Assembly: GCA_030683105.1 (NCBI GenBank) | Contig: JAUXMZ010000012.1 | Location: 50,899 to 114,898, forward strand | Length of the DNA stretch: 64,000 nucleotides | Source of the DNA: Burkholderiales bacterium | GTDB lineage: Bacteria; Pseudomonadota; Gammaproteobacteria; Burkholderiales; SG8-41 | Reading direction: 5' to 3' | Part shown: piece after piece, positions 1 to 64,000 of the stretch | Layout of the letters: each line of letters opens with the position of its first letter | How positions within the stretch are numbered: position 1 is the first letter of the stretch | Position numbers and translations under genes: made by a program | The notes under the pieces: generated by a model | What the model was told of the DNA's origin: nothing | What the model saw: the letters and a program-made list of their open reading frames with translations, nothing else | Database searches by the model: none

Positions 1-529
1 CCCAATAGTTGGAGGAAACGAACCCGATTTCCGCTTTGACGATGCTGAGGTGGCTCACCGCCAACTGATAGACGCGCGGGTCGGGTTTGTAGATTTTGAT
101 CAGGTCCACGCTCAATATGGCATCCAAGTGGGCAGTGAAGCCGGCATGCTTGACCGCTGCATTCAGCATAGCCTGCGATCCGTTCGAGAGTATTACGCGC
201 CGGTATTGGGTGAGCTGCGGCATGGCCTCGAGCGCATCGGGAAACGGCGTCAGCCTGTCATAAGCATCCATGAGTTGCAGGACATGGGATGACTCGAGCT
301 TCAAATCCAGCGTGCCGCAGGCGTAACGCAGGGCATCGGCCGTGACCTGCGAAAAATCCTCGTAACGGCCCATCAGACTCCGCAGCCAGGTGTATTCAAG
401 CTGCCGCGCACGCCATAGCTGCGACAGTGCGGTTCCCTTGCCCGGAAACAGCTTTTCGCACAGGGCGACGACCGAGTGCACGTCGAGCAGCGTGCCGTAG
501 GCATCGAAAACCAGTGCTTTGATGTTCAT
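1..529 (-). CDS. Haloacid dehalogenase type II (HAD superfamily hydrolase), C-terminus truncated by window edge
   Basis: Reverse-strand translation from ATG at 529 begins MNIKALVFDAYGTLLDVHSVV (HAD motif I DxxGT) and continues open to base 1. Confidence 0.85.
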   Translation of the reverse strand, partial: MNIKALVFDAYGTLLDVHSVVALCEKLFPGKGTALSQLWRARQLEYTWLRSLMGRYEDFSQVTADALRYACGTLDLKLESSHVLQLMDAYDRLTPFPDALEAMPQLTQYRRVILSNGSQAMLNAAVKHAGFTAHLDAILSVDLIKIYKPDPRVYQLAVSHLSIVKAEIGFVSSNYW

Positions 530-574
530 TGCTGTTTTGCTCCGAATGAGGCCATATTGCATTGACCGATGGCG

Positions 575-1567
575 CTACTCGTATAGCTTGTCGCGGGTCT
601 TGCCCCGGAACACGCGGTAAGAAAAAACAGTGTAGCCTATGATGAATGGCAGCACGATCAGCGCGCCGACGAGGACCACCTTGAGAGATGAGGGATGTGC
701 GGCTGCCTCCCAGATCGTGATCCGGTCCATGACGACGTAGGGGAACAGGCTGTAGGCAAGGCCGAGGAAGGCGAGCACGTAGATTGCCACGGTGCCCGCG
801 AAAGGTCCCCATTCGGGCGCCGGTTCGCCTTTTTTCAACTTCCCGGTGAGCCGCCATACCCACAACCACGCCGCCGCGCTTGCGAGCGGCAGCAGCATGA
901 GTTCAAGCGTGCGCGGAAAATCGAACCACTTGTCGCGCACGGTTTCGCTGGCAAGCGGGGTGGCCACGCTCACCAGCGCCACGCCCAGCGCGACCCACAT
1001 CAGACCCCAGCGCGTCCAGTCAAGCGCTTTTTTCTGCAACGCGCCTTCGGTGCGCAGAATCAGCCACGTTGCGCCGAGCAGCACGTAACCGCCGCACAGG
1101 CCCCCGGCAACGAGAAGCGAGAACATGAAGTAACCGAAGCCTGAGCCGAAACCGGTGATATAGCTGCCGAGCATCATGCCCTGCGCAAGCGAAGCGATGA
1201 ACGAACCGAACCAGAACAGCCAGTTCCACAGTTCTCGATGCCAGCCTTCGGCCTTGATGCGGAATTCGAAGGCGACGCCGCGCAGCATCAAGCCGATCAA
1301 CATCGCCACCACGGGCAGGTAGAGCGCGACGAGGATGACGCCGTGGGCCACCGGGAAGGCGACCAGCAGCAACCCGACGCCCAATACCAGCCAGGTTTCG
1401 TTCGCGTCCCAGAACGGGCCGATGGAGGCGACCATGATGCTTTGTTCGTGTTCGTCGGCCGCCGGCATCAGCATGCCGACGCCGAGGTCATAACCATCGA
1501 GCACGACATAGGCGAGCACCGCGGCGCCCATGAGGAAGGCAAAAATGACGGGCAGGTCCAGCGTCAT
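575..1567 (-). CDS. cydB: Cytochrome bd-type ubiquinol oxidase subunit II (CioB/CydB)
   Basis: MTLDLPVIFAFLMGAAVLAYVVLDGYDLGVGML... GPFWDANETWLVLG motifs; overlaps cydA stop (ATGA). Confidence 0.95.
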   Translation of the reverse strand: MTLDLPVIFAFLMGAAVLAYVVLDGYDLGVGMLMPAADEHEQSIMVASIGPFWDANETWLVLGVGLLLVAFPVAHGVILVALYLPVVAMLIGLMLRGVAFEFRIKAEGWHRELWNWLFWFGSFIASLAQGMMLGSYITGFGSGFGYFMFSLLVAGGLCGGYVLLGATWLILRTEGALQKKALDWTRWGLMWVALGVALVSVATPLASETVRDKWFDFPRTLELMLLPLASAAAWLWVWRLTGKLKKGEPAPEWGPFAGTVAIYVLAFLGLAYSLFPYVVMDRITIWEAAAHPSSLKVVLVGALIVLPFIIGYTVFSYRVFRGKTRDKLYE

Positions 1568-2913
1568 CCGCGTACCTTTTGTGTAGTGTCCTGGCGGAGC
1601 AGGGCATGGCCATCGCCCTTGCCGGCAAGATGCGTCATCACGACCATGTACGCCACCAGCATCAAGCCGTAGGTCACGACATATCCGGTGAGGCTGGCGC
1701 CGAGTTTTGCCTCGCCGACCGGTCCCACGGCGTCTGCGGTCCTGAGCAGGCCCGTGACAAGCCAGGGCTGGCGGCCGATTTCCGTAACCATCCATCCGGC
1801 CAGGGTCGCGATCCAGCCCGAAAACGTGGAGGCGGCGAAGGCCCACAGCAGCCATTTCGAAGGCAGGACCCGGTTTTTCGTCTTCCATGCGCCGAACCAT
1901 GACAGCGCCAGCATCAGCACGCCCATGCCGACCATGATCCGGAACGAGTAGAAGACCGGCGCCACCGGCGCTGTGTCCGGCGCAAAGGCGTCGAGGCCTT
2001 TAAGTTCGGCATCGGCATCGTGTTTCAGGAGCAGGCTCGCCATTTTCGGAATTTCGATCGAAAAATCATTGCGTTTCTGCGCTTCATTCGGGATCGCGAA
2101 CAACACCAGCGGCGCGCCGCGCTCGGTTTTCCAGATCGCTTCAATGGCGGCTATCTTGGCCGGTTGGTGTTCGAGGGTATTCAGACCGTGCATGTCGCCG
2201 ACCAGGATCTGCAGCGGCGCGAGGAACGCCGCCAGCACGATGCCGGTGCGCAGAGTCTTGAACGCGGCGGCATCCTCCGCAGACTTGAGCAGGCGCCACG
2301 CCGAGAGGCCCGTGACCACGAACGCCGCGGTGAGCCCCGATGCGAGCATCATGTGCGTGAAGCGGTAGGGAAACGAAGGATTGAAGATCACCTGCCACCA
2401 GTCGCCGGCTATGATCTGGCCGTCTATGGCATAAGCATACCCGGCAGGGGTCTGCATCCAGGAATTGAGCGCGAGGATCCAGAAAGCGGAAAGCGAAGTG
2501 CCGACGGCGACCAGAACGGTTGAAGTCAGATGCATCCAGCCCGGCACCCTGTTCATGCCGAACAGCATGACGCCAAGAAACGTCGCTTCGAGGAAAAATG
2601 CAGTGAGCACTTCGAATGCGAGCAAAGGACCGGCGACGTTGCCAACGTGGTTCATGTATCCGGGCCAGTTGGTGCCGAATTGGAACGACATGACGATGCC
2701 CGTCACCACGCCCATCGCGAAGGTGAGCGCGAAGACCTTGAGCCAAAGCTTGTAGGTTGCCAGCCACGCCGCCTCGCCGGTTCGCGCATATTGCGCGCGG
2801 AAATAAACGAGAATCCAGGCGAGCCCGATGGTGATGGTCGGGAACAGGATGTGAAACGCGATGTTCAGCCCGAACTGGACCCGCGCCATGATCAGTGCAT
2901 CGCCGGCTTCCAT
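1564..2913 (-). CDS. cydA: Cytochrome bd-type ubiquinol oxidase subunit I (short Q-loop, CIO-like)
   Basis: MEAGDALIMARVQFGLNIAFHILFPTITIGLAWIL..., GRQPWLVTGLLRTADAV; start ATG 2913. Confidence 0.95.
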   Translation of the reverse strand: MEAGDALIMARVQFGLNIAFHILFPTITIGLAWILVYFRAQYARTGEAAWLATYKLWLKVFALTFAMGVVTGIVMSFQFGTNWPGYMNHVGNVAGPLLAFEVLTAFFLEATFLGVMLFGMNRVPGWMHLTSTVLVAVGTSLSAFWILALNSWMQTPAGYAYAIDGQIIAGDWWQVIFNPSFPYRFTHMMLASGLTAAFVVTGLSAWRLLKSAEDAAAFKTLRTGIVLAAFLAPLQILVGDMHGLNTLEHQPAKIAAIEAIWKTERGAPLVLFAIPNEAQKRNDFSIEIPKMASLLLKHDADAELKGLDAFAPDTAPVAPVFYSFRIMVGMGVLMLALSWFGAWKTKNRVLPSKWLLWAFAASTFSGWIATLAGWMVTEIGRQPWLVTGLLRTADAVGPVGEAKLGASLTGYVVTYGLMLVAYMVVMTHLAGKGDGHALLRQDTTQKVRG

Positions 2914-3030
2914 GATTTTCCGATTCTCCTTTCTCAGGGCTGCTGGGCGCAAGCCGGGGAAGGCAATGGAGCGGAACCGATAAAACTACACTGTTAACTC
3001 TATAACCGGCAAGGCTACACAGTTAACTCT

Positions 3031-3046
3031 ATTAGAGTATTCTAAT
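3031..3046. promoter_or_regulatory. Putative operator dyad ATTAGAGTATTCTAAT upstream of cydAB
   Basis: Perfect 6-bp inverted arms (ATTAGA/TCTAAT), adjacent to two 18-bp direct repeats in the cydA-clpB divergent intergenic region. Confidence 0.4.
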
Positions 3047-3098
3047 TTAACACAAATATCAGCAACCAGCGACCGAGCCGCAAGAAATCCAAGAACCT

Positions 3099-3126
3099 CT
3101 TGAAACTGCGGAGCTTATCCCCATTT
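3099..3126 (+). promoter_or_regulatory. Sigma-32 (RpoH) heat-shock promoter of clpB
   Basis: CTTGAAA-N13-CCCCATTT, essentially the sigma-32 consensus, about 30 bp upstream of the clpB ATG. Confidence 0.85.
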
Positions 3127-3154
3127 AAATATCAACTTTGATCAGGATAAATCC

Positions 3155-5734
<2,580 letters not shown>

Positions 5735-5746
5735 GTCTTGCTACGT

Positions 5747-8700
5747 TCAGGCGCTGCGGCTAATCAGCGGCCGCTTTCCCCTCAGTAGCGCTGCCGCTTC
5801 ATTTTCCGGCACCGGCTTGCTGAAATAGTATCCTTGGGCATCGTCACAGTGGCGAGATCGCAGGAAGCTGTATTGCGCTTCGGTTTCCACGCCTTCCGCG
5901 ATCACGCTCATGTTCAGGGTGTGCGCCATGGCGATCAACGCCGTGACAATGGCCATGTCTGACGGTACGTTGGGGATGTCCTTGACGAAGATGCGGTCTA
6001 TCTTGAGGCTGTCGATGGGGAAGTGCTTGAGGTGAGCGAGTGCCGAATAGCCGGTGCCAAAATCGTCTATCGCGATGCGCACCCCCATGTCCTTGAGTTG
6101 CCGGATGATCATTATTGCGCGTTCCGGATCGCGCATGACGGTGCTCTCGGTGATCTCCAGTTCTACCAGGCTGAGGTCGACGCTGCTCTGGCGCAGGGAG
6201 TGCATGACCTCCTGCAGCAGATTCTCGTTAGTGAACTGCCGCGGCGAAAGATTGACGGCCATGCGCACAGGCTGCAACCCCTGGGCCATCCAGTTACGTT
6301 GCGCGGCACAAGCGGTGTGCAGCACCCACTCGCCTATGGGCACAATCAATCCGGTCTCCTCGGCGATCTGGATGAATTTTCCTGGCGGCATCAGGCCGAA
6401 TTCGGGATGCTGCCAGCGCACCAGAGCCTCCATGCCGGTGATGGTGCCGGTCATGACATCGATCTGGGGCTGATAGTGCAGCACCAGTTCCTCACGCTCC
6501 AGGGCGTAGCGTAACCCGGATTCCAGGGACAGCCGTTCCTCGGAATGCGTATTCATCTGTGCCGAGTAGAACTGGAAGGCGTTACGCCCCTGGTCCTTGG
6601 CGCGATACATGGCAATGTCGGCGTTCTTGAGCAGCGTAGACGCGTCCAGACCGTCATCCGGATAAGCGCTGATGCCGATGCTGGCGGTAACATGAAACTC
6701 CCGGCCTGAAAGCATGTACCCCTTGCTCAGGGTGGAGATCAGTTTTTGCGCCAGGCTGCCCAGCGAGACTGGCGTATTGATTTCCTCGGCCAGCACCACG
6801 AATTCATCGCCACCCTGCCTGCATACGGAATCTCCTTCCCGCAGGCAGTCGGTAAGTCGCCGCGCCACCTCAATGAGCAACTGGTCGCCGGCATCGTGGC
6901 CCAGGGTGTCGTTGATGTTCTTGAACCGGTCGAGATCGAGGAACATGACGGCAAGACGCCTGTCATAACGCTTGGCCTGCGCGACGGCATGCCCCAGCCG
7001 TTCATTGAACAGCACGCGGTTGGGCAGACCGGTAAGGGCGTCGTGGGTGGCGATAAACTTGACCGCGTCTTCCGCCTTTTGCCGCACCATGTACTGACCG
7101 ATCTGGCTGCCTATCGACCGCGCAATACGCAGCATGGCGTCGTCGGGGGGGCGTACCTCGCGGTGAAAGAATTCCATGACGCCCAGGATTTCATTTCCCA
7201 CCATCAAAGGGAAGGCGATCGCGCCATGCAAACCGGCTTTGGCGACCAGGGGAGCGCGGACAAATCCCCGCTCGAGCGCGATATCCGTAATCCAGACCGG
7301 TTGCCCGCTTGAGAACGCAGCTCGCACCAGTCCTGCACCGGATTTTTTGGTGTGGGTGGTGCGCCCTAAGCTGGTGAAGATGAAATCCCTGATTTCAGGC
7401 ACATCGATACTCCAGCATTCGCGGCAGTACAGCATTTGCGTCTCGGCAACCCATTCCCAGCGCGAGCCGCATTGCCAGTCCAGGGTCTCGCATATGGTCT
7501 GGATGATCCTGAGAACGGCTTCATTCAGAGTTTCCGCTTCGGCGAGCACGCGGGTCACGGCGTGTTCCATACTCTGCCGCTTCTCGGTCATCTTGCGGTC
7601 GGTGATGTCTTCGACGACGCTGACCAGGTACTCGGGTCGGCCTTCCTTGTCGTGAGCGACTGATATGGTGCGCCGTGCCCAGACCAGATGTCCGTTCTTG
7701 TGGATGAAACGCTTTTCGGTGCTGGCAGTCTTCAAAATGTTGGCAGATATCTGACTGCGAAATTGCGCGCCCTGGCCATAATCTTCGGGGTGGGTGATTT
7801 CCTTTATGCTTGTCCCGATGAGTTCGTCTTTGCTGTAACCGAGCATGTCAAAAAATTTCTGGTTGGCATGCCGGAGTATGCCGTCCAGGTCCACGCGGGT
7901 AATGCCGACGGCGGCATTGTCGAAAATCGCCTGATAACGCTGTTCAGCCTGTTTACGCTTGGTGATGTCGATGATGGTGCCGATCAGGCCGCTGACCTTG
8001 CCATCCGTGCCGGTGAAAGTGGCTTTGCAGTAAATCGCGTCATGCCGCAAGCCATCCGGCGTGGTGATAAGGGTTTCATAAACCTGGCGACCGGGGTTAT
8101 CCCACAGCACCTGGTCCATGGCATGCAGCCGGTCGGCCACATCTTTGTTATTCGGATACAGATCGTGCACTGTTTTGCCGATGAAAGATTCACGCGGGGT
8201 GCCGAAATACTCTTCCCAGGCCTTGTTGACGCCGAGATACCGGCCGTCGGTGCCCTTGAAAAAAATCGGATTGGGCAGCGATTCGATCAGCACCTGGGTC
8301 ATGCGCTGCGCTTCGGCGAAACGCGCTTCGCTCTTGCGCAGATCCTGGGTCATGGCAGTGGCAAGCGCGACTGCCCGGCGCTCGGCGGTAGAGAGCGCGC
8401 GGATCAGGCCGCACAGCAGGCCGGTGCACAGCAGCCCGGCCAGCATGATGGCCCAGGGCAGGCTCCTGGCCAAGGGGATGCTGAAAGCGTGCTGCGGCGC
8501 CGCGAACGAAAGCTGCCAGACGCGCTGTCCGACGGAGAGCATGCGGCTATCCTCGAGCACCGGTCCCGTGAAATTCAGGCGCGCGTTATCCTTGTTATCA
8601 AACAGCACCTCGGACTCGGTGCTGCCGTGGCTTGCGTTTTCGGCATAACCCAAGTCGGTGATGCGCAGTGCCATATGTTCGCCGTGCGTGCCGTGCAGGG

Positions 8701-9508
8701 CCGAACCGGCCAGTTCCCCGATAATAAAAGTGACGCTGAGCATGCCGGTAAAGGCGTCCCTGCGCTGCGCCAGCGTGATGGTCGGGGTGTTTTTCCGGTA
8801 AAGGGCGAGGCGCAGACTGCTTGCGGCCTGGCCTGCGCCGGCTTTCGCGACCAAGGTGTACTGGCCGGACGCGACGGCCAGGCCGCTGTCACGCGCACGC
8901 TCGACCGACATGCGGCGTATCGCGTCGGCCATGAGATCGAGGCCGTAGGCGTTCTCGAGGCCCCCGAAAGGCTCCAGGAAGATCAAGGGCAGGTATTCCG
9001 GCCGCGCAACATCGGACTTGATGCTGAAACCGGTATGTTCGGGGTAACGAAGGTCGGGATTCCTGCGCACCCGCTCCTCGAACGCAAGTCGGGCACTGTC
9101 GGCTACCCTGGCGGCATAACTGACGGAATGGATGCTCGGATACCGGGTGGGCAGAAGCATGTTGTCGAGGAACAAAGAAAATTCTTCGCGGGTGACGGTT
9201 TCCGATGCCATGAAAACCCCCTGCATGGCACGCAGCAGATCCTCGTAACTGGTCAGGCGGGCGAGTAGGGAGTTGGATATCCTGCGGGTCGTATTTTCGA
9301 ACTGATCGCGCGCATCCTTTTCCAGCAGGGCCTGGGTGAACTGGGACGCAGTGGCGGTCAATATGATGCCAAGCACCATGATCAGCCACACGATCACGTT
9401 GTTGGTGACCGCGGTTTTAGTTCGAGTCTGGGCGGGGCTGTCTGGGATGTCGCTGGTCATGTGCTTGAACTGGAACCGAACTTTCTGGTTTATTCTTTCC
9501 GCTAACAT
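5747..9508 (-). CDS. CHASE-PAS-PAS-GAF-GGDEF-EAL diguanylate cyclase/phosphodiesterase
   Basis: Sensor N-terminus (TM + CHASE-like), PAS domains, CRQGGDEFVVL, GMEALVRWQHP, DDFGTGYSAL. Start ATG 9508 (MLAERINQK) or 9460 (MTSDIPDS). Confidence 0.92.
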   Translation of the reverse strand: MLAERINQKVRFQFKHMTSDIPDSPAQTRTKTAVTNNVIVWLIMVLGIILTATASQFTQALLEKDARDQFENTTRRISNSLLARLTSYEDLLRAMQGVFMASETVTREEFSLFLDNMLLPTRYPSIHSVSYAARVADSARLAFEERVRRNPDLRYPEHTGFSIKSDVARPEYLPLIFLEPFGGLENAYGLDLMADAIRRMSVERARDSGLAVASGQYTLVAKAGAGQAASSLRLALYRKNTPTITLAQRRDAFTGMLSVTFIIGELAGSALHGTHGEHMALRITDLGYAENASHGSTESEVLFDNKDNARLNFTGPVLEDSRMLSVGQRVWQLSFAAPQHAFSIPLARSLPWAIMLAGLLCTGLLCGLIRALSTAERRAVALATAMTQDLRKSEARFAEAQRMTQVLIESLPNPIFFKGTDGRYLGVNKAWEEYFGTPRESFIGKTVHDLYPNNKDVADRLHAMDQVLWDNPGRQVYETLITTPDGLRHDAIYCKATFTGTDGKVSGLIGTIIDITKRKQAEQRYQAIFDNAAVGITRVDLDGILRHANQKFFDMLGYSKDELIGTSIKEITHPEDYGQGAQFRSQISANILKTASTEKRFIHKNGHLVWARRTISVAHDKEGRPEYLVSVVEDITDRKMTEKRQSMEHAVTRVLAEAETLNEAVLRIIQTICETLDWQCGSRWEWVAETQMLYCRECWSIDVPEIRDFIFTSLGRTTHTKKSGAGLVRAAFSSGQPVWITDIALERGFVRAPLVAKAGLHGAIAFPLMVGNEILGVMEFFHREVRPPDDAMLRIARSIGSQIGQYMVRQKAEDAVKFIATHDALTGLPNRVLFNERLGHAVAQAKRYDRRLAVMFLDLDRFKNINDTLGHDAGDQLLIEVARRLTDCLREGDSVCRQGGDEFVVLAEEINTPVSLGSLAQKLISTLSKGYMLSGREFHVTASIGISAYPDDGLDASTLLKNADIAMYRAKDQGRNAFQFYSAQMNTHSEERLSLESGLRYALEREELVLHYQPQIDVMTGTITGMEALVRWQHPEFGLMPPGKFIQIAEETGLIVPIGEWVLHTACAAQRNWMAQGLQPVRMAVNLSPRQFTNENLLQEVMHSLRQSSVDLSLVELEITESTVMRDPERAIMIIRQLKDMGVRIAIDDFGTGYSALAHLKHFPIDSLKIDRIFVKDIPNVPSDMAIVTALIAMAHTLNMSVIAEGVETEAQYSFLRSRHCDDAQGYYFSKPVPENEAAALLRGKRPLISRSA

Positions 9509-9546
9509 AGCACAGGCTGCTTGATCTTGAGGGGCCGGCAGTCTGA

Positions 9547-10707
9547 CTATATCTGCATCGGGCGCCAATAGCCTGTCATTTCCAGGTAACCGGATCCTGC
9601 TGGTTTGCCATGTTGCAGCGCACGAACCGCACCTTCCCAGTAGATCGTGCCGGTGGAAAGGCGCGTATCGTATTCCTGATCGTCCATCAGCGGCTCGATC
9701 TCGAATGCCAGGGCGCCGGCGCTGATGTGCCATGAAACCGGATAGGCGGTGCCGGTGCGCGGCGAGCGCCACTCGCGGCGCGGCGTGAAGACGACATCCT
9801 GCACGCCCAGGGTGCGGGTTACCCCATCCGGGCTGCGATAGGAGCCGCCCGCCCAGAATCTGCCGCCTTGGCGGTCGCGCATGCGAAACGCCATCAATGC
9901 GCCGCCGTTGGCAAGGTTGATGCCGATCCAGTCCCAGCCTGTTGCGTCCTTGTCCATGTAGCGGGACGACCACTCGTGGTCCAGCCATGCGCTGCCGGAG
10001 ATGGATTGCGCTTTACCGTTGCGGGTCAATGCGCCGTTAACCTTGAGCTGGGGCAGGCTGTAATAATAGCTGGCCGATTCCGGATCGGGGCCTTTGCGGC
10101 TGTAGCCATTCACGCCCTGCAGCAGTGGGGGTTGGGTCGCTGCAAACGTGAAATCGAACTGGAAGTCGCGGGCGGAGATGCTTGCACGGTAGCCCGGCCC
10201 GACCTGATGCAACGTCCAGCCGTCTATCCAGACCTCGAGCCGGTCCCGGCTCGCGCCGGCAAGTCCCAATCCGGCGCGTGCCACGCGCTGGTCGTGTCGC
10301 AGCCTGCCGAAAGCCGGGTCGCTCAGCGCGGCGTGCGCAATCAGGATCTGCCGCGGCGCGAAAGCACTCGGGTTCACATCGTCCAATCTAAGCCGGGCGC
10401 GAAAAAAAGTAATCTGGAAGCCAAGTTTTGTGCCGTCGGGAACATCGAGCCAGCCGGTCAGGTACCACCACTCTGTACGGAATCCGGGATGGCTGCCTTC
10501 GTCACGCGGGAACCGCAACTGGTATCCCGGCACCACTGGTGCGAACTGTGACTGGTACCCCTCAAGAGGGTATTGAAAAGAATGACTGGTAACTGGTGAT
10601 TGGTTGCTGGTGACTTGCGCGAAAGTTCTTGGCGCGACAAATGCACCCGCCAGCCACGCCAGCATGCGCCGTCTCTTGAATACGGGTTTTATCCCTTCAC
10701 TCTTCAC
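9547..10707 (-). CDS. Lipocalin-like/AttH-type predicted secreted hydrolase (carotenoid 1,2-hydratase-like fold)
   Basis: Signal peptide-like N-terminus, FPRDEGSHPGFRTEWWYLTGWL and SGSAWLDHEWSS motifs typical of AttH/CrtC-like proteins; next to FtsX/LolD-type ABC genes. Confidence 0.8.
   Translation of the reverse strand: MKSEGIKPVFKRRRMLAWLAGAFVAPRTFAQVTSNQSPVTSHSFQYPLEGYQSQFAPVVPGYQLRFPRDEGSHPGFRTEWWYLTGWLDVPDGTKLGFQITFFRARLRLDDVNPSAFAPRQILIAHAALSDPAFGRLRHDQRVARAGLGLAGASRDRLEVWIDGWTLHQVGPGYRASISARDFQFDFTFAATQPPLLQGVNGYSRKGPDPESASYYYSLPQLKVNGALTRNGKAQSISGSAWLDHEWSSRYMDKDATGWDWIGINLANGGALMAFRMRDRQGGRFWAGGSYRSPDGVTRTLGVQDVVFTPRREWRSPRTGTAYPVSWHISAGALAFEIEPLMDDQEYDTRLSTGTIYWEGAVRALQHGKPAGSGYLEMTGYWRPMQI
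10557..10583 (+). repeat. 27-bp hairpin-tail element, copy A (inside the AttH-like CDS, in frame)
   Basis: ACCCCTCAAGAGGGTATTGAAAAGAAT; deletion restores gactggt-gactggt-aactggt host periodicity. Confidence 0.75.
10584..10618. repeat. Short-period degenerate repeat (actggt type)
   Basis: gactggtaactggtgattggttgctggtgactt; continues left of the 27-bp element. Confidence 0.6.
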
Positions 10708-10722
10708 CCTTCACCCTTCACC
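10693..10722. repeat. Tandem 7-bp repeat (TTCACYC)n
   Basis: cccttcactcttcacccttcacccttcacc between two CDSs. Confidence 0.75.
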
Positions 10723-10728
10723 TAAAAA

Positions 10729-13254
10729 TCACCAGTCTTCCCGCACCGCACTCAATACGCTGCGGTCCATCGCCCGGCGGCCGCTCCACACCGCGGTTGC
10801 GCTGGCAGCGGCGACCAGCGCGGCTGCCAGCCCGGCGAGCGCGAGCCACGGCAGGTGCAAATCCATGCTCCAGTGAAATGACTGGCGGTTGATGACGTGA
10901 ATCAGGATCAGGCTGATCACCCAGCCCAGGGCAAGTCCGACACCGACGCCGAGTCCGGCCACCCAAATGCCCTCGCATCCGAGCATGATGCCGATCTCGC
11001 GGCGCGTCATGCCGACATGACGCAAGACGCCGAATTCGCGGCGCCGGGCCAGCGCCTGTGCGCTGAAACTTACGCTGACGCCGAACAGGCCTATCAGCAC
11101 CGCCACGATCTCGAGGGCGTACGTGATGGCGAAAGTCCGGTCAAAGATGGCTAGCGAGGTGGCGCGTATTTCGCGCGTCTCGGCGATATCGATGCCGTCG
11201 GCGCCGCGCAGGCGCTCGCGTAATGCCTGCCGGGTCTGCTGCAGGGACGCGCCCGCGGCCAGCCACAATGCGGCATCGTTGGCGAGGGTGTCCCCGGTGA
11301 TGCGGATATAGAGATCGCGGTCGATGATGGCGGCGCCGGTCTGTCGCGCATAATCGCGCCAAATCCCGGCTACGGTGAAACGCATGGCCTGTCCGCCTAT
11401 CGGCAGAATGATGTGATCGCCGACATGATATTGAAACAAGTCAGCCGCGATTTCGGAAACCCAAACCGGCGGCGGCTCATCAGCGCGAGGCACGCGCGAG
11501 GGGCCGGTCAAGGGCAGGGTGTGGTGTGCCGCGCCGGCATCGACCGGACGCGCGAGCAGGGAGATCGGCGGCCGGTCGGGCCCAAGCAGCAGGTTCTGGC
11601 TGCGCAGGAACCTGACGCTGGCGACACCGGGCGTGCCGGCGATGCGTGCCTGTTCCTCGCTGGTGAAAAACCCCGTCTCGCCGCCGCGCGCCGCGCGCAA
11701 ATAAAGATCGGCCGGCAGGACGCGGGTCAGCCAGTGATCGAGCGAATTTCGAAAAGATCCGACCATGATCAGCATGGCGACCATCAGGCTGAAGCTGGTC
11801 ACTATGGCCGTGATGCTGATGGCAACATGGCGCGGCGACGCCTTCAATTGCGCGGTCGCGAGCAGCGCCGGCGGGAAGCGCGGCGCCGGCAGGCGCGGCA
11901 GTAAGACTGCGACGAGCCAAGGCAGGATGAGGATGGTGCCGAGCAGGATCAGCGCGATCGCCAGGTATCCCAACAGCGGCAGGCCCGTGAGCGCAGGGGC
12001 TTGCGTGCACGCCAGTCCGAAGCCGATCAGCGCCATTCCGTATGGCATAGCCCTTTGTTTTTTAAATGATTCTTCTTCATCTTTTGCTTTCAGCGCCAGT
12101 GCCGGCGCGCGCCGGCCGGCTTCGATTGCCGGCAATGTCGCGCCCAGCACGCAGAATGCGATGCCGAGCAGCCAGAACAAGGCGAGCGCACCGGGCTCGA
12201 CGTGCAGCGCAGGGGAAATCGCATCGAAATAACCTGCGCCCAGATCGGTGCCGAAATGCTTGAGCATGGCAGCGGCAACGCCATAACCCAGGACGACGCC
12301 CAGCGTGGAGCCCGCTACGCCCATCAAGGCGCCTTCGGCGACCAGGAGTCTGACCAGCGCCAGGCGGGTCAGGCCGGTCACCCGCAGCAACGCGAAATGC
12401 GTGCGCCGGCGCAAGACGGAAAGCACCTGTGTGGAATACACCAGGAAAGCCCCGGTGAATAACGCCACCAAGGCCAGCATATCGAGATTGAGACGGTAGG
12501 CGCGCGACACGCTGGCGCTGCGCTCGACCTCGACGTCAGGGGTGGTCACGATAACGCCCGCGGGCAGCAGCGTTGCGAGATCGTGCCGAAAGGCCGCAAT
12601 ATCGACGCCTGGATGCAATCGCAGATCGATGCGGTTGAGCCGACCCAGCCTGGCCAGACGCCACTGCGCCGAGGCGATGTCCATGACGCCAAGCCTCTGG
12701 CGGTAAGCGCTAGGCGGCAGCAGGCCCGCCACCTTCAGTTCTATGCTTGTAGTGCCGACGTACGCGCGCAACGTATCGCCAGCCTTCATGCCCAGCCAAT
12801 CGGCAGCGGCATGGCTCAGCAGCACTGCATCGGGGTCGAGGAGGTCGGTGATCTGATTCTGCATGCCGGCCAGCAATGCTGGCTGAATCATTGCCATGCG
12901 AAATGGATCGATACCGATCAGTTTTAATCTGTCGCTGCTGCCAGAGAGCGGCACATCGATTTCCACCGCGGGACTAACTGCCTGAACTTGTGGCAGGCGG
13001 GCCACTTTGGGATACAGTTCTTCGGCAAAACCGGCGCGCGGGCCTCTGATCACGAGATCGACTTTGCCGGTGAGGCCGCGCACGGCAAGGCTGAATTCGT
13101 TCAGCGCGCTGGCATTGATCAGATGGACCGCAACCCCCAAGGACACACCCAGCGCTATCCCGAGCAGCGCGAGGAAAAAGCGGCCGGGATTGTCGTGAAG
13201 CGCGCCTGCGGATGCTGCATGAAACAACGCCCTCAATGTCGCTGCGCGCATCAT
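10729..13254 (-). CDS. FtsX-family ABC transporter permease (MacB/LolC-like)
   Basis: 841 aa, duplicated FtsX-like TM architecture (GIALGVSLGVAVHLIN... LRHVGMTRREIGIMLGCEG). Confidence 0.9.
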   Translation of the reverse strand: MMRAATLRALFHAASAGALHDNPGRFFLALLGIALGVSLGVAVHLINASALNEFSLAVRGLTGKVDLVIRGPRAGFAEELYPKVARLPQVQAVSPAVEIDVPLSGSSDRLKLIGIDPFRMAMIQPALLAGMQNQITDLLDPDAVLLSHAAADWLGMKAGDTLRAYVGTTSIELKVAGLLPPSAYRQRLGVMDIASAQWRLARLGRLNRIDLRLHPGVDIAAFRHDLATLLPAGVIVTTPDVEVERSASVSRAYRLNLDMLALVALFTGAFLVYSTQVLSVLRRRTHFALLRVTGLTRLALVRLLVAEGALMGVAGSTLGVVLGYGVAAAMLKHFGTDLGAGYFDAISPALHVEPGALALFWLLGIAFCVLGATLPAIEAGRRAPALALKAKDEEESFKKQRAMPYGMALIGFGLACTQAPALTGLPLLGYLAIALILLGTILILPWLVAVLLPRLPAPRFPPALLATAQLKASPRHVAISITAIVTSFSLMVAMLIMVGSFRNSLDHWLTRVLPADLYLRAARGGETGFFTSEEQARIAGTPGVASVRFLRSQNLLLGPDRPPISLLARPVDAGAAHHTLPLTGPSRVPRADEPPPVWVSEIAADLFQYHVGDHIILPIGGQAMRFTVAGIWRDYARQTGAAIIDRDLYIRITGDTLANDAALWLAAGASLQQTRQALRERLRGADGIDIAETREIRATSLAIFDRTFAITYALEIVAVLIGLFGVSVSFSAQALARRREFGVLRHVGMTRREIGIMLGCEGIWVAGLGVGVGLALGWVISLILIHVINRQSFHWSMDLHLPWLALAGLAAALVAAASATAVWSGRRAMDRSVLSAVREDW

Positions 13255-13916
13255 TGCGGCAGCAGGCCTTCGGCAGTCAGCACATAGATGCGATCGGTGG
13301 TGGAAGCGGCGGTCGGCGAATGGGTGACCAGGATGCCGGCTCCCGCATTGCTCTTGATCTGCTCGCGCATGACCTGCAATACCTGGCGCGCGCTGTCGGG
13401 GTCGAGATTGCCGGTGGGTTCGTCGGCCAGCACCAGTTGCGGACGGTGCACCAGCGCGCGGGCGATCGCCACGCGCTGCATCTCGCCGCCGGACAGCTCG
13501 CGCGGATAGCTGGCCGCAAGCGCGGCGATGCCGACCGCACCGAGCAGTTCATGAGTCCGCTGCGAGCATTGCGCCGGCGCGCCGCCTCCCAGGACAAGCG
13601 GCAGCGCGGCGTTTTGTTCGACCGTGAGGTGCGGCAGCAGATGGAACGCCTGGAATACAAAACCCATGCGTTCGCGTCGCAACAGCGTGCGCGCATCATC
13701 ATCCATCGCGGTGAATTCGGTGCCGTCGAGTTTGATGCTGCCGCTGTCCGGTGAATCGAGACCGGCGATCAGGTTGAGCAGCGTGGATTTTCCGATCCCC
13801 GATTCGCCCATGATCGCGATATATTCGCCGCGGGCGAGATCGAGATGGATGTCGCACAGCACGGCGCGGTGGCGCACCCCGGCATAGGATTTATTCAGGT
13901 TGCGGATTGTCAGCAC
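13251..13916 (-). CDS. ABC transporter ATP-binding protein (LolD-like)
   Basis: Walker A GESGIGKSTLLN, signature LSGGEMQRVAIARAL, Walker B LVLADEPTGNLD. GTG start 13916 likely; ORF open to ATG 13970. Confidence 0.9.
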   Translation of the reverse strand: MLTIRNLNKSYAGVRHRAVLCDIHLDLARGEYIAIMGESGIGKSTLLNLIAGLDSPDSGSIKLDGTEFTAMDDDARTLLRRERMGFVFQAFHLLPHLTVEQNAALPLVLGGGAPAQCSQRTHELLGAVGIAALAASYPRELSGGEMQRVAIARALVHRPQLVLADEPTGNLDPDSARQVLQVMREQIKSNAGAGILVTHSPTAASTTDRIYVLTAEGLLPQ

Positions 13917-14053
13917 GAATGTGCCCTCCAGTGTGCTGCGGCGATGGTAGCATGCGGTCAGCGGAACCAAACGCCTGGAAGGGGATCTTAATTCTGAATC
14001 TGATATTATTCAGGTTGCACCATTAAATCACAAAAATCGAAGAGGACATTTCC

Positions 14054-15034
14054 ATGAAATCATTGTTATGCCATAACCTGGCGTGGGCAGGCGTGCTGAG
14101 CCTGGGCCTGGCGGCGCCGATCGCGGTCCACGCGCAGAATTACCCGACCAAACCGGTGCGCGTCATCGTGCCGTTTTCACCCGGCGGCGCCGCCGATGTG
14201 CCGGGCCGTATCCTGTTGACCAAATTGTCGGAAGTGCTCGGTCAGCAGGTCCTCGTCGACAACCGTCCGGGAGCAGGCAGCACGATAGGCGCCGAAATCG
14301 TTTCGAGGGCGCCGGCTGACGGCTACACGCTGCTGATGATTTCCAACACGCATGTCATCAGCGCCGCGCTCTACAAGACGCTCAAATACGATGCCATCGA
14401 CGACTTTACGCCGATTCTGGAATTCGGCGATGCACCCAATGTGCTGGTCATTCATCCATCGCTTCCGGTGAAAACGGTGAAGGATCTACTGGCACTGGCC
14501 AAGGCCAAGCCCGGCCAGATCGATTACGCTTCGTCGGGCAACGGCAGTTCGCAGCACCTGTTCACGGCGTTGTTTACCAGCATGGCCGGAATCAAGATGA
14601 ATCATATTCCGTACAAGGGCAGCGCCCAGGCCAGATCGGATCTTATCGGCGGGCAGATCATGGTCGGCATGCCCGGCATTTCCAGCGTCGTGCAGAACAT
14701 CAAGGACGGCCGCCTGCGGGCGCTCGGGGTAACCGGAGACAAACGCTCCTCTGAGCTGCCTAATGTGCCGACCATCGCCGAGGCCGGGGTGAAAGGCTAT
14801 GAGGCCACCTTGTGGCTGGGCCTGCTCGGACCGAAAGGACTGCCCAGGGAAGTGGTGACGCGGCTTAATGAAGAAGTCGCCAAGCTGGCCAAGAACACGG
14901 GATACCAGCAGCAGTTGCAGAACATAGGCACGGACGTCGTCTATCGCGGACCGGAGCAGTGGGCCGCATTCCTGAAGTCCGAGCGCGCCAAGTGGGCCAA
15001 AGTGGTCAAGGAAACCGGCGCCCAGGTCAATTGA
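14054..15034 (+). CDS. Bug/TctC-family tripartite tricarboxylate transporter substrate-binding protein
   Basis: YPTKPVRVIVPFSPGGAADVPGRIL... VDNRPGAGSTIGAEIVSRAPADGYTLL, classical Bug signature with signal peptide. Confidence 0.95.
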   Translation: MKSLLCHNLAWAGVLSLGLAAPIAVHAQNYPTKPVRVIVPFSPGGAADVPGRILLTKLSEVLGQQVLVDNRPGAGSTIGAEIVSRAPADGYTLLMISNTHVISAALYKTLKYDAIDDFTPILEFGDAPNVLVIHPSLPVKTVKDLLALAKAKPGQIDYASSGNGSSQHLFTALFTSMAGIKMNHIPYKGSAQARSDLIGGQIMVGMPGISSVVQNIKDGRLRALGVTGDKRSSELPNVPTIAEAGVKGYEATLWLGLLGPKGLPREVVTRLNEEVAKLAKNTGYQQQLQNIGTDVVYRGPEQWAAFLKSERAKWAKVVKETGAQVN

Positions 15035-15058
15035 CCGGCAGTCATTTGATGTTCAGGA

Positions 15059-15088
15059 AAAACGCCGCTTTCCAGCGGCGTTTTTTTT
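15059..15088 (+). terminator. Rho-independent terminator after the Bug gene
   Basis: AACGCCGCT-TTCC-AGCGGCGTT followed by TTTTTT. Confidence 0.9.
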
Positions 15089-15145
15089 ATTTGTAATCAA
15101 CTTTACGCTGCCGCCGTTTATGCCGCCGCCTGATTGCTGCTGACC

Positions 15146-16948
15146 TTAGCTGCCGCGCAACAGGTCCAGCAACGCCGGGCCGTATCGTTCCAGTTTTTTT
15201 GCGCCGATGCCGGCTATTTCTGAGAGTGCATCGAGGTCCTCCGGTTGCGCTGCCGCGATCGCCGCCAGCGTGCGGTCGTGGAAGATCACATAGGCCGGCA
15301 CCGATTGCGTGCTTGCCTGCACGCTGCGCCAGGCCTTGAGTTGCGCCAGCAGTTCTTCATCCGCGGCGGGCATCGTGTCGGACGCTTTGGCGCGGCGGCG
15401 CGCTGCAGTCTTGCTCTTGCGCGGCGTGACGCTACGCATTTCAACGCGCTCATCGCCTTTGAGAACAGGGCGGCTGGCATCGGTCAGGCGCAGCGCGCCG
15501 TAGGCCTCGTGATCGGGGCGCGCGTAGCCCAGTGCTACCAACTGGCGGAACACGTTGCGCCACGCCGCCTCATCGAGATCGCTGCCGATGCCGAAGACGT
15601 TGAGCTTGTCGTGATTCCATTGCGATACGCGCTCGGTGGCGCGGCCGCGCAGCACGTCGATCAGGTGCACGGCGCCGAAACGCTGGCCGGTGCGATAAAT
15701 GCACGACAAAGCCTTGCGTGCAGCCTCGGTCGCATCCCAGGTCTGAGGCGGTTCGAGGCAGGAGTCGCAATTGCCGCACGGCGTGCTCGTCTCGCCGAAA
15801 TAATCGAGCAGGCGCACACGGCGGCAGCCGGCGGTTTCGCACAGGCCGAGCAGGGCCTCCAGCTTGACCAGAGACACGCGCCGGAACGCCTCGCTGCCTT
15901 CGGACTGGTCGATCATGCGGCGCTGCTGCACCACGTCGCCCAGCCCGTAGGCCATCCAGGCATCGGCAGCAAGACCATCGCGCCCGGCCCGGCCGGTTTC
16001 CTGATAGTAGCCCTCTATGCTCTTGGGCAGATCGAGATGGGCGACGAAACGCACGTCCGGTTTGTCTATACCCATGCCAAAGGCGATGGTGGCGACGACG
16101 ACTGTGCCGTCTTCGCGCTGGAAGCGTGCCTGGTGATTGGCGCGCGCCGCCGCATCCATGCCGGCGTGATAAGGCAGCGCTTGCACGTCCTGCGTCGCGA
16201 GCCATGCCGCGGTCTCGTCGACTTTTTTTCGCGACAGGCAGTAGACGATGCCGGCCTCATTGGGGTGCTCTTCGCGGATGAAGCGCAGCAGCTGCGCCCG
16301 CGCCTCCTGCTTGTCGACGATGGTGTAGCGGATGTTGGGGCGGTCGAAGCTCGAGACAAACACGCGCGCTTCATCCAGCGCTAGCTGGCGGATGATTTCC
16401 ACGCGCGTCTGCGGATCGGCGGTGGCGGTGAGCGCGATGCGCGGCACCGCCGGAAAGCGCTCGTGCAGGACCGAGAGTTGCATGTATTCGGGACGGAAAT
16501 CGTGCCCCCACTGTGATACGCAATGCGCCTCATCGATGGCGAACAGCGCGACGCGTGTGTCAGCCAGCAGATCGAGCATGCGCGGCATCATCAGGCGCTC
16601 TGGCGCGACGTAGAGCAGGTCCAGTTCGCCGTCGCGCAGCGCGCGTTCCACGGCATTGATCTCGCGGCCGTCCAGCGTCGAATTGAGGAAGGCCGCGCGC
16701 ACGCCGAGTTGCTTGAGCGCCGCCACCTGGTCCTGCATCAGCGCGATCAACGGTGAAACCACCAGTGCGGTGCCTTCGCGCAGCAGCGCCGGCAGCTGGT
16801 AGCACAATGACTTGCCGCCACCGGTAGGCATCAACACCAGCGCATCGCCGCCGTCTGTGATGTGGGAAACAATGTCCTGCTGGGCGCCGCGAAACGCCGG
16901 ATGGCCGAAGACTGTGTTGAGGACGTGAAGAGCGCGTTCGTTGGACAT
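15146..16948 (-). CDS. recQ: ATP-dependent DNA helicase RecQ
   Basis: 600 aa; [37 protein letters not shown] box, zinc cluster, HRDC-like C-terminus. Confidence 0.96.
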
Positions 16949-16968
16949 TTCATCTCAAATTCAAAAAA

Positions 16969-17160
16969 AGCATGAACACGAAGGAAAATCAAAAACTGAA
17001 AAGCAATGACACGAAGGACACGAAGGAAAATCTTTAAAAAATATTAACCACATGATTCATACAGAACTTGGTTGTAATTGTTTATTTTTATTTGTTTTAC
17101 CTTCGTATCCTTTGTGTACCCGTCGAGCGGGTATTGAAAAGAATCCTTCGTGTTTATGCT
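16969..17160. repeat. Inverted pair of period-9 repeats (acacgaagg / ccttcgtgt)
   Basis: aacacgaagg...gacacgaaggacacgaaggaaaatc (left) and ccttcgtatcctttgtgt...ccttcgtgttt (right) flank an AT-rich spacer. Confidence 0.7.
17118..17144 (+). repeat. 27-bp hairpin-tail element, copy B
   Basis: ACCCGTCGAGCGGGTATTGAAAAGAAT; perfect stem TACCCG/CGGGTA; interrupts the period-9 repeat cctttgtgt|ccttcgtgt. Confidence 0.8.
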
Positions 17161-17345
17161 TTGATTTGGTCTTCCCTTGGCGAAGCTTTGCGCCCTTCGC
17201 GTTCATGCTTTGTTTTTAAAGGTAAGGAAACTCTATAACCTGTTGTATTTATTATATTATTACTCAACGTCCCGGGTGGCGTGCTGCCCCGTATTGTGTC
17301 GACCGCAGCACGGGGTGCGCGATTGTCCCACATAATCACTCGTGC

Positions 17346-17807
17346 TCATGCCGCGGAGAGCGCGCTGGTGAATTGTGCCGGTGTGGCGATGCGAAACGGC
17401 AAATACTGATATTTGCGCCGCGCGAATACCAGCAGATCGCGATCCTTGGTCAGCAGCCAATCGGCGCGGCAATCGCGCGCGAGGACGAGAAACTTCTGAT
17501 CGTCGGGGTCCTTGCACCGTGGCAGTTTACCGTCGGCTGCTCCCGTATCCTGCAACAGCGCGGGCGCATCGAATCTGCGCGTTACCCGGAGAAATTGCGC
17601 CATGCAGCCTTGCTGTATGTTCGCAGGCAGCGGCGCCTTGCGCAACGGATACGCCAGAACCCGTTCCAGTTCCTGCTCGCAGGCGCCGGTGATGAAAATC
17701 TCCGCACTTCCTGACTCGGCTGATTCCTTGATAGGCGCAACGGCCGGATCATCAAACACCAACCAGTCGAGCCAGATGTTGGTGTCCAGAACCAGGCGCA
17801 TGGGCAT
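17346..17807 (-). CDS. PIN-domain protein (putative toxin, COG1569-like)
   Basis: MPMRLVLDTNIWLDWLVFDD..., acidic residues DPDDQKFLVLA and LLTKDRDLL. Confidence 0.85.
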   Translation of the reverse strand: MPMRLVLDTNIWLDWLVFDDPAVAPIKESAESGSAEIFITGACEQELERVLAYPLRKAPLPANIQQGCMAQFLRVTRRFDAPALLQDTGAADGKLPRCKDPDDQKFLVLARDCRADWLLTKDRDLLVFARRKYQYLPFRIATPAQFTSALSAA

Positions 17808-17827
17808 AGTACGATCTTCCCGGTTCG

Positions 17828-18265
17828 CTATTTGGCGGGCTTGCCGGATTGCAAAGACTTCCACGTCGACGTGGCAAAAGCCACCAGTTCGTTGTTCTCG
17901 TCCAGCAGTTCCGAACGCAGATGGGAAACGCTGCGCCCATGCCGCAGGAAGCGGCCGATGCAGGTCAGTCGTCCCGACTTGGCGACTTTCAGGTATTGGA
18001 CCTTCAGTTCCAGCGTGGCGCCCGGGCCGTTTCTCTTGTACAACAGGTGCCCCATGGAGATGTCCATGACGAAAGCGATCACGCCGCCGTGCAGGCCGCC
18101 CCGCGGATTGAACATGAAGTCCTGCAGTTCAAAGGTGATCCGGCATTCGTCATCGGTGTACTCGAATTCCATCCCGAACAGGCGCGTCAGAAAGAATTTA
18201 CCAAAGTCCTGTTCGTATGTTTCTATCGCGTTATCGAAAGCGCGGCGCGCAGCTATTTCATTCAT
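17828..18265 (-). CDS. PaaI-type hotdog thioesterase
   Basis: MNEIAARRAFDNAIETYEQDFGKFFL... FNPRGGLHGGVIAFVMDISMGHLL (PaaI motif). Confidence 0.85.
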   Translation of the reverse strand: MNEIAARRAFDNAIETYEQDFGKFFLTRLFGMEFEYTDDECRITFELQDFMFNPRGGLHGGVIAFVMDISMGHLLYKRNGPGATLELKVQYLKVAKSGRLTCIGRFLRHGRSVSHLRSELLDENNELVAFATSTWKSLQSGKPAK

Positions 18266-18404
18266 CTCGAAACATGCCCTCGGTGATGTTTGCAAAGGCG
18301 CAATGCTAACATCAGGCGGGCGCACCGCAGAGATGCACCGGTGATTCTGTTATATTAAAGTCCGTAGATAGACGCGGCGCGCGGAAAAAACCGAAGGATC
18401 AGCC

Positions 18405-19427
18405 ATGGTTGTCATGCTGGGAATGGAGCGGGGACGGCGGCTGTCCGCCTGCCGGCTGGCCATCGCGCTGGCGATGGTCTGCGTCATGGCGCAGGCGGGT
18501 GCGCAGTCATCCGCATGGAAGCCGGACAAGGTCGTTGAAATCATCGTCGGCACCGCCCCCGGTGCCGCGCCGGACAAGACGGCGCGCACGATACAGCGCA
18601 TCTGGCAGGCCCGGGGGATATTCGACGGGACGGTGTCCGTCGTCAACAAGCCGGGTGGCGGCAACCTCATCGCATGGAATTACCTGAACCAGCACGCTGG
18701 CAACGGGCACTACCTGATGATCGGCAATCTCAACGTGATCATCAGCCGCGCGATCGGCATCAGTCCCTACGCGCATACCGATTACGCCTGGATCGCCATG
18801 CTGTTTGATGAATTTTTTGCGGTGTCGGTGCGCGCCGACTCGCCGCTGGCGAGCGGCCGTGACCTGGTGGCGCGCCTGCTCAAGGATGCCGGCTCGGTGA
18901 CGATAGGCGTATCCACCTCGATCGGCGGCGCCAACCACCTGTCGGCGGCGCTCGCGCTGCAGCGGGCAGGGATAGACTCGCGGCGCGTCAAATTCGTGGC
19001 ATTCAAGGGCAGCGCTGACTCGATTACCGCGCTGCTGGGCGGCCATGTCGATGCTGTCTCCAGCGCGGTGTCGGCCGTGGTGCCGCACGTGCGCAGCGGA
19101 CAATTGCGGACCATCGCGGTCTCGGCGCCGAAACGGCTGGGCGAGCCGCTCGCTACGGTGCCGACATGGGCTGAACAGGGCATCAACGGCACCATGACCA
19201 ACTTCCGGGCGGTCATTGCGCCTAAGGGCACGGGTGCCGGTCCGACCGCTTTTTGGGAGCGCCGCTTCGCGCAACTCTCCGAGACTGATGAATGGAAAAC
19301 CGACCTCGAGCGTAATCTCTGGTCCTGGAATTTTCTCGACAGCGCTAACACCGCCGCCACGGTCTCCGCGTCTGCCGCAGAAGTTGAAGCGCTGGTCGGC
19401 ACACTGGGGTTGAGGAAGTTGCCTTGA
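18405..19427 (+). CDS. Bug/TctC-like substrate-binding protein
   Basis: Signal peptide, VEIIVGTAPGAAPDKTARTIQRIW..., VNKPGGGNLIAWNYL. Confidence 0.85.
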   Translation: MVVMLGMERGRRLSACRLAIALAMVCVMAQAGAQSSAWKPDKVVEIIVGTAPGAAPDKTARTIQRIWQARGIFDGTVSVVNKPGGGNLIAWNYLNQHAGNGHYLMIGNLNVIISRAIGISPYAHTDYAWIAMLFDEFFAVSVRADSPLASGRDLVARLLKDAGSVTIGVSTSIGGANHLSAALALQRAGIDSRRVKFVAFKGSADSITALLGGHVDAVSSAVSAVVPHVRSGQLRTIAVSAPKRLGEPLATVPTWAEQGINGTMTNFRAVIAPKGTGAGPTAFWERRFAQLSETDEWKTDLERNLWSWNFLDSANTAATVSASAAEVEALVGTLGLRKLP

Positions 19428-20077
19428 TTTCTGACAAATCGCAAGATGACATAGCCCGCTCAATATCCCGGGATGACATGGCGAACCTGCCGATCCGCCG
19501 CTATGAAAGCAGGGTGTGTCTGGTGGTCACGCCTGAAGACCTGGCGCAGGCGCGGGCGGACATTTTTCAAGAGAGCGTTGTTGGGCTCGATACCGAGACG
19601 CGGCCGGCATTCAGAAAGGGCGAGAGTTATCTGCCTTGCCTGGTCCAGGTGGCTACGGCCCGCGCGGTCTATCTGTTCCAGTTTCGCGGCCTGGACGTGT
19701 TTCCGCTGCTCGCTGAACTACTGGCGGCGCCGCACATCGTCAAGGCAGGCGTTGCGGTAGCGCACGATCTGCGCCAACTCAAACTGCTGTTTCCATTTGT
19801 CGAAAAAAATGTGCTGGATCTGGGTACGGTCGCGCGCCATGGCGGCCACGGCCAGTCCGGCGTGCGCAATCTTGCCGGGGGGTTCCTGGGTTTCCGTATT
19901 CCAAAAGGTGCCCGCACCTCGAATTGGGCCGCGCCGCAACTGACCTCGGCGCAGATGACTTACGCCGCCACGGATGCCTGGGTATGCCGCGAATTGTTCC
20001 TGCGATTCGATAGCCTGGGGCTGCTGCGGGCGCCGCCCGCTGCGCTGGCCGATGACGACGAGGTTGCAAAGGCATGA
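19424..20077 (+). CDS. 3'-5' exonuclease (RNase D/WRN-like DEDD domain)
   Basis: VVGLDTETRPAF, TNWAAPQLTSAQMTYAATDAWVCRELF; TTG start overlapping the previous stop. Confidence 0.88.
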   Translation: MISDKSQDDIARSISRDDMANLPIRRYESRVCLVVTPEDLAQARADIFQESVVGLDTETRPAFRKGESYLPCLVQVATARAVYLFQFRGLDVFPLLAELLAAPHIVKAGVAVAHDLRQLKLLFPFVEKNVLDLGTVARHGGHGQSGVRNLAGGFLGFRIPKGARTSNWAAPQLTSAQMTYAATDAWVCRELFLRFDSLGLLRAPPAALADDDEVAKA

Positions 20078-20099
20078 AAACGGTGTCTCGCCCGAATCA

Positions 20100-20984
20100 T
20101 TATTGCGTTGCGAGCTGCTGCGCGCGTGCGCAGGCATACATCGGGTTGTTCGCGAGCAGTTCGGAGAGTTGGGTGACCTGAGAGGCGCGGGCGGGCGCTG
20201 TCGCTTCCAGCGCACGCAGCCAGTTTTTCTCGAGCTCCGGCAGTCCTTGCGCGAACACCTCCTGCCAATGCCTGTCGTTGTCGCGCGAAAGCCGGTTGAA
20301 TGTCCTGACTTTTTCCATGCCGTGCGTGGCCAGCAGGTAAGTGCCGAACGATCCCGCCTCCGCATAGCTTGCGTGTTGGCGCGCGGCATCGATCACGATC
20401 GTCAGCAGCCCTTGGGTACTCATGCCCCAGCTTCCGTGGTCGGAGCCAAGCGCGGCCAGTGGGATGTAGGCATTCGCCCGGCGCAATGCCAGAACCCAGG
20501 CATCATTGTCGAAGCCGCACATGGGGAACGTCAGCTTGTTGCCGAAGCGCACCTCCATCGGGATGCCCATCATGTTGCGTATCAGCTTGTCTGGATTCGG
20601 GAACACGGCGTGCGTGAGTTTGTGCGCCAGCATCTGCGGCGTGCCGTTCACCCCGAACACCGCGATCGTGCGGATCTTGCTCTTGCCCATCGGCGCCCAG
20701 TAAAAAACGGCAGAATACGTTTCCTTGCGCGGGTTTTCGAACACGACGTGAATCTTTCCGAACTCGGCCACGCGCGGCGTCACTTCCCAGAACGCAACGA
20801 TACGGCCAAGATCAGACTGCGCCGTCTGTGCCAGTTGTTCCAGACGTGCCGCGGAGAGGTGGCCCGTCTCATCGCGCACCACCAGGTCGGCGGTCTCCGC
20901 AGCGCCGCATCCCCACGCCGCCAGCCCCGACAGCACTGCTATCCACGCGCGAAGCGCATGTCTTAACGTTCCGTTGATTCTCAT
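20100..20984 (-). CDS. Secreted hypothetical protein, peptidase-MA-like with altered HKLTH motif
   Basis: Signal peptide, MLAHKLTHAVFPNPDKLI; no confident family. Confidence 0.6.
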   Translation of the reverse strand: MRINGTLRHALRAWIAVLSGLAAWGCGAAETADLVVRDETGHLSAARLEQLAQTAQSDLGRIVAFWEVTPRVAEFGKIHVVFENPRKETYSAVFYWAPMGKSKIRTIAVFGVNGTPQMLAHKLTHAVFPNPDKLIRNMMGIPMEVRFGNKLTFPMCGFDNDAWVLALRRANAYIPLAALGSDHGSWGMSTQGLLTIVIDAARQHASYAEAGSFGTYLLATHGMEKVRTFNRLSRDNDRHWQEVFAQGLPELEKNWLRALEATAPARASQVTQLSELLANNPMYACARAQQLATQ

Positions 20985-21012
20985 CGTGTCATTAATTCAT
21001 CCCCAGGCGTCC

Positions 21013-21876
21013 CTAAGCAGCGATCGACCGCGGGTCGCGCGCGCGCCAGCGGCCGCTGTCGACCAGCGCGAGAAACTCGCCCAGCATCTGGTTGAACAGT
21101 GCGGGCTCCTCGGTGTTGACCGTATGCCCGGTGGATGGGCAGATCCAGAGTCTGGCCGCAGGGCACACCTGCTTGATGAACACCGCGGGCGCAATACAGT
21201 TGTCGTCCTCGTCGCCGCTGACCACGAACAGCGGCACTTTCATCCGGCTCAGGGATTTCCCGAGCTGATAAACCGTCGGGCGCTTGCTCTGAATGCCGCG
21301 CAGCGTATGAGCGAGGCCGAGCGCCGAGTGTTCCTCATCGAAGCGCCGGAATTCGGCAAAGCCGCGCGGGTCTTTGTTCTGCTGCGACACGCGCCCGGGG
21401 TTCACGCCGCCGGCGCGCGCCGCCGCAGGCATGCCCAGCGTCTCGAAACGCCGGGCGTTCGCTTCCGTGGTGCGCCGATACGCGGCGTGCCGCGCGGGAT
21501 CGGACCCCGCGCCGGCGCCTACCGATGTCACCGAAAGCGCGCGGTTGGCGTGGTGGATGCCGAAATTAAGCGCGGTGGAGGCGCCCATGGAGCAGCCGGC
21601 GATGTGGGCCTTGCGCAGTTTCAGATGGCGCATGACGGCGGCGACGTCGTCGGTGACAATCGCCTGCGAGTAACGGTTGCGCGCTTTCGGCACGTCCGAC
21701 GGTGGATAACCACGCGCGTTGAAGGCGATGCAGCGGTAGCGGCGCCCGAACCAGCGCATCTGCGCCTCCCAACTGCGGTGGTCACCGGAAAACTCGTGCA
21801 CGAACACGATAGGCGTGCCTTTGCCGGTTTCCTCGAAGTAGAGCTTGGTTCCGTCGCGCGCGGTCGCGTAAGGCAT
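21013..21876 (-). CDS. Alpha/beta hydrolase
   Basis: FVHEFSGDHRSWEAQM, nucleophile elbow GCSMGAS, catalytic GHTVN. Confidence 0.92.
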   Translation of the reverse strand: MPYATARDGTKLYFEETGKGTPIVFVHEFSGDHRSWEAQMRWFGRRYRCIAFNARGYPPSDVPKARNRYSQAIVTDDVAAVMRHLKLRKAHIAGCSMGASTALNFGIHHANRALSVTSVGAGAGSDPARHAAYRRTTEANARRFETLGMPAAARAGGVNPGRVSQQNKDPRGFAEFRRFDEEHSALGLAHTLRGIQSKRPTVYQLGKSLSRMKVPLFVVSGDEDDNCIAPAVFIKQVCPAARLWICPSTGHTVNTEEPALFNQMLGEFLALVDSGRWRARDPRSIAA

Positions 21877-22031
21877 GCGGGTCTCCTCCTTCGGATTGAA
21901 TCTGGATAGAAGGTTATTTAAAATAGTGCCATTGCTGTTCTCAATGTTCCCAGTGTGCTCTGTGGTTAAAGCTGTCCGAGGTTGATCTTGTCTTAATCGG
22001 CGGCTAATTATCCATGTGGCTTTTGTTTATT

Positions 22032-22067
22032 CCCATTTTGGGAATGATAAAACCCAATATGGGAATG
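22032..22067. promoter_or_regulatory. Two tandem dyads CCCAWWWTGGGAATG with 21-bp spacing
   Basis: CCCATTTTGGGAATG at 22032 and CCCAATATGGGAATG at 22053. Confidence 0.45.
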
Positions 22068-22073
22068 TTAGGA

Positions 22074-23063
22074 TCAATCGACGTGGATGCCGGCCGCTTT
22101 CACCACTTGCGTATATTTCGCGATCTCCGCTTTGATAAGCGCGCCAAACGCCTCGGGCGTGCTGCCGGCGGACTCCAGCCCCTGTGCGGCGAGCGCCTCG
22201 GGCATGCCCGGCAGCTTGAGCGTCGCCAGCAGATCGCGGTTCAGTTTGCGCACGATCGCGGCCGGGGTCTTCGCCGGCAGCAGGATGCCCTGCCAGTTGG
22301 ACACGTTGAAACCTTTCACGCCCGACTCGGCGATGGTCGGCACCTCAGGCGCGGCGGTTGCGCGTTTGGCGGTGGTGACGCCGAGCGCGCGCAGCTTGCC
22401 CGATTTTACGTGCGGCAGCGCCGGCGGCATGGTGCTGAAAATGAGTTGCACCCGGCCGCCGATGAGATCGGTCATTGCGGGCCCGGTGCCTTTGTAAGGG
22501 ACATGCAGCATGTCCGTGCCAGTCGCGTGTTTGAACAGCTCCCCCGCCATGTGCAGGGACGAACCCGTTCCCGCAGAGGCGTAATTGAGTTTGCCGGGAC
22601 TCGCTTTCGCCAGCGCGATGAGTTCCTGCACCGATTTCGCCGGCACCCCCGGGTTGACGGCCAGGATGAAGGAGGACGTTGCGACCAGGCTTACGGCCGA
22701 GAAATCCCGGACCGGGTTATAGGCAAGGTTGTCCTTCAATGCCGGAGTCTGGGCGAGGTTGCCGACGCTGCCGAGAAACAGCGTATAGCCGTCGGGCGGC
22801 GCGTTGGCCGCGAGGGTTGCGCCGATCGCGCCGCCCGCGCCGCCGCGATTGTCCACCACGACCTGTTGCCCGAGCACTTCGACGAGGCGCTGTCCCACGG
22901 CGCGCGCCAGGATGTCGTTGCCGCCGCCCGGCGGGAACGGCACGATGAGCCGCAGCGGTTTGTCGGGATAGGCGCCTGCAGGTGCGCCTTGCGCCGTTGC
23001 GGCGTTCGCCGCTGGCATCGCAAAAAAAGCCAGTAATAACATATAAATAAATTGGTTGAACAT
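22074..23063 (-). CDS. Bug/TctC-family substrate-binding protein
   Basis: YPDKPLRLIVPFPPGGGNDILARAVGQRLVEVLGQQVVVDNRGGAGG. Confidence 0.95.
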   Translation of the reverse strand: MFNQFIYMLLLAFFAMPAANAATAQGAPAGAYPDKPLRLIVPFPPGGGNDILARAVGQRLVEVLGQQVVVDNRGGAGGAIGATLAANAPPDGYTLFLGSVGNLAQTPALKDNLAYNPVRDFSAVSLVATSSFILAVNPGVPAKSVQELIALAKASPGKLNYASAGTGSSLHMAGELFKHATGTDMLHVPYKGTGPAMTDLIGGRVQLIFSTMPPALPHVKSGKLRALGVTTAKRATAAPEVPTIAESGVKGFNVSNWQGILLPAKTPAAIVRKLNRDLLATLKLPGMPEALAAQGLESAGSTPEAFGALIKAEIAKYTQVVKAAGIHVD

Positions 23064-23138
23064 ATCTTTCTCCTCTTTTTTAGCGCCGCTCCGGGGGGTG
23101 GATCCGGTTTCACATGCAAGGGTTAATACCCTGCTTCC

Positions 23139-24110
23139 TCATTCCGCGCGTATCCCCGCGTCGCGGATCACTTTGCCGAGCCGGACCGTGTCGTTTTTGA
23201 TGAGCAAGGCGAAGGCTTCGGGCGAACTGCCGACCACTTCAAAGCCCAGGCCGGTGAGGCGCTCGCGTATCTCGGGTAACTGGCTGATGCGTGCCACCTC
23301 GGCATGGATGTGCGAGATGATGTCTGCCGGCGTGCCCGTGGGAACGAAGAACCCGGTCCACGAATCGGCCTCGTAGCCCGGCAGGGTTTCCGCGATGGTC
23401 GGGATATCGGGCGTTGCGCTGGTGCGTTTGACGCCGGTGGTGCCGATGATCCTCAGGCGCCCGGTCTTGTGATGGGGCAGGGCGGTGACCACGCCGGAGA
23501 TCATCATCGGCATCTGGCCGGCGAGCACGTCGTTGAACGCGGGCGTGAGCCCTTTGTAGGCGACATGCAAGAGGTTGATCCCGGTCATCGCCTTAAGCAG
23601 CTCCATCGGAATGTGCTGCGCGCTGCCGACGCCGCCGGACGCGTAGTTGAGCTGGCCGGGACGCGTCTTCGCCAGCGCGACCAATTCCTTCACCGACTTG
23701 ACGGGCAGCGAGGGATGCACCACCAGGCAATTGCCGATCGTCGCGGCGAGCGAAATCGGCGAGAAATCACGCATCGCGTCGTAGGGCAGCTTCGGATAGA
23801 GGCTCACATTGATCGCGAGCGTGGCAATATTGCCCATGCCGATCGTGTAGCCGTCGGGGGCCGAGCGCGCGGCAATCTCGCTTCCGATGATGCCGTTGGC
23901 GCCGGTGCGGTTGTCCACCACGACCTGCTGCTTCCAACTCGCGGACATTTGCTGCGCGTAGAGCCGCGCCAGCGTGTCCACCGCGCTGCCGGCCGCAAAC
24001 GGCAGCACCAGGCGTACTGGTTTTGAGGGATATTTCTGCTGTGCAAATGCGCCCGCCGGGACGGCGAGCAGTGCGGCAAACACAACGGCTAACGGCAAAC
24101 GGACATTCAT
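23139..24110 (-). CDS. Bug/TctC-family substrate-binding protein
   Basis: YPSKPVRLVLPFAAGSAVDTLARLYAQQMSASWKQQVVVDNRTGANG. Confidence 0.95.
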   Translation of the reverse strand: MNVRLPLAVVFAALLAVPAGAFAQQKYPSKPVRLVLPFAAGSAVDTLARLYAQQMSASWKQQVVVDNRTGANGIIGSEIAARSAPDGYTIGMGNIATLAINVSLYPKLPYDAMRDFSPISLAATIGNCLVVHPSLPVKSVKELVALAKTRPGQLNYASGGVGSAQHIPMELLKAMTGINLLHVAYKGLTPAFNDVLAGQMPMMISGVVTALPHHKTGRLRIIGTTGVKRTSATPDIPTIAETLPGYEADSWTGFFVPTGTPADIISHIHAEVARISQLPEIRERLTGLGFEVVGSSPEAFALLIKNDTVRLGKVIRDAGIRAE

Positions 24111-24241
24111 AACGGCCTCTCCCTAGGTTGTTCCGCGCGGCGGATGCCGGCGGAACTTATGATGATGAAATGCGGTGCAGGCTAAACATACTCTTGGCAT
24201 CTGCGCTGTCAAGGGCCGAGCGTCGGTAAAGGATTGCCGAC

Positions 24242-25858
24242 CTACGGATTTTGGGTTGAGCCGATCCTGAACGTCGCCTTGTCCTGTTCGTCCAGTTGAG
24301 CCATGAGGCCGGTTTCCCAGGCGAGGTATTGCTTCATCGCTTCGCGGTTGCCGGCGTGGCGGTCGTGCACGAAGAACAGGTAGTCGATACATTCGCTGTT
24401 GGGGGGCACCTCGGGCGAGGCTTCGGTTGTGTAACCCGCTTGGGTCCACGCAGCGAGGCCGCCGGCCAGCAGTTTGATGTCCTTGATGCCGGATTCGACA
24501 AGTTCGGTCGCGGCGAGGCGCGCGGCGTCGGAGTCTTCGGCGACGAGCACGATGCTGCTTTTGGCATGCTTCGCATCGGTGGTGAGGCGCGAGCGTATGC
24601 TCCAGCGGCTGCCGGGGATATGCGCCTTACGGAAGTTCATGCTCAGTCCAAGATCGAATACGCTGCAGGTGCCGGCATCGAGCGCTTGCTTCAACTCCGC
24701 GGCGGAGATCGGCGCGAGATCGGGCAGGTTGCCCCTCTCCCCACGGTCATGGGGAGAGGCGGGTAAAAGATCCTGGAGCCCGGATTTCACGCCGTCTTCG
24801 AGCACATGGACATCGCAGCCGAGTTGCTTCAGCCAGCTTGCGACCACTGGCGCGCGCACGTTCTCGCCGCCATCGATCAGCACGATGCGCGCGTTCCTCA
24901 CGCCCACCCACTGGTCGGTGGCCTGGATCAGCTGCCCGCCGGGCGCGTGCACCGCGCCGGGGATGGTGCCTGCCTTGAATTCCTCCGGCGTGCGCACGTC
25001 GCACAGGTAAGTGGTGCGATTCGTTTCCTGCAGCCACCTTGAGACGTCTTGAGCCGCCACGGAGCTGATGCCGAAGCATGCCATGAGTTTTCGCGCCGCC
25101 GCCTGTTGCGCGGGCAGCGCGCCGTCGTCGATCTGCTCCGGATAGGTGCGCGTCGAGCCGTATTCGAGTTCCAGGCCGGACAAGTACCAGCCCTGCGTGC
25201 CGTTCTCCAGCGCATAAACTGGATTGGGTACACCGAAGTTGATCAGCGTCTGCGCGCCGATGATGGAGCGCGTGCGCCCGGCGCAGTTGACGATAATTTT
25301 GGTTTTAGGGTTCTTCACCATCGCCGGCACGCGCAGCGGCAGCTCGGCGTTGGGCACGCAGGTCGAGCCGGGGATTGTCATCTTGCGATGTTCATGGACC
25401 GGCCGGCCGTCGAACAGCACAAAATCCTCGCCGTCCGCCTTCATGCGCACCAATTCCTGCGCCGTGATGCGCGGCGTGTGGTACGCGTGCTCGACGAGTT
25501 CGCCGAAAGTCTTGCTGGGCACGTTGACGCCGGCGAACAGCGCGTGGCCAGCAGCGGCCCACGCCCGGTTCCCGCCATCGACCACCGCGACATCGCTGTA
25601 GCACATCGCCGCGAGGCGCTGCGCCGCGCGCTCGGCGATGCCCAGCACGCCGTCGTCGGTGAGCACGATCGCCGCGGCCTTGCGCGGCACCAGTGTGACG
25701 ATGTCGAGTTCGAGCCGGCTGTACGGGCAGGGCGTGGCGAACAGCATGTGCGATTCGCCGAACTGGCCGGCTTCGCGCACGTCGAGCAGGGCGAACTCGC
25801 TGCCGTCGTGGAGCATAGTCTTGAGCTGTTTTGCAGAAACGCGTTTAGGTGTAATCAT
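24242..25858 (-). CDS. Multi-domain (four) rhodanese-like protein
   Basis: Four rhodanese-like repeats (FALLDVREAGQF, FVLFDGRPVHEH, YLCDVRTPEEF, SVFDLGLSMNF); start MITPKRVSAKQL at 25858. Confidence 0.9.
   Translation of the reverse strand: MITPKRVSAKQLKTMLHDGSEFALLDVREAGQFGESHMLFATPCPYSRLELDIVTLVPRKAAAIVLTDDGVLGIAERAAQRLAAMCYSDVAVVDGGNRAWAAAGHALFAGVNVPSKTFGELVEHAYHTPRITAQELVRMKADGEDFVLFDGRPVHEHRKMTIPGSTCVPNAELPLRVPAMVKNPKTKIIVNCAGRTRSIIGAQTLINFGVPNPVYALENGTQGWYLSGLELEYGSTRTYPEQIDDGALPAQQAAARKLMACFGISSVAAQDVSRWLQETNRTTYLCDVRTPEEFKAGTIPGAVHAPGGQLIQATDQWVGVRNARIVLIDGGENVRAPVVASWLKQLGCDVHVLEDGVKSGLQDLLPASPHDRGERGNLPDLAPISAAELKQALDAGTCSVFDLGLSMNFRKAHIPGSRWSIRSRLTTDAKHAKSSIVLVAEDSDAARLAATELVESGIKDIKLLAGGLAAWTQAGYTTEASPEVPPNSECIDYLFFVHDRHAGNREAMKQYLAWETGLMAQLDEQDKATFRIGSTQNP
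24734..24759. repeat. Intragenic hairpin CCTCTCCCCA-N6-TGGGGAGAGG inside the rhodanese gene
   Basis: Perfect 10-bp stem, 6-nt loop; encodes linker residues SPHDRGERGN in frame. Confidence 0.75.
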
Positions 25859-25874
25859 GATCTCGAAAAAAAAG

Positions 25875-26075
25875 CATTGACACAAAGGACACAAAGGGTT
25901 CTTCTCAATACCCCCTCGAGGGGTACACGAAGGAAAAACAAGAAAAAGATAAATTTCCTTAGCATTTTTATTATACAGCCGACCTCCTGTGGCAACGGCA
26001 AGCTTGCGGAGCTTTTGCACTCATGACGTGTTTTGATCTTCCTTTGTGTCCTTTGTGTCCTTCGTGTTTCAGCTT
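25875..26075. repeat. Inverted pair of period-9 repeats (gacacaaag / cctttgtgt)
   Basis: gacacaaaggacacaaagg...acacgaagg (left) and cctttgtgtcctttgtgtccttcgtgttt (right). Confidence 0.75.
25898..25924 (-). repeat. 27-bp hairpin-tail element, copy C
   Basis: Reverse complement ACCCCTCGAGGGGGTATTGAGAAGAAC; deletion leaves gacacaaag-gacacaaag-gacacgaag-g exactly. Confidence 0.8.
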
Positions 26076-26089
26076 TTGCTCTTAGGAGT

Positions 26090-26830
26090 TCAGCGCAGCA
26101 GCAGCGGCGCGCCGCTGGCGATCAGGATCAGGGCCACGAACCGTTTGAATGCGATCTGGTTGAGGTTGGCGTGGATGTGGTTGCCGAGAAACACGCCGAT
26201 CGCCATCAGCGGCACAGCGGCGGCGCAGACGATCAACACATCGCGGTCGAACGATCCGACCGAGATATAGCCGATGCCGCGGAACAGGCCGACCGCGAAC
26301 AGGATCGCCGCCATCGTCGCGCGGAATTCGTTTTTGCCCAGCTTCAGGTAATCAAGGTAAATCGCGAAGAACATTCCGGCCATGGCGCCGAACAGGGTGC
26401 CGATAAACCCGGCGACGCTGCCCATAAGCGGGGTCACCACTTTTAGCGGAAAACGGAAGCTGAAACCGGGGCGTATGGTCACCCATAACGAATAGCTGCC
26501 ATAGGCGAGCACCAAGATACCCAGCGCGCGCGCCAGCGCGCGCGCATCGAGCGTCTTGAAAAAATACAGACCGATCAGGACGCCGATCATGCAGTACGGA
26601 ATGACTTTCAACGTATCGCGCCAGGATACATGCCGGTAATCCTTCAGCAGGATAGCGGACGAGGACAGCAAGCCGAGAAACGTGACCAGGGGGACGACGA
26701 TCTTGAGCGACATGATGATGGCCAGCAGCGGCACCGTCGCGCCGCCGAAACCGGCGCTGCCGCGTATGGAATAAGACATGACCAGGATGGCGCCGAAGTA
26801 AACCAGCTCGGGCAGGGTCAGCGCGTCCAT
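26090..26830 (-). CDS. Sulfite exporter TauE/SafE family permease
   Basis: MDALTLPELVYFGAILVMSYSIRGSAGFGGATVPLLAIIM..., polytopic, FIGTLFGAMAGMFFAIYL. Confidence 0.88.
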   Translation of the reverse strand: MDALTLPELVYFGAILVMSYSIRGSAGFGGATVPLLAIIMSLKIVVPLVTFLGLLSSSAILLKDYRHVSWRDTLKVIPYCMIGVLIGLYFFKTLDARALARALGILVLAYGSYSLWVTIRPGFSFRFPLKVVTPLMGSVAGFIGTLFGAMAGMFFAIYLDYLKLGKNEFRATMAAILFAVGLFRGIGYISVGSFDRDVLIVCAAAVPLMAIGVFLGNHIHANLNQIAFKRFVALILIASGAPLLLR

Positions 26831-26835
26831 GCCAG

Positions 26836-27169
26836 GGCCTGTTAACCCTTACCGCATGAGATGCGTTGTGGCCAAAATTGTCGATGGCGAGGCGCTTGTC
26901 GCAGCCAATATCGCGAATATTGGCAAGGCGAGCAACAAAGCCAGCGGCGATTTTGGCCAAAACCCGGAGGGACGGGACGCTGAGCAACGGCTTTGCCGTT
27001 GCGCGTCCATAATGGGTCAGAATAAGGACCGCGAGCGCGTAGCGCCAGCTCGGGGCTCATGGCGTTGTCGCACCTTCGCTTATTTGCCACGGGGCAAACT
27101 GCGCTCGGCGCTCCTAGCCCTGAACCCAAATCGCCTCCGTCGCACTCATGCGGTAAGGGTTAACAGGCC
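26836..27169. mobile_element. MITE-like non-coding element with 25-bp perfect terminal inverted repeats
   Basis: GGCCTGTTAACCCTTACCGCATGAG at 26836-26860 and its exact reverse complement at 27145-27169; no transposase ORF inside. Confidence 0.75.
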
Positions 27170-27192
27170 TAAGCGCGGGCACGCCCGGCGCA

Positions 27193-28623
<1,431 letters not shown>

Positions 28624-28896
28624 CTCAACGGCCTTTAATGATCGCCCTGAGGGTAAGCAGCTGAGTTGCGGCGGGCACGTGTACGACGGGCGGCAACGGA
28701 TGCAGAGGGGGGCTGGAATGGATAACGACGGTACTCACGAACCGTCATTATAGCGCGGCCGGGCTCTGCGGGCGAGCCGGGAATCCCGGAAAACCACCAA
28801 AGATTCAAAAATCTGGTAGATTGTCATAGGTACGGTACGAGGTCCGGTCAGGGTGGCTTTCCCCGGCTCCGGGCATAAGGAAAAGGGTGGGATAAA

Positions 28897-29520
28897 TTGC
28901 TGGACTCCATCAATATTTCGCACGAGGACATGACGCCGCATAGCGTGTTTCCGTTGATTCTGACGCTCGACATGCATGGCGTGCCGCACCGCTGGATCAC
29001 CTGGCAGCATGCCTGCTATTACTACGCCAAGGACCAGGTCGCCTGGAACATGGGCGAGCGTGCGTTCACGGTCTACGGCGGCCTCAATCGCATGACCGGC
29101 GAACGGTCGACCATTTCCGCCAGGAGCATCATCGCGATCAAGGGCCGGGCGATGGCCATGAAGGCATTCAGTCAGGTGCCGCCGCTGAATAACCGCGAAC
29201 TGTTTCATCGTGACCGCCAGATGTGCGCCTACTGTCGCAGTTTGCTGCCGATATCCAGGCTGACGCGCGATCATATCGTGCCGTTTTCGCGCGGCGGCAG
29301 GGATACCTGGATGAACGTGGTGACGGCCTGCCGTGCCTGCAACGAGCGCAAGAGCGACCGCACGCCGGAACGCGCGGGCATGGAACTGGTTTATCTGCCG
29401 TACGTTCCGAACCGGGCTGAATACCTGATTCTGACCAATCGCCGCATACTTGCCGATCAGATGGAGTTCCTGGCTCAGCACGTGCCGGCGCAAAGCCGGC
29501 TCCACCAGAAAACGGCGTAG
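28897..29520 (+). CDS. HNH endonuclease
   Basis: CAYCRSLLPISRLTRDHIVPFSRGGRDTWMNVVTACRACNERKSD; likely TTG start. Confidence 0.9.
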   Translation: MLDSINISHEDMTPHSVFPLILTLDMHGVPHRWITWQHACYYYAKDQVAWNMGERAFTVYGGLNRMTGERSTISARSIIAIKGRAMAMKAFSQVPPLNNRELFHRDRQMCAYCRSLLPISRLTRDHIVPFSRGGRDTWMNVVTACRACNERKSDRTPERAGMELVYLPYVPNRAEYLILTNRRILADQMEFLAQHVPAQSRLHQKTA

Positions 29521-29555
29521 TCGTCCCTCCCTGCTGTTAACGCTGGTGCGCAGTA

Positions 29556-30140
29556 TCAGCGCAGTTTTTTTGCGTGCAGAGCCTGCGCGAGCGCGTAAAT
29601 CTGCTCGTGCGTGAGCTGTGCCGCAGTGCGCGGCCTGAATATCATCCACAGCAACGCGCCGTTGACGAGGATCAACGCCACTTCGAGATAGAGCAGCGTG
29701 GCGATGATGCCGTGATTCTGCGGACGCATAAAAATAAAATAGAACCCGTCGAAGCTGGGCAGTACGGCGTTGGTCAAGGCGAATACCGATTCAAACGGCG
29801 GGAACAGCAGGACGACGATCAGGTTAACGCCTACTGCAATCAGGATCACGTTGCGGGCAGTGTGCCGGTGGCGCGGGGAATCTGGCGCGTTGTGCTGCAG
29901 CAGCAGCCAGCCGATTCCGGTGTTGATCAGCACCACGAATACTTCCAGCAGCAACAGGCTGTTGTTGACCTCGTGGTTTTGCGGTTTATTGAAATAAAAA
30001 TCGAATCCGGCGAACACCGGGAGGCGGGGCGCGGCAATCGAGAACTGGTCAAATGGCGGGAACAGCAGAATCAGAAACAGATTGGCTGCGGCGGTGGCAA
30101 GAGCTATGCACTGATTGCGATTCATGCGAGCCTGCGACAA
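29556..30140 (-). CDS. Hypothetical membrane protein with internal duplication
   Basis: PPFDQFSIAAPRLPVFAGFDFYFNKPQNH... repeated as PPFESVFALTNAVLPSFDGFYFIFMRPQNH... Confidence 0.75.
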   Translation of the reverse strand: MSQARMNRNQCIALATAAANLFLILLFPPFDQFSIAAPRLPVFAGFDFYFNKPQNHEVNNSLLLLEVFVVLINTGIGWLLLQHNAPDSPRHRHTARNVILIAVGVNLIVVLLFPPFESVFALTNAVLPSFDGFYFIFMRPQNHGIIATLLYLEVALILVNGALLWMIFRPRTAAQLTHEQIYALAQALHAKKLR

Positions 30141-30368
30141 AAAAACGCATTATAGCCGTGAGCATTAAGCTGATTTTGACCGAAATCTATAACCTTATGT
30201 TTTAATTAATAAAATAGATGCGTGGGCGCATCCGGGTTGTAGCGTCCAGAACCGTGGCTTGCTTCCGTAACTTTGCGCCAGATTGCTGGATTCGCGCCAC
30301 CGGCCCCAATTTGCTATGATGTAGGGTTTATCACTGTAGCACTATGATTTTTCAAGATATTTAGCCTT

Positions 30369-31196
30369 ATGAGCTTCGACCTGCACAGCCATTCCACGTA
30401 TTCCGATGGGTTGCTGACGCCGTTCCAACTGGTCGCACGCGCGGCCGGGCGCGGGGTGGATACGCTGGCACTGACCGATCACGACGAACTCAGCGGTCTT
30501 GCCGCTGCGCGTGACGCGGCCCAGGAACTGGGCATCACGCTGGTCAACGGCGTGGAAATATCCGTGTCATGGCATACGCTGACGCTGCATATTGTCGGTT
30601 TGCAAGTCGACCCCGGGAACCGCGATCTTGATATGGGTCTGCAACAGATCCGCCATGGCCGGCTGCGCCGTGCAGAAGCGATGGCGAAGAGCCTGGAACA
30701 GGCGGGGATTACCGGCAGTCTTGAGGGCGCGCGTGCTTACGCCGCGAATCCAGAACTGGTCAGCCGCACGCATTTTGCACGTTATCTGGTTGAGCGCGGC
30801 CATGCGCGCGATGTCGCTGCCGTGTTCAAAAAATACCTGACGGGAGACAAGCCCGGCTACGTGCCGCACCAGTGGGCCAGCCTGCAGCAGGCGGTGGGTT
30901 GGATCAGGATGAGCGGCGGCATGGCGGTGCTGGCCCATCCCGGGCGCTACAAGCTCGGCAATGCGCAGCGCGATGTGTTGCTCGCAGAATTCAAGGATCT
31001 GGGCGGCGTTGGCATTGAAGTGGTTAGCGGCAGTCACACCGAGCGCCAATTTGCCGACTGGGGCCGTCATGCGCAACGCCACGGATTACTGGCATCGGCG
31101 GGGTCCGATTTTCACGGCCCCGGTGAAAGTTATCGCGATCTCGGCGATCTGCCGGCGCTGCCCGCCGGGTGCACGCCGGTGTGGGAGCAATGGTAG
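30369..31196 (+). CDS. PHP-domain phosphoesterase (3',5'-nucleoside bisphosphate phosphatase/RNase AM-like)
   Basis: MSFDLHSHSTYSDGLLTPFQLVARAAGRGVDTLALTDHDELSG. Confidence 0.92.
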   Translation: MSFDLHSHSTYSDGLLTPFQLVARAAGRGVDTLALTDHDELSGLAAARDAAQELGITLVNGVEISVSWHTLTLHIVGLQVDPGNRDLDMGLQQIRHGRLRRAEAMAKSLEQAGITGSLEGARAYAANPELVSRTHFARYLVERGHARDVAAVFKKYLTGDKPGYVPHQWASLQQAVGWIRMSGGMAVLAHPGRYKLGNAQRDVLLAEFKDLGGVGIEVVSGSHTERQFADWGRHAQRHGLLASAGSDFHGPGESYRDLGDLPALPAGCTPVWEQW

Positions 31197-31280
31197 TGTT
31201 GAGTTTTGAGTGTTAAGTGTTGAGTTAATTTCTTAAGCGTCTGTAATTCACTAAAAACTCAACACTCAAAACTCAACACT
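31195..31280. repeat. Inverted repeat (20-bp perfect arms) of short-period ttgagtgtt units
   Basis: agtgttgagttttgagtgtt (31195-31214) and aacactcaaaactcaacact (31261-31280). Confidence 0.85.
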
Positions 31281-31288
31281 AAAAAAAC

Positions 31289-31912
31289 ATGGCGCAGTTT
31301 CTCACTCTCCATCCGGTCAATCCCGAGCCCCGGCTGATCAAGCGGGCTGCGGATATCGTGCGCAGCGGCGGCCTTATCGTTTATCCGACCGACTCCAGCT
31401 ATGCGCTCGGTTGCCATCTCGGCGACAAGGCTGCAGTCGAGCGCATGCGCGCCATACGCCAGGTGGATGCACGGCATCACTTCGCGCTGGTGTGCCGCGA
31501 TCTGGCTGAAATCGCGACCTATGCCAAAGTGGACAATCGCCAGTTTCGCCTGCTCAAAGCGGTGACGCCCGGTTGCTATACTTTCATCCTTCAGGCGACG
31601 CGCGAGGTGCCGAAGCGCTTGCAGCATCCGAGCCGCAAGACCATAGGGCTGCGTGTTCCCGATCATCGCATCATGCGCGCGCTGCTTGAGGCACTCGGCG
31701 AGCCGTTGCTGACCTCGACGCTGCAGTTACCCGGTGATGACGCTCCACTCAACGATATGGATGAAATACGCAGGCGCCTGGATCACCACGTAGACCTGAT
31801 TATCGACGGCGGGCCCTGTGGCATCGAGTTGACGACGGTGATAAACCTGACCGCCGAGATGCCGGTAGTCGTACGCGAAGGCAAAGGCAGTCTCGCGCCG
31901 TTTGGATTGTGA
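31289..31912 (+). CDS. L-threonylcarbamoyladenylate synthase family protein (YciO/Sua5-like)
   Basis: GGLIVYPTDSSYALGCHLGDKAAVERMRAIRQVD..., KTIGLRVPDHRIMRALLEALGEPLLTSTL. Confidence 0.92.
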   Translation: MAQFLTLHPVNPEPRLIKRAADIVRSGGLIVYPTDSSYALGCHLGDKAAVERMRAIRQVDARHHFALVCRDLAEIATYAKVDNRQFRLLKAVTPGCYTFILQATREVPKRLQHPSRKTIGLRVPDHRIMRALLEALGEPLLTSTLQLPGDDAPLNDMDEIRRRLDHHVDLIIDGGPCGIELTTVINLTAEMPVVVREGKGSLAPFGL

Positions 31913-32053
31913 AAATGAAATGAACCGCCAAGCCGCCAAGAAGGGCAACTGCATTTGATATAATTCGCATGATTGCAAGCGGCTTTTCCTGTTTCAGCAT
32001 CCACCGTGCAATGTTCTGGTGCTCTTGACGTCTTATAGCGGTTAAAGGTTTTC

Positions 32054-32752
32054 GTGGAACTCAATCTCTTCCAGACCATAGCGATATACGCGCTGCCCGT
32101 GGTGTTTGCGATCACGCTGCACGAAGCGGCGCACGGCTATGTCGCCAAGCATTTCGGCGACCTAACCGCGTATGCTGCGGGGCGGGTGAGCCTCAATCCA
32201 CTGCGTCATATCGACCCGTTCGGCACCGTTGCGCTGCCACTGATGCTGCTCGCGGTGAGCAAATTGTTTGGCGGCGGCGGCATCCTGTTCGGCTGGGCGA
32301 AGCCGGTGCCGGTCAATTTTGCCAATCTGCGCCGGCCCAAGCGTGACATGTTGTGGGTGGCCGCTGCCGGACCGGCGAGCAATCTGCTGATGGCGGTTTT
32401 CTGGTTGTTGATGGTGAAAGCCGGCCTGGCGTTGCAGGGCAATTATTTTGCGTTGCCGCTGGCCCTGATGGGTGCGGCGGGCGTGTTCTTCAACATTATC
32501 ATCATGGTGCTTAATCTGCTGCCGTTGCCGCCGCTCGATGGTGGCCGCATCCTGGTAAGCCTGCTGCCGCACCGGCTCGCATATAAAGTCTCGCGAATCG
32601 AGCCTTATGGTTTTATTATTCTGATCGTTTTGCTGTTCAGCGGGGTGCTGGGTTTTATCATGTGGCCGCTGATCGGCATTTCGATGTCGCTGCTTGCCCA
32701 GCTCTTCGGCGTGCCCCTGTCCGACCTGGTCAGGCTGGCCCGGGTGATTTAG
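32054..32752 (+). CDS. Site-2 protease family (M50) membrane metalloprotease
   Basis: ITLHEAAHGYVAKHFGD (HExxH) and LLPLPPLDGGRI. Confidence 0.93.
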   Translation: MELNLFQTIAIYALPVVFAITLHEAAHGYVAKHFGDLTAYAAGRVSLNPLRHIDPFGTVALPLMLLAVSKLFGGGGILFGWAKPVPVNFANLRRPKRDMLWVAAAGPASNLLMAVFWLLMVKAGLALQGNYFALPLALMGAAGVFFNIIIMVLNLLPLPPLDGGRILVSLLPHRLAYKVSRIEPYGFIILIVLLFSGVLGFIMWPLIGISMSLLAQLFGVPLSDLVRLARVI

Positions 32753-32770
32753 AAAAAGGAACAAGAAAAA

Positions 32771-33973
32771 ATGTATATCGACCGCGTACTGTCGGGCATG
32801 CGTCCCACCGGCAGCCTGCACCTGGGCCATTATCACGGCGTGCTAAAAAACTGGATCAGGCTGCAGCACGAATATGAGTGTTTCTTTTTCGTGGCGGACT
32901 GGCACGCGTTAACCACCCATTATGATGAACCCGACACCATAGAGCAGCATGTCTGGGACATGGTGATCGACTGGCTTGCCGCCGGAATTGATCCTGCGCA
33001 GGCGACATTGTTCATACAGTCGCGGGTGCCGGAACATGCCGAGTTGCATTTGCTGCTGTCGATGATCACCCCGATCAGCTGGCTGGAGCGCGTGCCGACC
33101 TACAAGGACCAGCAGGAAAAACTCAGCGACAAGGATCTGTCGACCTATGGCTTTCTCGGTTATCCGCTGCTGCAAAGCGCCGACATTCTGATTTATCGCG
33201 CCAACCGTGTGCCGGTAGGCGAGGATCAGGCGCCACATATCGAGTTTACGCGCGAGATGGCACGCCGCTTCAATCACGTATTCGGACGCGAGCCGGGTTT
33301 TGAGAACAAGGCGGAAGCGGCGGTGAAAAAACTCGGCGCACGACGCGCCAAGCTCTATCGCCAGCTGCGCACCAAATACCTCGAGCAGGGTGACGTTCAG
33401 GCGCTGGCGGCGGCACGCGCGCTGCTTGATGAGACTCAGAACATGACGCTTGGCGACCGTGAGCGCCTGTTTGGCTACATTGAAGGCGGTGGCAAGGTCA
33501 TACTCACCGAGCCTCGAACGCTGCTCACCGAAGCGGCAAAAATGCCGGGGCTGGACGGTCAGAAGATGTCGAAGTCGTACAACAACACTATTTCGCTGCG
33601 TGAGAATGCCGACAGCGTGGCGAAGAAAATCAAGACCATGCCAACCGATCCGGCGCGCGTCAAACGCAATGATCCGGGCGATCCGGAGAAGTGCCCGGTG
33701 TGGCAGTTGCATCGGGTGTATTCGGACGACCAGCGCAAGGACTGGGTGCAGCAGGGCTGCCGCAGTGCCGGCATCGGCTGTCTGGAGTGCAAGCAGCCGG
33801 TTATCGACGCCGTGCTTGAGGAACAGAAGCCGATGCGCGAACGCGCTGTGAAGTATCTGCATGATCCGTCGCTGGTCAGGAGCATCATTGCCGATGGCTG
33901 CGAGCGGGCGCGTAAGCTGGCCCAGGAAACGCTGCGTGATGTGCGGGAAGTCATGGGTTTGAAGTATTCATAA
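32771..33973 (+). CDS. trpS: Tryptophan--tRNA ligase
   Basis: MYIDRVLSGMRPTGSLHLGHYHGVL..., GQKMSKSYNNTI (KMSKS). Confidence 0.97.
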   Translation: MYIDRVLSGMRPTGSLHLGHYHGVLKNWIRLQHEYECFFFVADWHALTTHYDEPDTIEQHVWDMVIDWLAAGIDPAQATLFIQSRVPEHAELHLLLSMITPISWLERVPTYKDQQEKLSDKDLSTYGFLGYPLLQSADILIYRANRVPVGEDQAPHIEFTREMARRFNHVFGREPGFENKAEAAVKKLGARRAKLYRQLRTKYLEQGDVQALAAARALLDETQNMTLGDRERLFGYIEGGGKVILTEPRTLLTEAAKMPGLDGQKMSKSYNNTISLRENADSVAKKIKTMPTDPARVKRNDPGDPEKCPVWQLHRVYSDDQRKDWVQQGCRSAGIGCLECKQPVIDAVLEEQKPMRERAVKYLHDPSLVRSIIADGCERARKLAQETLRDVREVMGLKYS

Positions 33974-34197
33974 ACACAATAAAAACATATAATTAAAATT
34001 TATTATTACAGTCGTTTATTAGGTATTTTCGGTATTGCCAGGATAGGTTAAAGCGGCGATACCCTGTACAATGAAACCATGCAGAAACCACCCGCCGTGC
34101 GCCGCAAAATTTATCCCGTTTCAGGCCACACCACCGATTTTCCCGGTCCCGGCACCCCGGCAGCACGTTCTGACCGGGCTTTAGCGAACCTTTTCTC

Positions 34198-35013
34198 ATG
34201 ACCGAAACGAACGAAGCCGCGACTGCCGCACCCATTGCCCTGGTCTACGGCGAACCGCTGCTCGAGGTGCCGCATGACCTGTACATTCCGCCTGATGCGC
34301 TGGAAGTGTTCCTCGAGCAGTTCGAGGGTCCTCTGGATCTGCTGCTGTACCTGATCCGCAAGGAAAATATCAGCGTTCTCGATATTCCGATGGCTAAGCT
34401 GACCCTGCAGTATCTCGAATATGTCGAGATCATGCGCTCGAACCAGCTCGAACTGGCCGCCGAGTATCTGCTGATGGCGGCGATGCTGATCGAAATCAAG
34501 TCGCGGATGCTGTTGCCGCGGCCCCCGAGCAGCTTGGACAGCGAGGAAGACCCGCGTGCCGAACTGGTAAGACGGCTGCTGGAATACGAGCAGATGAAGC
34601 TTTCGGCGCACCGTCTGAACGAGCTGCCGCAGGCAGGCCGCGATTTTACCCTGGTGCAGGTGTTGTTCGAACGCACCGCGGCGGAACGCCTGCCCGAAGT
34701 TAATCCCGAGGATCTGCGCCTCGCCTGGCTGGGGTTGCTCAACCGCGCCAGTGTCAATCGCCATCACAAGGTTACGCGCGACCAGCTGTCGGTGCGTGAA
34801 CACATGAGCCGCATCCTGCGCCGCCTGCAGGACTCAAAGTTCATCGAGTTTACGGAACTGTTCATGCCGCAGGAGGGCATCGCCGTGATGGTGGTGACCT
34901 TCCTTGCCATTCTCGAGCTGGCGCGCGAGACCATGGTCGAAGTCAGCCAGCAGCAGGCCTATGCCCCGATTTATGTAAAACTGCGCAGCGGCCCGGTTGC
35001 CGTTGTCGAATAA
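34198..35013 (+). CDS. scpA: Segregation and condensation protein A
   Basis: VFLEQFEGPLDLLLYLIRKENISVLDIPMAKLTLQYLEYV. Confidence 0.96.
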   Translation: MTETNEAATAAPIALVYGEPLLEVPHDLYIPPDALEVFLEQFEGPLDLLLYLIRKENISVLDIPMAKLTLQYLEYVEIMRSNQLELAAEYLLMAAMLIEIKSRMLLPRPPSSLDSEEDPRAELVRRLLEYEQMKLSAHRLNELPQAGRDFTLVQVLFERTAAERLPEVNPEDLRLAWLGLLNRASVNRHHKVTRDQLSVREHMSRILRRLQDSKFIEFTELFMPQEGIAVMVVTFLAILELARETMVEVSQQQAYAPIYVKLRSGPVAVVE

Positions 35014-35698
35014 CCCGGAACTGGACATGGAAGAAGAAGCATCCAATCTCGATCTCGCGCTGGTAAAAACAGTGCTCGAAGCCGCTCTGCTGAGCACCCA
35101 GGAACCGTTGGCGCTCAATGAGCTCAAGCGGCTGTTCGATGAGGATCTTGGCAATGAAATGCTGCGCAAGGTGCTCGAGGAGTTGCGCGAGGACTGGCAG
35201 CAGCGGGGCGTCGAACTGGTTAACGTCGCTTCCGGCTGGCGTTTCCGCACGCGGCCGGAATATCAAAAATTCCTCGACCGCCTGAATCCACAGAAACCGC
35301 CGCGCTATTCGCGGCCGGTGCTGGAGACGCTGGCGATCATCGCTTACAGACAGCCGGTTACGCGTGGTGATATCGAAGACATACGCGGTGTTACCGTGTC
35401 CCCGGGCATCCTCAAGTCTTTGGAAGCGCGTGGCTGGATCGATGTGATTGGACATCGCGAGGTGCCGGGCCGCCCGGAAATTTTCGCGACGACCAAGACC
35501 TTCCTCGATGATCTCAATCTGCGCTCGCTGGAGGAACTGCCTCCGCTCGAAGATCTGGGCTCGCTGGTGGACAATCCGGAAGCGGCGGCGTTGCTGCCGG
35601 ATATGGACGAATCCGGCGATCAGGACGTGCAGGCCGATGCCACGCCGGCATCAGATGTAGAAACCGGGCCGGCGCTGGAGTCTACGCAAATCCACTAG
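34997..35698 (+). CDS. scpB: Segregation and condensation protein B
   Basis: LAIIAYRQPVTRGDIEDIRGVTVSPGILKSLEARGWIDVIGHREVPGRPEIFATTKTFLDDL. Confidence 0.96.
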   Translation: MPLSNNPELDMEEEASNLDLALVKTVLEAALLSTQEPLALNELKRLFDEDLGNEMLRKVLEELREDWQQRGVELVNVASGWRFRTRPEYQKFLDRLNPQKPPRYSRPVLETLAIIAYRQPVTRGDIEDIRGVTVSPGILKSLEARGWIDVIGHREVPGRPEIFATTKTFLDDLNLRSLEELPPLEDLGSLVDNPEAAALLPDMDESGDQDVQADATPASDVETGPALESTQIH

Positions 35699-35707
35699 AG
35701 AGCATTT

Positions 35708-36328
35708 ATGCGAGCTGTCCTGGTGGCGAATCCCAAAGGCGGCTGCGGCAAAACCACGCTCGCCACCAATCTTGCCGCCGGACTGGTGTATCGTGACAGC
35801 TCGGTGGTGATGTGGGATCTGGACCGGCAAAAATCATCCCTGGAATGGCTTGAGCTGCGCCCCCCAGCGCTGCCGGAAATCGCATCTCTCGGACGCAAGC
35901 ACGATCCCGACGACATTCCGGGCAAATCCGACTGGCTGGTGATCGATTCCCCGGCCGGCCTGCACGGCAAGAATCTCGCCCATGCCATCAAGCCGGTCAG
36001 CCACGTGCTGGTGCCGCTGCAGCCGTCGTTATTCGACATGGCGGCGACCCGCGATTTTCTGGCGGTGCTGCAGGAAGAAAAGAAAGTGCGCAAGCACAAA
36101 AACTGCATTGGCATTGTCGCCATGCGCGTCGATCCACGTACGCGTGCAGCCGCCACGCTGCAGGATTTTCTCGGGCAGTTCGAATTGCCAGTCGTCGCAC
36201 ACATTCGCGACACCCAGCTCTACGTCAACGCGGCGTTCAGCGGCAAGAGCATTTTCGATTTGCCGCCGTACATCAGCGAGCGCGACATCGCGGAGTGGGA
36301 ACCGCTGCTGGAGTGGCTGGACGAATAA
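35708..36328 (+). CDS. ParA-family ATPase (orphan)
   Basis: MRAVLVANPKGGCGKTTLATNLAAGL (deviant Walker A), no parB adjacent. Confidence 0.92.
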   Translation: MRAVLVANPKGGCGKTTLATNLAAGLVYRDSSVVMWDLDRQKSSLEWLELRPPALPEIASLGRKHDPDDIPGKSDWLVIDSPAGLHGKNLAHAIKPVSHVLVPLQPSLFDMAATRDFLAVLQEEKKVRKHKNCIGIVAMRVDPRTRAAATLQDFLGQFELPVVAHIRDTQLYVNAAFSGKSIFDLPPYISERDIAEWEPLLEWLDE

Positions 36329-36374
36329 ACGGCTGATGCGGCGGGCCGGTGTAATATTGCCGCGCGGCCGGGTG

Positions 36375-36665
36375 CTACTTGCCGAAATGCCGGCTTGCCT
36401 TGTCGAACGCTTCCTTCATTTTTGCCCAGGCATCGTCGGCGCCGCGCACGAGGTCTATCCAGGCATCGCCCGTCTCCGCCTGGACTTTGCGCATTTGTTC
36501 CAGCGCCTGGTCACGCTGGCGGCGGAAAGCGTCCAGCTGTTTTTCATACTCTATCAATGCATCAGCCTGCGCACCTCTGGTCCTGGCTTCCCATTTGCTG
36601 ACTTCAGCGTTCCACAGATCAAGTTGTGCTTTGAGCTTGTTCAGGTATTCGTCGCGCTGGCTCAT
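36375..36665 (-). CDS. Small coiled-coil hypothetical protein
   Basis: 96 aa highly charged helical sequence MSQRDEYLNKLKAQLDLWNAEVSKWEAR. Confidence 0.8.
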   Translation of the reverse strand: MSQRDEYLNKLKAQLDLWNAEVSKWEARTRGAQADALIEYEKQLDAFRRQRDQALEQMRKVQAETGDAWIDLVRGADDAWAKMKEAFDKASRHFGK

Positions 36666-36783
36666 GGGTCCTCCTTCACGGGGGCTGATTGAGTATCGGC
36701 AACAGCATTTGATATCTTATTCTAATATATTCAATAAGTTACAATTTTTTCACAATAGACGTCAAGCACGGGACAGTCGCAGG

Positions 36784-38523
<1,740 letters not shown>

Positions 38524-38607
38524 TTATATTCAATGCCATGCGATCTGATTCGGGCTCACAGAGCTGGATTACTAGGTATGGTAACTGGTAAGCGCATCGG
38601 CGTGAAG

Positions 38608-39024
38608 TCAGGACTTCTTGCGGGGCTTGCGGGTTTTCTCCTGGCCGATCAACTCGACAAATGCCCTGAAAATGTCGGTTTCGGTAATGATTCCAACTAG
38701 GCGTTGCCTGCCATCAATCACGGGCAGTCCGCCAATCTGGTTGTTTGTCATCAACATCGCCGCTTCGGATATTGGCATCTTCGGCGCGGCGGTAACCGCA
38801 CCGCGGTGCATGATCTCGGACACTTCGATTCCCGACTGCAGATAATGCATCGCGGCAAGCACCAGATCGCGCTCGGCGAGAACCCCGATCAGCTTGTTGT
38901 GGGCATCGAGCACCGGGACATGGTGCATCGCGTGCTCTTGCATCAATGTCATCGCCTCCTTGTAGTCCGCATCGGCGCGGATGGTCACTGGATGCATGGT
39001 CATGCGGTCGCGTACTAGCAGCAT
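38608..39024 (-). CDS. CBS-domain protein
   Basis: MLLVRDRMTMHPVTIRADADYKEAM, tandem CBS motifs (VPVLDAHNKLIGVLAERDL, LPVIDGRQRLVGIITETDI). Confidence 0.9.
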   Translation of the reverse strand: MLLVRDRMTMHPVTIRADADYKEAMTLMQEHAMHHVPVLDAHNKLIGVLAERDLVLAAMHYLQSGIEVSEIMHRGAVTAAPKMPISEAAMLMTNNQIGGLPVIDGRQRLVGIITETDIFRAFVELIGQEKTRKPRKKS

Positions 39025-39281
39025 GCTGGGTTCCTCCAGACTTAATGCAGGCCATTGCCGTGAACCTGCGGAGAAAAGCGACGGCAAAACGATTGTTCCG
39101 TGTGGATTCCAGCGGCAGGGTCTGCAATGTTCAGGTTTAGTTAAAGGATAGGATTTTACGGGCAGGCCGGCTTTGACTTAGCGCAAGAAAGCAGTATCCC
39201 GGGCCCGGTCTTCAGGCGCATGAACGGGGCGCGTTTTAGGGTGTGGTTGGGGTCCTGCCGGGGATAGACCCCGCAACTGCG

Positions 39282-40313
39282 TTATCCGATAAGCAGGGCA
39301 CCGCGTCCCGTGACGGCACCCCGCTCGATTCTTGCATGCAAGGCCTCTGCTTCTTCCAATGGGCAAATGTCGGTTACGAGCGGCCAGACCTCGCCGCGCG
39401 CCACGAGATCGAGCGTATCGAGGATCTCGCTGCGGGTAACATAGCGGCTGCCCAGCACATCCTGTTCCTTGAGCAACAGCGAATGAGCGGATACAGAAAA
39501 GGACCGCCCCGCGCCGCCCAGCGTGACCAGGCGGCCGTGGATGCCCAGGGCTTTTGCTCCGGCTTCCAGCGTCGAGGTAGCGGAAACGTAGTCAATGACG
39601 ACGTCGACGCCGCGCCCGCCGGTTAGATCCAGCAGCGCCTGCGCGGCATCTCCGGCCGAGGCATCTACCACGTCGTCGGCGCCGGCCTTGCGGCAGGCAT
39701 CGAACTTATCGCTGGCGATATCGACCGCAATCACCCGGGCTCTCGCCCATTTTGCCAGCATGACCTGATGGATGCCGACTCCGCCGCCGGCACCGAAAAT
39801 GGCGACGGTTTCACCGGCCTTGACCCGCGCCCGGCGCAGCACCTTGTAGGGGGTGGCCAGCGCATCGGTGATGACCCCGATCTCGGCCGGATGGGCCTTA
39901 TAGTCCAGGCCGTCAGGCAGCTTGATGAAGATATGCGCGGGAAGCTTGATGTATTCGGCATATCCGCCATCGCAATTGCGCCCGACATTACCCTGCGTGT
40001 TCACGCACAAGGGTTCCAGGTTTGCCAGGCACCAGCGGCAATGTCCGCAGTTGAGATAATAATAAGCGGTGACGCCATCTCCGACAGCAAGCCCGGTGAC
40101 CCCGGGGCCGACATCGACGATCTCTGCAGTAATTTCATGCCCGATGATCCGGGGAAACTCGGCCGCTATTCTCCCGGCCTTGATGTGCTGGATCGTCAGG
40201 CCGGAGCCGCAGGCTATGACACGGGCGACGGCTTCTCCTGGCCCGGCTATGGGATCGGGAACCTGGGTCAGCTCGAATGGCGTGTTGGGCCCTTTCAGAA
40301 CCATGGCTTTCAC
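39282..40313 (-). CDS. Zinc-binding alcohol dehydrogenase (MDR superfamily)
   Basis: IIGHEITAEIVDVGPGVTGLAVGD, CGHCRWCLANLEPLC (structural Zn), GAGGGVG. Confidence 0.92.
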   Translation of the reverse strand: MKAMVLKGPNTPFELTQVPDPIAGPGEAVARVIACGSGLTIQHIKAGRIAAEFPRIIGHEITAEIVDVGPGVTGLAVGDGVTAYYYLNCGHCRWCLANLEPLCVNTQGNVGRNCDGGYAEYIKLPAHIFIKLPDGLDYKAHPAEIGVITDALATPYKVLRRARVKAGETVAIFGAGGGVGIHQVMLAKWARARVIAVDIASDKFDACRKAGADDVVDASAGDAAQALLDLTGGRGVDVVIDYVSATSTLEAGAKALGIHGRLVTLGGAGRSFSVSAHSLLLKEQDVLGSRYVTRSEILDTLDLVARGEVWPLVTDICPLEEAEALHARIERGAVTGRGALLIG

Positions 40314-40341
40314 GGGATATGCCTCCTGCCTGAGAATAGCA

Positions 40342-41526
40342 TCAGTCTTTGAACATGAAGTTTGCCGCCTTGAGAAACAGCGTGCGGTTCACCCCGTCTG
40401 AATGCAGGAACGCCGCGGCATCGCGCACCAGTTTCTCGACCCCGGCCTCTTTCATGTAGCCGTGGCCGCCGTGGATTTCGAGACACCACGTGGCAATTTT
40501 CCAGGCCGCCTGCGAGGCCATCGCTTTGGGCAGCACGCCCAGCGTTTTGTCCCAGCCCTGTTCCTGGTGATCTGCCAGCCAGCATGCGCGATGGATATAC
40601 GAGCGCGAGGCGTCGATCAGCATCCGCATCTCCACCAGCTGTGCCCGGATGCCGTCATGCTCGATCAGGGGTTTGCCGCCCTGGATGCGCAGCTTCGCCC
40701 AATCGATGGCCTTCTGGTGCAGCGCGCACGCGACCCCCAGGACCGAAGCGGCTGCATACGCGTTCGATTGCGGGAAAAATTCGGCCATCACATTAAACCC
40801 GTTGCCGGCCTTGCCCACCACGTTCTCGTCCGGGATGAAGCAGTCCTGAAACACCAGTTCGGCGTTATTGGCCAGGCGCTCGCCCATCTTGTCGTGCACG
40901 CGGCCTATCGTGAACCCCGGCCGCCCGCGCTCCAGCAAAAAACAGGTGGTGCCCGCGGCCATCGGTATGCCTTTTTCAGTCTGCACAAACAGCAGGTAGT
41001 AACTGGCCCGGTTGCCATTGGAAATGAAATGCTTCATTCCGTTCACAATCCAGCCCCCTTTGGTCTTTTCGGCCGTGGTGCGGAAAGGCGTAGGGTAGGG
41101 CAGGAAATAATTGGAGGCGTTGTCGGGTTCCGTAATCCCGATAGCCAGCATGCCGCGTGGATCTGCGGCGAACCCGGGCAGAACACGCACCCTTTGTTCC
41201 GGGTTCAGGGCTTTTTGCATGATCTGGGCAATCTTGAGCGTTTGCGCCATGATGACCGAGACGCCGAGATCGCCCTTGCCCAGTTCTTCGATCACCATGG
41301 CGGTGGTCAGTGAGTCGGTGCCCAGTCCGCCCCATTCCTCAGAAAGGGTCATGGTGCGGATGCCGACCTCGTGGGCCTTCTCCACGATTTCAAAAGAATA
41401 GCCCTGTTCCGGATCCGGATTGGCGTCCAGGGCCGCTGCTCTGGGCGTCACCTCTTCTTTTACAAATCGCGCAACGGTCTTCAGGATGGCGCGCTGGTCT
41501 TCGTTCACGATGAAAATCTGCTCCAT
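40342..41526 (-). CDS. Acyl-CoA dehydrogenase
   Basis: EWGGLGTDSLTTAMVIEELGKGDLG..., GMKHFISNG, CLEIHGGHGYMKE. Confidence 0.94.
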   Translation of the reverse strand: MEQIFIVNEDQRAILKTVARFVKEEVTPRAAALDANPDPEQGYSFEIVEKAHEVGIRTMTLSEEWGGLGTDSLTTAMVIEELGKGDLGVSVIMAQTLKIAQIMQKALNPEQRVRVLPGFAADPRGMLAIGITEPDNASNYFLPYPTPFRTTAEKTKGGWIVNGMKHFISNGNRASYYLLFVQTEKGIPMAAGTTCFLLERGRPGFTIGRVHDKMGERLANNAELVFQDCFIPDENVVGKAGNGFNVMAEFFPQSNAYAAASVLGVACALHQKAIDWAKLRIQGGKPLIEHDGIRAQLVEMRMLIDASRSYIHRACWLADHQEQGWDKTLGVLPKAMASQAAWKIATWCLEIHGGHGYMKEAGVEKLVRDAAAFLHSDGVNRTLFLKAANFMFKD

Positions 41527-41684
41527 GATCCCGTCTCCTGTGCGATGCATTTATCGATAACTATACGCAATACCCGACCCGGAGAATAACGAAGCATCAG
41601 GGCGCGCGTAGTGATGCCGTCCGCGTTTGCGTTTGAGGTAACAAGGTCTGCAGGCGGGAAGGCGGGAAAAGCGGGACTGCCGCG

Positions 41685-42557
41685 CTATTTTTTCACCAGC
41701 GTGCTGCCGTAGAGCCCGGTCGGCTTGATCAGCAAAATCAAGAGCATGATTGCAAACGGCGCCATCATCGCCAGCGGCGCGTAGATGAGAGATCCGATGG
41801 AGACGACCTGCCCGACGATGAAGGCGGAAATCAGCGTGCCTTTGATGCTGCCCAGGCCGCCGATGATGACGACCATGAAGACGAATGCCAGCACCTCGAG
41901 TCCCATTGCCGGATCGACCATGATCAGCGGGGCATGCAGCCCTCCGGCCAGCCCGGACAACGCACCGGCGATGATGAAGGTGATGGTGAACAGACGGGAC
42001 ACGTTGATGCCCAGTCCTTCCACGTGTTCCACATCCTCGATGCCGGCACGGATCGCTTTGCCGATAATGGTGCGGTTCAGGAACAGCCAGATGCCGATAT
42101 AAACGAGCGCAGCGACGCCAACGACGATCAGGCGGTAGACGGGGACATCCGTTCCGATGATGTCGATCTGGCTCATGGTCGGCACGGGGACCGGACGCGG
42201 CACCACGCCCCAGAAGAATTTGATGACGCCGATACCGCCGATCAGTATCCCGAAAGAGGTGATCATGCTGAAAGTGAGCTCCCGTTCGTAGATGCGGCGG
42301 AAGACCAGCCGTTCCACGGCGAAGGCGGTGATGCCGCCGACGGCCACCCCACCCAACACGCCCAGCCACACGTTGCCGGTCGCCAGGCTCAGCGAATAGG
42401 TGATATAGGCTCCGATCGAATAATAGAGCAGTTGGTCGAGGCTGATGATGCGCATCAGGCCGAAACACAGAGACAGGCCGATCGCCATCAGGAAATAAAT
42501 GCTGCCTATGCTCAGGCCGAAGATGACGCCGGAAATCAGCAGTTGTGTATCCATCAT
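41685..42557 (-). CDS. livH: Branched-chain amino acid-type ABC transporter permease LivH
   Basis: LLISGVIFGLSIGSIYFLMAIGLSLCFGLMRIISL. Confidence 0.92.
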   Translation of the reverse strand: MMDTQLLISGVIFGLSIGSIYFLMAIGLSLCFGLMRIISLDQLLYYSIGAYITYSLSLATGNVWLGVLGGVAVGGITAFAVERLVFRRIYERELTFSMITSFGILIGGIGVIKFFWGVVPRPVPVPTMSQIDIIGTDVPVYRLIVVGVAALVYIGIWLFLNRTIIGKAIRAGIEDVEHVEGLGINVSRLFTITFIIAGALSGLAGGLHAPLIMVDPAMGLEVLAFVFMVVIIGGLGSIKGTLISAFIVGQVVSIGSLIYAPLAMMAPFAIMLLILLIKPTGLYGSTLVKK

Positions 42558-43540
42558 CGGGGCGCCTTTGCGCTGCTGTCTGTTTCCGGTTTGCGTTTTT
42601 TCCAGAAGAACAGTTTTTCCAGATGGGGCTGGAGCGTGCCCCAGATGCCTTTTTCTCCGGCGAGCATGATGAATACCAGCAGGAAACCGATGAACAGCTC
42701 CCAGTTGCCGATGAGTTTGCTGATGGCATCCTTCATGCCGGTATAGGCGAACGCGCCGACCAGAGGACCGTAGAGCGTGCCGACCCCGCCGAGTATCGTG
42801 ACGACCACCGGATCGGGGGCGCGATGCGGGCTGCTCATTTCCGGGCTCACAAAACCAAGATAGACGGCATACATCGCACCGGCGAGGGCGGTCGTGGTGT
42901 TGGCCATGATGAACGCAAGCAGCCGCACACTGTAGTTGCTGTAACCGAGAAATTTCAGCTTGTCTTCGTTGATCTTGGTGGCGAGGCAGCAGGCGCCGAA
43001 GATCGAGTCATCGAGATACTTGTAGAAGGCCCAGACAGCCATCGCGACGAGAAGCGCGAAGATGAAGAAGTGACTTGGTTTTCCGAGATCCAGAACCGGG
43101 GTGGACGCGATGTTGGTCAGGAACCACAGCCCGTTGTCGCCTTTGGTGATGTCCGCCAGAACTTTTTGCATCAGATAGAAGATGATCACCGCCAGCGCCA
43201 GATTGACCAGCGCGAAATAGTCGCTGCGCAATTTGACGAACAGCGGGCCGACGATGCCGGACACGATGAGCCCCGACAGGACGCCAACCAGCAGACCGAC
43301 ATAAGGATTGGTGCCGAAGTAAAAGAGATAAAATGCCGTGCCGTAAGCGCCTACCGCCAGATACGCCGGTTGCCCGAACGAGATGAACCCGACGCGACCC
43401 AGAAGGAAACTGCACCCTATGGTGTAGATCGAGAATATGATGACTTCGTTGAGGAAGGCGAGGGGGAGGAATGCACGCGACAACCCCAGCAGCGAAAAAG
43501 CCAGCACGATGCCCCACCACCACTTGAATGCTTTTATCAT
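42554..43540 (-). CDS. livM: Branched-chain amino acid-type ABC transporter permease LivM
   Basis: GRVGFISFGQPAYLAVGAYG, GGVGTLYGPLVGAFAYTGMKD. Confidence 0.92.
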   Translation of the reverse strand: MIKAFKWWWGIVLAFSLLGLSRAFLPLAFLNEVIIFSIYTIGCSFLLGRVGFISFGQPAYLAVGAYGTAFYLFYFGTNPYVGLLVGVLSGLIVSGIVGPLFVKLRSDYFALVNLALAVIIFYLMQKVLADITKGDNGLWFLTNIASTPVLDLGKPSHFFIFALLVAMAVWAFYKYLDDSIFGACCLATKINEDKLKFLGYSNYSVRLLAFIMANTTTALAGAMYAVYLGFVSPEMSSPHRAPDPVVVTILGGVGTLYGPLVGAFAYTGMKDAISKLIGNWELFIGFLLVFIMLAGEKGIWGTLQPHLEKLFFWKKRKPETDSSAKAPR

Positions 43541-43552
43541 TGACTTGAATTG

Positions 43553-44263
43553 CTAGAGGTAACGTTCACAGGCATCCACCTTGATTGAGTCCGGGTCTGC
43601 CAGTTCGGCCACGATGCGTCCCTCTTTCAGGGCGTAGACCTTGCTCGATATGGCGCACACCAGAGGGAGGTTCTGCTCCACGATCACCAGCGCGGTGTTC
43701 TTGCTCAATTCCGTGAACACATTTCTCAGGTGTGTAACGATACTGGGAGCAAGCCCTTCAGTGGGTTCGTCGATCAGCAGCACTTTCGGACTGCCCAGCA
43801 GGGCTCGGCCTATCATCAGCATCTGGCGTTCGCCGCCGCTCAGAAAGCCGGCCTTGCGGGCCATGAGCACTTTCAGTTTCGGGAAATAGTCGGTAACCCG
43901 GTCCCAGTTGTAATCCTGGGTGGCGTAGCTGCCGAGTTCCAGGTTTTCCTGGACCGTCAGATCGGAAAACACCTTTTTGTCCTGGGGCACGTACTTGATG
44001 CCCATCTTTGCGATATCGTAGGACTTACGCCCGACCAGATTGGTCTGCCCTGAGGTGACCGATCCGGAGGTCGGTTTCAGGAATCCGGCGATACTCTTGA
44101 GCAGTGTCGACTTGCCGGCGCCGTTGCGCCCCACGCAGGCCACGATCTGATTTGGCCGCACACTCAGGGCAATGTCAAACAGGACCTTGGACTCGCCATA
44201 GGAAACGTTCAGGCCGCTGACGGTGAGCAGGTCGTCGTTATTTGCAGCGCTATGCGGAGGCAT
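43553..44263 (-). CDS. livF: ABC transporter ATP-binding protein LivF
   Basis: GRNGAGKSTLLKSIAGF, LSGGERQMLMIGRALLGSPKVLLIDEPTEGLAP. Confidence 0.93.
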   Translation of the reverse strand: MPPHSAANNDDLLTVSGLNVSYGESKVLFDIALSVRPNQIVACVGRNGAGKSTLLKSIAGFLKPTSGSVTSGQTNLVGRKSYDIAKMGIKYVPQDKKVFSDLTVQENLELGSYATQDYNWDRVTDYFPKLKVLMARKAGFLSGGERQMLMIGRALLGSPKVLLIDEPTEGLAPSIVTHLRNVFTELSKNTALVIVEQNLPLVCAISSKVYALKEGRIVAELADPDSIKVDACERYL

Positions 44264-45065
44264 GTGCGTTTTCTTCCGTTGCAGGGTCGATCTGCCAGTA
44301 GCTGCGCCGTACCTCGGGATGCCTCAGGGTTTCTTCGTATTCGCCGTCCGCGATGATCCTGCCCTCGTGCATGACGGTGAGCCTTTGCAGGAAATCTTTT
44401 ACGTGAGAAATTTTATGTTCCACGATCAGTATCGTCTGCTTGCCGATGTGCCTGCCCAGCACATCCAGAATGCTCTTGATCTCGGATTCAGCCAGTCCTG
44501 CCAGCGGTTCATCGAGCAGCAATACTTCAGGTTCGACCAGGACCGCCATGGCGATTTCCAGGCGCCGCTTTTCACCCAGACTGAGATGCTTGACCTGGCG
44601 CTCGCGCACGTCCTGCAGATCGAAGGTTTCCAGGATCGCGGTAATTTTGTCCTCGTTACGGAAACGCTTGCAGGTGTTGAACAGCAGGTTCAGCAAAGAC
44701 GATTTTCTGTGCGCCCGGAAAAAAGCGAGCACCAGGTTGTCGATCACGCTCAGGTTGTCGAAAGTGGAGGTGAGTTGGAAGGTGCGCATTACCCCCCTGG
44801 CCACCCGTTCCTGCGGCGTCATGCGGGTGACGTCTACGCCCTTGTGCAGAATGGTTCCCGCATCGGGAGGGTAATACCCGGTCAGCAGGTTGAAGAAAGT
44901 GGTTTTGCCGGCCCCGTTGGAGCCGATGATTCCTGCAACTTCATGTTCGCGCAGTGAATAATCAACGCGATCGACGGCGACCAGTGCGCCAAAGCGCTTG
45001 GTGACACCTGTTGCCTTGATGATTTCTGCGCCCAGAGTCGTATTCACAGCCAGACCTTTGCTCAT
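44250..45065 (-). CDS. livG: ABC transporter ATP-binding protein LivG
   Basis: GSNGAGKTTFFNLLTGYY, LSLGEKRRLEIAMAVLVEPEVLLLDEPLAGL. Confidence 0.93.
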   Translation of the reverse strand: MSKGLAVNTTLGAEIIKATGVTKRFGALVAVDRVDYSLREHEVAGIIGSNGAGKTTFFNLLTGYYPPDAGTILHKGVDVTRMTPQERVARGVMRTFQLTSTFDNLSVIDNLVLAFFRAHRKSSLLNLLFNTCKRFRNEDKITAILETFDLQDVRERQVKHLSLGEKRRLEIAMAVLVEPEVLLLDEPLAGLAESEIKSILDVLGRHIGKQTILIVEHKISHVKDFLQRLTVMHEGRIIADGEYEETLRHPEVRRSYWQIDPATEENAHASA

Positions 45066-45129
45066 GTTCGGCCCCGGTGAAGGGAGCAGGTATTCACCGG
45101 GGCGGAATCGGTTGCCAGTAGAAAGAGGG

Positions 45130-46368
45130 CTAGTACCCGAGCGATTTCAGTGTCGGCATCACAGACTCGCCGCCCACGGAACCCATGACCGTAAACAGAT
45201 CCCACTCGTTTTTCCGTTCACTGGCGCCTTTGCCCTTGACCAGGAAAGCGGCATGCTTGAATTCTGCCGACTGGTCCTGGCGCCACTTGGCCGGGCCTTT
45301 GACCGAGTTGAATTCGCCTTTGTTCGCCTTCAGTGCTGCGGCCACCTTTGCCGGATCATACGATTTGGCGGCCTCAAAGCCCCTGAACATCTCCATGTAC
45401 GCGATATAGGCGATTGCTGCATAGGCATCAGGCGGTTTGTTATATTTGGCGCGATACAGGTTGGTGAACTCCTGGGCGCTCTTGGCCACTTCCTTGTCGG
45501 GGAAATTGGCAAGGTCATAGTAGAAATAGTGCATCGAATAGACACTCTCCAGCGCTTCCGGGGGCAGGCCTTTCGCGACCACGTTCGTGATGAAGGCGTT
45601 GAAAATCGTCATTTCCTTGTTGAGCCCCATCTGGTGGACCTGCTTCAGGAGCGCAACGGCGTCAGCGGCGAATTGGGCGGAGATGAACACATCCGGTTTT
45701 GCCGCGCGGACTTTCTGCAGGACGGTCGTAAAATCACCGGTTCCCAGCGAAACCTCGTCATAGCCTACGATTTCAGCGCCGTATTCCTTGGCCGCAGCAT
45801 AGACGCCATCCCGGATGTCCCAGCCCCAACTATCGGCGCGGGCCAGGAAAAAGATGCGCTTCTTGCCCAGCGTTTTAACGGCTGCCTGGCCTGCCATGTA
45901 ACCCACGGTCCAGGGACTGTATGCAGCGGCAAAGGTGGAGTCAGCCAGCTTGCCTTTCTGGAACGCTTCCTTGGCCATCACGCAAATCGGGAAATAAGGC
46001 ATGGGCTCTTTGCTGACCATGGCGTTGATGGCATAGGCAAGCGGCGCCCAGGTCTGGCCGCCCACGCCTTTGACGCCTTCGGACACCATGTAGCGGTAGC
46101 GCCGCACGCCCACATCCTGCTTGGCTTCGTCATCGGCGACGATGCCTTCCACCATGGTTTTGCCGCCGGGCATATTGAGGCCGCCCCGCTTGTTGATGAC
46201 GTCCACTGCCAGCAATGCGCCTTCTTTCTGGGTTTCAGCCACCGCCGCAAAAGTACCGGTGAGCGGCAGCAGGATGCCCACCTTGATTTTGTTTTGCGCA
46301 AAGGCCGGGCCATAGCCCAGGACATTGCACAACAGGAAAACCGAAACGAGGGATAAGAGCTTTTTCAT
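45130..46368 (-). CDS. LivK-like periplasmic substrate-binding protein
   Basis: Signal peptide; IKVGILLPLTGTFAAVAETQKEGALLAVDVINKRGG. Confidence 0.92.
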   Translation of the reverse strand: MKKLLSLVSVFLLCNVLGYGPAFAQNKIKVGILLPLTGTFAAVAETQKEGALLAVDVINKRGGLNMPGGKTMVEGIVADDEAKQDVGVRRYRYMVSEGVKGVGGQTWAPLAYAINAMVSKEPMPYFPICVMAKEAFQKGKLADSTFAAAYSPWTVGYMAGQAAVKTLGKKRIFFLARADSWGWDIRDGVYAAAKEYGAEIVGYDEVSLGTGDFTTVLQKVRAAKPDVFISAQFAADAVALLKQVHQMGLNKEMTIFNAFITNVVAKGLPPEALESVYSMHYFYYDLANFPDKEVAKSAQEFTNLYRAKYNKPPDAYAAIAYIAYMEMFRGFEAAKSYDPAKVAAALKANKGEFNSVKGPAKWRQDQSAEFKHAAFLVKGKGASERKNEWDLFTVMGSVGGESVMPTLKSLGY

Positions 46369-46478
46369 GGGCTACCTCTCTTTGTTTTTTGATCGATTTT
46401 TTGCTCAGGCATAATGCCATGTCCAATTTTACAGAGTCAATGATTACCGCCGCGGGTTGCAGGTTAAATGCGGGTTCC

Positions 46479-46492
46479 TTGATCAAGGTCAA
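46479..46492. promoter_or_regulatory. FNR/Anr/Dnr-type box TTGATCAAGGTCAA upstream of livK-like gene
   Basis: TTGAT-N4-GTCAA, 9/10 match to TTGAT-N4-ATCAA, about 110 bp upstream of the start at 46368. Confidence 0.55.
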
Positions 46493-46545
46493 CAAACGAC
46501 TTCCGTCTGGCGAGCGCGGGTTTTTTGCGACCCTGGGGACGGGGT

Positions 46546-48684
46546 TCAGGTCGTGAGACGGCGGTAAATATCGGCCACTTTGAGCGGCAGGCGCGCGATG
46601 TCGTCGATCAGAGCCCAGTTGACCTGCCCGTACATGTGCGGCAGATAGTCGCGTGCTTCGCGGTCTATGGTGATGCAGAATGGTTTGATGCCGGTGCGAT
46701 GGGCCTCGATCAGCGCCTGCCGCGTGTCCTCGATGCCGTACTCGCCGCGGTAATTGTCGCTGTAGTCGTCGGGCTTGCCATCCGAAAGCGTGATCAGCAA
46801 CTTGGTGCGTGCCTCGACCTGGTTCAGCAGGGTAGTAAGATGACGGATCGCCACGCCCATTCGCGTGTAGTCCTGGGGCTGGATGCCGGCGATGCGGCTT
46901 TTTACCAGCCCGCTGTAAGGCTCGTCGAAGCGTTTGATGCGGAATATCTCGCAGCGCTTGCGGGTGGTGCCCGAGAAGCCATAGATTGCATAGCGGTCGC
47001 CCAGCACTTCCAGCGCTTCGCACAGCATCACCAGAGCTTCGCGTTCGGCATCATTGATCCAGCCCTTGGTCGAACCGCTCATGTCGACCATGAGCATTAC
47101 GGCCAGGTCGCGCTCTGTCTTGTTGCGCTTGATGTGCAGGCGTTCGGAGAGTTCCATGCCGCTTTTCATGTCGGCATAGGCGGCGATTACCGCGTCAAGA
47201 TCGATGTCGTCGCCATAAGGTTGTTTTTTAAGCAATTTGTCTTCGCCGCGCAGCAGTTCGAAGGTGCGTTTGAGCTGCGTGACCTGGGGTGCGTACTTGG
47301 CCAGCGTCGCGGCTACGAAAGCAGCGTTGCCGGGGTGCACGTCGAGTTCGCGCAGCACACACCAGTTCTTGCGGTAGTGACGGCGCCGGCAATCCCACTC
47401 GTTGTAAAAGTATGCGCCTTGCTCGTGATAGACCCCTTTCCACACATCCGCAGGATCCTGCCGGTCGCGCTGGGGTTGCCGGTAGCCGCCATCGCCTGCC
47501 GCGGCGAGATAGTCGTCGGGAATCTCTCCCAGGTCCTGCAGTATGGAGTCCATGAGCTGGCTCACATTCTCGGGCGGCGCAACCGGTTTGCCGTCGAGCA
47601 TGAGCGTGTGGCTGGCGTTGCCGTTTTCGGCCGGCTGATCCGGGGCCTGTACCGAGAAGCGCTCATCCAGTTGTGGCTGCGGCGAACTGCTACCGTATTT
47701 TTCTTCGAGTAACTGCGCCAGCGCGGACTGGAACTCGTCTTTTTCCTTCGCCATGCGCGCCTTGCGCACTGCAGCCGCCTGATCCGGCTGCAGCACGGGA
47801 AGGTAGCTGTGACGCGCGGGCGCCATGTCGGGATAGACTCGCGCGAGCAGCGCGATGCTGTCGTTGACGGTCGCGGACGCTGCGGTGAGGCTGGCGCAAC
47901 GCGGGTCGTCGGTCTCCCCGTCGCGCAGTTCCCGCATTTCTCGCGCCAGTCCCGGCAGCGCACGGGCGATGCATGCTTCCAGTCGGATGGTTTCGAGCGT
48001 GTTAAGCAGTTCGAGCGCGCGAGCCGGGTCGGCATAAGCCGAGCACGCCGCATCAAGGTCGGCATTGAATGTGCCAAAGCAACCTTGCGCCCACATCACT
48101 GTTGCCAACGCCTTGTAAACAAAGAAGTTTTTGTTTCGATCTGAGTGCAAGGCCATGCGTGATGGCAGATACAGCGTTTCGGTGTCCGTATACGCATGTA
48201 TGGCAGTGTCCAGGCTGAGCCGTCGCCCCGCCAGCCCGCAGAGGAAAAGCTGCAATATCTGGGCGACATCTTCGAACGCGACGACGGCGGCGGATTCCCG
48301 GGCGGTGCTGGCGAATTCCGCGACGTTCTTGAACAGAGCGCTGGCACGATACAGGCCGTCGCGATCGTAGGCGTCCATGGCGGTGATGATCCACGCTTCA
48401 GCGGTGGCAGGATCGAGGCGCGCCAGCGCACCGGGGGCGGCGGCGGCAAATTGATAGGCCATCTCGGCATTGGTGCGCGCGATGATGGCAACCCAGTTAA
48501 GTATGAAGTCCTGCGACTCACGCGCAAGTGGCGCTATGGCAGCGGCCAGTCCTGTCGCTGTGCGTCGCGACGAAAGTACCGGATCGAGGGTTTCATCGAG
48601 GCGCTCTTCGAGCGCATCGGCCGAGAGTCGTACTGCGGCCGTCACCGCCGGTCCGGGATCAGAAGAGGGAGGAGGCGAGTTCAT
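46546..48684 (-). CDS. cbbO: CbbO/NorD-type von Willebrand factor A domain protein
   Basis: VMLMVDMSGSTKGWINDAEREALVML (MIDAS DxSxS); adjacent to CbbQ-like ATPase. Confidence 0.88.
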   Translation of the reverse strand: MNSPPPSSDPGPAVTAAVRLSADALEERLDETLDPVLSSRRTATGLAAAIAPLARESQDFILNWVAIIARTNAEMAYQFAAAAPGALARLDPATAEAWIITAMDAYDRDGLYRASALFKNVAEFASTARESAAVVAFEDVAQILQLFLCGLAGRRLSLDTAIHAYTDTETLYLPSRMALHSDRNKNFFVYKALATVMWAQGCFGTFNADLDAACSAYADPARALELLNTLETIRLEACIARALPGLAREMRELRDGETDDPRCASLTAASATVNDSIALLARVYPDMAPARHSYLPVLQPDQAAAVRKARMAKEKDEFQSALAQLLEEKYGSSSPQPQLDERFSVQAPDQPAENGNASHTLMLDGKPVAPPENVSQLMDSILQDLGEIPDDYLAAAGDGGYRQPQRDRQDPADVWKGVYHEQGAYFYNEWDCRRRHYRKNWCVLRELDVHPGNAAFVAATLAKYAPQVTQLKRTFELLRGEDKLLKKQPYGDDIDLDAVIAAYADMKSGMELSERLHIKRNKTERDLAVMLMVDMSGSTKGWINDAEREALVMLCEALEVLGDRYAIYGFSGTTRKRCEIFRIKRFDEPYSGLVKSRIAGIQPQDYTRMGVAIRHLTTLLNQVEARTKLLITLSDGKPDDYSDNYRGEYGIEDTRQALIEAHRTGIKPFCITIDREARDYLPHMYGQVNWALIDDIARLPLKVADIYRRLTT

Positions 48685-49492
48685 TGATTGCCCGCAGCAT
48701 CTCAGGATCGTCGGAGAGTGCTTCGGCGACAGCGCCGCTGCAGGCGGCGCGCGGGGCTATGCCGCGCGCCATGAGCTTGGCTGCGTGCACCAGCAGCCGG
48801 GTTGACGCCCCTTCGTCTAGGCCGTTGCCCTTGAGGTTGCGCGTCATGTGGGCGAGTCTGATCAGCTTGTCGGCAGTGCCGGCATCGAGGCCGGTTTCGG
48901 TCATGATGATCTTCCGTTCCAGCTCCGCCTCGGGATAGCTGAACTCGATGGCGACGAAACGCTGCCGCGTGCTTTGCTTGAGTTCCTTCAGCACGCTCTG
49001 GTAGCCGGGGTTGTATGACATCGTCAGCACGAATTCCTTGGGCGCCTGCAGCAGTTCGCCGCGCTTTTCCATCGGCAGGATGCGGCGGTCGTCGGCGAGC
49101 GGATGGATGACGACGGTGGTGTCTTTGCGCGCCTCGACCACTTCATCGAGGTAGCAGATGCCGCCGCAGCGCACGGCACGAGCCAATGGGCCGTCCACCC
49201 AGACGGTCTCATTGTTGGTAATCAGGTAGCGTCCGACGAGATCGGAGGCGGTCAGGTCATCGTGGCAGGAAACGGTGATCAGCGGGCGCTTGAGCCGCCA
49301 TGCCATGTACTCCATGAAGCGCGTCTTGCCGCATCCGGTCGGGCCCTTGAGCAGCACCGGAATCTGACTGGCATACGCCGCTTCAAACAGTGCGATTTCC
49401 CCGCCGACAGGTTCGTAATAGGGCTTTTTCCTGATCAGGTGCGATTCGGGCTTGAGCACCTTGGCATGAAGCGGGGCGGTTTTCGACGTCAT
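48659..49492 (-). CDS. cbbQ: CbbQ/NirQ/NorQ-type MoxR AAA+ ATPase
   Basis: PVLLKGPTGCGKTRFMEYMAWRLKRPLITVSCHDDLTASDLVGRYL, VWVDGPLARAVRCGGICYLDEVVEARKDTTVVIHPL. Confidence 0.92.
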   Translation of the reverse strand: MTSKTAPLHAKVLKPESHLIRKKPYYEPVGGEIALFEAAYASQIPVLLKGPTGCGKTRFMEYMAWRLKRPLITVSCHDDLTASDLVGRYLITNNETVWVDGPLARAVRCGGICYLDEVVEARKDTTVVIHPLADDRRILPMEKRGELLQAPKEFVLTMSYNPGYQSVLKELKQSTRQRFVAIEFSYPEAELERKIIMTETGLDAGTADKLIRLAHMTRNLKGNGLDEGASTRLLVHAAKLMARGIAPRAACSGAVAEALSDDPEMLRAINELASSLF

Positions 49493-49515
49493 GGCAAAAT
49501 CCTGAAAAAGCATTT

Positions 49516-49578
49516 AGCCGCCGATGAATTCACTTTTATACCCGCTTGACGGGTATAAAAGTGAATTCATCGGCGGCT
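49516..49578. repeat. 63-bp perfect hairpin (29-bp arms, 5-nt loop); contains copy D of the 27-bp element
   Basis: agccgccgatgaattcacttttatacccg-cttga-cgggtataaaagtgaattcatcggcggct. Confidence 0.85.
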
Positions 49579-49603
49579 GATGTTTTGGTTTTTAAGACGG
49601 ACC

Positions 49604-50500
49604 CTAATCACCGAGCGATTCGTAGAGCTTGTCCTGGTCATTGGCAAGATCATCGGCCTTGTTGCCCGCAGACAGCGCCTGGCGTTGTTTGTAGCGCTCG
49701 ATGCGCTTTTCCGCGGCATCGGCTTTCAGCGCGATGGTGCGTTCGCCGAACAACACCTGCTTGAGCAGGTGGAAGCCGAATTGAAGCAGCTTCTGGTCGT
49801 CCTGCAGCAGTTCCTGCATGAAAGCGGGATCGAGATCGAACACTTCATTGAAACCGGCGCTGGCCACAAAATCACGGAAGCCGTCGATGTCGTAGCTCGC
49901 CAGATAAAACAGTTCGAGACTGCGTTGCGACGGTTTGCCTACGGTCGGGCCGGAGGAGCGCTTCTTGAGTATGATCTGCCGCCATTCGCGGTTGATCTCG
50001 TCGTATTCGTCCACACCCTGGTCGCGGCGGTATTCGGCCACGGTCTGCACCACCGGTTCCTGGTGGCCGAGACAGTGGTTTTCCTTGACTACGAAATAAC
50101 CGTCTTCTTCTGTGGATGCATCCTTTTTGCGCATCGACACCAGCCCCAGTGCGTAGTAGCGGCAGGCAGCGGGGCGGTCGGCATAGACACCGCAGCCCTC
50201 GGGCGTGAGGTTGATGCACGCGTTCGATGCCTCTTTGGTGCGCAGTTTAAGCCCCGGCATGTCGTGGCCGTCCATCGCGAAGTCCCTGGTGTATTCGTCG
50301 ATGAACTCGCGCGCGGTAATGCCGAAATGCTTTTTCAAGCGCAGCACGTCATAGGGCGTGAGCAGGATGTCGATGTTCTCGCAGCACTTGTTGAAGCAGG
50401 CGATGCCCTTGTGGCAGCGGAACTGGAAGGTATCGTTCAGCGCCAGCTGCACCGGAATGATGGGGCTGGGTTGTACAGCGTTGTCTGTGTCGTTGCTCAT
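49604..50500 (-). CDS. YkgJ-family cysteine cluster protein
   Basis: FQFRCHKGIACFNKCCENIDILLTPYDVLRLKKHFG... GCGVYADRPAACRYYALG. Confidence 0.9.
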   Translation of the reverse strand: MSNDTDNAVQPSPIIPVQLALNDTFQFRCHKGIACFNKCCENIDILLTPYDVLRLKKHFGITAREFIDEYTRDFAMDGHDMPGLKLRTKEASNACINLTPEGCGVYADRPAACRYYALGLVSMRKKDASTEEDGYFVVKENHCLGHQEPVVQTVAEYRRDQGVDEYDEINREWRQIILKKRSSGPTVGKPSQRSLELFYLASYDIDGFRDFVASAGFNEVFDLDPAFMQELLQDDQKLLQFGFHLLKQVLFGERTIALKADAAEKRIERYKQRQALSAGNKADDLANDQDKLYESLGD

Positions 50501-50570
50501 GAGGGGATTCCAAACGTTGAACGGCGCCGCGTTGGCGGAGCCCGTGCGAACGTCTTGCCGCTGCGGAAAC

Positions 50571-50601
50571 AAAAAGCCCGGGGAAATTATACACCCCGGG
50601 C
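50571..50601 (-). terminator. Hairpin plus U-tract downstream of aprA
   Basis: Minus strand GCCCGGGG-TGTATAATTT-CCCCGGGC-TTTTT between aprA stop and the YkgJ gene start. Confidence 0.75.
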
Positions 50602-50627
50602 CCGCCTAACTTGTTGTTGCTGCAGAA

Positions 50628-52541
50628 TTAGTCTTTGATCATCTGCACGTAAGGCACTTTCTTCAGTTCCCACTTCTTGGAGTCACGGTCATAGCGCGAA
50701 TTGACGAAGCATTTCCAGTTCTCATCGTCGATGAAGTTATAGTCCGTCCGGTAGTAGAAGCCGGGGTAGCGCGTCTCTTCGCGGAACTGGATGTGCTTCA
50801 TATGGCATTCGGCGGTAATGATGCGATGGTAGTTTTCCCATGCGCGCAGCAGCTCATGCAGATCCTTCGCGCGCATCTTGAGCGAGTCCTCCTTGAGCAT
50901 TTCAAGCTTCTTCTCGCACATTTCCAGCATCTTGGCGTTGGTCTGGTACCAGGTCGACACGCCCGCGCAGTATTCGTCCATCAGCTTCTGCAACCGGAAC
51001 TGCAGCATCTTGGGCGTGATGTAGTGCGGGTTGATGTCGATCGCCGTGGTGTAGTCCTTGTGTTCCAGGAAAGTTTTCACCGGACGATAGATTTCCTCGA
51101 CCAGCTCCGCGACGCTGCGGGCGAGTTCGGGTTTCCAGTCCTTGTTGTCGAGCGCAAACTTGACCATGGCCTTGGCGGCAATGCGGCCTTCCGCATGCGA
51201 GCCGGAGGAGAACTTGTGACCCGATGCGCCTACGCCGTCGCCGGCAGTGAACAGGCCCTTGACCGTGGTCATGCGGTTGTAACCCCACGACCATTCTTTG
51301 GGCACGCCCGGCAGGTCGGTCGGGCCTGAAACCCAGATACCGGCACAACCGGAGTGCGAGCCGAGCAGGTAGGGCTCGGTCGGCATGATTTCAGACGGCG
51401 TTTTGTCCGGCTCGATGTTCTCGCCGGCCCAGATGCCGCACTGCGAAATGGTCATGTCGAGGAAATCCTCCCACGCCTCAGCTTCGAGGTGTTTGACTTC
51501 TTTCGGCGTCATCTTCTCCGCCAGCTTGGCCATCGCCGTCGGCGTGTCCATCATGATCGGGCCGCGCCCTTCCTTCATCTCGTTCAGCATGATGTGATTG
51601 CGCAAACAGGTGCCGGGTATGCCCTGGCCGTATTTGCCGAAGCGCTTCTCGTCCTTGATCAGATGGCCGTTGATCTTGTTGTAGTCCTCACCGGCGCCGT
51701 TCATCACCTGCGCCTTGAACAACAGGAACCAGGCGCCAACCGGGCCGTAGCCGTCCTTGAAGCGCGCCGGCACGAAGCGGTTTTCCATCATTGTCATTTC
51801 GGCGCCGCTCTCGGCCGCCATCGCATAGGTCGAGCCCGCGTTCCATACCGGGTACCAGGCTCGGCCCACGCCTTCGCCGATCGAGCGCGGACGGAACACG
51901 TTGACGGCGCCGCCCGCAGCAAGCAGGCAAGCTTTGAACTTGTAGATATAGAGCTTGTGCTCGCGCACCGAAAACCCGGCGGCGCCGGCCACCCGCGTCG
52001 GATCGTTCTTGTCGTTGATCATGCGCACGATGAACACGCGCTCCTGGATGTTCTCGATGCCGAGGGCTTTTTTCGCGGCTTCGGCAACGATCCACTTGTA
52101 GGATTCGCCGTTGATCATGATCTGCCATTTGCCCGAGCGCACCGGCTTGCCGCCTTCGCGCAGGGTCTTGTCTTCGTCGCCGGGTTGTTTCCAGATCGGC
52201 AGGCCCCATTGCTCGAAGTTGTGGACGGAGTCGTCAACATGGCGGCCGACGTCGAAGACCAGGTCTTCGCGAATGATGCCCATCAGGTCGTTGCGCACGT
52301 AGCGCACGTAGTCTGAGGGATCGTTGTCGCCGACGTAGGTGTTGATCGCCGACAGGCCCTGGGCCACTGCGCCGGAGCGGTCCATCGCCGCTTTGTCGAC
52401 CAGCTTGATCTTGAGGCCGGTGCCCTCGGCCCAGCGCATGATCTCGAACGCTGCGCCGCAGCAGGCCATGCCGCCGCCGATCAGCAGAATATCCACTTCT
52501 TCCTCGACGATTTCGGGGTTTCCGAATCCGTAATCAGCCAT
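50628..52541 (-). CDS. aprA: Adenylylsulfate (APS) reductase subunit alpha
   Basis: 637 aa; EEEVDILLIGGGMACCGAAFEIMRWAEG, GLSAINTYVGDNDPSDYVRYVRNDLMGI. Confidence 0.97.
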   Translation of the reverse strand: MADYGFGNPEIVEEEVDILLIGGGMACCGAAFEIMRWAEGTGLKIKLVDKAAMDRSGAVAQGLSAINTYVGDNDPSDYVRYVRNDLMGIIREDLVFDVGRHVDDSVHNFEQWGLPIWKQPGDEDKTLREGGKPVRSGKWQIMINGESYKWIVAEAAKKALGIENIQERVFIVRMINDKNDPTRVAGAAGFSVREHKLYIYKFKACLLAAGGAVNVFRPRSIGEGVGRAWYPVWNAGSTYAMAAESGAEMTMMENRFVPARFKDGYGPVGAWFLLFKAQVMNGAGEDYNKINGHLIKDEKRFGKYGQGIPGTCLRNHIMLNEMKEGRGPIMMDTPTAMAKLAEKMTPKEVKHLEAEAWEDFLDMTISQCGIWAGENIEPDKTPSEIMPTEPYLLGSHSGCAGIWVSGPTDLPGVPKEWSWGYNRMTTVKGLFTAGDGVGASGHKFSSGSHAEGRIAAKAMVKFALDNKDWKPELARSVAELVEEIYRPVKTFLEHKDYTTAIDINPHYITPKMLQFRLQKLMDEYCAGVSTWYQTNAKMLEMCEKKLEMLKEDSLKMRAKDLHELLRAWENYHRIITAECHMKHIQFREETRYPGFYYRTDYNFIDDENWKCFVNSRYDRDSKKWELKKVPYVQMIKD

Positions 52542-52652
52542 TGTCGTTTTCCTTTATCTAGACCGTATCGCCAAACGCGTGGCGATCTGGGCCGGGTTAA
52601 ACACTATTAGTATTAAATCTGCCTTATCAAGCCAAAGCGAACCGTGGCTTGC

Positions 52653-53117
52653 TTAACTCTTGACGAACTGGCTCATGTCGGCCTTGTGCGTGACATGCGT
52701 GAACAGCGATGAGTGATCCGCGATCTCTGCCATGACGGCAGCAGGCTTGCCGCCGTACGGGTCAGCCGAGCCTTCGGCCGTGGTGCGGATCGGAAATTTG
52801 AAACGCTTGATGTTGCCGTTGCGGAATTTGATGGTCCACATGATCGAATCGGTTCCGCGCAGCGGCTGCACCGAGGCGCCCATCGGCACCACGTCCGCAT
52901 AATGGCGCACTTCGATCGCGTTTTGTGGGCAGATCTTGACACAGGAATAGCACTCCCAGCATTGCTCGGGTTCCTGGTTGAACGCTTTCATCGGGTGGCC
53001 TGTCAGCGATCCGTCCTTGTCGAGCAGCATCAGATCGTGCGGGCAAATGTACATGCAGGCCGTCTTGTCCTGGCCTTTGCAGCCATCGCATTTTTCAGTG
53101 CGCACAAAAGTGGGCAT
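52653..53117 (-). CDS. aprB: Adenylylsulfate (APS) reductase subunit beta (ferredoxin-like)
   Basis: MPTFVRTEKCDGCKGQDKTACMYICPHDLM..., CWECYSCVKICPQNAIEVR. Confidence 0.97.
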   Translation of the reverse strand: MPTFVRTEKCDGCKGQDKTACMYICPHDLMLLDKDGSLTGHPMKAFNQEPEQCWECYSCVKICPQNAIEVRHYADVVPMGASVQPLRGTDSIMWTIKFRNGNIKRFKFPIRTTAEGSADPYGGKPAAVMAEIADHSSLFTHVTHKADMSQFVKS

Positions 53118-53153
53118 TTTTACTTCTCCTTTGTCAAAAACAATTCAAATTCA

Positions 53154-53235
53154 GCCACAGAGGACACAGAGTTCACAGAGAGTGCCAAGTTCCTTCTTGC
53201 GGATTTTCCTCTGTGTCCTCTGTGATCTCTGTGGC
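53154..53235. repeat. Inverted pair of cacagag-type short-period repeats in the sat-aprB gap
   Basis: gccacagaggacacagagttcacagag (left) versus ctctgtgtcctctgtgatctctgtggc (right). Confidence 0.8.
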
Positions 53236-53248
53236 AAATGTATTTTTC

Positions 53249-54526
53249 TCAGCGCGCTGAATGTCCAGCCAATTTGACCTCGACCTTGTCAGCGTCCTTG
53301 ATCGAGGCGTAGTACTCCCGCAGGATCGCGAGAACTTCCTGGCGGCTGAATTCCGCGGGGACAGGCTCGCCCTCGGACAGCCATTTTCTGAGCTTGGTGC
53401 CGGAGACGTTCAAACGATCTTTTTCGTCATGCGGGCAGGTACGGGCCGAGGCCATGCCGCCGCACTGATAGCACCAGAACGTCCAGTCGATCTTGAGCGG
53501 CCGTGTTTCAAGCGCGCCCTGGGGGATTTCGTCGAAGATATGGTGCGCATCGAACGGGCCATAGTAGCTGCCGACGCCGGCGTGGTCGCGCCCCACGATC
53601 TGATGCGAGCAGCCGTAGTTCTGGCGAAATACAGCGTGCAGCAGGGCCTCGCGCGGTCCGGCGTAGCGCATGTCGAGCGGATAACCTGACTGCACGACGG
53701 TTTTCTTCACGAAATACTTGTCGATCAGCACGCCGATCGCCTTGGTGCGCACATCAGCGGGTATGTCGCCGGGCTTGAGGTTGCCGAGCAGCGAATGCAC
53801 CAGCACCCCATCGCAGGTCTCGATAGCCACCTTGGCGAGATATTCATGCGAGCGGTGCATCGGATTGCGCGTCTGGAACGCAGCAACGGTCGACCAACCG
53901 TTGGCTTCGAATGCGGCTCTGGTCTGCGCTGGTGTCATGTAAAGGGCGCCGTAATGCTCGGGAAACCCGCCCTGCGACAGCACTTTAATGGGGCCGGCGA
54001 GATTGACATCACCCTGCGCTATGACCATTTTTACGCCGGGGTGCTCGATATCGGTGGTGCGGAAAATGGTCGCGCATTCATGCGACTTGTTGATCTTGTA
54101 CTTCTCGGTGACCTTCATGGTGGCGAGAATGTCGCCGTTGTCGGGATCGACGAGGGCGATGTCATTGCCGGTATGGAAGGTGGCGGCCGTAGCGTCGTCG
54201 GTCGACAGTGTGATCGGTATCGGCCAGAACAAGCCGCCCGCCGTCCTCATCCCGTCGCAGACCCCTTGCCAGTCGGCGTGGGTCATGAAACCGTCAAGCG
54301 GCGTAAAACCGCCTATGCCGAGCATGATCAGGTCGCCTTTTTCGCGCGAACTGACGCGCACCTGGGGCATGTTCAGGGCACGTTTTTTTTCTTCGCTCAG
54401 CGCGCTGCCTTCCAGCAGCAGCGGCTTGAGTACGCCTCCACCGTGGGGATTGACTAATTTAGCCACAGAAGTGCTCCGGGACAGCAGGTTGCTGATGGTG
54501 TTTTTTTGAAGATGGAAGGGTAGCAT
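53249..54526 (-). CDS. sat: Sulfate adenylyltransferase (dissimilatory ATP sulfurylase)
   Basis: [17 protein letters not shown] (QxRN, HxxH) and [20 protein letters not shown]; true start may be a downstream GTG at [10 protein letters not shown]. Confidence 0.97.
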
Positions 54527-54642
54527 GGAAGGGAATGCCGACCTTATCCATTTATTTTATTCGGTAATAAGAAATTCTTGATGGCCGTACCTGATGAGCA
54601 GGCGCCTGACGCATGTCCCCCTCCACAAGGAAGCCCTGGCTG

Positions 54643-56013
54643 TTACGCCGGGAGGCTTATGGTGACTGCGAAACCGCCTTCGGCAAGATTGCAGGCGGAT
54701 ATGTCACCCCCATGCAGGCGCACCGCGCGCTCGGCGATCGCCAGACCCAGGCCATAACCGCCAGTGCCGCGATCGCGTGCATCCCCGACACGTACGAAAG
54801 GTTCGAACAACCGGGCCAGCATGTTTTCCGGCACGCCGGGACCACGATCCCGGACCCGGATCACGGCCTTGTTCCCGGACTGCGAATCGAACATCAGGGA
54901 TAAAGTGACCGCGGTGTTCTCCGCCGTATAGCGGACCGCGTTGCGCACCACGTTTTCTATGGCGCTGTATATGAGCTGGGCATTGCCCTGGATAGTCACG
55001 GGTTCGGTGTGTTCCAGGTGCAGGCTGCACTGCCGTGACTTTGCTTCGAGCGCGGCGTTCGAAATGACGCTTTGCAGCATTTCCGACAAGTCCACGGGTT
55101 CGGGAACGGGGGGCTGAGTGCCGGACTCCAAACGGGCCAGCGACAGCAGTTGGCCGATCAGTTCATTGAGGCGCTCGCTCTCCCGCTCGATGCGGTCGAG
55201 TTCAGGGGAGGGCTCGTTGCCATTGCGCTGACGCGCCAGGCCCAGTGCGACCTGAAGCCGCGACAGCGGCGAGCGCAGTTCGTGAGAGACATCGACCAGC
55301 AATTGCTTTTGCGAGGACATGACCGTATTCAGACGCTCCGCCATGCGGTCAAAAGCCGCGGCAAGATCGACGATTTCGTCGCGCCGGCTGCCCAGGGAAG
55401 GCGTGACGCGCTGATCAAGATCACCTGTGGCATAGGCTTCCATTGCCTTGCGCAGGCGTTCTATGGGTGCGGTGAGGTAGCGCGCCAGCAGGTAGCACAC
55501 CAGTGCGCCGAGCAATAGGCCTACTGCAAGCGGCAGGGCCACCACCCGCGGTCGTGTCAGATAACGAACCATGGTCACGCTCTGGAAATCATGCGTCAGC
55601 CAGAATTTGCCGCCATTCCCGCGCAGTTCGACCGGGCTGATTCCGGGGGCGTCGACATTTGGGGAGGTTTCCTGTTGGATGTGACGCTGCAGCCGCACCA
55701 GGGCGCGCTGTGGCACATCCCGGCCCAGCACGTCCTTGCCGTCACGAGTGAGCGCCAGTATTGGCACCAGTTCCTCGCGATCCACCTTGCGGGCCCATGC
55801 CCTCAGACCTTCCAGGCCATGAAGATCTGCTTTCGCCTGTGCGTTCACTACATAGCGGCTCAGTATTTCGTGGCGTACCTGGGTACTGCGCTGCGCCCGG
55901 ATTTGTTCCATGTAGTGCGATGCGGCGAGAACGATCACCCCGGTGAACAACACCAGCACCACCCAGAACGAAAGAAAGATTTTCCAGAATAGTCTGTGCA
56001 TCATGCCTGCCAT
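54643..56013 (-). CDS. Two-component sensor histidine kinase (CpxA-like)
   Basis: HAMP, DVSHELRSPLSRLQVALGLARQ, N-box ENVVRNAVRYT, DRGPGVPENML. Confidence 0.93.
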   Translation of the reverse strand: MAGMMHRLFWKIFLSFWVVLVLFTGVIVLAASHYMEQIRAQRSTQVRHEILSRYVVNAQAKADLHGLEGLRAWARKVDREELVPILALTRDGKDVLGRDVPQRALVRLQRHIQQETSPNVDAPGISPVELRGNGGKFWLTHDFQSVTMVRYLTRPRVVALPLAVGLLLGALVCYLLARYLTAPIERLRKAMEAYATGDLDQRVTPSLGSRRDEIVDLAAAFDRMAERLNTVMSSQKQLLVDVSHELRSPLSRLQVALGLARQRNGNEPSPELDRIERESERLNELIGQLLSLARLESGTQPPVPEPVDLSEMLQSVISNAALEAKSRQCSLHLEHTEPVTIQGNAQLIYSAIENVVRNAVRYTAENTAVTLSLMFDSQSGNKAVIRVRDRGPGVPENMLARLFEPFVRVGDARDRGTGGYGLGLAIAERAVRLHGGDISACNLAEGGFAVTISLPA

Positions 56014-56711
56014 TACTCGACGATGTACTGATAGCCGACCCCGCGCACGGTCGTGATGCGTTCCTGTCCGCTGGGAAGCGGCCCCAGTTTTTTACGCAAA
56101 TTGCTGATGTGCATGTCCAGGCTGCGGTCATAGCGGGTGAGCTTGCGGTCCAGCGCCCGCTCCGACAGTCCCGACTTGGAAACCACCTTGCCGGCTTCTC
56201 GCAACAGCGCTTCCAGAACGCAGTATTCGGTGCTGGTCATGTCCAGGGTGCGGTTGCCACACAGCGCCGTGCGTGTGCCTGTATGCACATGGAGATCACC
56301 AAACTTGAGGATCTCGGGGCCGGCAGGATCACCGCGATCCGTGAAGCGGACTTCAGTGCGGCGCAGGACGGCGCGTATGCGTGCGACCAGCACCCGCGGA
56401 TTGCAGGGCTTGGCCAAATAATCATCGGCACCGAGTTCCAGGCCAACGATGCTGTCCACGTCCTCTCCGCGCGCTGTAAGCATGAGGACTGGAGTATTGC
56501 TGCCTGCGCGCAGTTCACGCAGCACATCGAATCCATTTTTGCGCGGCATCATGACGTCGAGAATGACCAGATCAAAGTGGTTGCCACGCAGCTTGTCCAG
56601 CGCAGTGTCGCCATCATAGGCGGGGACGAGGTCGAAGCCTTCGGCTGCAAGGTATTCCCTCAGCATTTCACAAAGCTCGACGTCATCATCAGCAAGCAGG
56701 ATGCGGGTCAT
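56013..56711 (-). CDS. OmpR-family response regulator (CpxR-like)
   Basis: MTRILLADDDVELCEMLREYL, VILDVMMP, winged-helix C-terminus RSLDMHISNLRKKLG. Confidence 0.94.
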   Translation of the reverse strand: MTRILLADDDVELCEMLREYLAAEGFDLVPAYDGDTALDKLRGNHFDLVILDVMMPRKNGFDVLRELRAGSNTPVLMLTARGEDVDSIVGLELGADDYLAKPCNPRVLVARIRAVLRRTEVRFTDRGDPAGPEILKFGDLHVHTGTRTALCGNRTLDMTSTEYCVLEALLREAGKVVSKSGLSERALDRKLTRYDRSLDMHISNLRKKLGPLPSGQERITTVRGVGYQYIVE

Positions 56712-57015
56712 CAGATTGGTCTGGTTAAACACGATGAGTAAGGCATGTTGCCACAGGGTGATTGCCCGGGCGCAAGGATGCGCCCATTCTTTACACAGAT
56801 TTACATGTATATTTCTGCTTCGCGGCAGGGATAATAGTAGTATGTAGCCCGCCGCGGTGTAACCGGTATGTAGCACCAAGAATAGCTGACGAAGTGATGG
56901 CCTTCGTAACGATACCGCCGGCTCAAGAGGGGGGTGCCGCCTGCCGAGAACTTAAAGACCTCAGGCGGGACAGAATATAACATATTGATTATTATGATAA
57001 ATATAAATTGATGTC

Positions 57016-58467
57016 ATGCGTAATCGTATAGGTTCTTTGCTACTTGCTGTGCTTGGGTACTTGACGTTTTTCATCACCGGAACTGCCGCCTGGGCGCAGA
57101 CGCATTTTACCGATCCCTGGCAGATAAACGGCCGCACCGCATCGCAACCCCACCAATTCTGGCAATCAGAACAATCTTTGCCCAAAGTCAGTGACCCCGA
57201 GCGCAGGGAACAACCGGAAGGCAGTGCGTCGCTGACACTCCCGGAACTGACAGAGTTTGCTTTGCGCAACAATCCCCGCACCCGTCAGGCATGGCTGGCC
57301 GCGCGCGCTGCGGCGGCAGGCGTGGGCATCGAAAAAGCCGACCTCCTGCCTCAGATTACGGCCAATTACGCGGTCAACCGCACCCGGCCGGTATCGGCGA
57401 CCACAGGCTCGGTGTCGCCCTGGATCACTCGCTACGGCCCTGCCGTCAGCTTCAGTTACCTGCTGTTCGATTTCGGCGTACAACTCAGCCAGTACGAGGC
57501 GGCAGAATACCGCCTGCTGGCCGCCAATCTGACTCAGAACCGCGTGTTGCAGGATGTGATGTTCCAGGTCGAGCAGGCTTATTACCGCACCATCGGACTG
57601 GATGCGCTGGTCCGTTCCAATGAGCTGTCGCTCAAAAACATACGCACGGCTCATGATGCGGTACAAAGGCGCCGGGAATCGGGCCTGGCCACGGTGGCGG
57701 ATGTTTATCGCGCCGAGACTCAGGTGGCGCAGGCTGAACTGAATCTTACACGCAGCCGGGGCGACCTGGAGAAAGCGCGCGGACAGCTGGCGTCGGCGGT
57801 GGGGTTGCCGGTCAACGGGCGCATCAATGTGCAACCCCTGTCGTACCAGCCGCAGACCCAGAGGATCACCGCTTCAATCAGCGATCTTCTGGAGCAGGCC
57901 AAGGCCTCACGCCCCGATCTGGTGGCAGCGGAAGCCCAGGCGCGTGCCTCGCGCGCGACGGCGCACGGGGTTTCCAAGGCGGGACTGCCTTCGCTCGAAA
58001 TCAGCGGCGGCTCGGGGCGGACTTGGTTTGGCGACGATCGGGCTATCGTCAACAACTACACCCTGGGTCTGAATGTGCGCATCCCGATATTCAGCGGGTT
58101 TCGTGATACCTACCTGGTGCGGCAATCCGAAGCCCAGGCAGCACAGGCGGAAGCCGCGCGCGATGTGCTGATGCAGCAGACCGAACTCGATGTCTGGCAA
58201 TCCTATTATGACCTGCAGACTGCGACCAGCAGCACCGGCAGTACCGAGGCGCAGGTCAAGTCGGCCGAGCAGACGGCGCAGGCGACACTTGCACGCTATC
58301 AGGCGGGTTTTGGCAGCATACTTGACCTGATCACGGCTCAGCAGGACGAATCCAACGCGAGGGTGCAGCGCATTCAGTCTTTTCTTGACTGGTACACGGC
58401 ACTCGCGCGGCTCAACTTTTCCATGGGTGCTAACAATATCTTGGCAGCGACGGGCGAGAAAAAATGA
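57016..58467 (+). CDS. TolC-family outer membrane efflux protein
   Basis: Signal peptide; LTLPELTEFALRNNPRTRQAWLAARAAAAGVGIEKADLLP. Confidence 0.93.
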   Translation: MRNRIGSLLLAVLGYLTFFITGTAAWAQTHFTDPWQINGRTASQPHQFWQSEQSLPKVSDPERREQPEGSASLTLPELTEFALRNNPRTRQAWLAARAAAAGVGIEKADLLPQITANYAVNRTRPVSATTGSVSPWITRYGPAVSFSYLLFDFGVQLSQYEAAEYRLLAANLTQNRVLQDVMFQVEQAYYRTIGLDALVRSNELSLKNIRTAHDAVQRRRESGLATVADVYRAETQVAQAELNLTRSRGDLEKARGQLASAVGLPVNGRINVQPLSYQPQTQRITASISDLLEQAKASRPDLVAAEAQARASRATAHGVSKAGLPSLEISGGSGRTWFGDDRAIVNNYTLGLNVRIPIFSGFRDTYLVRQSEAQAAQAEAARDVLMQQTELDVWQSYYDLQTATSSTGSTEAQVKSAEQTAQATLARYQAGFGSILDLITAQQDESNARVQRIQSFLDWYTALARLNFSMGANNILAATGEKK

Positions 58468-59747
58468 AACGTTTGACCATGTTTTTGATATTTGTTGTGA
58501 TCGCCGCGGCGGCTGGCGGGGGTTATTGGTACTGGCAGAAATCGGCAGGCGGCGCGACACCCGAAGCCAAGAAAAGCGATGGGAAAGCCAAGGGCAAGGG
58601 CAGGGGCGAGGGTGGCCCGCTTATCGTCAAGGCGACCAGCGCGATCGTCAAGCCGATGCCGGTGCTGATCGAGGCGGTAGGTACGGTCGAGCCTGAACAA
58701 AGCGTGCAGGTCAGAGCCCAGGTCTCCGGCGTCTTGAAATCGGTGTCGTTCAAAGAAGGGGATATGGTCAAAGCCGGCCAACTGCTGTTTCAGATCGATC
58801 CGCGCACCTTCGAGGCCTCGCACCAGCAGGCTCAGGCGCAACTGGCGCGGGACCAGGCCCAGCTTGAGAACTCGCGCGTGCAGCAGGACCGGCTCGCACC
58901 CCTGCTCAAGCGCGAATTCATCACACGTCAGGAATACGACGTGGCGGTGACCTCGGTTAAATCGCTGGAAGCGACGGTGGCTGCTGACCGTGCACTGGTC
59001 GAGCAGGCCCGCATACAGCTTGGGTTTTCCCGGATACACGCGCCTATCAGCGGCCGTACCGGCGCTGTGGCGATTTCGCCCGGCAATCTGGTGCCGGTGG
59101 GGGGCAGCGGGGTGCCGCTGGTCACGATCAACAGTACCGATCCCATCCTGGTGACGTTCAGTGTGCCGGAGCGCCAGCTCGATGCAATCCGCAAGCAGCA
59201 GAATGACAAGGAGATGCGGATTGAGATCCTGGTCGACAGTAATGGACCGGCGGCAGCGGAAGGCAAGCTGGTATTCATAGACAATACAGTTACGGCGCAG
59301 ACCGGAACGGTGCTGCTGAAAACGCGTGTCATCAACAGCACGGAAAGCCTGTGGCCCGGGCAGTTCGTGAGCGTGCGCATCATTCTGAGGATTGAACCCG
59401 AAGCGGTGGTGGTTCCCGAGGTTGCTGTGCAACCGGGCCAGGACGGCAGTTTCGTTTACCTGATAGACGAGGACAGCAAGGTGCGGGTGCAGCCGGTCAT
59501 CATTGCGCGTCAGATTCGCAACGAGGTGGTGATCGCCTCCGGCATCAAGGGCGGCGACCAGGTGATCACCGAAATCCCGCAGGCGCTGCGCGCGGGGGCC
59601 ACTGTGCGACTGGCCGAACCGCAGGCTGAAGGAAAGGGCAAGGGCAAAGGCAAAGGTAAGGGCAAGGGCGAAAAAGGCAAAGACCAGGACAAGGGAAAAG
59701 AAAAAGATAATGCGAAGGGCGAGGGCAAGTCCGAAGGTAAATCATAG
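58464..59747 (+). CDS. RND efflux periplasmic adaptor subunit with Lys/Gly-rich tails
   Basis: VEPEQSVQVRAQVSGVLKSVSFKEGDMVKAGQLLFQIDPRTF, IHAPISGRTGAVAISPGNLV; C-terminal GKGKGKGKGKGEKGKDQDKGKEK. Confidence 0.94.
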   Translation: MKRLTMFLIFVVIAAAAGGGYWYWQKSAGGATPEAKKSDGKAKGKGRGEGGPLIVKATSAIVKPMPVLIEAVGTVEPEQSVQVRAQVSGVLKSVSFKEGDMVKAGQLLFQIDPRTFEASHQQAQAQLARDQAQLENSRVQQDRLAPLLKREFITRQEYDVAVTSVKSLEATVAADRALVEQARIQLGFSRIHAPISGRTGAVAISPGNLVPVGGSGVPLVTINSTDPILVTFSVPERQLDAIRKQQNDKEMRIEILVDSNGPAAAEGKLVFIDNTVTAQTGTVLLKTRVINSTESLWPGQFVSVRIILRIEPEAVVVPEVAVQPGQDGSFVYLIDEDSKVRVQPVIIARQIRNEVVIASGIKGGDQVITEIPQALRAGATVRLAEPQAEGKGKGKGKGKGKGEKGKDQDKGKEKDNAKGEGKSEGKS

Positions 59748-59765
59748 GGTCATAGGGAAAGCCGC

Positions 59766-62700
59766 ATGAATCTATCCAGGATTTTCATTGAGAGGCCGGT
59801 CGCGACAACCGTCCTGGTCTCGGCAATCATCATTTTCGGCATATTTGCTTTCCGCACGCTGCCGGTCAATGAACTGCCCAATGTCGATTTCCCGACCATA
59901 CAGGTCACCTCCGAATTGCGGGGCGCCAATCCGGAGGTGATGGCTTCAACGGTGGCCACGCCGCTCGAGCGCCAATTCAGTCAGATCTCCGGGGTCGAGG
60001 CCATGAACTCGACCAATACCGCCGGGCGCACCCGCATCACGCTGCAGTTCAGCCTGGAACGCGATATTGATTCGGCTGCCCAGGATGTGCAGACGGCGAT
60101 CTCTCAGGCCATGCGCCGTCTGCCGAGCGATATAGATCCGCCGACGCTGCGCAAAGTCAATCCGGCTGACAGCCCGATACTGTTTCTGGCATTAAGCGCT
60201 AAAACGCTGCCCCTGGAGCAGCTCGACGATTTTTCGAATACCTATGTGGCACAGCGATTTTCCACGGTAAACGGCGTGGCGCAGGTACTGGTTTTCGGGT
60301 CGCAAAAATTCGCGGTGCGCATATTCCTTGATCCCGAAGCATTGTCGAAGCGCGGGCTCGGTCTTGACAAAGTGGTCGGCGCGATACAGAACGCGAACAG
60401 CAACCTGCCATCCGGCGTGCTCCAGGGCTCCGCGCGCACATTCACTGTCAAATCATCGGGCAAGCTCGCGCGCGCAGAAAGTTTCAATAATCTGATAGTC
60501 GCGTATCAGGACGGGATGCCGGTGCGCCTGTCGGATATCGGCCGCGCTGAAGACAGCATAGAGAATGTCAAGGTCAAGAGCTGGCTCAATGACGAGCGTG
60601 CGATCCTGCTCGCCATCTACCGCCAGCCGGGCGCCAATACGATAGAAGTGGTCAACAAGCTCCGCGCATTGTTCCCGGAAATCGAGCGCGATGCGCCTCC
60701 CGGCGTCCTCATCAATGTGGTCAATGATCGCGGCGAGTTCATTCAGTCTTCGATCAATGAAGTCGAGTTCCACCTGGTGCTCTCCATCATCCTGGTGGTG
60801 CTGGTCATCCTGGCGTTCCTGCGCAATGCCAGGTCGACCATCATCACCGCGCTGATCCTTCCGACGTCGGTCGTCGGCACCTTCGGCGCCATGTACCTGA
60901 TGGGGTTCAGCCTCAACAATCTGTCGCTGATGGCCGTCATTCTGGCAGTGGGTTTCGTGGTCGATGATGCCATCGTGGTGCTTGAGAACATCACCCGTCA
61001 TATGGAAATGGGCAAGTCCCGGATGGCGGCGGCGCTGGAGGGGTCGAAAGAGATTGCATTTACCGTGCTTTCCATGACTGTGTCGCTGGCGGCAGTGTTC
61101 ATCCCGATCCTGTTCATGGAGGGATTGCTTGGGCGATTGTTCCGCGAGTTTGCGGTAACAGTGGGCATGGCAGTGCTGATCTCCGGTGCGGTGTCGTTGT
61201 CCATGACGCCGATGATGTGCAGCCTGATGCTCAGGCCGACGCACGAGCATGGCCGGGTATACCAGTTTTTCGAGCGCGTCTTTGATGCGATGCGCGACTT
61301 CTACGGGGCTACGCTGCGCTGGACCATGAAGCACCGCGCGCTGATGCTGCTGGGCTCGGTGGTTTTTTTGATTCTTACCGGCGTGCTTTACAAATTGGTG
61401 CCGCAAGGGTTCATTCCACGCCAGGATACCGGTGTGATTTTCAGCAATGTGCGCGCCCCTGAAGGCGTCACCTTTACTGAACTGGAGCGCCGCCTGAAAG
61501 CCGTCACTGACATTGTCCAGAAACATCCCGATGTTCACGCCGTGATGTCTACCGCCGGACAGGCGACGGGTGGTGTGACCGGTGACAACGTCGGCCGCGT
61601 GATCATCCGCCTGAAGTCTCGCGATGAACGCAAGCTTGGTGCAGACCAGGTCATACAGGCATTGCGGCCAGAGTTTGCCGGCGGTGCGCAGGGGTTGCGG
61701 GTTTTCATGAACAATCCGCCATCGATCAATATCGGCGGGCTCGTCGGCAACGCAGATTATCAGATGGTGATTCAGGGAACCGATCTGAAGGTGCTCTACG
61801 AAGAGGCGCAGGAACTGGAGGCAAAGTTGCGGGGATCCAGTTATCTGCGGGAAGTGAGTTCCAACCTGGAGCTGCGCAACCCCGAGATCCAGATCAACAT
61901 CCTTCGCGAGCGTGCCGCAGCACTCGGCGTGTCGCCGCAGCAGATCGAAACCACGCTCTATAATGCCTATGGCGGACGCCAGATCAGCACGGTGTACGGC
62001 GCGACCGACCAGTACTTCGTGCTGCTTGAACTGGATCCACGTTTCCAGCGGGACATGAACGCGCTACGCTCGCTCTTTGTCCAGTCGAACACGGGGCGCA
62101 TGGTGCCGATTAACGCAGTCGCTGATGTCAGGATGGGGGTGGGGCCGGTGTCAGTGAGCCACTATGGCCAACTGCCATCCGTCGTGCTTTCCTTCAATCT
62201 CGCCCCGGGCGTTTCGGTGGGCGAGGCGGTGGCGAGTGTGGAAGCGATGTCCCGGGAATCCCTGCCTGCGGGGATCACCACGGTCATGGCGGGTAGTGCC
62301 AAGGCCTTCCAGGATGCGTTCCGTACTCTGCCCATTTTGCTGTTGATCACGATCCTGGTGATTTACATGGTGCTGGCGATACTCTACGAGAACTATGCGC
62401 ACCCGGTGACGATCCTGACCGCCTTGCCCTTTGCCGGATTTGGGGCTTTGCTGATGCTGTGGCTGTTCAATAGGGAACTCAATATCTTCAGCTTTGTCGG
62501 CATCATCCTATTAGTGGGCCTGGTCAAGAAGAACGGCATCATGATGGTGGACTTCGCACTGCAATTGCAGCGCGAGAAGGGGTTGTCGGCGGCGGACGCC
62601 ATAGTCGAGGCTTCGATCATCCGCTTCCGGCCCATCATGATGACAACTTTGGCGGCGATCTGCGCGACCCTGCCGCTGGCCTTTGGCACGGGCAGCGGAT

Positions 62701-62858
62701 CTGAAATGCGCCAGCCGCTGGGCATCGCGGTGGTGGGTGGACTGGTGTTTTCGCAGCTTCTGACGCTGTATGTGACGCCTACATTCTTTGTCAGCATGGA
62801 CCGGATGGTGACTTGGTTAAGGAATCGCCGGCGCCCAGTTCCTGTTGTAACCATCTGA
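59766..62858 (+). CDS. RND efflux permease (AcrB/HAE1 family)
   Basis: MNLSRIFIERPVATTVLVSAIIIFGIFAFRTLPVNELPNVDFPTIQV, 1030 aa. Confidence 0.96.
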   Translation: MNLSRIFIERPVATTVLVSAIIIFGIFAFRTLPVNELPNVDFPTIQVTSELRGANPEVMASTVATPLERQFSQISGVEAMNSTNTAGRTRITLQFSLERDIDSAAQDVQTAISQAMRRLPSDIDPPTLRKVNPADSPILFLALSAKTLPLEQLDDFSNTYVAQRFSTVNGVAQVLVFGSQKFAVRIFLDPEALSKRGLGLDKVVGAIQNANSNLPSGVLQGSARTFTVKSSGKLARAESFNNLIVAYQDGMPVRLSDIGRAEDSIENVKVKSWLNDERAILLAIYRQPGANTIEVVNKLRALFPEIERDAPPGVLINVVNDRGEFIQSSINEVEFHLVLSIILVVLVILAFLRNARSTIITALILPTSVVGTFGAMYLMGFSLNNLSLMAVILAVGFVVDDAIVVLENITRHMEMGKSRMAAALEGSKEIAFTVLSMTVSLAAVFIPILFMEGLLGRLFREFAVTVGMAVLISGAVSLSMTPMMCSLMLRPTHEHGRVYQFFERVFDAMRDFYGATLRWTMKHRALMLLGSVVFLILTGVLYKLVPQGFIPRQDTGVIFSNVRAPEGVTFTELERRLKAVTDIVQKHPDVHAVMSTAGQATGGVTGDNVGRVIIRLKSRDERKLGADQVIQALRPEFAGGAQGLRVFMNNPPSINIGGLVGNADYQMVIQGTDLKVLYEEAQELEAKLRGSSYLREVSSNLELRNPEIQINILRERAAALGVSPQQIETTLYNAYGGRQISTVYGATDQYFVLLELDPRFQRDMNALRSLFVQSNTGRMVPINAVADVRMGVGPVSVSHYGQLPSVVLSFNLAPGVSVGEAVASVEAMSRESLPAGITTVMAGSAKAFQDAFRTLPILLLITILVIYMVLAILYENYAHPVTILTALPFAGFGALLMLWLFNRELNIFSFVGIILLVGLVKKNGIMMVDFALQLQREKGLSAADAIVEASIIRFRPIMMTTLAAICATLPLAFGTGSGSEMRQPLGIAVVGGLVFSQLLTLYVTPTFFVSMDRMVTWLRNRRRPVPVVTI

Positions 62859-63346
62859 TTATATATATAAAAATACAGCGCTGTCCTTTATGTAAAGACG
62901 TATCGCTGGCTGGGGCGGTGCCTGAGCCCCGGGCCCAGATAGTGATCATCAGCGCAGCTTTGGGCGCTCGGGCGGCCAGCCGTGCGTCTGGCATGCTCAA
63001 AGCCGTGCTTCACTATGCGAGACTGTTCATCAGTCTATAGACGCGGTCGTGTTTCCAAACTCAAAGTGAGTTTTATTCCGGGTCTCGTGTGCTAACGATG
63101 CGTGCAACCGCGGTGAATCACGCGGAGTCACAGCAAGTGATATTACGAAGATTGCTAAGCGTGATTGCCGATCGGTGGCGGAAGCGTCGATGCGCAGCGA
63201 AACGCAAGCCACTGACGCACCGTTTTCATGCGGTATATTCCTGTGGTATGAGAATGAATAACCTTGTTTTTTTAGTCAGCATGACGGCTTAAACAGGACA
63301 GCTTGGCTTCCTTGGGGAAATATCTTATGTATTTTTCGAAAAAGGT

Positions 63347-63376
63347 TTGACTTGGTTAAAAACGCACTGCTATAAT
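63347..63376 (+). promoter_or_regulatory. Sigma-70 promoter for tRNA-fMet/rRNA
   Basis: TTGACT-N18-TATAAT about 38 bp upstream of the tRNA. Confidence 0.75.
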
Positions 63377-63414
63377 CGCGGTCTTGGTTGATGCATAAAT
63401 AAATGCATATCTGG

Positions 63415-63491
63415 CGCGGGGTGGAGCAGTCTGGCAGCTCGTCGGGCTCATAACCCGAAGGTCATAGGTTCAAATCCTATCCCCGCTACCA
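63415..63491 (+). tRNA. Initiator tRNA-Met (CAU)
   Basis: 77-nt cloverleaf CGCGGGG...GTCGGGCTCATAACCCGA...CCCCGCTACCA with GGG/CCC anticodon stem and an unpaired 1:72 position. Confidence 0.95.
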
Positions 63492-63636
63492 ACGTTCTTT
63501 AAAAATATACAGCCGATAAGTGTGGGCACTTGGTTTTGAAGCGCGCGTTGCTTCGGCAACGTGGAATCTTTAAATATCAGAAGTGCTCGCATGAAGTTTT
63601 AAAACGTCAAGCGAGAGTAATAATTTTGCAGAGATT

Positions 63637-64000
<364 letters not shown>

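Follow-up and report, generated by a model that had tools for sequence, protein, structure and literature searches.

The 27 nucleotides at positions 10556–10582 of the window (the whole stretch of 64,000 nucleotides analysed here) are, with high probability, a copy of a non-autonomous mobile element, which would have entered a heptad array at a point where attH was already coding for a dispensable linker. This reading, drawn from sequence comparison, relies on the exact restoration of the host array when 27 bp is removed, on the many copies of the same sequence in this genome, and on empty and filled sites in the pheT gene of another genus.

The insertion in attH

The features of the attH region are as follows.
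9547–10707, minus strand: attH gene, encoding a CrtC/AttH-like two-domain lipocalin (PF07143 and PF17186)
10615–10707, minus strand: signal-peptide coding part of attH, RRRMLAWLAGAFVAPRTFA, conserved in orthologues
10549–10614, plus strand: GACTGGT-type heptad host array, split by the 27-mer
10556–10582, plus strand: copy of the 27-bp element, TACCCCTCAAGAGGGTATTGAAAAGAA, antisense to attH, with the hairpin at 10556–10572 and the tail at 10573–10582

A domain search of the attH product matched both the CrtC N-terminal and the Lipocalin_9 domains, and genes for an FtsX-type permease and an ABC ATPase sit upstream of attH. The sequence-only reading had described an in-frame insertion of nested repeats at the junction between the signal peptide and the mature protein, and both the sequence and its translation are as it described: the segment QVTSNQSPVTSHSFQYPLEGYQSQ separates the signal peptide from FAPVVPGYQLRFP, and within it the 27-mer is read as SFQYPLEGY, i.e., as nine codons that leave the frame intact. 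The proposed order of events, heptads first and the 27-mer second, is borne out as well. Once exactly 27 bp is deleted, six heptads stand in perfect phase on the coding strand (AGTCACC AGCAACC AATCACC AGTTACC AGTCACC AGTCACA), and the protein reads ...FAQVTSNQSPVTSHQSQFAPVV.... A shift of the copy by one base, to 10557–10583, fits equally well.

That the host repeat occupies a tolerated linker agrees with the orthologues, whose linkers vary in length and sequence at this place, and with the sole solved relative of the attH product, PDB 2ich ('Putative AttH'; E 1.6e-113), which aligns only from residue 55, directly past the insert. The junction was compared in 29 loci from relatives and this genome, 20 within the family and 9 outside it. 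A strong period-7 array was found at the junction in 9 of the 20 family orthologues, each with a different unit (e.g., CACGAGT, ACCGCTT and CACGAAT), against a background of 3 in 140 gene-body segments and none of the 9 orthologues outside the family; other attH orthologues have junction repeats of periods other than 7. Since many family orthologues carry junction linkers whose units differ, the linker predates this lineage and its sequence turns over. The expectation of a 20–25-residue insertion unique to the lineage is thus contradicted for the heptad linker and stands for the 27-bp part (nine residues), which among the attH orthologues is restricted to this genome.

Heptad arrays of differing unit and length in so many orthologues would also be expected if the extra residues had arisen by replication slippage of the array with no mobile element, and slippage does account for the linker itself. 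However, the 27-mer bears no relation to the heptads and recurs as the same sequence at more than 100 other sites, and slippage is contradicted by the pheT empty sites described below, which lie outside any array, and by copies in non-repeat targets, which leaves it hardly credible as the origin of the insert.

The annotated attH start is a GTG at 10707, which lies within a second heptad array of GTGAAGG type (10700–10725). This location, together with GTG codons past the insert (APVV contains GTG GTG), would fit a real start downstream of the insert, in which case VTSNQSPVTSHSFQYPLEGYQSQ would be untranslated leader DNA. However, a downstream start would remove a signal peptide that is conserved family-wide upstream of the junction, and the AttH-type proteins of relatives share the same layout, so that this alternative is very improbable. 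Because the upstream signal peptide (RRRxLAWLAG...A-Q) is kept in the orthologues, attH translation starts upstream of the insert, as the sequence-only reading had assumed, and a downstream start is not sensible. The net effect of the insertion, which adds nine residues to what is predicted to be the exposed N-terminus of an exported lipocalin, is probably near neutral.

In the family as a whole (orthologues L070–L089), complementarity of the linker array to the upstream array (10615–10740) is higher inside a genome than across genomes (0 of 10000 permutations), a pairing that resembles inverted-repeat arms staying matched while the unit changes. Array complementarity was rejected as the cause of the attH site, the pattern being absent in this genome.

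The element and its copies in this genome

The consensus of the element, YACCCNTCRAGNGGGTATTGARAAGAA, is 27 nt long and derives from 110 full copies compared in this genome (G000); there are at least 110 full copies here, this number coming from the stretches around copies. A search with a 25-nt pattern that tolerated at most 3 mismatches gave 55 matches in this genome vs. 0 for the reversed pattern, and the 17-nt core was matched at 127 places. The first 17 nt of the element form a hairpin of 5–6 bp with the loop TCRAG. Among 85 distinct sequences, stem pair 6–12 is GC in 40, CG in 37, AU in 2, GU in 1 and UG in 1, and its covariation is 0.208 vs. 0.069 for shuffled sequences, a value reached in 0 of 500 shuffles and abolished when the partner position is slid. 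In the attH copy this pair is C·A, a single broken pair that is common to one other copy in the genome. An adapter-type artefact is excluded by lineage-specific variants, by the covariation, by nesting and by the vertical inheritance of copies. No Rfam family was matched near the window copy, and a literature search gave no match for the 27-mer sequence.

Besides the attH copy, the window contains two further full copies and one relative.
17117–17143, plus strand: second full copy, within a 9-mer TCCTTTGTG/TCCTTCGTG array
25899–25925, minus strand: third full copy, within a CCTTTGTGT 9-mer array
49516–49578 (core 49529–49555), no strand assigned: palindromic relative with the same hairpin core and a tail on both sides

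The palindromic relative is a 29-bp perfect inverted repeat with a 5-nt loop, and this symmetrical version of the element was seen at two further loci in the genome (L197 and L203). At 31194–31281 of the window, inverted heptad arrays (TAGTGTTGAGTTTTGAGTG...) are opposed at a distance of 14 nt; inverted host arrays of this kind are common near 27-mer copies in other genomes.

Insertion rules

Restoration of the host array was measured in 28 copies, with the host period (7, 8, 9 or 10) set from one flank only; this fixed period was used in place of a free-period periodicity test, which favoured short periods. Deletion of 27 nt restores the host period with a mean identity of 0.82 across the 28 copies, whereas other deletion lengths give 0.07–0.36, apart from side peaks at 34 (27 + 7; 0.51) and 36 (27 + 9; 0.34, with 4 copies at or above 0.85). 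The host arrays of the element are heptads and also 9-mer and 10-mer arrays. In this genome, 105 of 110 copies have a G at position −1, as do all 44 copies examined in three other genomes (G013, G082 and G003); beyond this G, a GYG trend is seen in the 110 copies but no longer target motif, and insertion of the element is accompanied by no target duplication. The orientation of the element with respect to the host repeat is fixed: for each of several host repeats (GACTGGT, CTTTGTG and ATCGGCG), copies keep to one strand sense.

The element also nests in itself, and many copies stand within other copies, between positions 13 and 14, giving TACCCGTCAAGCG-[27]-GGTATTGAAAAGAA, i.e., the left 13 nt, a complete element and the right 14 nt. 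There are nine clean cases in which two left halves are followed by two right halves (LLRR), and the few nests with unequal numbers of halves probably reflect later slippage. One nest (L035) has two left and five right halves (LLRRRRR), suggesting that the 14-nt right half slipped after nesting.

Empty sites and in-frame insertions in other genes

The clearest proof of insertion is the pair of empty and filled sites in pheT of the genus Thioglobus, where the insert is present in 2 genomes belonging to two species and the site is empty in 10. Filled and empty sites differ by exactly 27 bp, at ATYTG^TGGCGG, with neither duplication nor loss. The inserts of the two carriers differ from each other inside the element, so the insert was probably already present in their common ancestor and has persisted in a gene required by the cell.

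In-frame inserts were placed against solved structures in MurE of G013, mannose-1-phosphate guanylyltransferase (manC) and oligopeptidase A (opdA). Only in oligopeptidase A is the element read in the frame where it would ordinarily run into a TGA, and the insert there is a variant with TGT. In polA of a genome from another family (G082), structural alignment likewise puts the element immediately ahead of the Klenow portion of the polymerase (DNA polymerase I), and further in-frame inserts occur in HrpA, PheS, GalU, Aat, TldD (near its N-terminus) and a reverse transcriptase. Heptad-encoded residues adjoin the element in some of these proteins. The reverse transcriptase, from a Thioglobus relative (G123, L343:1501–2694), has a diverged in-frame copy before its LPIGNLTSQLF motif. 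MurG of G013 (L301:6940–8163) has a 27-mer near its start and, in addition, a second heptad-like in-frame insertion that lacks the 27-mer, TETGAHPRARSFSSLIPHPSSFTVVGNP.

Because the element is nine codons long and stop-free in 4 of 6 frames, it can be tolerated within genes and is expected to be translated; the prediction is that bacteria probably do translate it into their proteins.

Distribution

The element was found in 10 of 100 relatives, this genome counted, with 1 to 45 copies outside this genome. Among the matches listed (one genome per species), the carriers are Betaproteobacteria, Gammaproteobacteria and Desulfobulbaceae (Desulfobacterota), the last including a Desulforhopalus metagenome-assembled genome (MAG) with 76 copies, the highest count among these carriers. 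Thiobacillus denitrificans RG, a named isolate, is a carrier, and one Acidobacteria MAG, which may be contaminated, was also matched. A sample of 398 further genomes from across the phylum gave no match, so that the spread is patchy and there is no chance background. Such a spread would be best explained by horizontal transfer together with local multiplication. Searches of plasmid and phage records returned chance partial matches only.

Three IMG/VR contigs, putatively viral (L362–L364), each carry a copy, two of them in identical sequence. At three loci of the Desulforhopalus MAG (L107, L143 and L147), the 27-mer is part of a longer dispersed repeat and has beside it a sibling family of 27-mers, CACCCCTCAAGGGGGTACTAAAAAGAG, in head-to-tail pairs.

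Possible routes of movement

In the proposed mechanism, an enzyme supplied in trans would recognise the hairpin, most probably in single-stranded form, and would place the 27-mer 3′ of a G that lies either in slippage-prone repeats rich in G and T or in loops of genes. Three routes of movement were weighed: an HUH enzyme acting on single-stranded DNA is possible, if on balance doubtful; an RNA route is unlikely; and something other than these two comes just short of an even chance.

Under the HUH reading, the element would be REP-like, and its single-stranded hairpin would be the substrate of a RAYT or of an HUH transposase of the IS200/IS605 type. IS200/IS605 and RAYT systems act on one hairpin, insert in a strand-specific manner without duplicating the target and favour a particular 5′ base, and the element matches them in these four respects. 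Y1_Tnp genes were found in 24 of the 32 genomes searched and occur in most carriers, and within Thioglobus in all 4 genomes with element matches vs. 3 of 8 others. However, Y1_Tnp is common without the element too (in 69 of 100 relatives), the Y1_Tnp genes examined are not flanked by copies (the nearest lie about 0.6–1.1 kb off), and three carriers (G057, G106 and G114) gave no Y1_Tnp match, a count limited by MAG incompleteness. In addition, the family searches gave no cognate transposase gene, a GTAG-type signature was not seen, and a single hairpin with no second end differs from the known REPIN unit (PMC3116915).

Spread through an RNA intermediate, i.e., by reverse transcription, would be consistent with the stem covariation, with the sense orientation of all five Thioglobus insertions and with the presence of reverse transcriptase genes in 16 of 32 genomes. 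An RNA intermediate has been suggested for some small dispersed repeats (SDRs) of cyanobacteria. On the other side, RVT_1 was not matched in several carriers, among them the Desulforhopalus MAG with 76 copies and Thiobacillus denitrificans RG (again limited by MAG incompleteness), and the insertions in betaproteobacterial genes are mostly antisense.

Family searches led to the rejection of both the HUH transposase and the reverse transcriptase as a gene linked to the element, as neither tracks it.

The broader reading can be advanced tentatively, at somewhat under even likelihood: a coding-compatible 27-nt family in distant lineages may be spread by an undescribed transposition that uses one hairpin, leaves the target unduplicated and adds nine residues to essential proteins. 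At 27 bp, the element ranks among the smallest pieces of mobile DNA known. The family occurs outside the cyanobacteria, its empty sites are clean, its hairpin covaries, its target rule is defined and one of its carriers is a named isolate, which makes the movement of such tiny DNA directly testable. The repeated in-frame insertion of a peptide into the essential enzymes PheT, PheS and MurE is also a source of protein variation that is known mainly from Rickettsia.

Comparison with known systems

We compare the element with four known systems. The Rickettsia palindromic elements (RPE) are selfish palindromic DNA found in frame in conserved protein genes in a manner compatible with function; they are Rickettsia-specific, about 105–150 bp long, and have terminal inverted repeats (PMC10969869, PMC2229807). 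The element resembles them in inserting in frame into protein genes, whereas it differs in its length of 27 bp, in having one hairpin at one end and one tail, and in its hosts. REP sequences lie mostly outside genes, and REPINs consist of two such units and are associated with a RAYT gene (PMC3116915). While the element shares with both the character of short, palindromic, dispersed and non-autonomous repeats, it occurs as single units in genes and arrays, with no RAYT linked. The heptamer direct repeats TAACTGA of Beggiatoaceae and cyanobacteria are tandem, lie in or near genes and have a patchy distribution (PMC4679880). These resemble the host array rather than the 27-mer; in contrast to them, the heptad units here are GACTGGT and many others, which vary between orthologous sites.

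The fourth system comprises the SDR families of Nostoc punctiforme and its relatives, reportedly described by Elhai and colleagues as sequences of about 21–27 nt. These SDRs are said to occur as dispersed copies, to form a hairpin with compensatory changes, to insert precisely into heptameric tandem repeats and to insert into copies of themselves. To our knowledge, no enzyme is known for SDRs, and reports of mobile elements around 25 nt in size concern only families of some cyanobacteria and give no mechanism. The SDR families of Nostoc punctiforme are cited in passages of PMC4390886, PMC3116915 and PMC2884548.

We note two differences between the element and SDRs. First, its hosts belong to the Beta- and Gammaproteobacteria and the Desulfobacterota, whereas SDRs are reported from a subgroup of cyanobacteria. 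Second, it lies repeatedly in frame in conserved genes. The likenesses are several: the element, at 27 nt, falls at the size of SDRs and has many dispersed, near-identical copies (110 here); it is embedded in heptameric repeats, and here also in 9- and 10-mer arrays, which are restored exactly upon its removal; it nests in itself, with nine LLRR cases at a single position; and its copies share a common secondary structure backed by compensatory changes. By analogy, the element appears to be SDR-like in how it works, a likeness drawn from the features described rather than from sequence.

Follow-up and report, generated by a model that had tools for sequence, protein, structure and literature searches.

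The locus and the repeated unit

Copy B of the element lies between recQ and a PIN-domain gene, within a window of 64,000 nucleotides taken from a draft metagenome-assembled proteobacterial genome of 4.12 Mb. Read from the window sequence, positions 17100-17153 run ccttcgtatcctttgtg-T-ACCCGTCGAGCGGGTATTGAAAAGAA-tccttcgtgt, and the 27-nt unit, a pyrimidine followed by a 26-mer, interrupts an array of period 9 (Table 1). A T stands on either side of the insert, so that deletions of 17117-17143 and of 17118-17144 are equivalent. The preliminary description had reported that such a deletion rejoins two 9-bp units; this is what we find, with the sequence as it was given there, and the exact restoration noted for copies A (period 7) and C (period 9) is likewise confirmed. 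The fourth copy in the window, D, is outside any array, its left flank being its right flank inverted. The palindrome around it, at 49517-49577, looks like a flank inversion of the sort that template switching or fold-back synthesis at the hairpin would produce. The 27-mer was absent from each of 100 shuffles of the window, and an Rfam scan of 16950-17330 returned nothing above the gathering score, with matches at chance level only.

Table 1. Copies of the 27-nt element and their host repeats in the window
Feature	Position	Strand	Remarks
Copy B of the 27-nt element (Y + 26-mer)	17117-17143	+	T on both sides, equivalent to 17118-17144
Left host units of copy B, CCTTCGTAT-CCTTTGTG	17100-17116	+	Period 9; GTG directly abuts the insert
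Right host unit of copy B, TCCTTCGTGT	17144-17153	+	Period-9 array resumes
Inverted partner arm of the copy B host repeat, GACACGAAGGACACGAAGG	17008-17027	-	
Copy A, T + ACCCCTCAAGAGGGTATTGAAAAGAA	10556-10582	+	Period-7 TGACTGG host
Copy C, T + ACCCCTCGAGGGGGTATTGAGAAGAA	25899-25925	-	Period-9 CCTTTGTGT host
Host array beside copy C	25881-25897	-	Inverted partner at 26040-26067 (+)
Copy D, T + ACCCGTCAAGCGGGTATAAAAGTGAA	49529-49555	-	Centre of a 61-bp perfect palindrome, 49517-49577
Inverted pair of CTCTGTGTC arrays	53156-53233	.	Without element; unfilled host of the same type

The host arrays come as inverted pairs (17008-17027 with 17100-17153, 25881-25897 with 26040-26067 and, empty, 53156 with 53208), and some of them are part of a longer dispersed repeat. 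Their GT-rich units, CTCTGTG, CTTCGTG, ATCGGCG and CTTGGCG, are arranged in inverted pairs 50-160 bp apart (17008-17153, 25881-26067 and 53156-53233), like the arms of dispersed inverted repeats. Sequences similar to the GT-rich arrays also occur in distant proteobacterial lineages (L171, L174, L185 and L187).

With up to three mismatches allowed, the genome holds 103 copies of the 27-mer, 51 forward and 52 reverse, against none for the reversed control. The consensus of the unit is 5'-Y-ACCCN-TCRAG-N'GGGT-RTTRAAAAGAA-3', drawn from 206 distinct copies in the window genome and others; these copies are partly non-independent, some sharing flanks or moving as composites, and statistics beyond the window genome refer to loci retrieved via the element itself. 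Its shape is a stem of 5-6 bp with a 5-nt loop, followed by a 10-nt A-rich tail. The variable inner stem pair is C-G in 104 of the 206 copies, G-C in 93 and A-T in 2. At the outermost, closing pair, 148 copies have T-A and 12 have C-G, and 45 show a C/A mismatch. Every G at the closing position pairs with C (Fisher p = 9e-8). Folded as single-stranded DNA, the 27-mer reaches -5.4 kcal/mol (z = -3.3 against shuffles), and the ACCCC variant stands out less from its own shuffles (z = -1.4).

Exactness of insertion

Three mutually independent tests, using host period, nested hosts and paralogous empty sites, concur on a length of 27 nt. For the first, the host period was taken from one side of the insert and then compared across the junction. 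At 50 of the 69 testable copies, with periods of 7-10, the independently measured array period equals the junction period after removal of 27 nt; the same comparison succeeds at 9 copies when 26 nt are removed and at 4 when 28 nt are removed. If the host period is instead left free, 27 nt is not separated from 28-30 nt. The spacing of host units peaks at 9/10 (438/103), 36/37 (39/24), 63/64 (10/9) and 90 (5), that is in steps of 27, a ladder drawn from stretches chosen for carrying the element, so that the occupancy it indicates is not genome-wide.

Since 27 is three times 9, restoration in a period-9 array is automatic for any in-phase replacement. The 27-mer might on this ground be three 9-bp units that were replaced or have degenerated, its phase trivially kept, and its length is indeed a multiple of the commonest host period. 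The identical unit, however, also occurs in period-7 and period-10 hosts, inside its own stem and in an unrelated palindrome, and has empty counterparts. No such ambiguity attaches to nested copies, to empty sites or to hosts of period 7 and 10, and these give the same answer. A replaced three-unit stretch is refuted by these hosts together with the nesting, the palindrome and the empty counterparts, and we give it practically no credence. Inserts of other sequence were not evident in the same arrays, among the 80 gaps listed out of 205.

Nested copies offer hosts of known sequence. In 27 of them, removing the pyrimidine and 26 nt leaves a host element of the full 26 nt, to which not a base has been added and from which none is missing. 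Their joints always follow a G, 19 of the 27 lying between AGCG and G and the rest at nearby Gs of the 3' stem arm. An exact-pattern scan found the nested composites again (n = 31).

An element-free paralogue of the host joint is present for 79 of 124 copies, at a threshold of at least 36 of 44 nt and with an ordinary copy serving as the empty site of a nested one. In the best pair (L258 filled, L248 empty) 44 of 44 nt agree, and the homology extends about 75 nt upstream and about 40 nt downstream. A second host type, the GCAGCCTGTCG palindrome, provides a like filled/empty pair in L265 and L276. Orthologous empty sites were also sought in a congener, where whole arrays were gained or lost and no clean filled/empty pair was found.

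The copies could also have been spread passively, carried by larger inverted repeats or by gene conversion, with few real insertions among them. Shared flanks speak for this: they are seen in L024 and L025 and, over about 45 nt on each side, in the Desulfobulbaceae copies, and a 54-nt composite recurs. Yet the hosts are several unrelated sequences with several periods, and filled and empty paralogues of one host coexist, and we judge passive spread to be highly unlikely. We are confident that the 27-mer is a precisely inserting 27-nt mobile unit and consider that it is probably a very small non-coding mobile element. The earlier proposal that it inserts precisely into pre-existing short-period repeats thus stands, host periods, nested hosts and paralogous empty sites being in agreement; the excision and reinsertion by a repeat-specific mechanism that had been offered beside it finds no support here, no excision having been seen and no enzyme found.

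Target site and orientation

Target statistics were compiled for 124 copies, from 1.39 Mb of genome around them. Arrays account for 69 of them; 38 are nested in another copy and 17 lie elsewhere, array-like joints being expected at 5.4% of random positions. Compiling and scoring the genome copies had been the check proposed in the preliminary description; with 69 of 124 in arrays and the junction period restored at 50 of the 69 testable copies, the contrary picture that it envisaged, of most copies lacking restored periodicity or flanked by ordinary target duplications, did not emerge.

A G precedes the insert in 121 of the 124 copies, and the last three host bases are GYG in 69 of 84. Array insertions all have one orientation relative to the repeat unit, their left flank ending in ..GTG, ..GCG or ..TCG on the element strand. 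Insertion is strand-specific relative to the GT-rich strand of the arrays.

The 5' base of the insert is T or C in 205 of 206 copies. In nested copies this pyrimidine is absent from the host and it must therefore be part of the insert. In 53 of the 206 copies the element is followed by a host A or G, or by a pyrimidine other than the 5' one, which excludes a general 1-nt duplication. In the commonest combination, T before T (120 copies), a 1-nt duplication is indistinguishable from its absence. The preliminary description had allowed for a target duplication of no more than about 1 nt; the table of pyrimidine against following base for the 206 copies rules out even a general duplication of that size.

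Distribution across genomes

In the family to which the window genome belongs, 20 of 74 genomes contain the element, with 103, 68, 28 and 22 copies and then single digits down to 1. Genomes of one genus can differ widely, as do G000 (103 copies) and G001 (28) from G002 (1), and G013 (68) from G024 (0). Exact matches, among those listed, come from beta-, gamma- and deltaproteobacterial genomes (Desulfobulbaceae, Desulforhopalus), and one isolate, Thiobacillus denitrificans RG, is among the listed carriers, with one exact copy at the locus retrieved (L141). A viral contig (L188, IMGVR_UViG_3300025325_000181) has one copy in a (TGATGAG)n array and is a possible vehicle between hosts. The element has spread recently. 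Its exact sequence in distant lineages, along with its patchy amplification, points to horizontal movement of either the element or the machinery that would move it.

Mechanism of movement

On our reading the element has inserted about 100 times in the window genome as an exact 27-nt unit, pyrimidine plus 26-mer, with no general duplication or loss. It joins directly after a G, mostly that of a GYG, in the short-period arrays of which the arms of larger inverted repeats consist; its other target is the 3' stem arm of a further copy, where it follows GCG. Without a gene of its own the element would have to be moved in trans, most likely by an enzyme to which the hairpin is presented on one DNA strand alone; such an enzyme may resemble those of the HUH (IS200/IS605) type but could be of another kind. 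The ends of the hairpin would then be joined to a nicked or hairpin-exposed target after the G. Since a hairpin, insertion at a short target, freedom from duplication and a fixed strand are all features of single-strand DNA transposition, a single-strand route is the one we favour, though only tentatively.

Candidates for the enzyme were sought among Y1 transposases (PF01797), which are found in 46 of 60 relatives, with or without the element. There are six RAYT-like Y1 genes in the window genome (L031-L036). Some of these have flanking repeats of their own (e.g. GGGGTCAGACTC/GAGTCTGACCCC), unrelated to the 27-mer. A survey of RAYT/Y1 linkage in the same genome and the 60 relatives found a copy at only one of 35 loci, about 0.7 kb off and in an ordinary array, and RAYT presence does not track element copy number. 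Clustering of ORFs from all loci, in search of a recurrent linked gene, yielded ordinary genes only, mostly distant from the copies.

These data bear on the idea that a resident REP-associated tyrosine transposase mobilises the element as a REP singlet. It does have a REP-like size, a hairpin and intergenic placement, and the six Y1 transposase genes might supply the activity. The mobile unit, however, has no GTAG or CGTC tag and begins at the stem, Y-ACCC, the bases upstream being those of the host. No RAYT is flanked by the element, the RAYTs seen carry other flanking repeats, and their presence is independent of element number; furthermore, the mobile REP unit is a doublet, not a singlet (PMC3116915). 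An origin as a REP singlet therefore appears unlikely.

Two further observations count against the favoured single-strand route. GC-skew orientation showed no strand bias, 57 of 110 copies being on the G-rich strand; insertion of IS200/IS605 favours one replication strand. Between the 5' joint and the foot of the stem there is a single nucleotide, which leaves no room for an internal 5' guide of the IS608 type.

An RNA-mediated route has also to be weighed, in which the hairpin would be reverse-transcribed from a small transcript by an enzyme acting in trans and would enter at a nick that follows a G. Of the six genomes with at least 5 copies, five carry a reverse transcriptase, against 21 of the 68 others, an association that is nevertheless small, confounded with general mobile-element load and uncorrected for phylogeny. 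Elhai et al. are said to have inferred RNA intermediates for the cyanobacterial small dispersed repeats (SDRs), which we count for this route. Against it, no reverse transcriptase was detected in a genome (G079, 84% complete) that has 22 copies and represents a second genus-level expansion, and the single RVT_1 match in the window genome has no copy of the element within the 3.5 kb inspected. Duplications or truncations, the usual traces of target-primed insertion, were not seen at the 27-mer joints. On balance we regard an RNA intermediate as doubtful, though less so than a REP origin. It is quite conceivable, though slightly less likely than not, that some enzyme or reaction so far undescribed lets a 27-nt DNA hairpin transpose in a range of proteobacterial lineages, joining it without duplication after GYG in hairpin-forming repeats.

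Relation to known short repeats

In 2008, Elhai et al. reportedly described SDR1-SDR8, small dispersed repeats of 21-27 nt in Nostoc punctiforme and its relatives. These are said to form hairpins, with compensatory changes in some families, to be placed in heptameric repeats and to insert into one another. The 27-mer likewise falls in the range of 21-27 nt, forms a hairpin, uses short tandem repeats as hosts, nests in itself, inserts precisely and has no gene of its own. In length and copy number, compensated stem-loop, embedding in tandem repeats and nesting it agrees with the SDRs, an agreement in kind that makes no claim to homology. It differs from them in belonging to Pseudomonadota and Desulfobacterota rather than a cyanobacterial subgroup, apparently in its sequence, in hosts of period 7, 9 and 10 lying in inverted arms and in a joint after GYG; exact filled/empty paralogues and the 27-nt spacing ladder are on the side of the 27-mer. 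SDR5 inserts precisely between nucleotides 3 and 4 of HIP1 (PMC4390886), and SDRs have been cited both as possibly mobile (PMC2884548) and as of unresolved origin (PMC3116915).

REPs and REPINs, like the 27-mer, are intergenic palindromes of 20-40 nt in high copy number, and CGTC repeats resemble it further in having no dedicated transposase and in that they can sit inside palindromes (PMC3733652, PMC3116915). The 27-mer is unlike REPs in the absence of a GTAG or CGTC tag and of RAYT linkage, in that no REPIN-like doublets were noted, and in having joints defined to the single nucleotide. Because the REP tag and RAYT linkage are missing and the likeness is to SDRs, we place the 27-mer with the SDR kind. 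It is probably a new SDR-like family, from beyond the lineage for which such repeats have been reported.

IS200/IS605 elements such as IS608 share with the 27-mer hairpin ends, insertion 3' of a short target and absence of target duplication. The 27-mer differs from IS608 in having no gene, one hairpin rather than two, no space for a 5' guide and no detected replication-strand bias. When membership of IS200/IS605 was assessed, no tnpA was found in the element, no autonomous partner with the same ends and no copies flanking a Y1 gene. The yeast mitochondrial GC clusters (GC42) are also very short palindromic mobile units with a constrained stem, whose mechanism is debated, but GC42 has two sets of AG target-site nucleotides whereas the 27-mer shows no general duplication (PMC4478555). 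Among the papers searched, none was found to contain the 27-mer sequence or to describe such elements in Proteobacteria.

Since empty sites can seldom be resolved to the base, it is still an open question how very short repeats such as REPs, SDRs and mitochondrial GC clusters come to spread. In the present case, nested copies provide dozens of hosts whose original sequence is exactly known and paralogous hosts supply empty sites, so that the joints are fixed to the nucleotide. The evidence on the insertion product is unusually complete for an element of the SDR kind. It sets the product that a candidate enzyme has to yield, an insert of 27 nt behind a G, in one strand orientation and free of any general duplication. 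The range of 0-103 copies among 74 genomes of one family forms a natural comparison for finding that enzyme. To our knowledge, the SDR phenomenon has so far been described only in cyanobacteria, and phenomena of this type are now widened to Pseudomonadota and Desulfobacterota. The 27-mer is one of the smallest DNA pieces seen behaving like a jumping element. If the reading with an undescribed enzyme or reaction is true, the 27-mer would rank with the smallest mobile units that are recognised autonomously, and the SDR process would be general in bacteria, not a cyanobacterial peculiarity.

Composites and variants

One 54-nt composite, an element within an element, is found in three different hosts (L233, L251 and L272). 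This suggests that the outer ends are sufficient for movement and that composites move as a unit. Among other nested copies, two (L015 and L184) have an outer element without its right half, explicable by deletion between two GGTATTGAAAAGAA direct repeats.

Desulforhopalus has head-to-tail arrays of the element with period 27 (L154, L156, L124 and L133). Further variants, with the tail ACTGAAAAGAG or ATTGAACTGAA, occur in the Desulforhopalus arrays within a different host repeat. At two loci of another genome (L292 and L309 of G001), elements of opposite orientation surround a related yet different sequence, CACCC(A/G)TCGA(A/G)CGGGCTATTTTCAGCAC, which perhaps represents a second, longer family.
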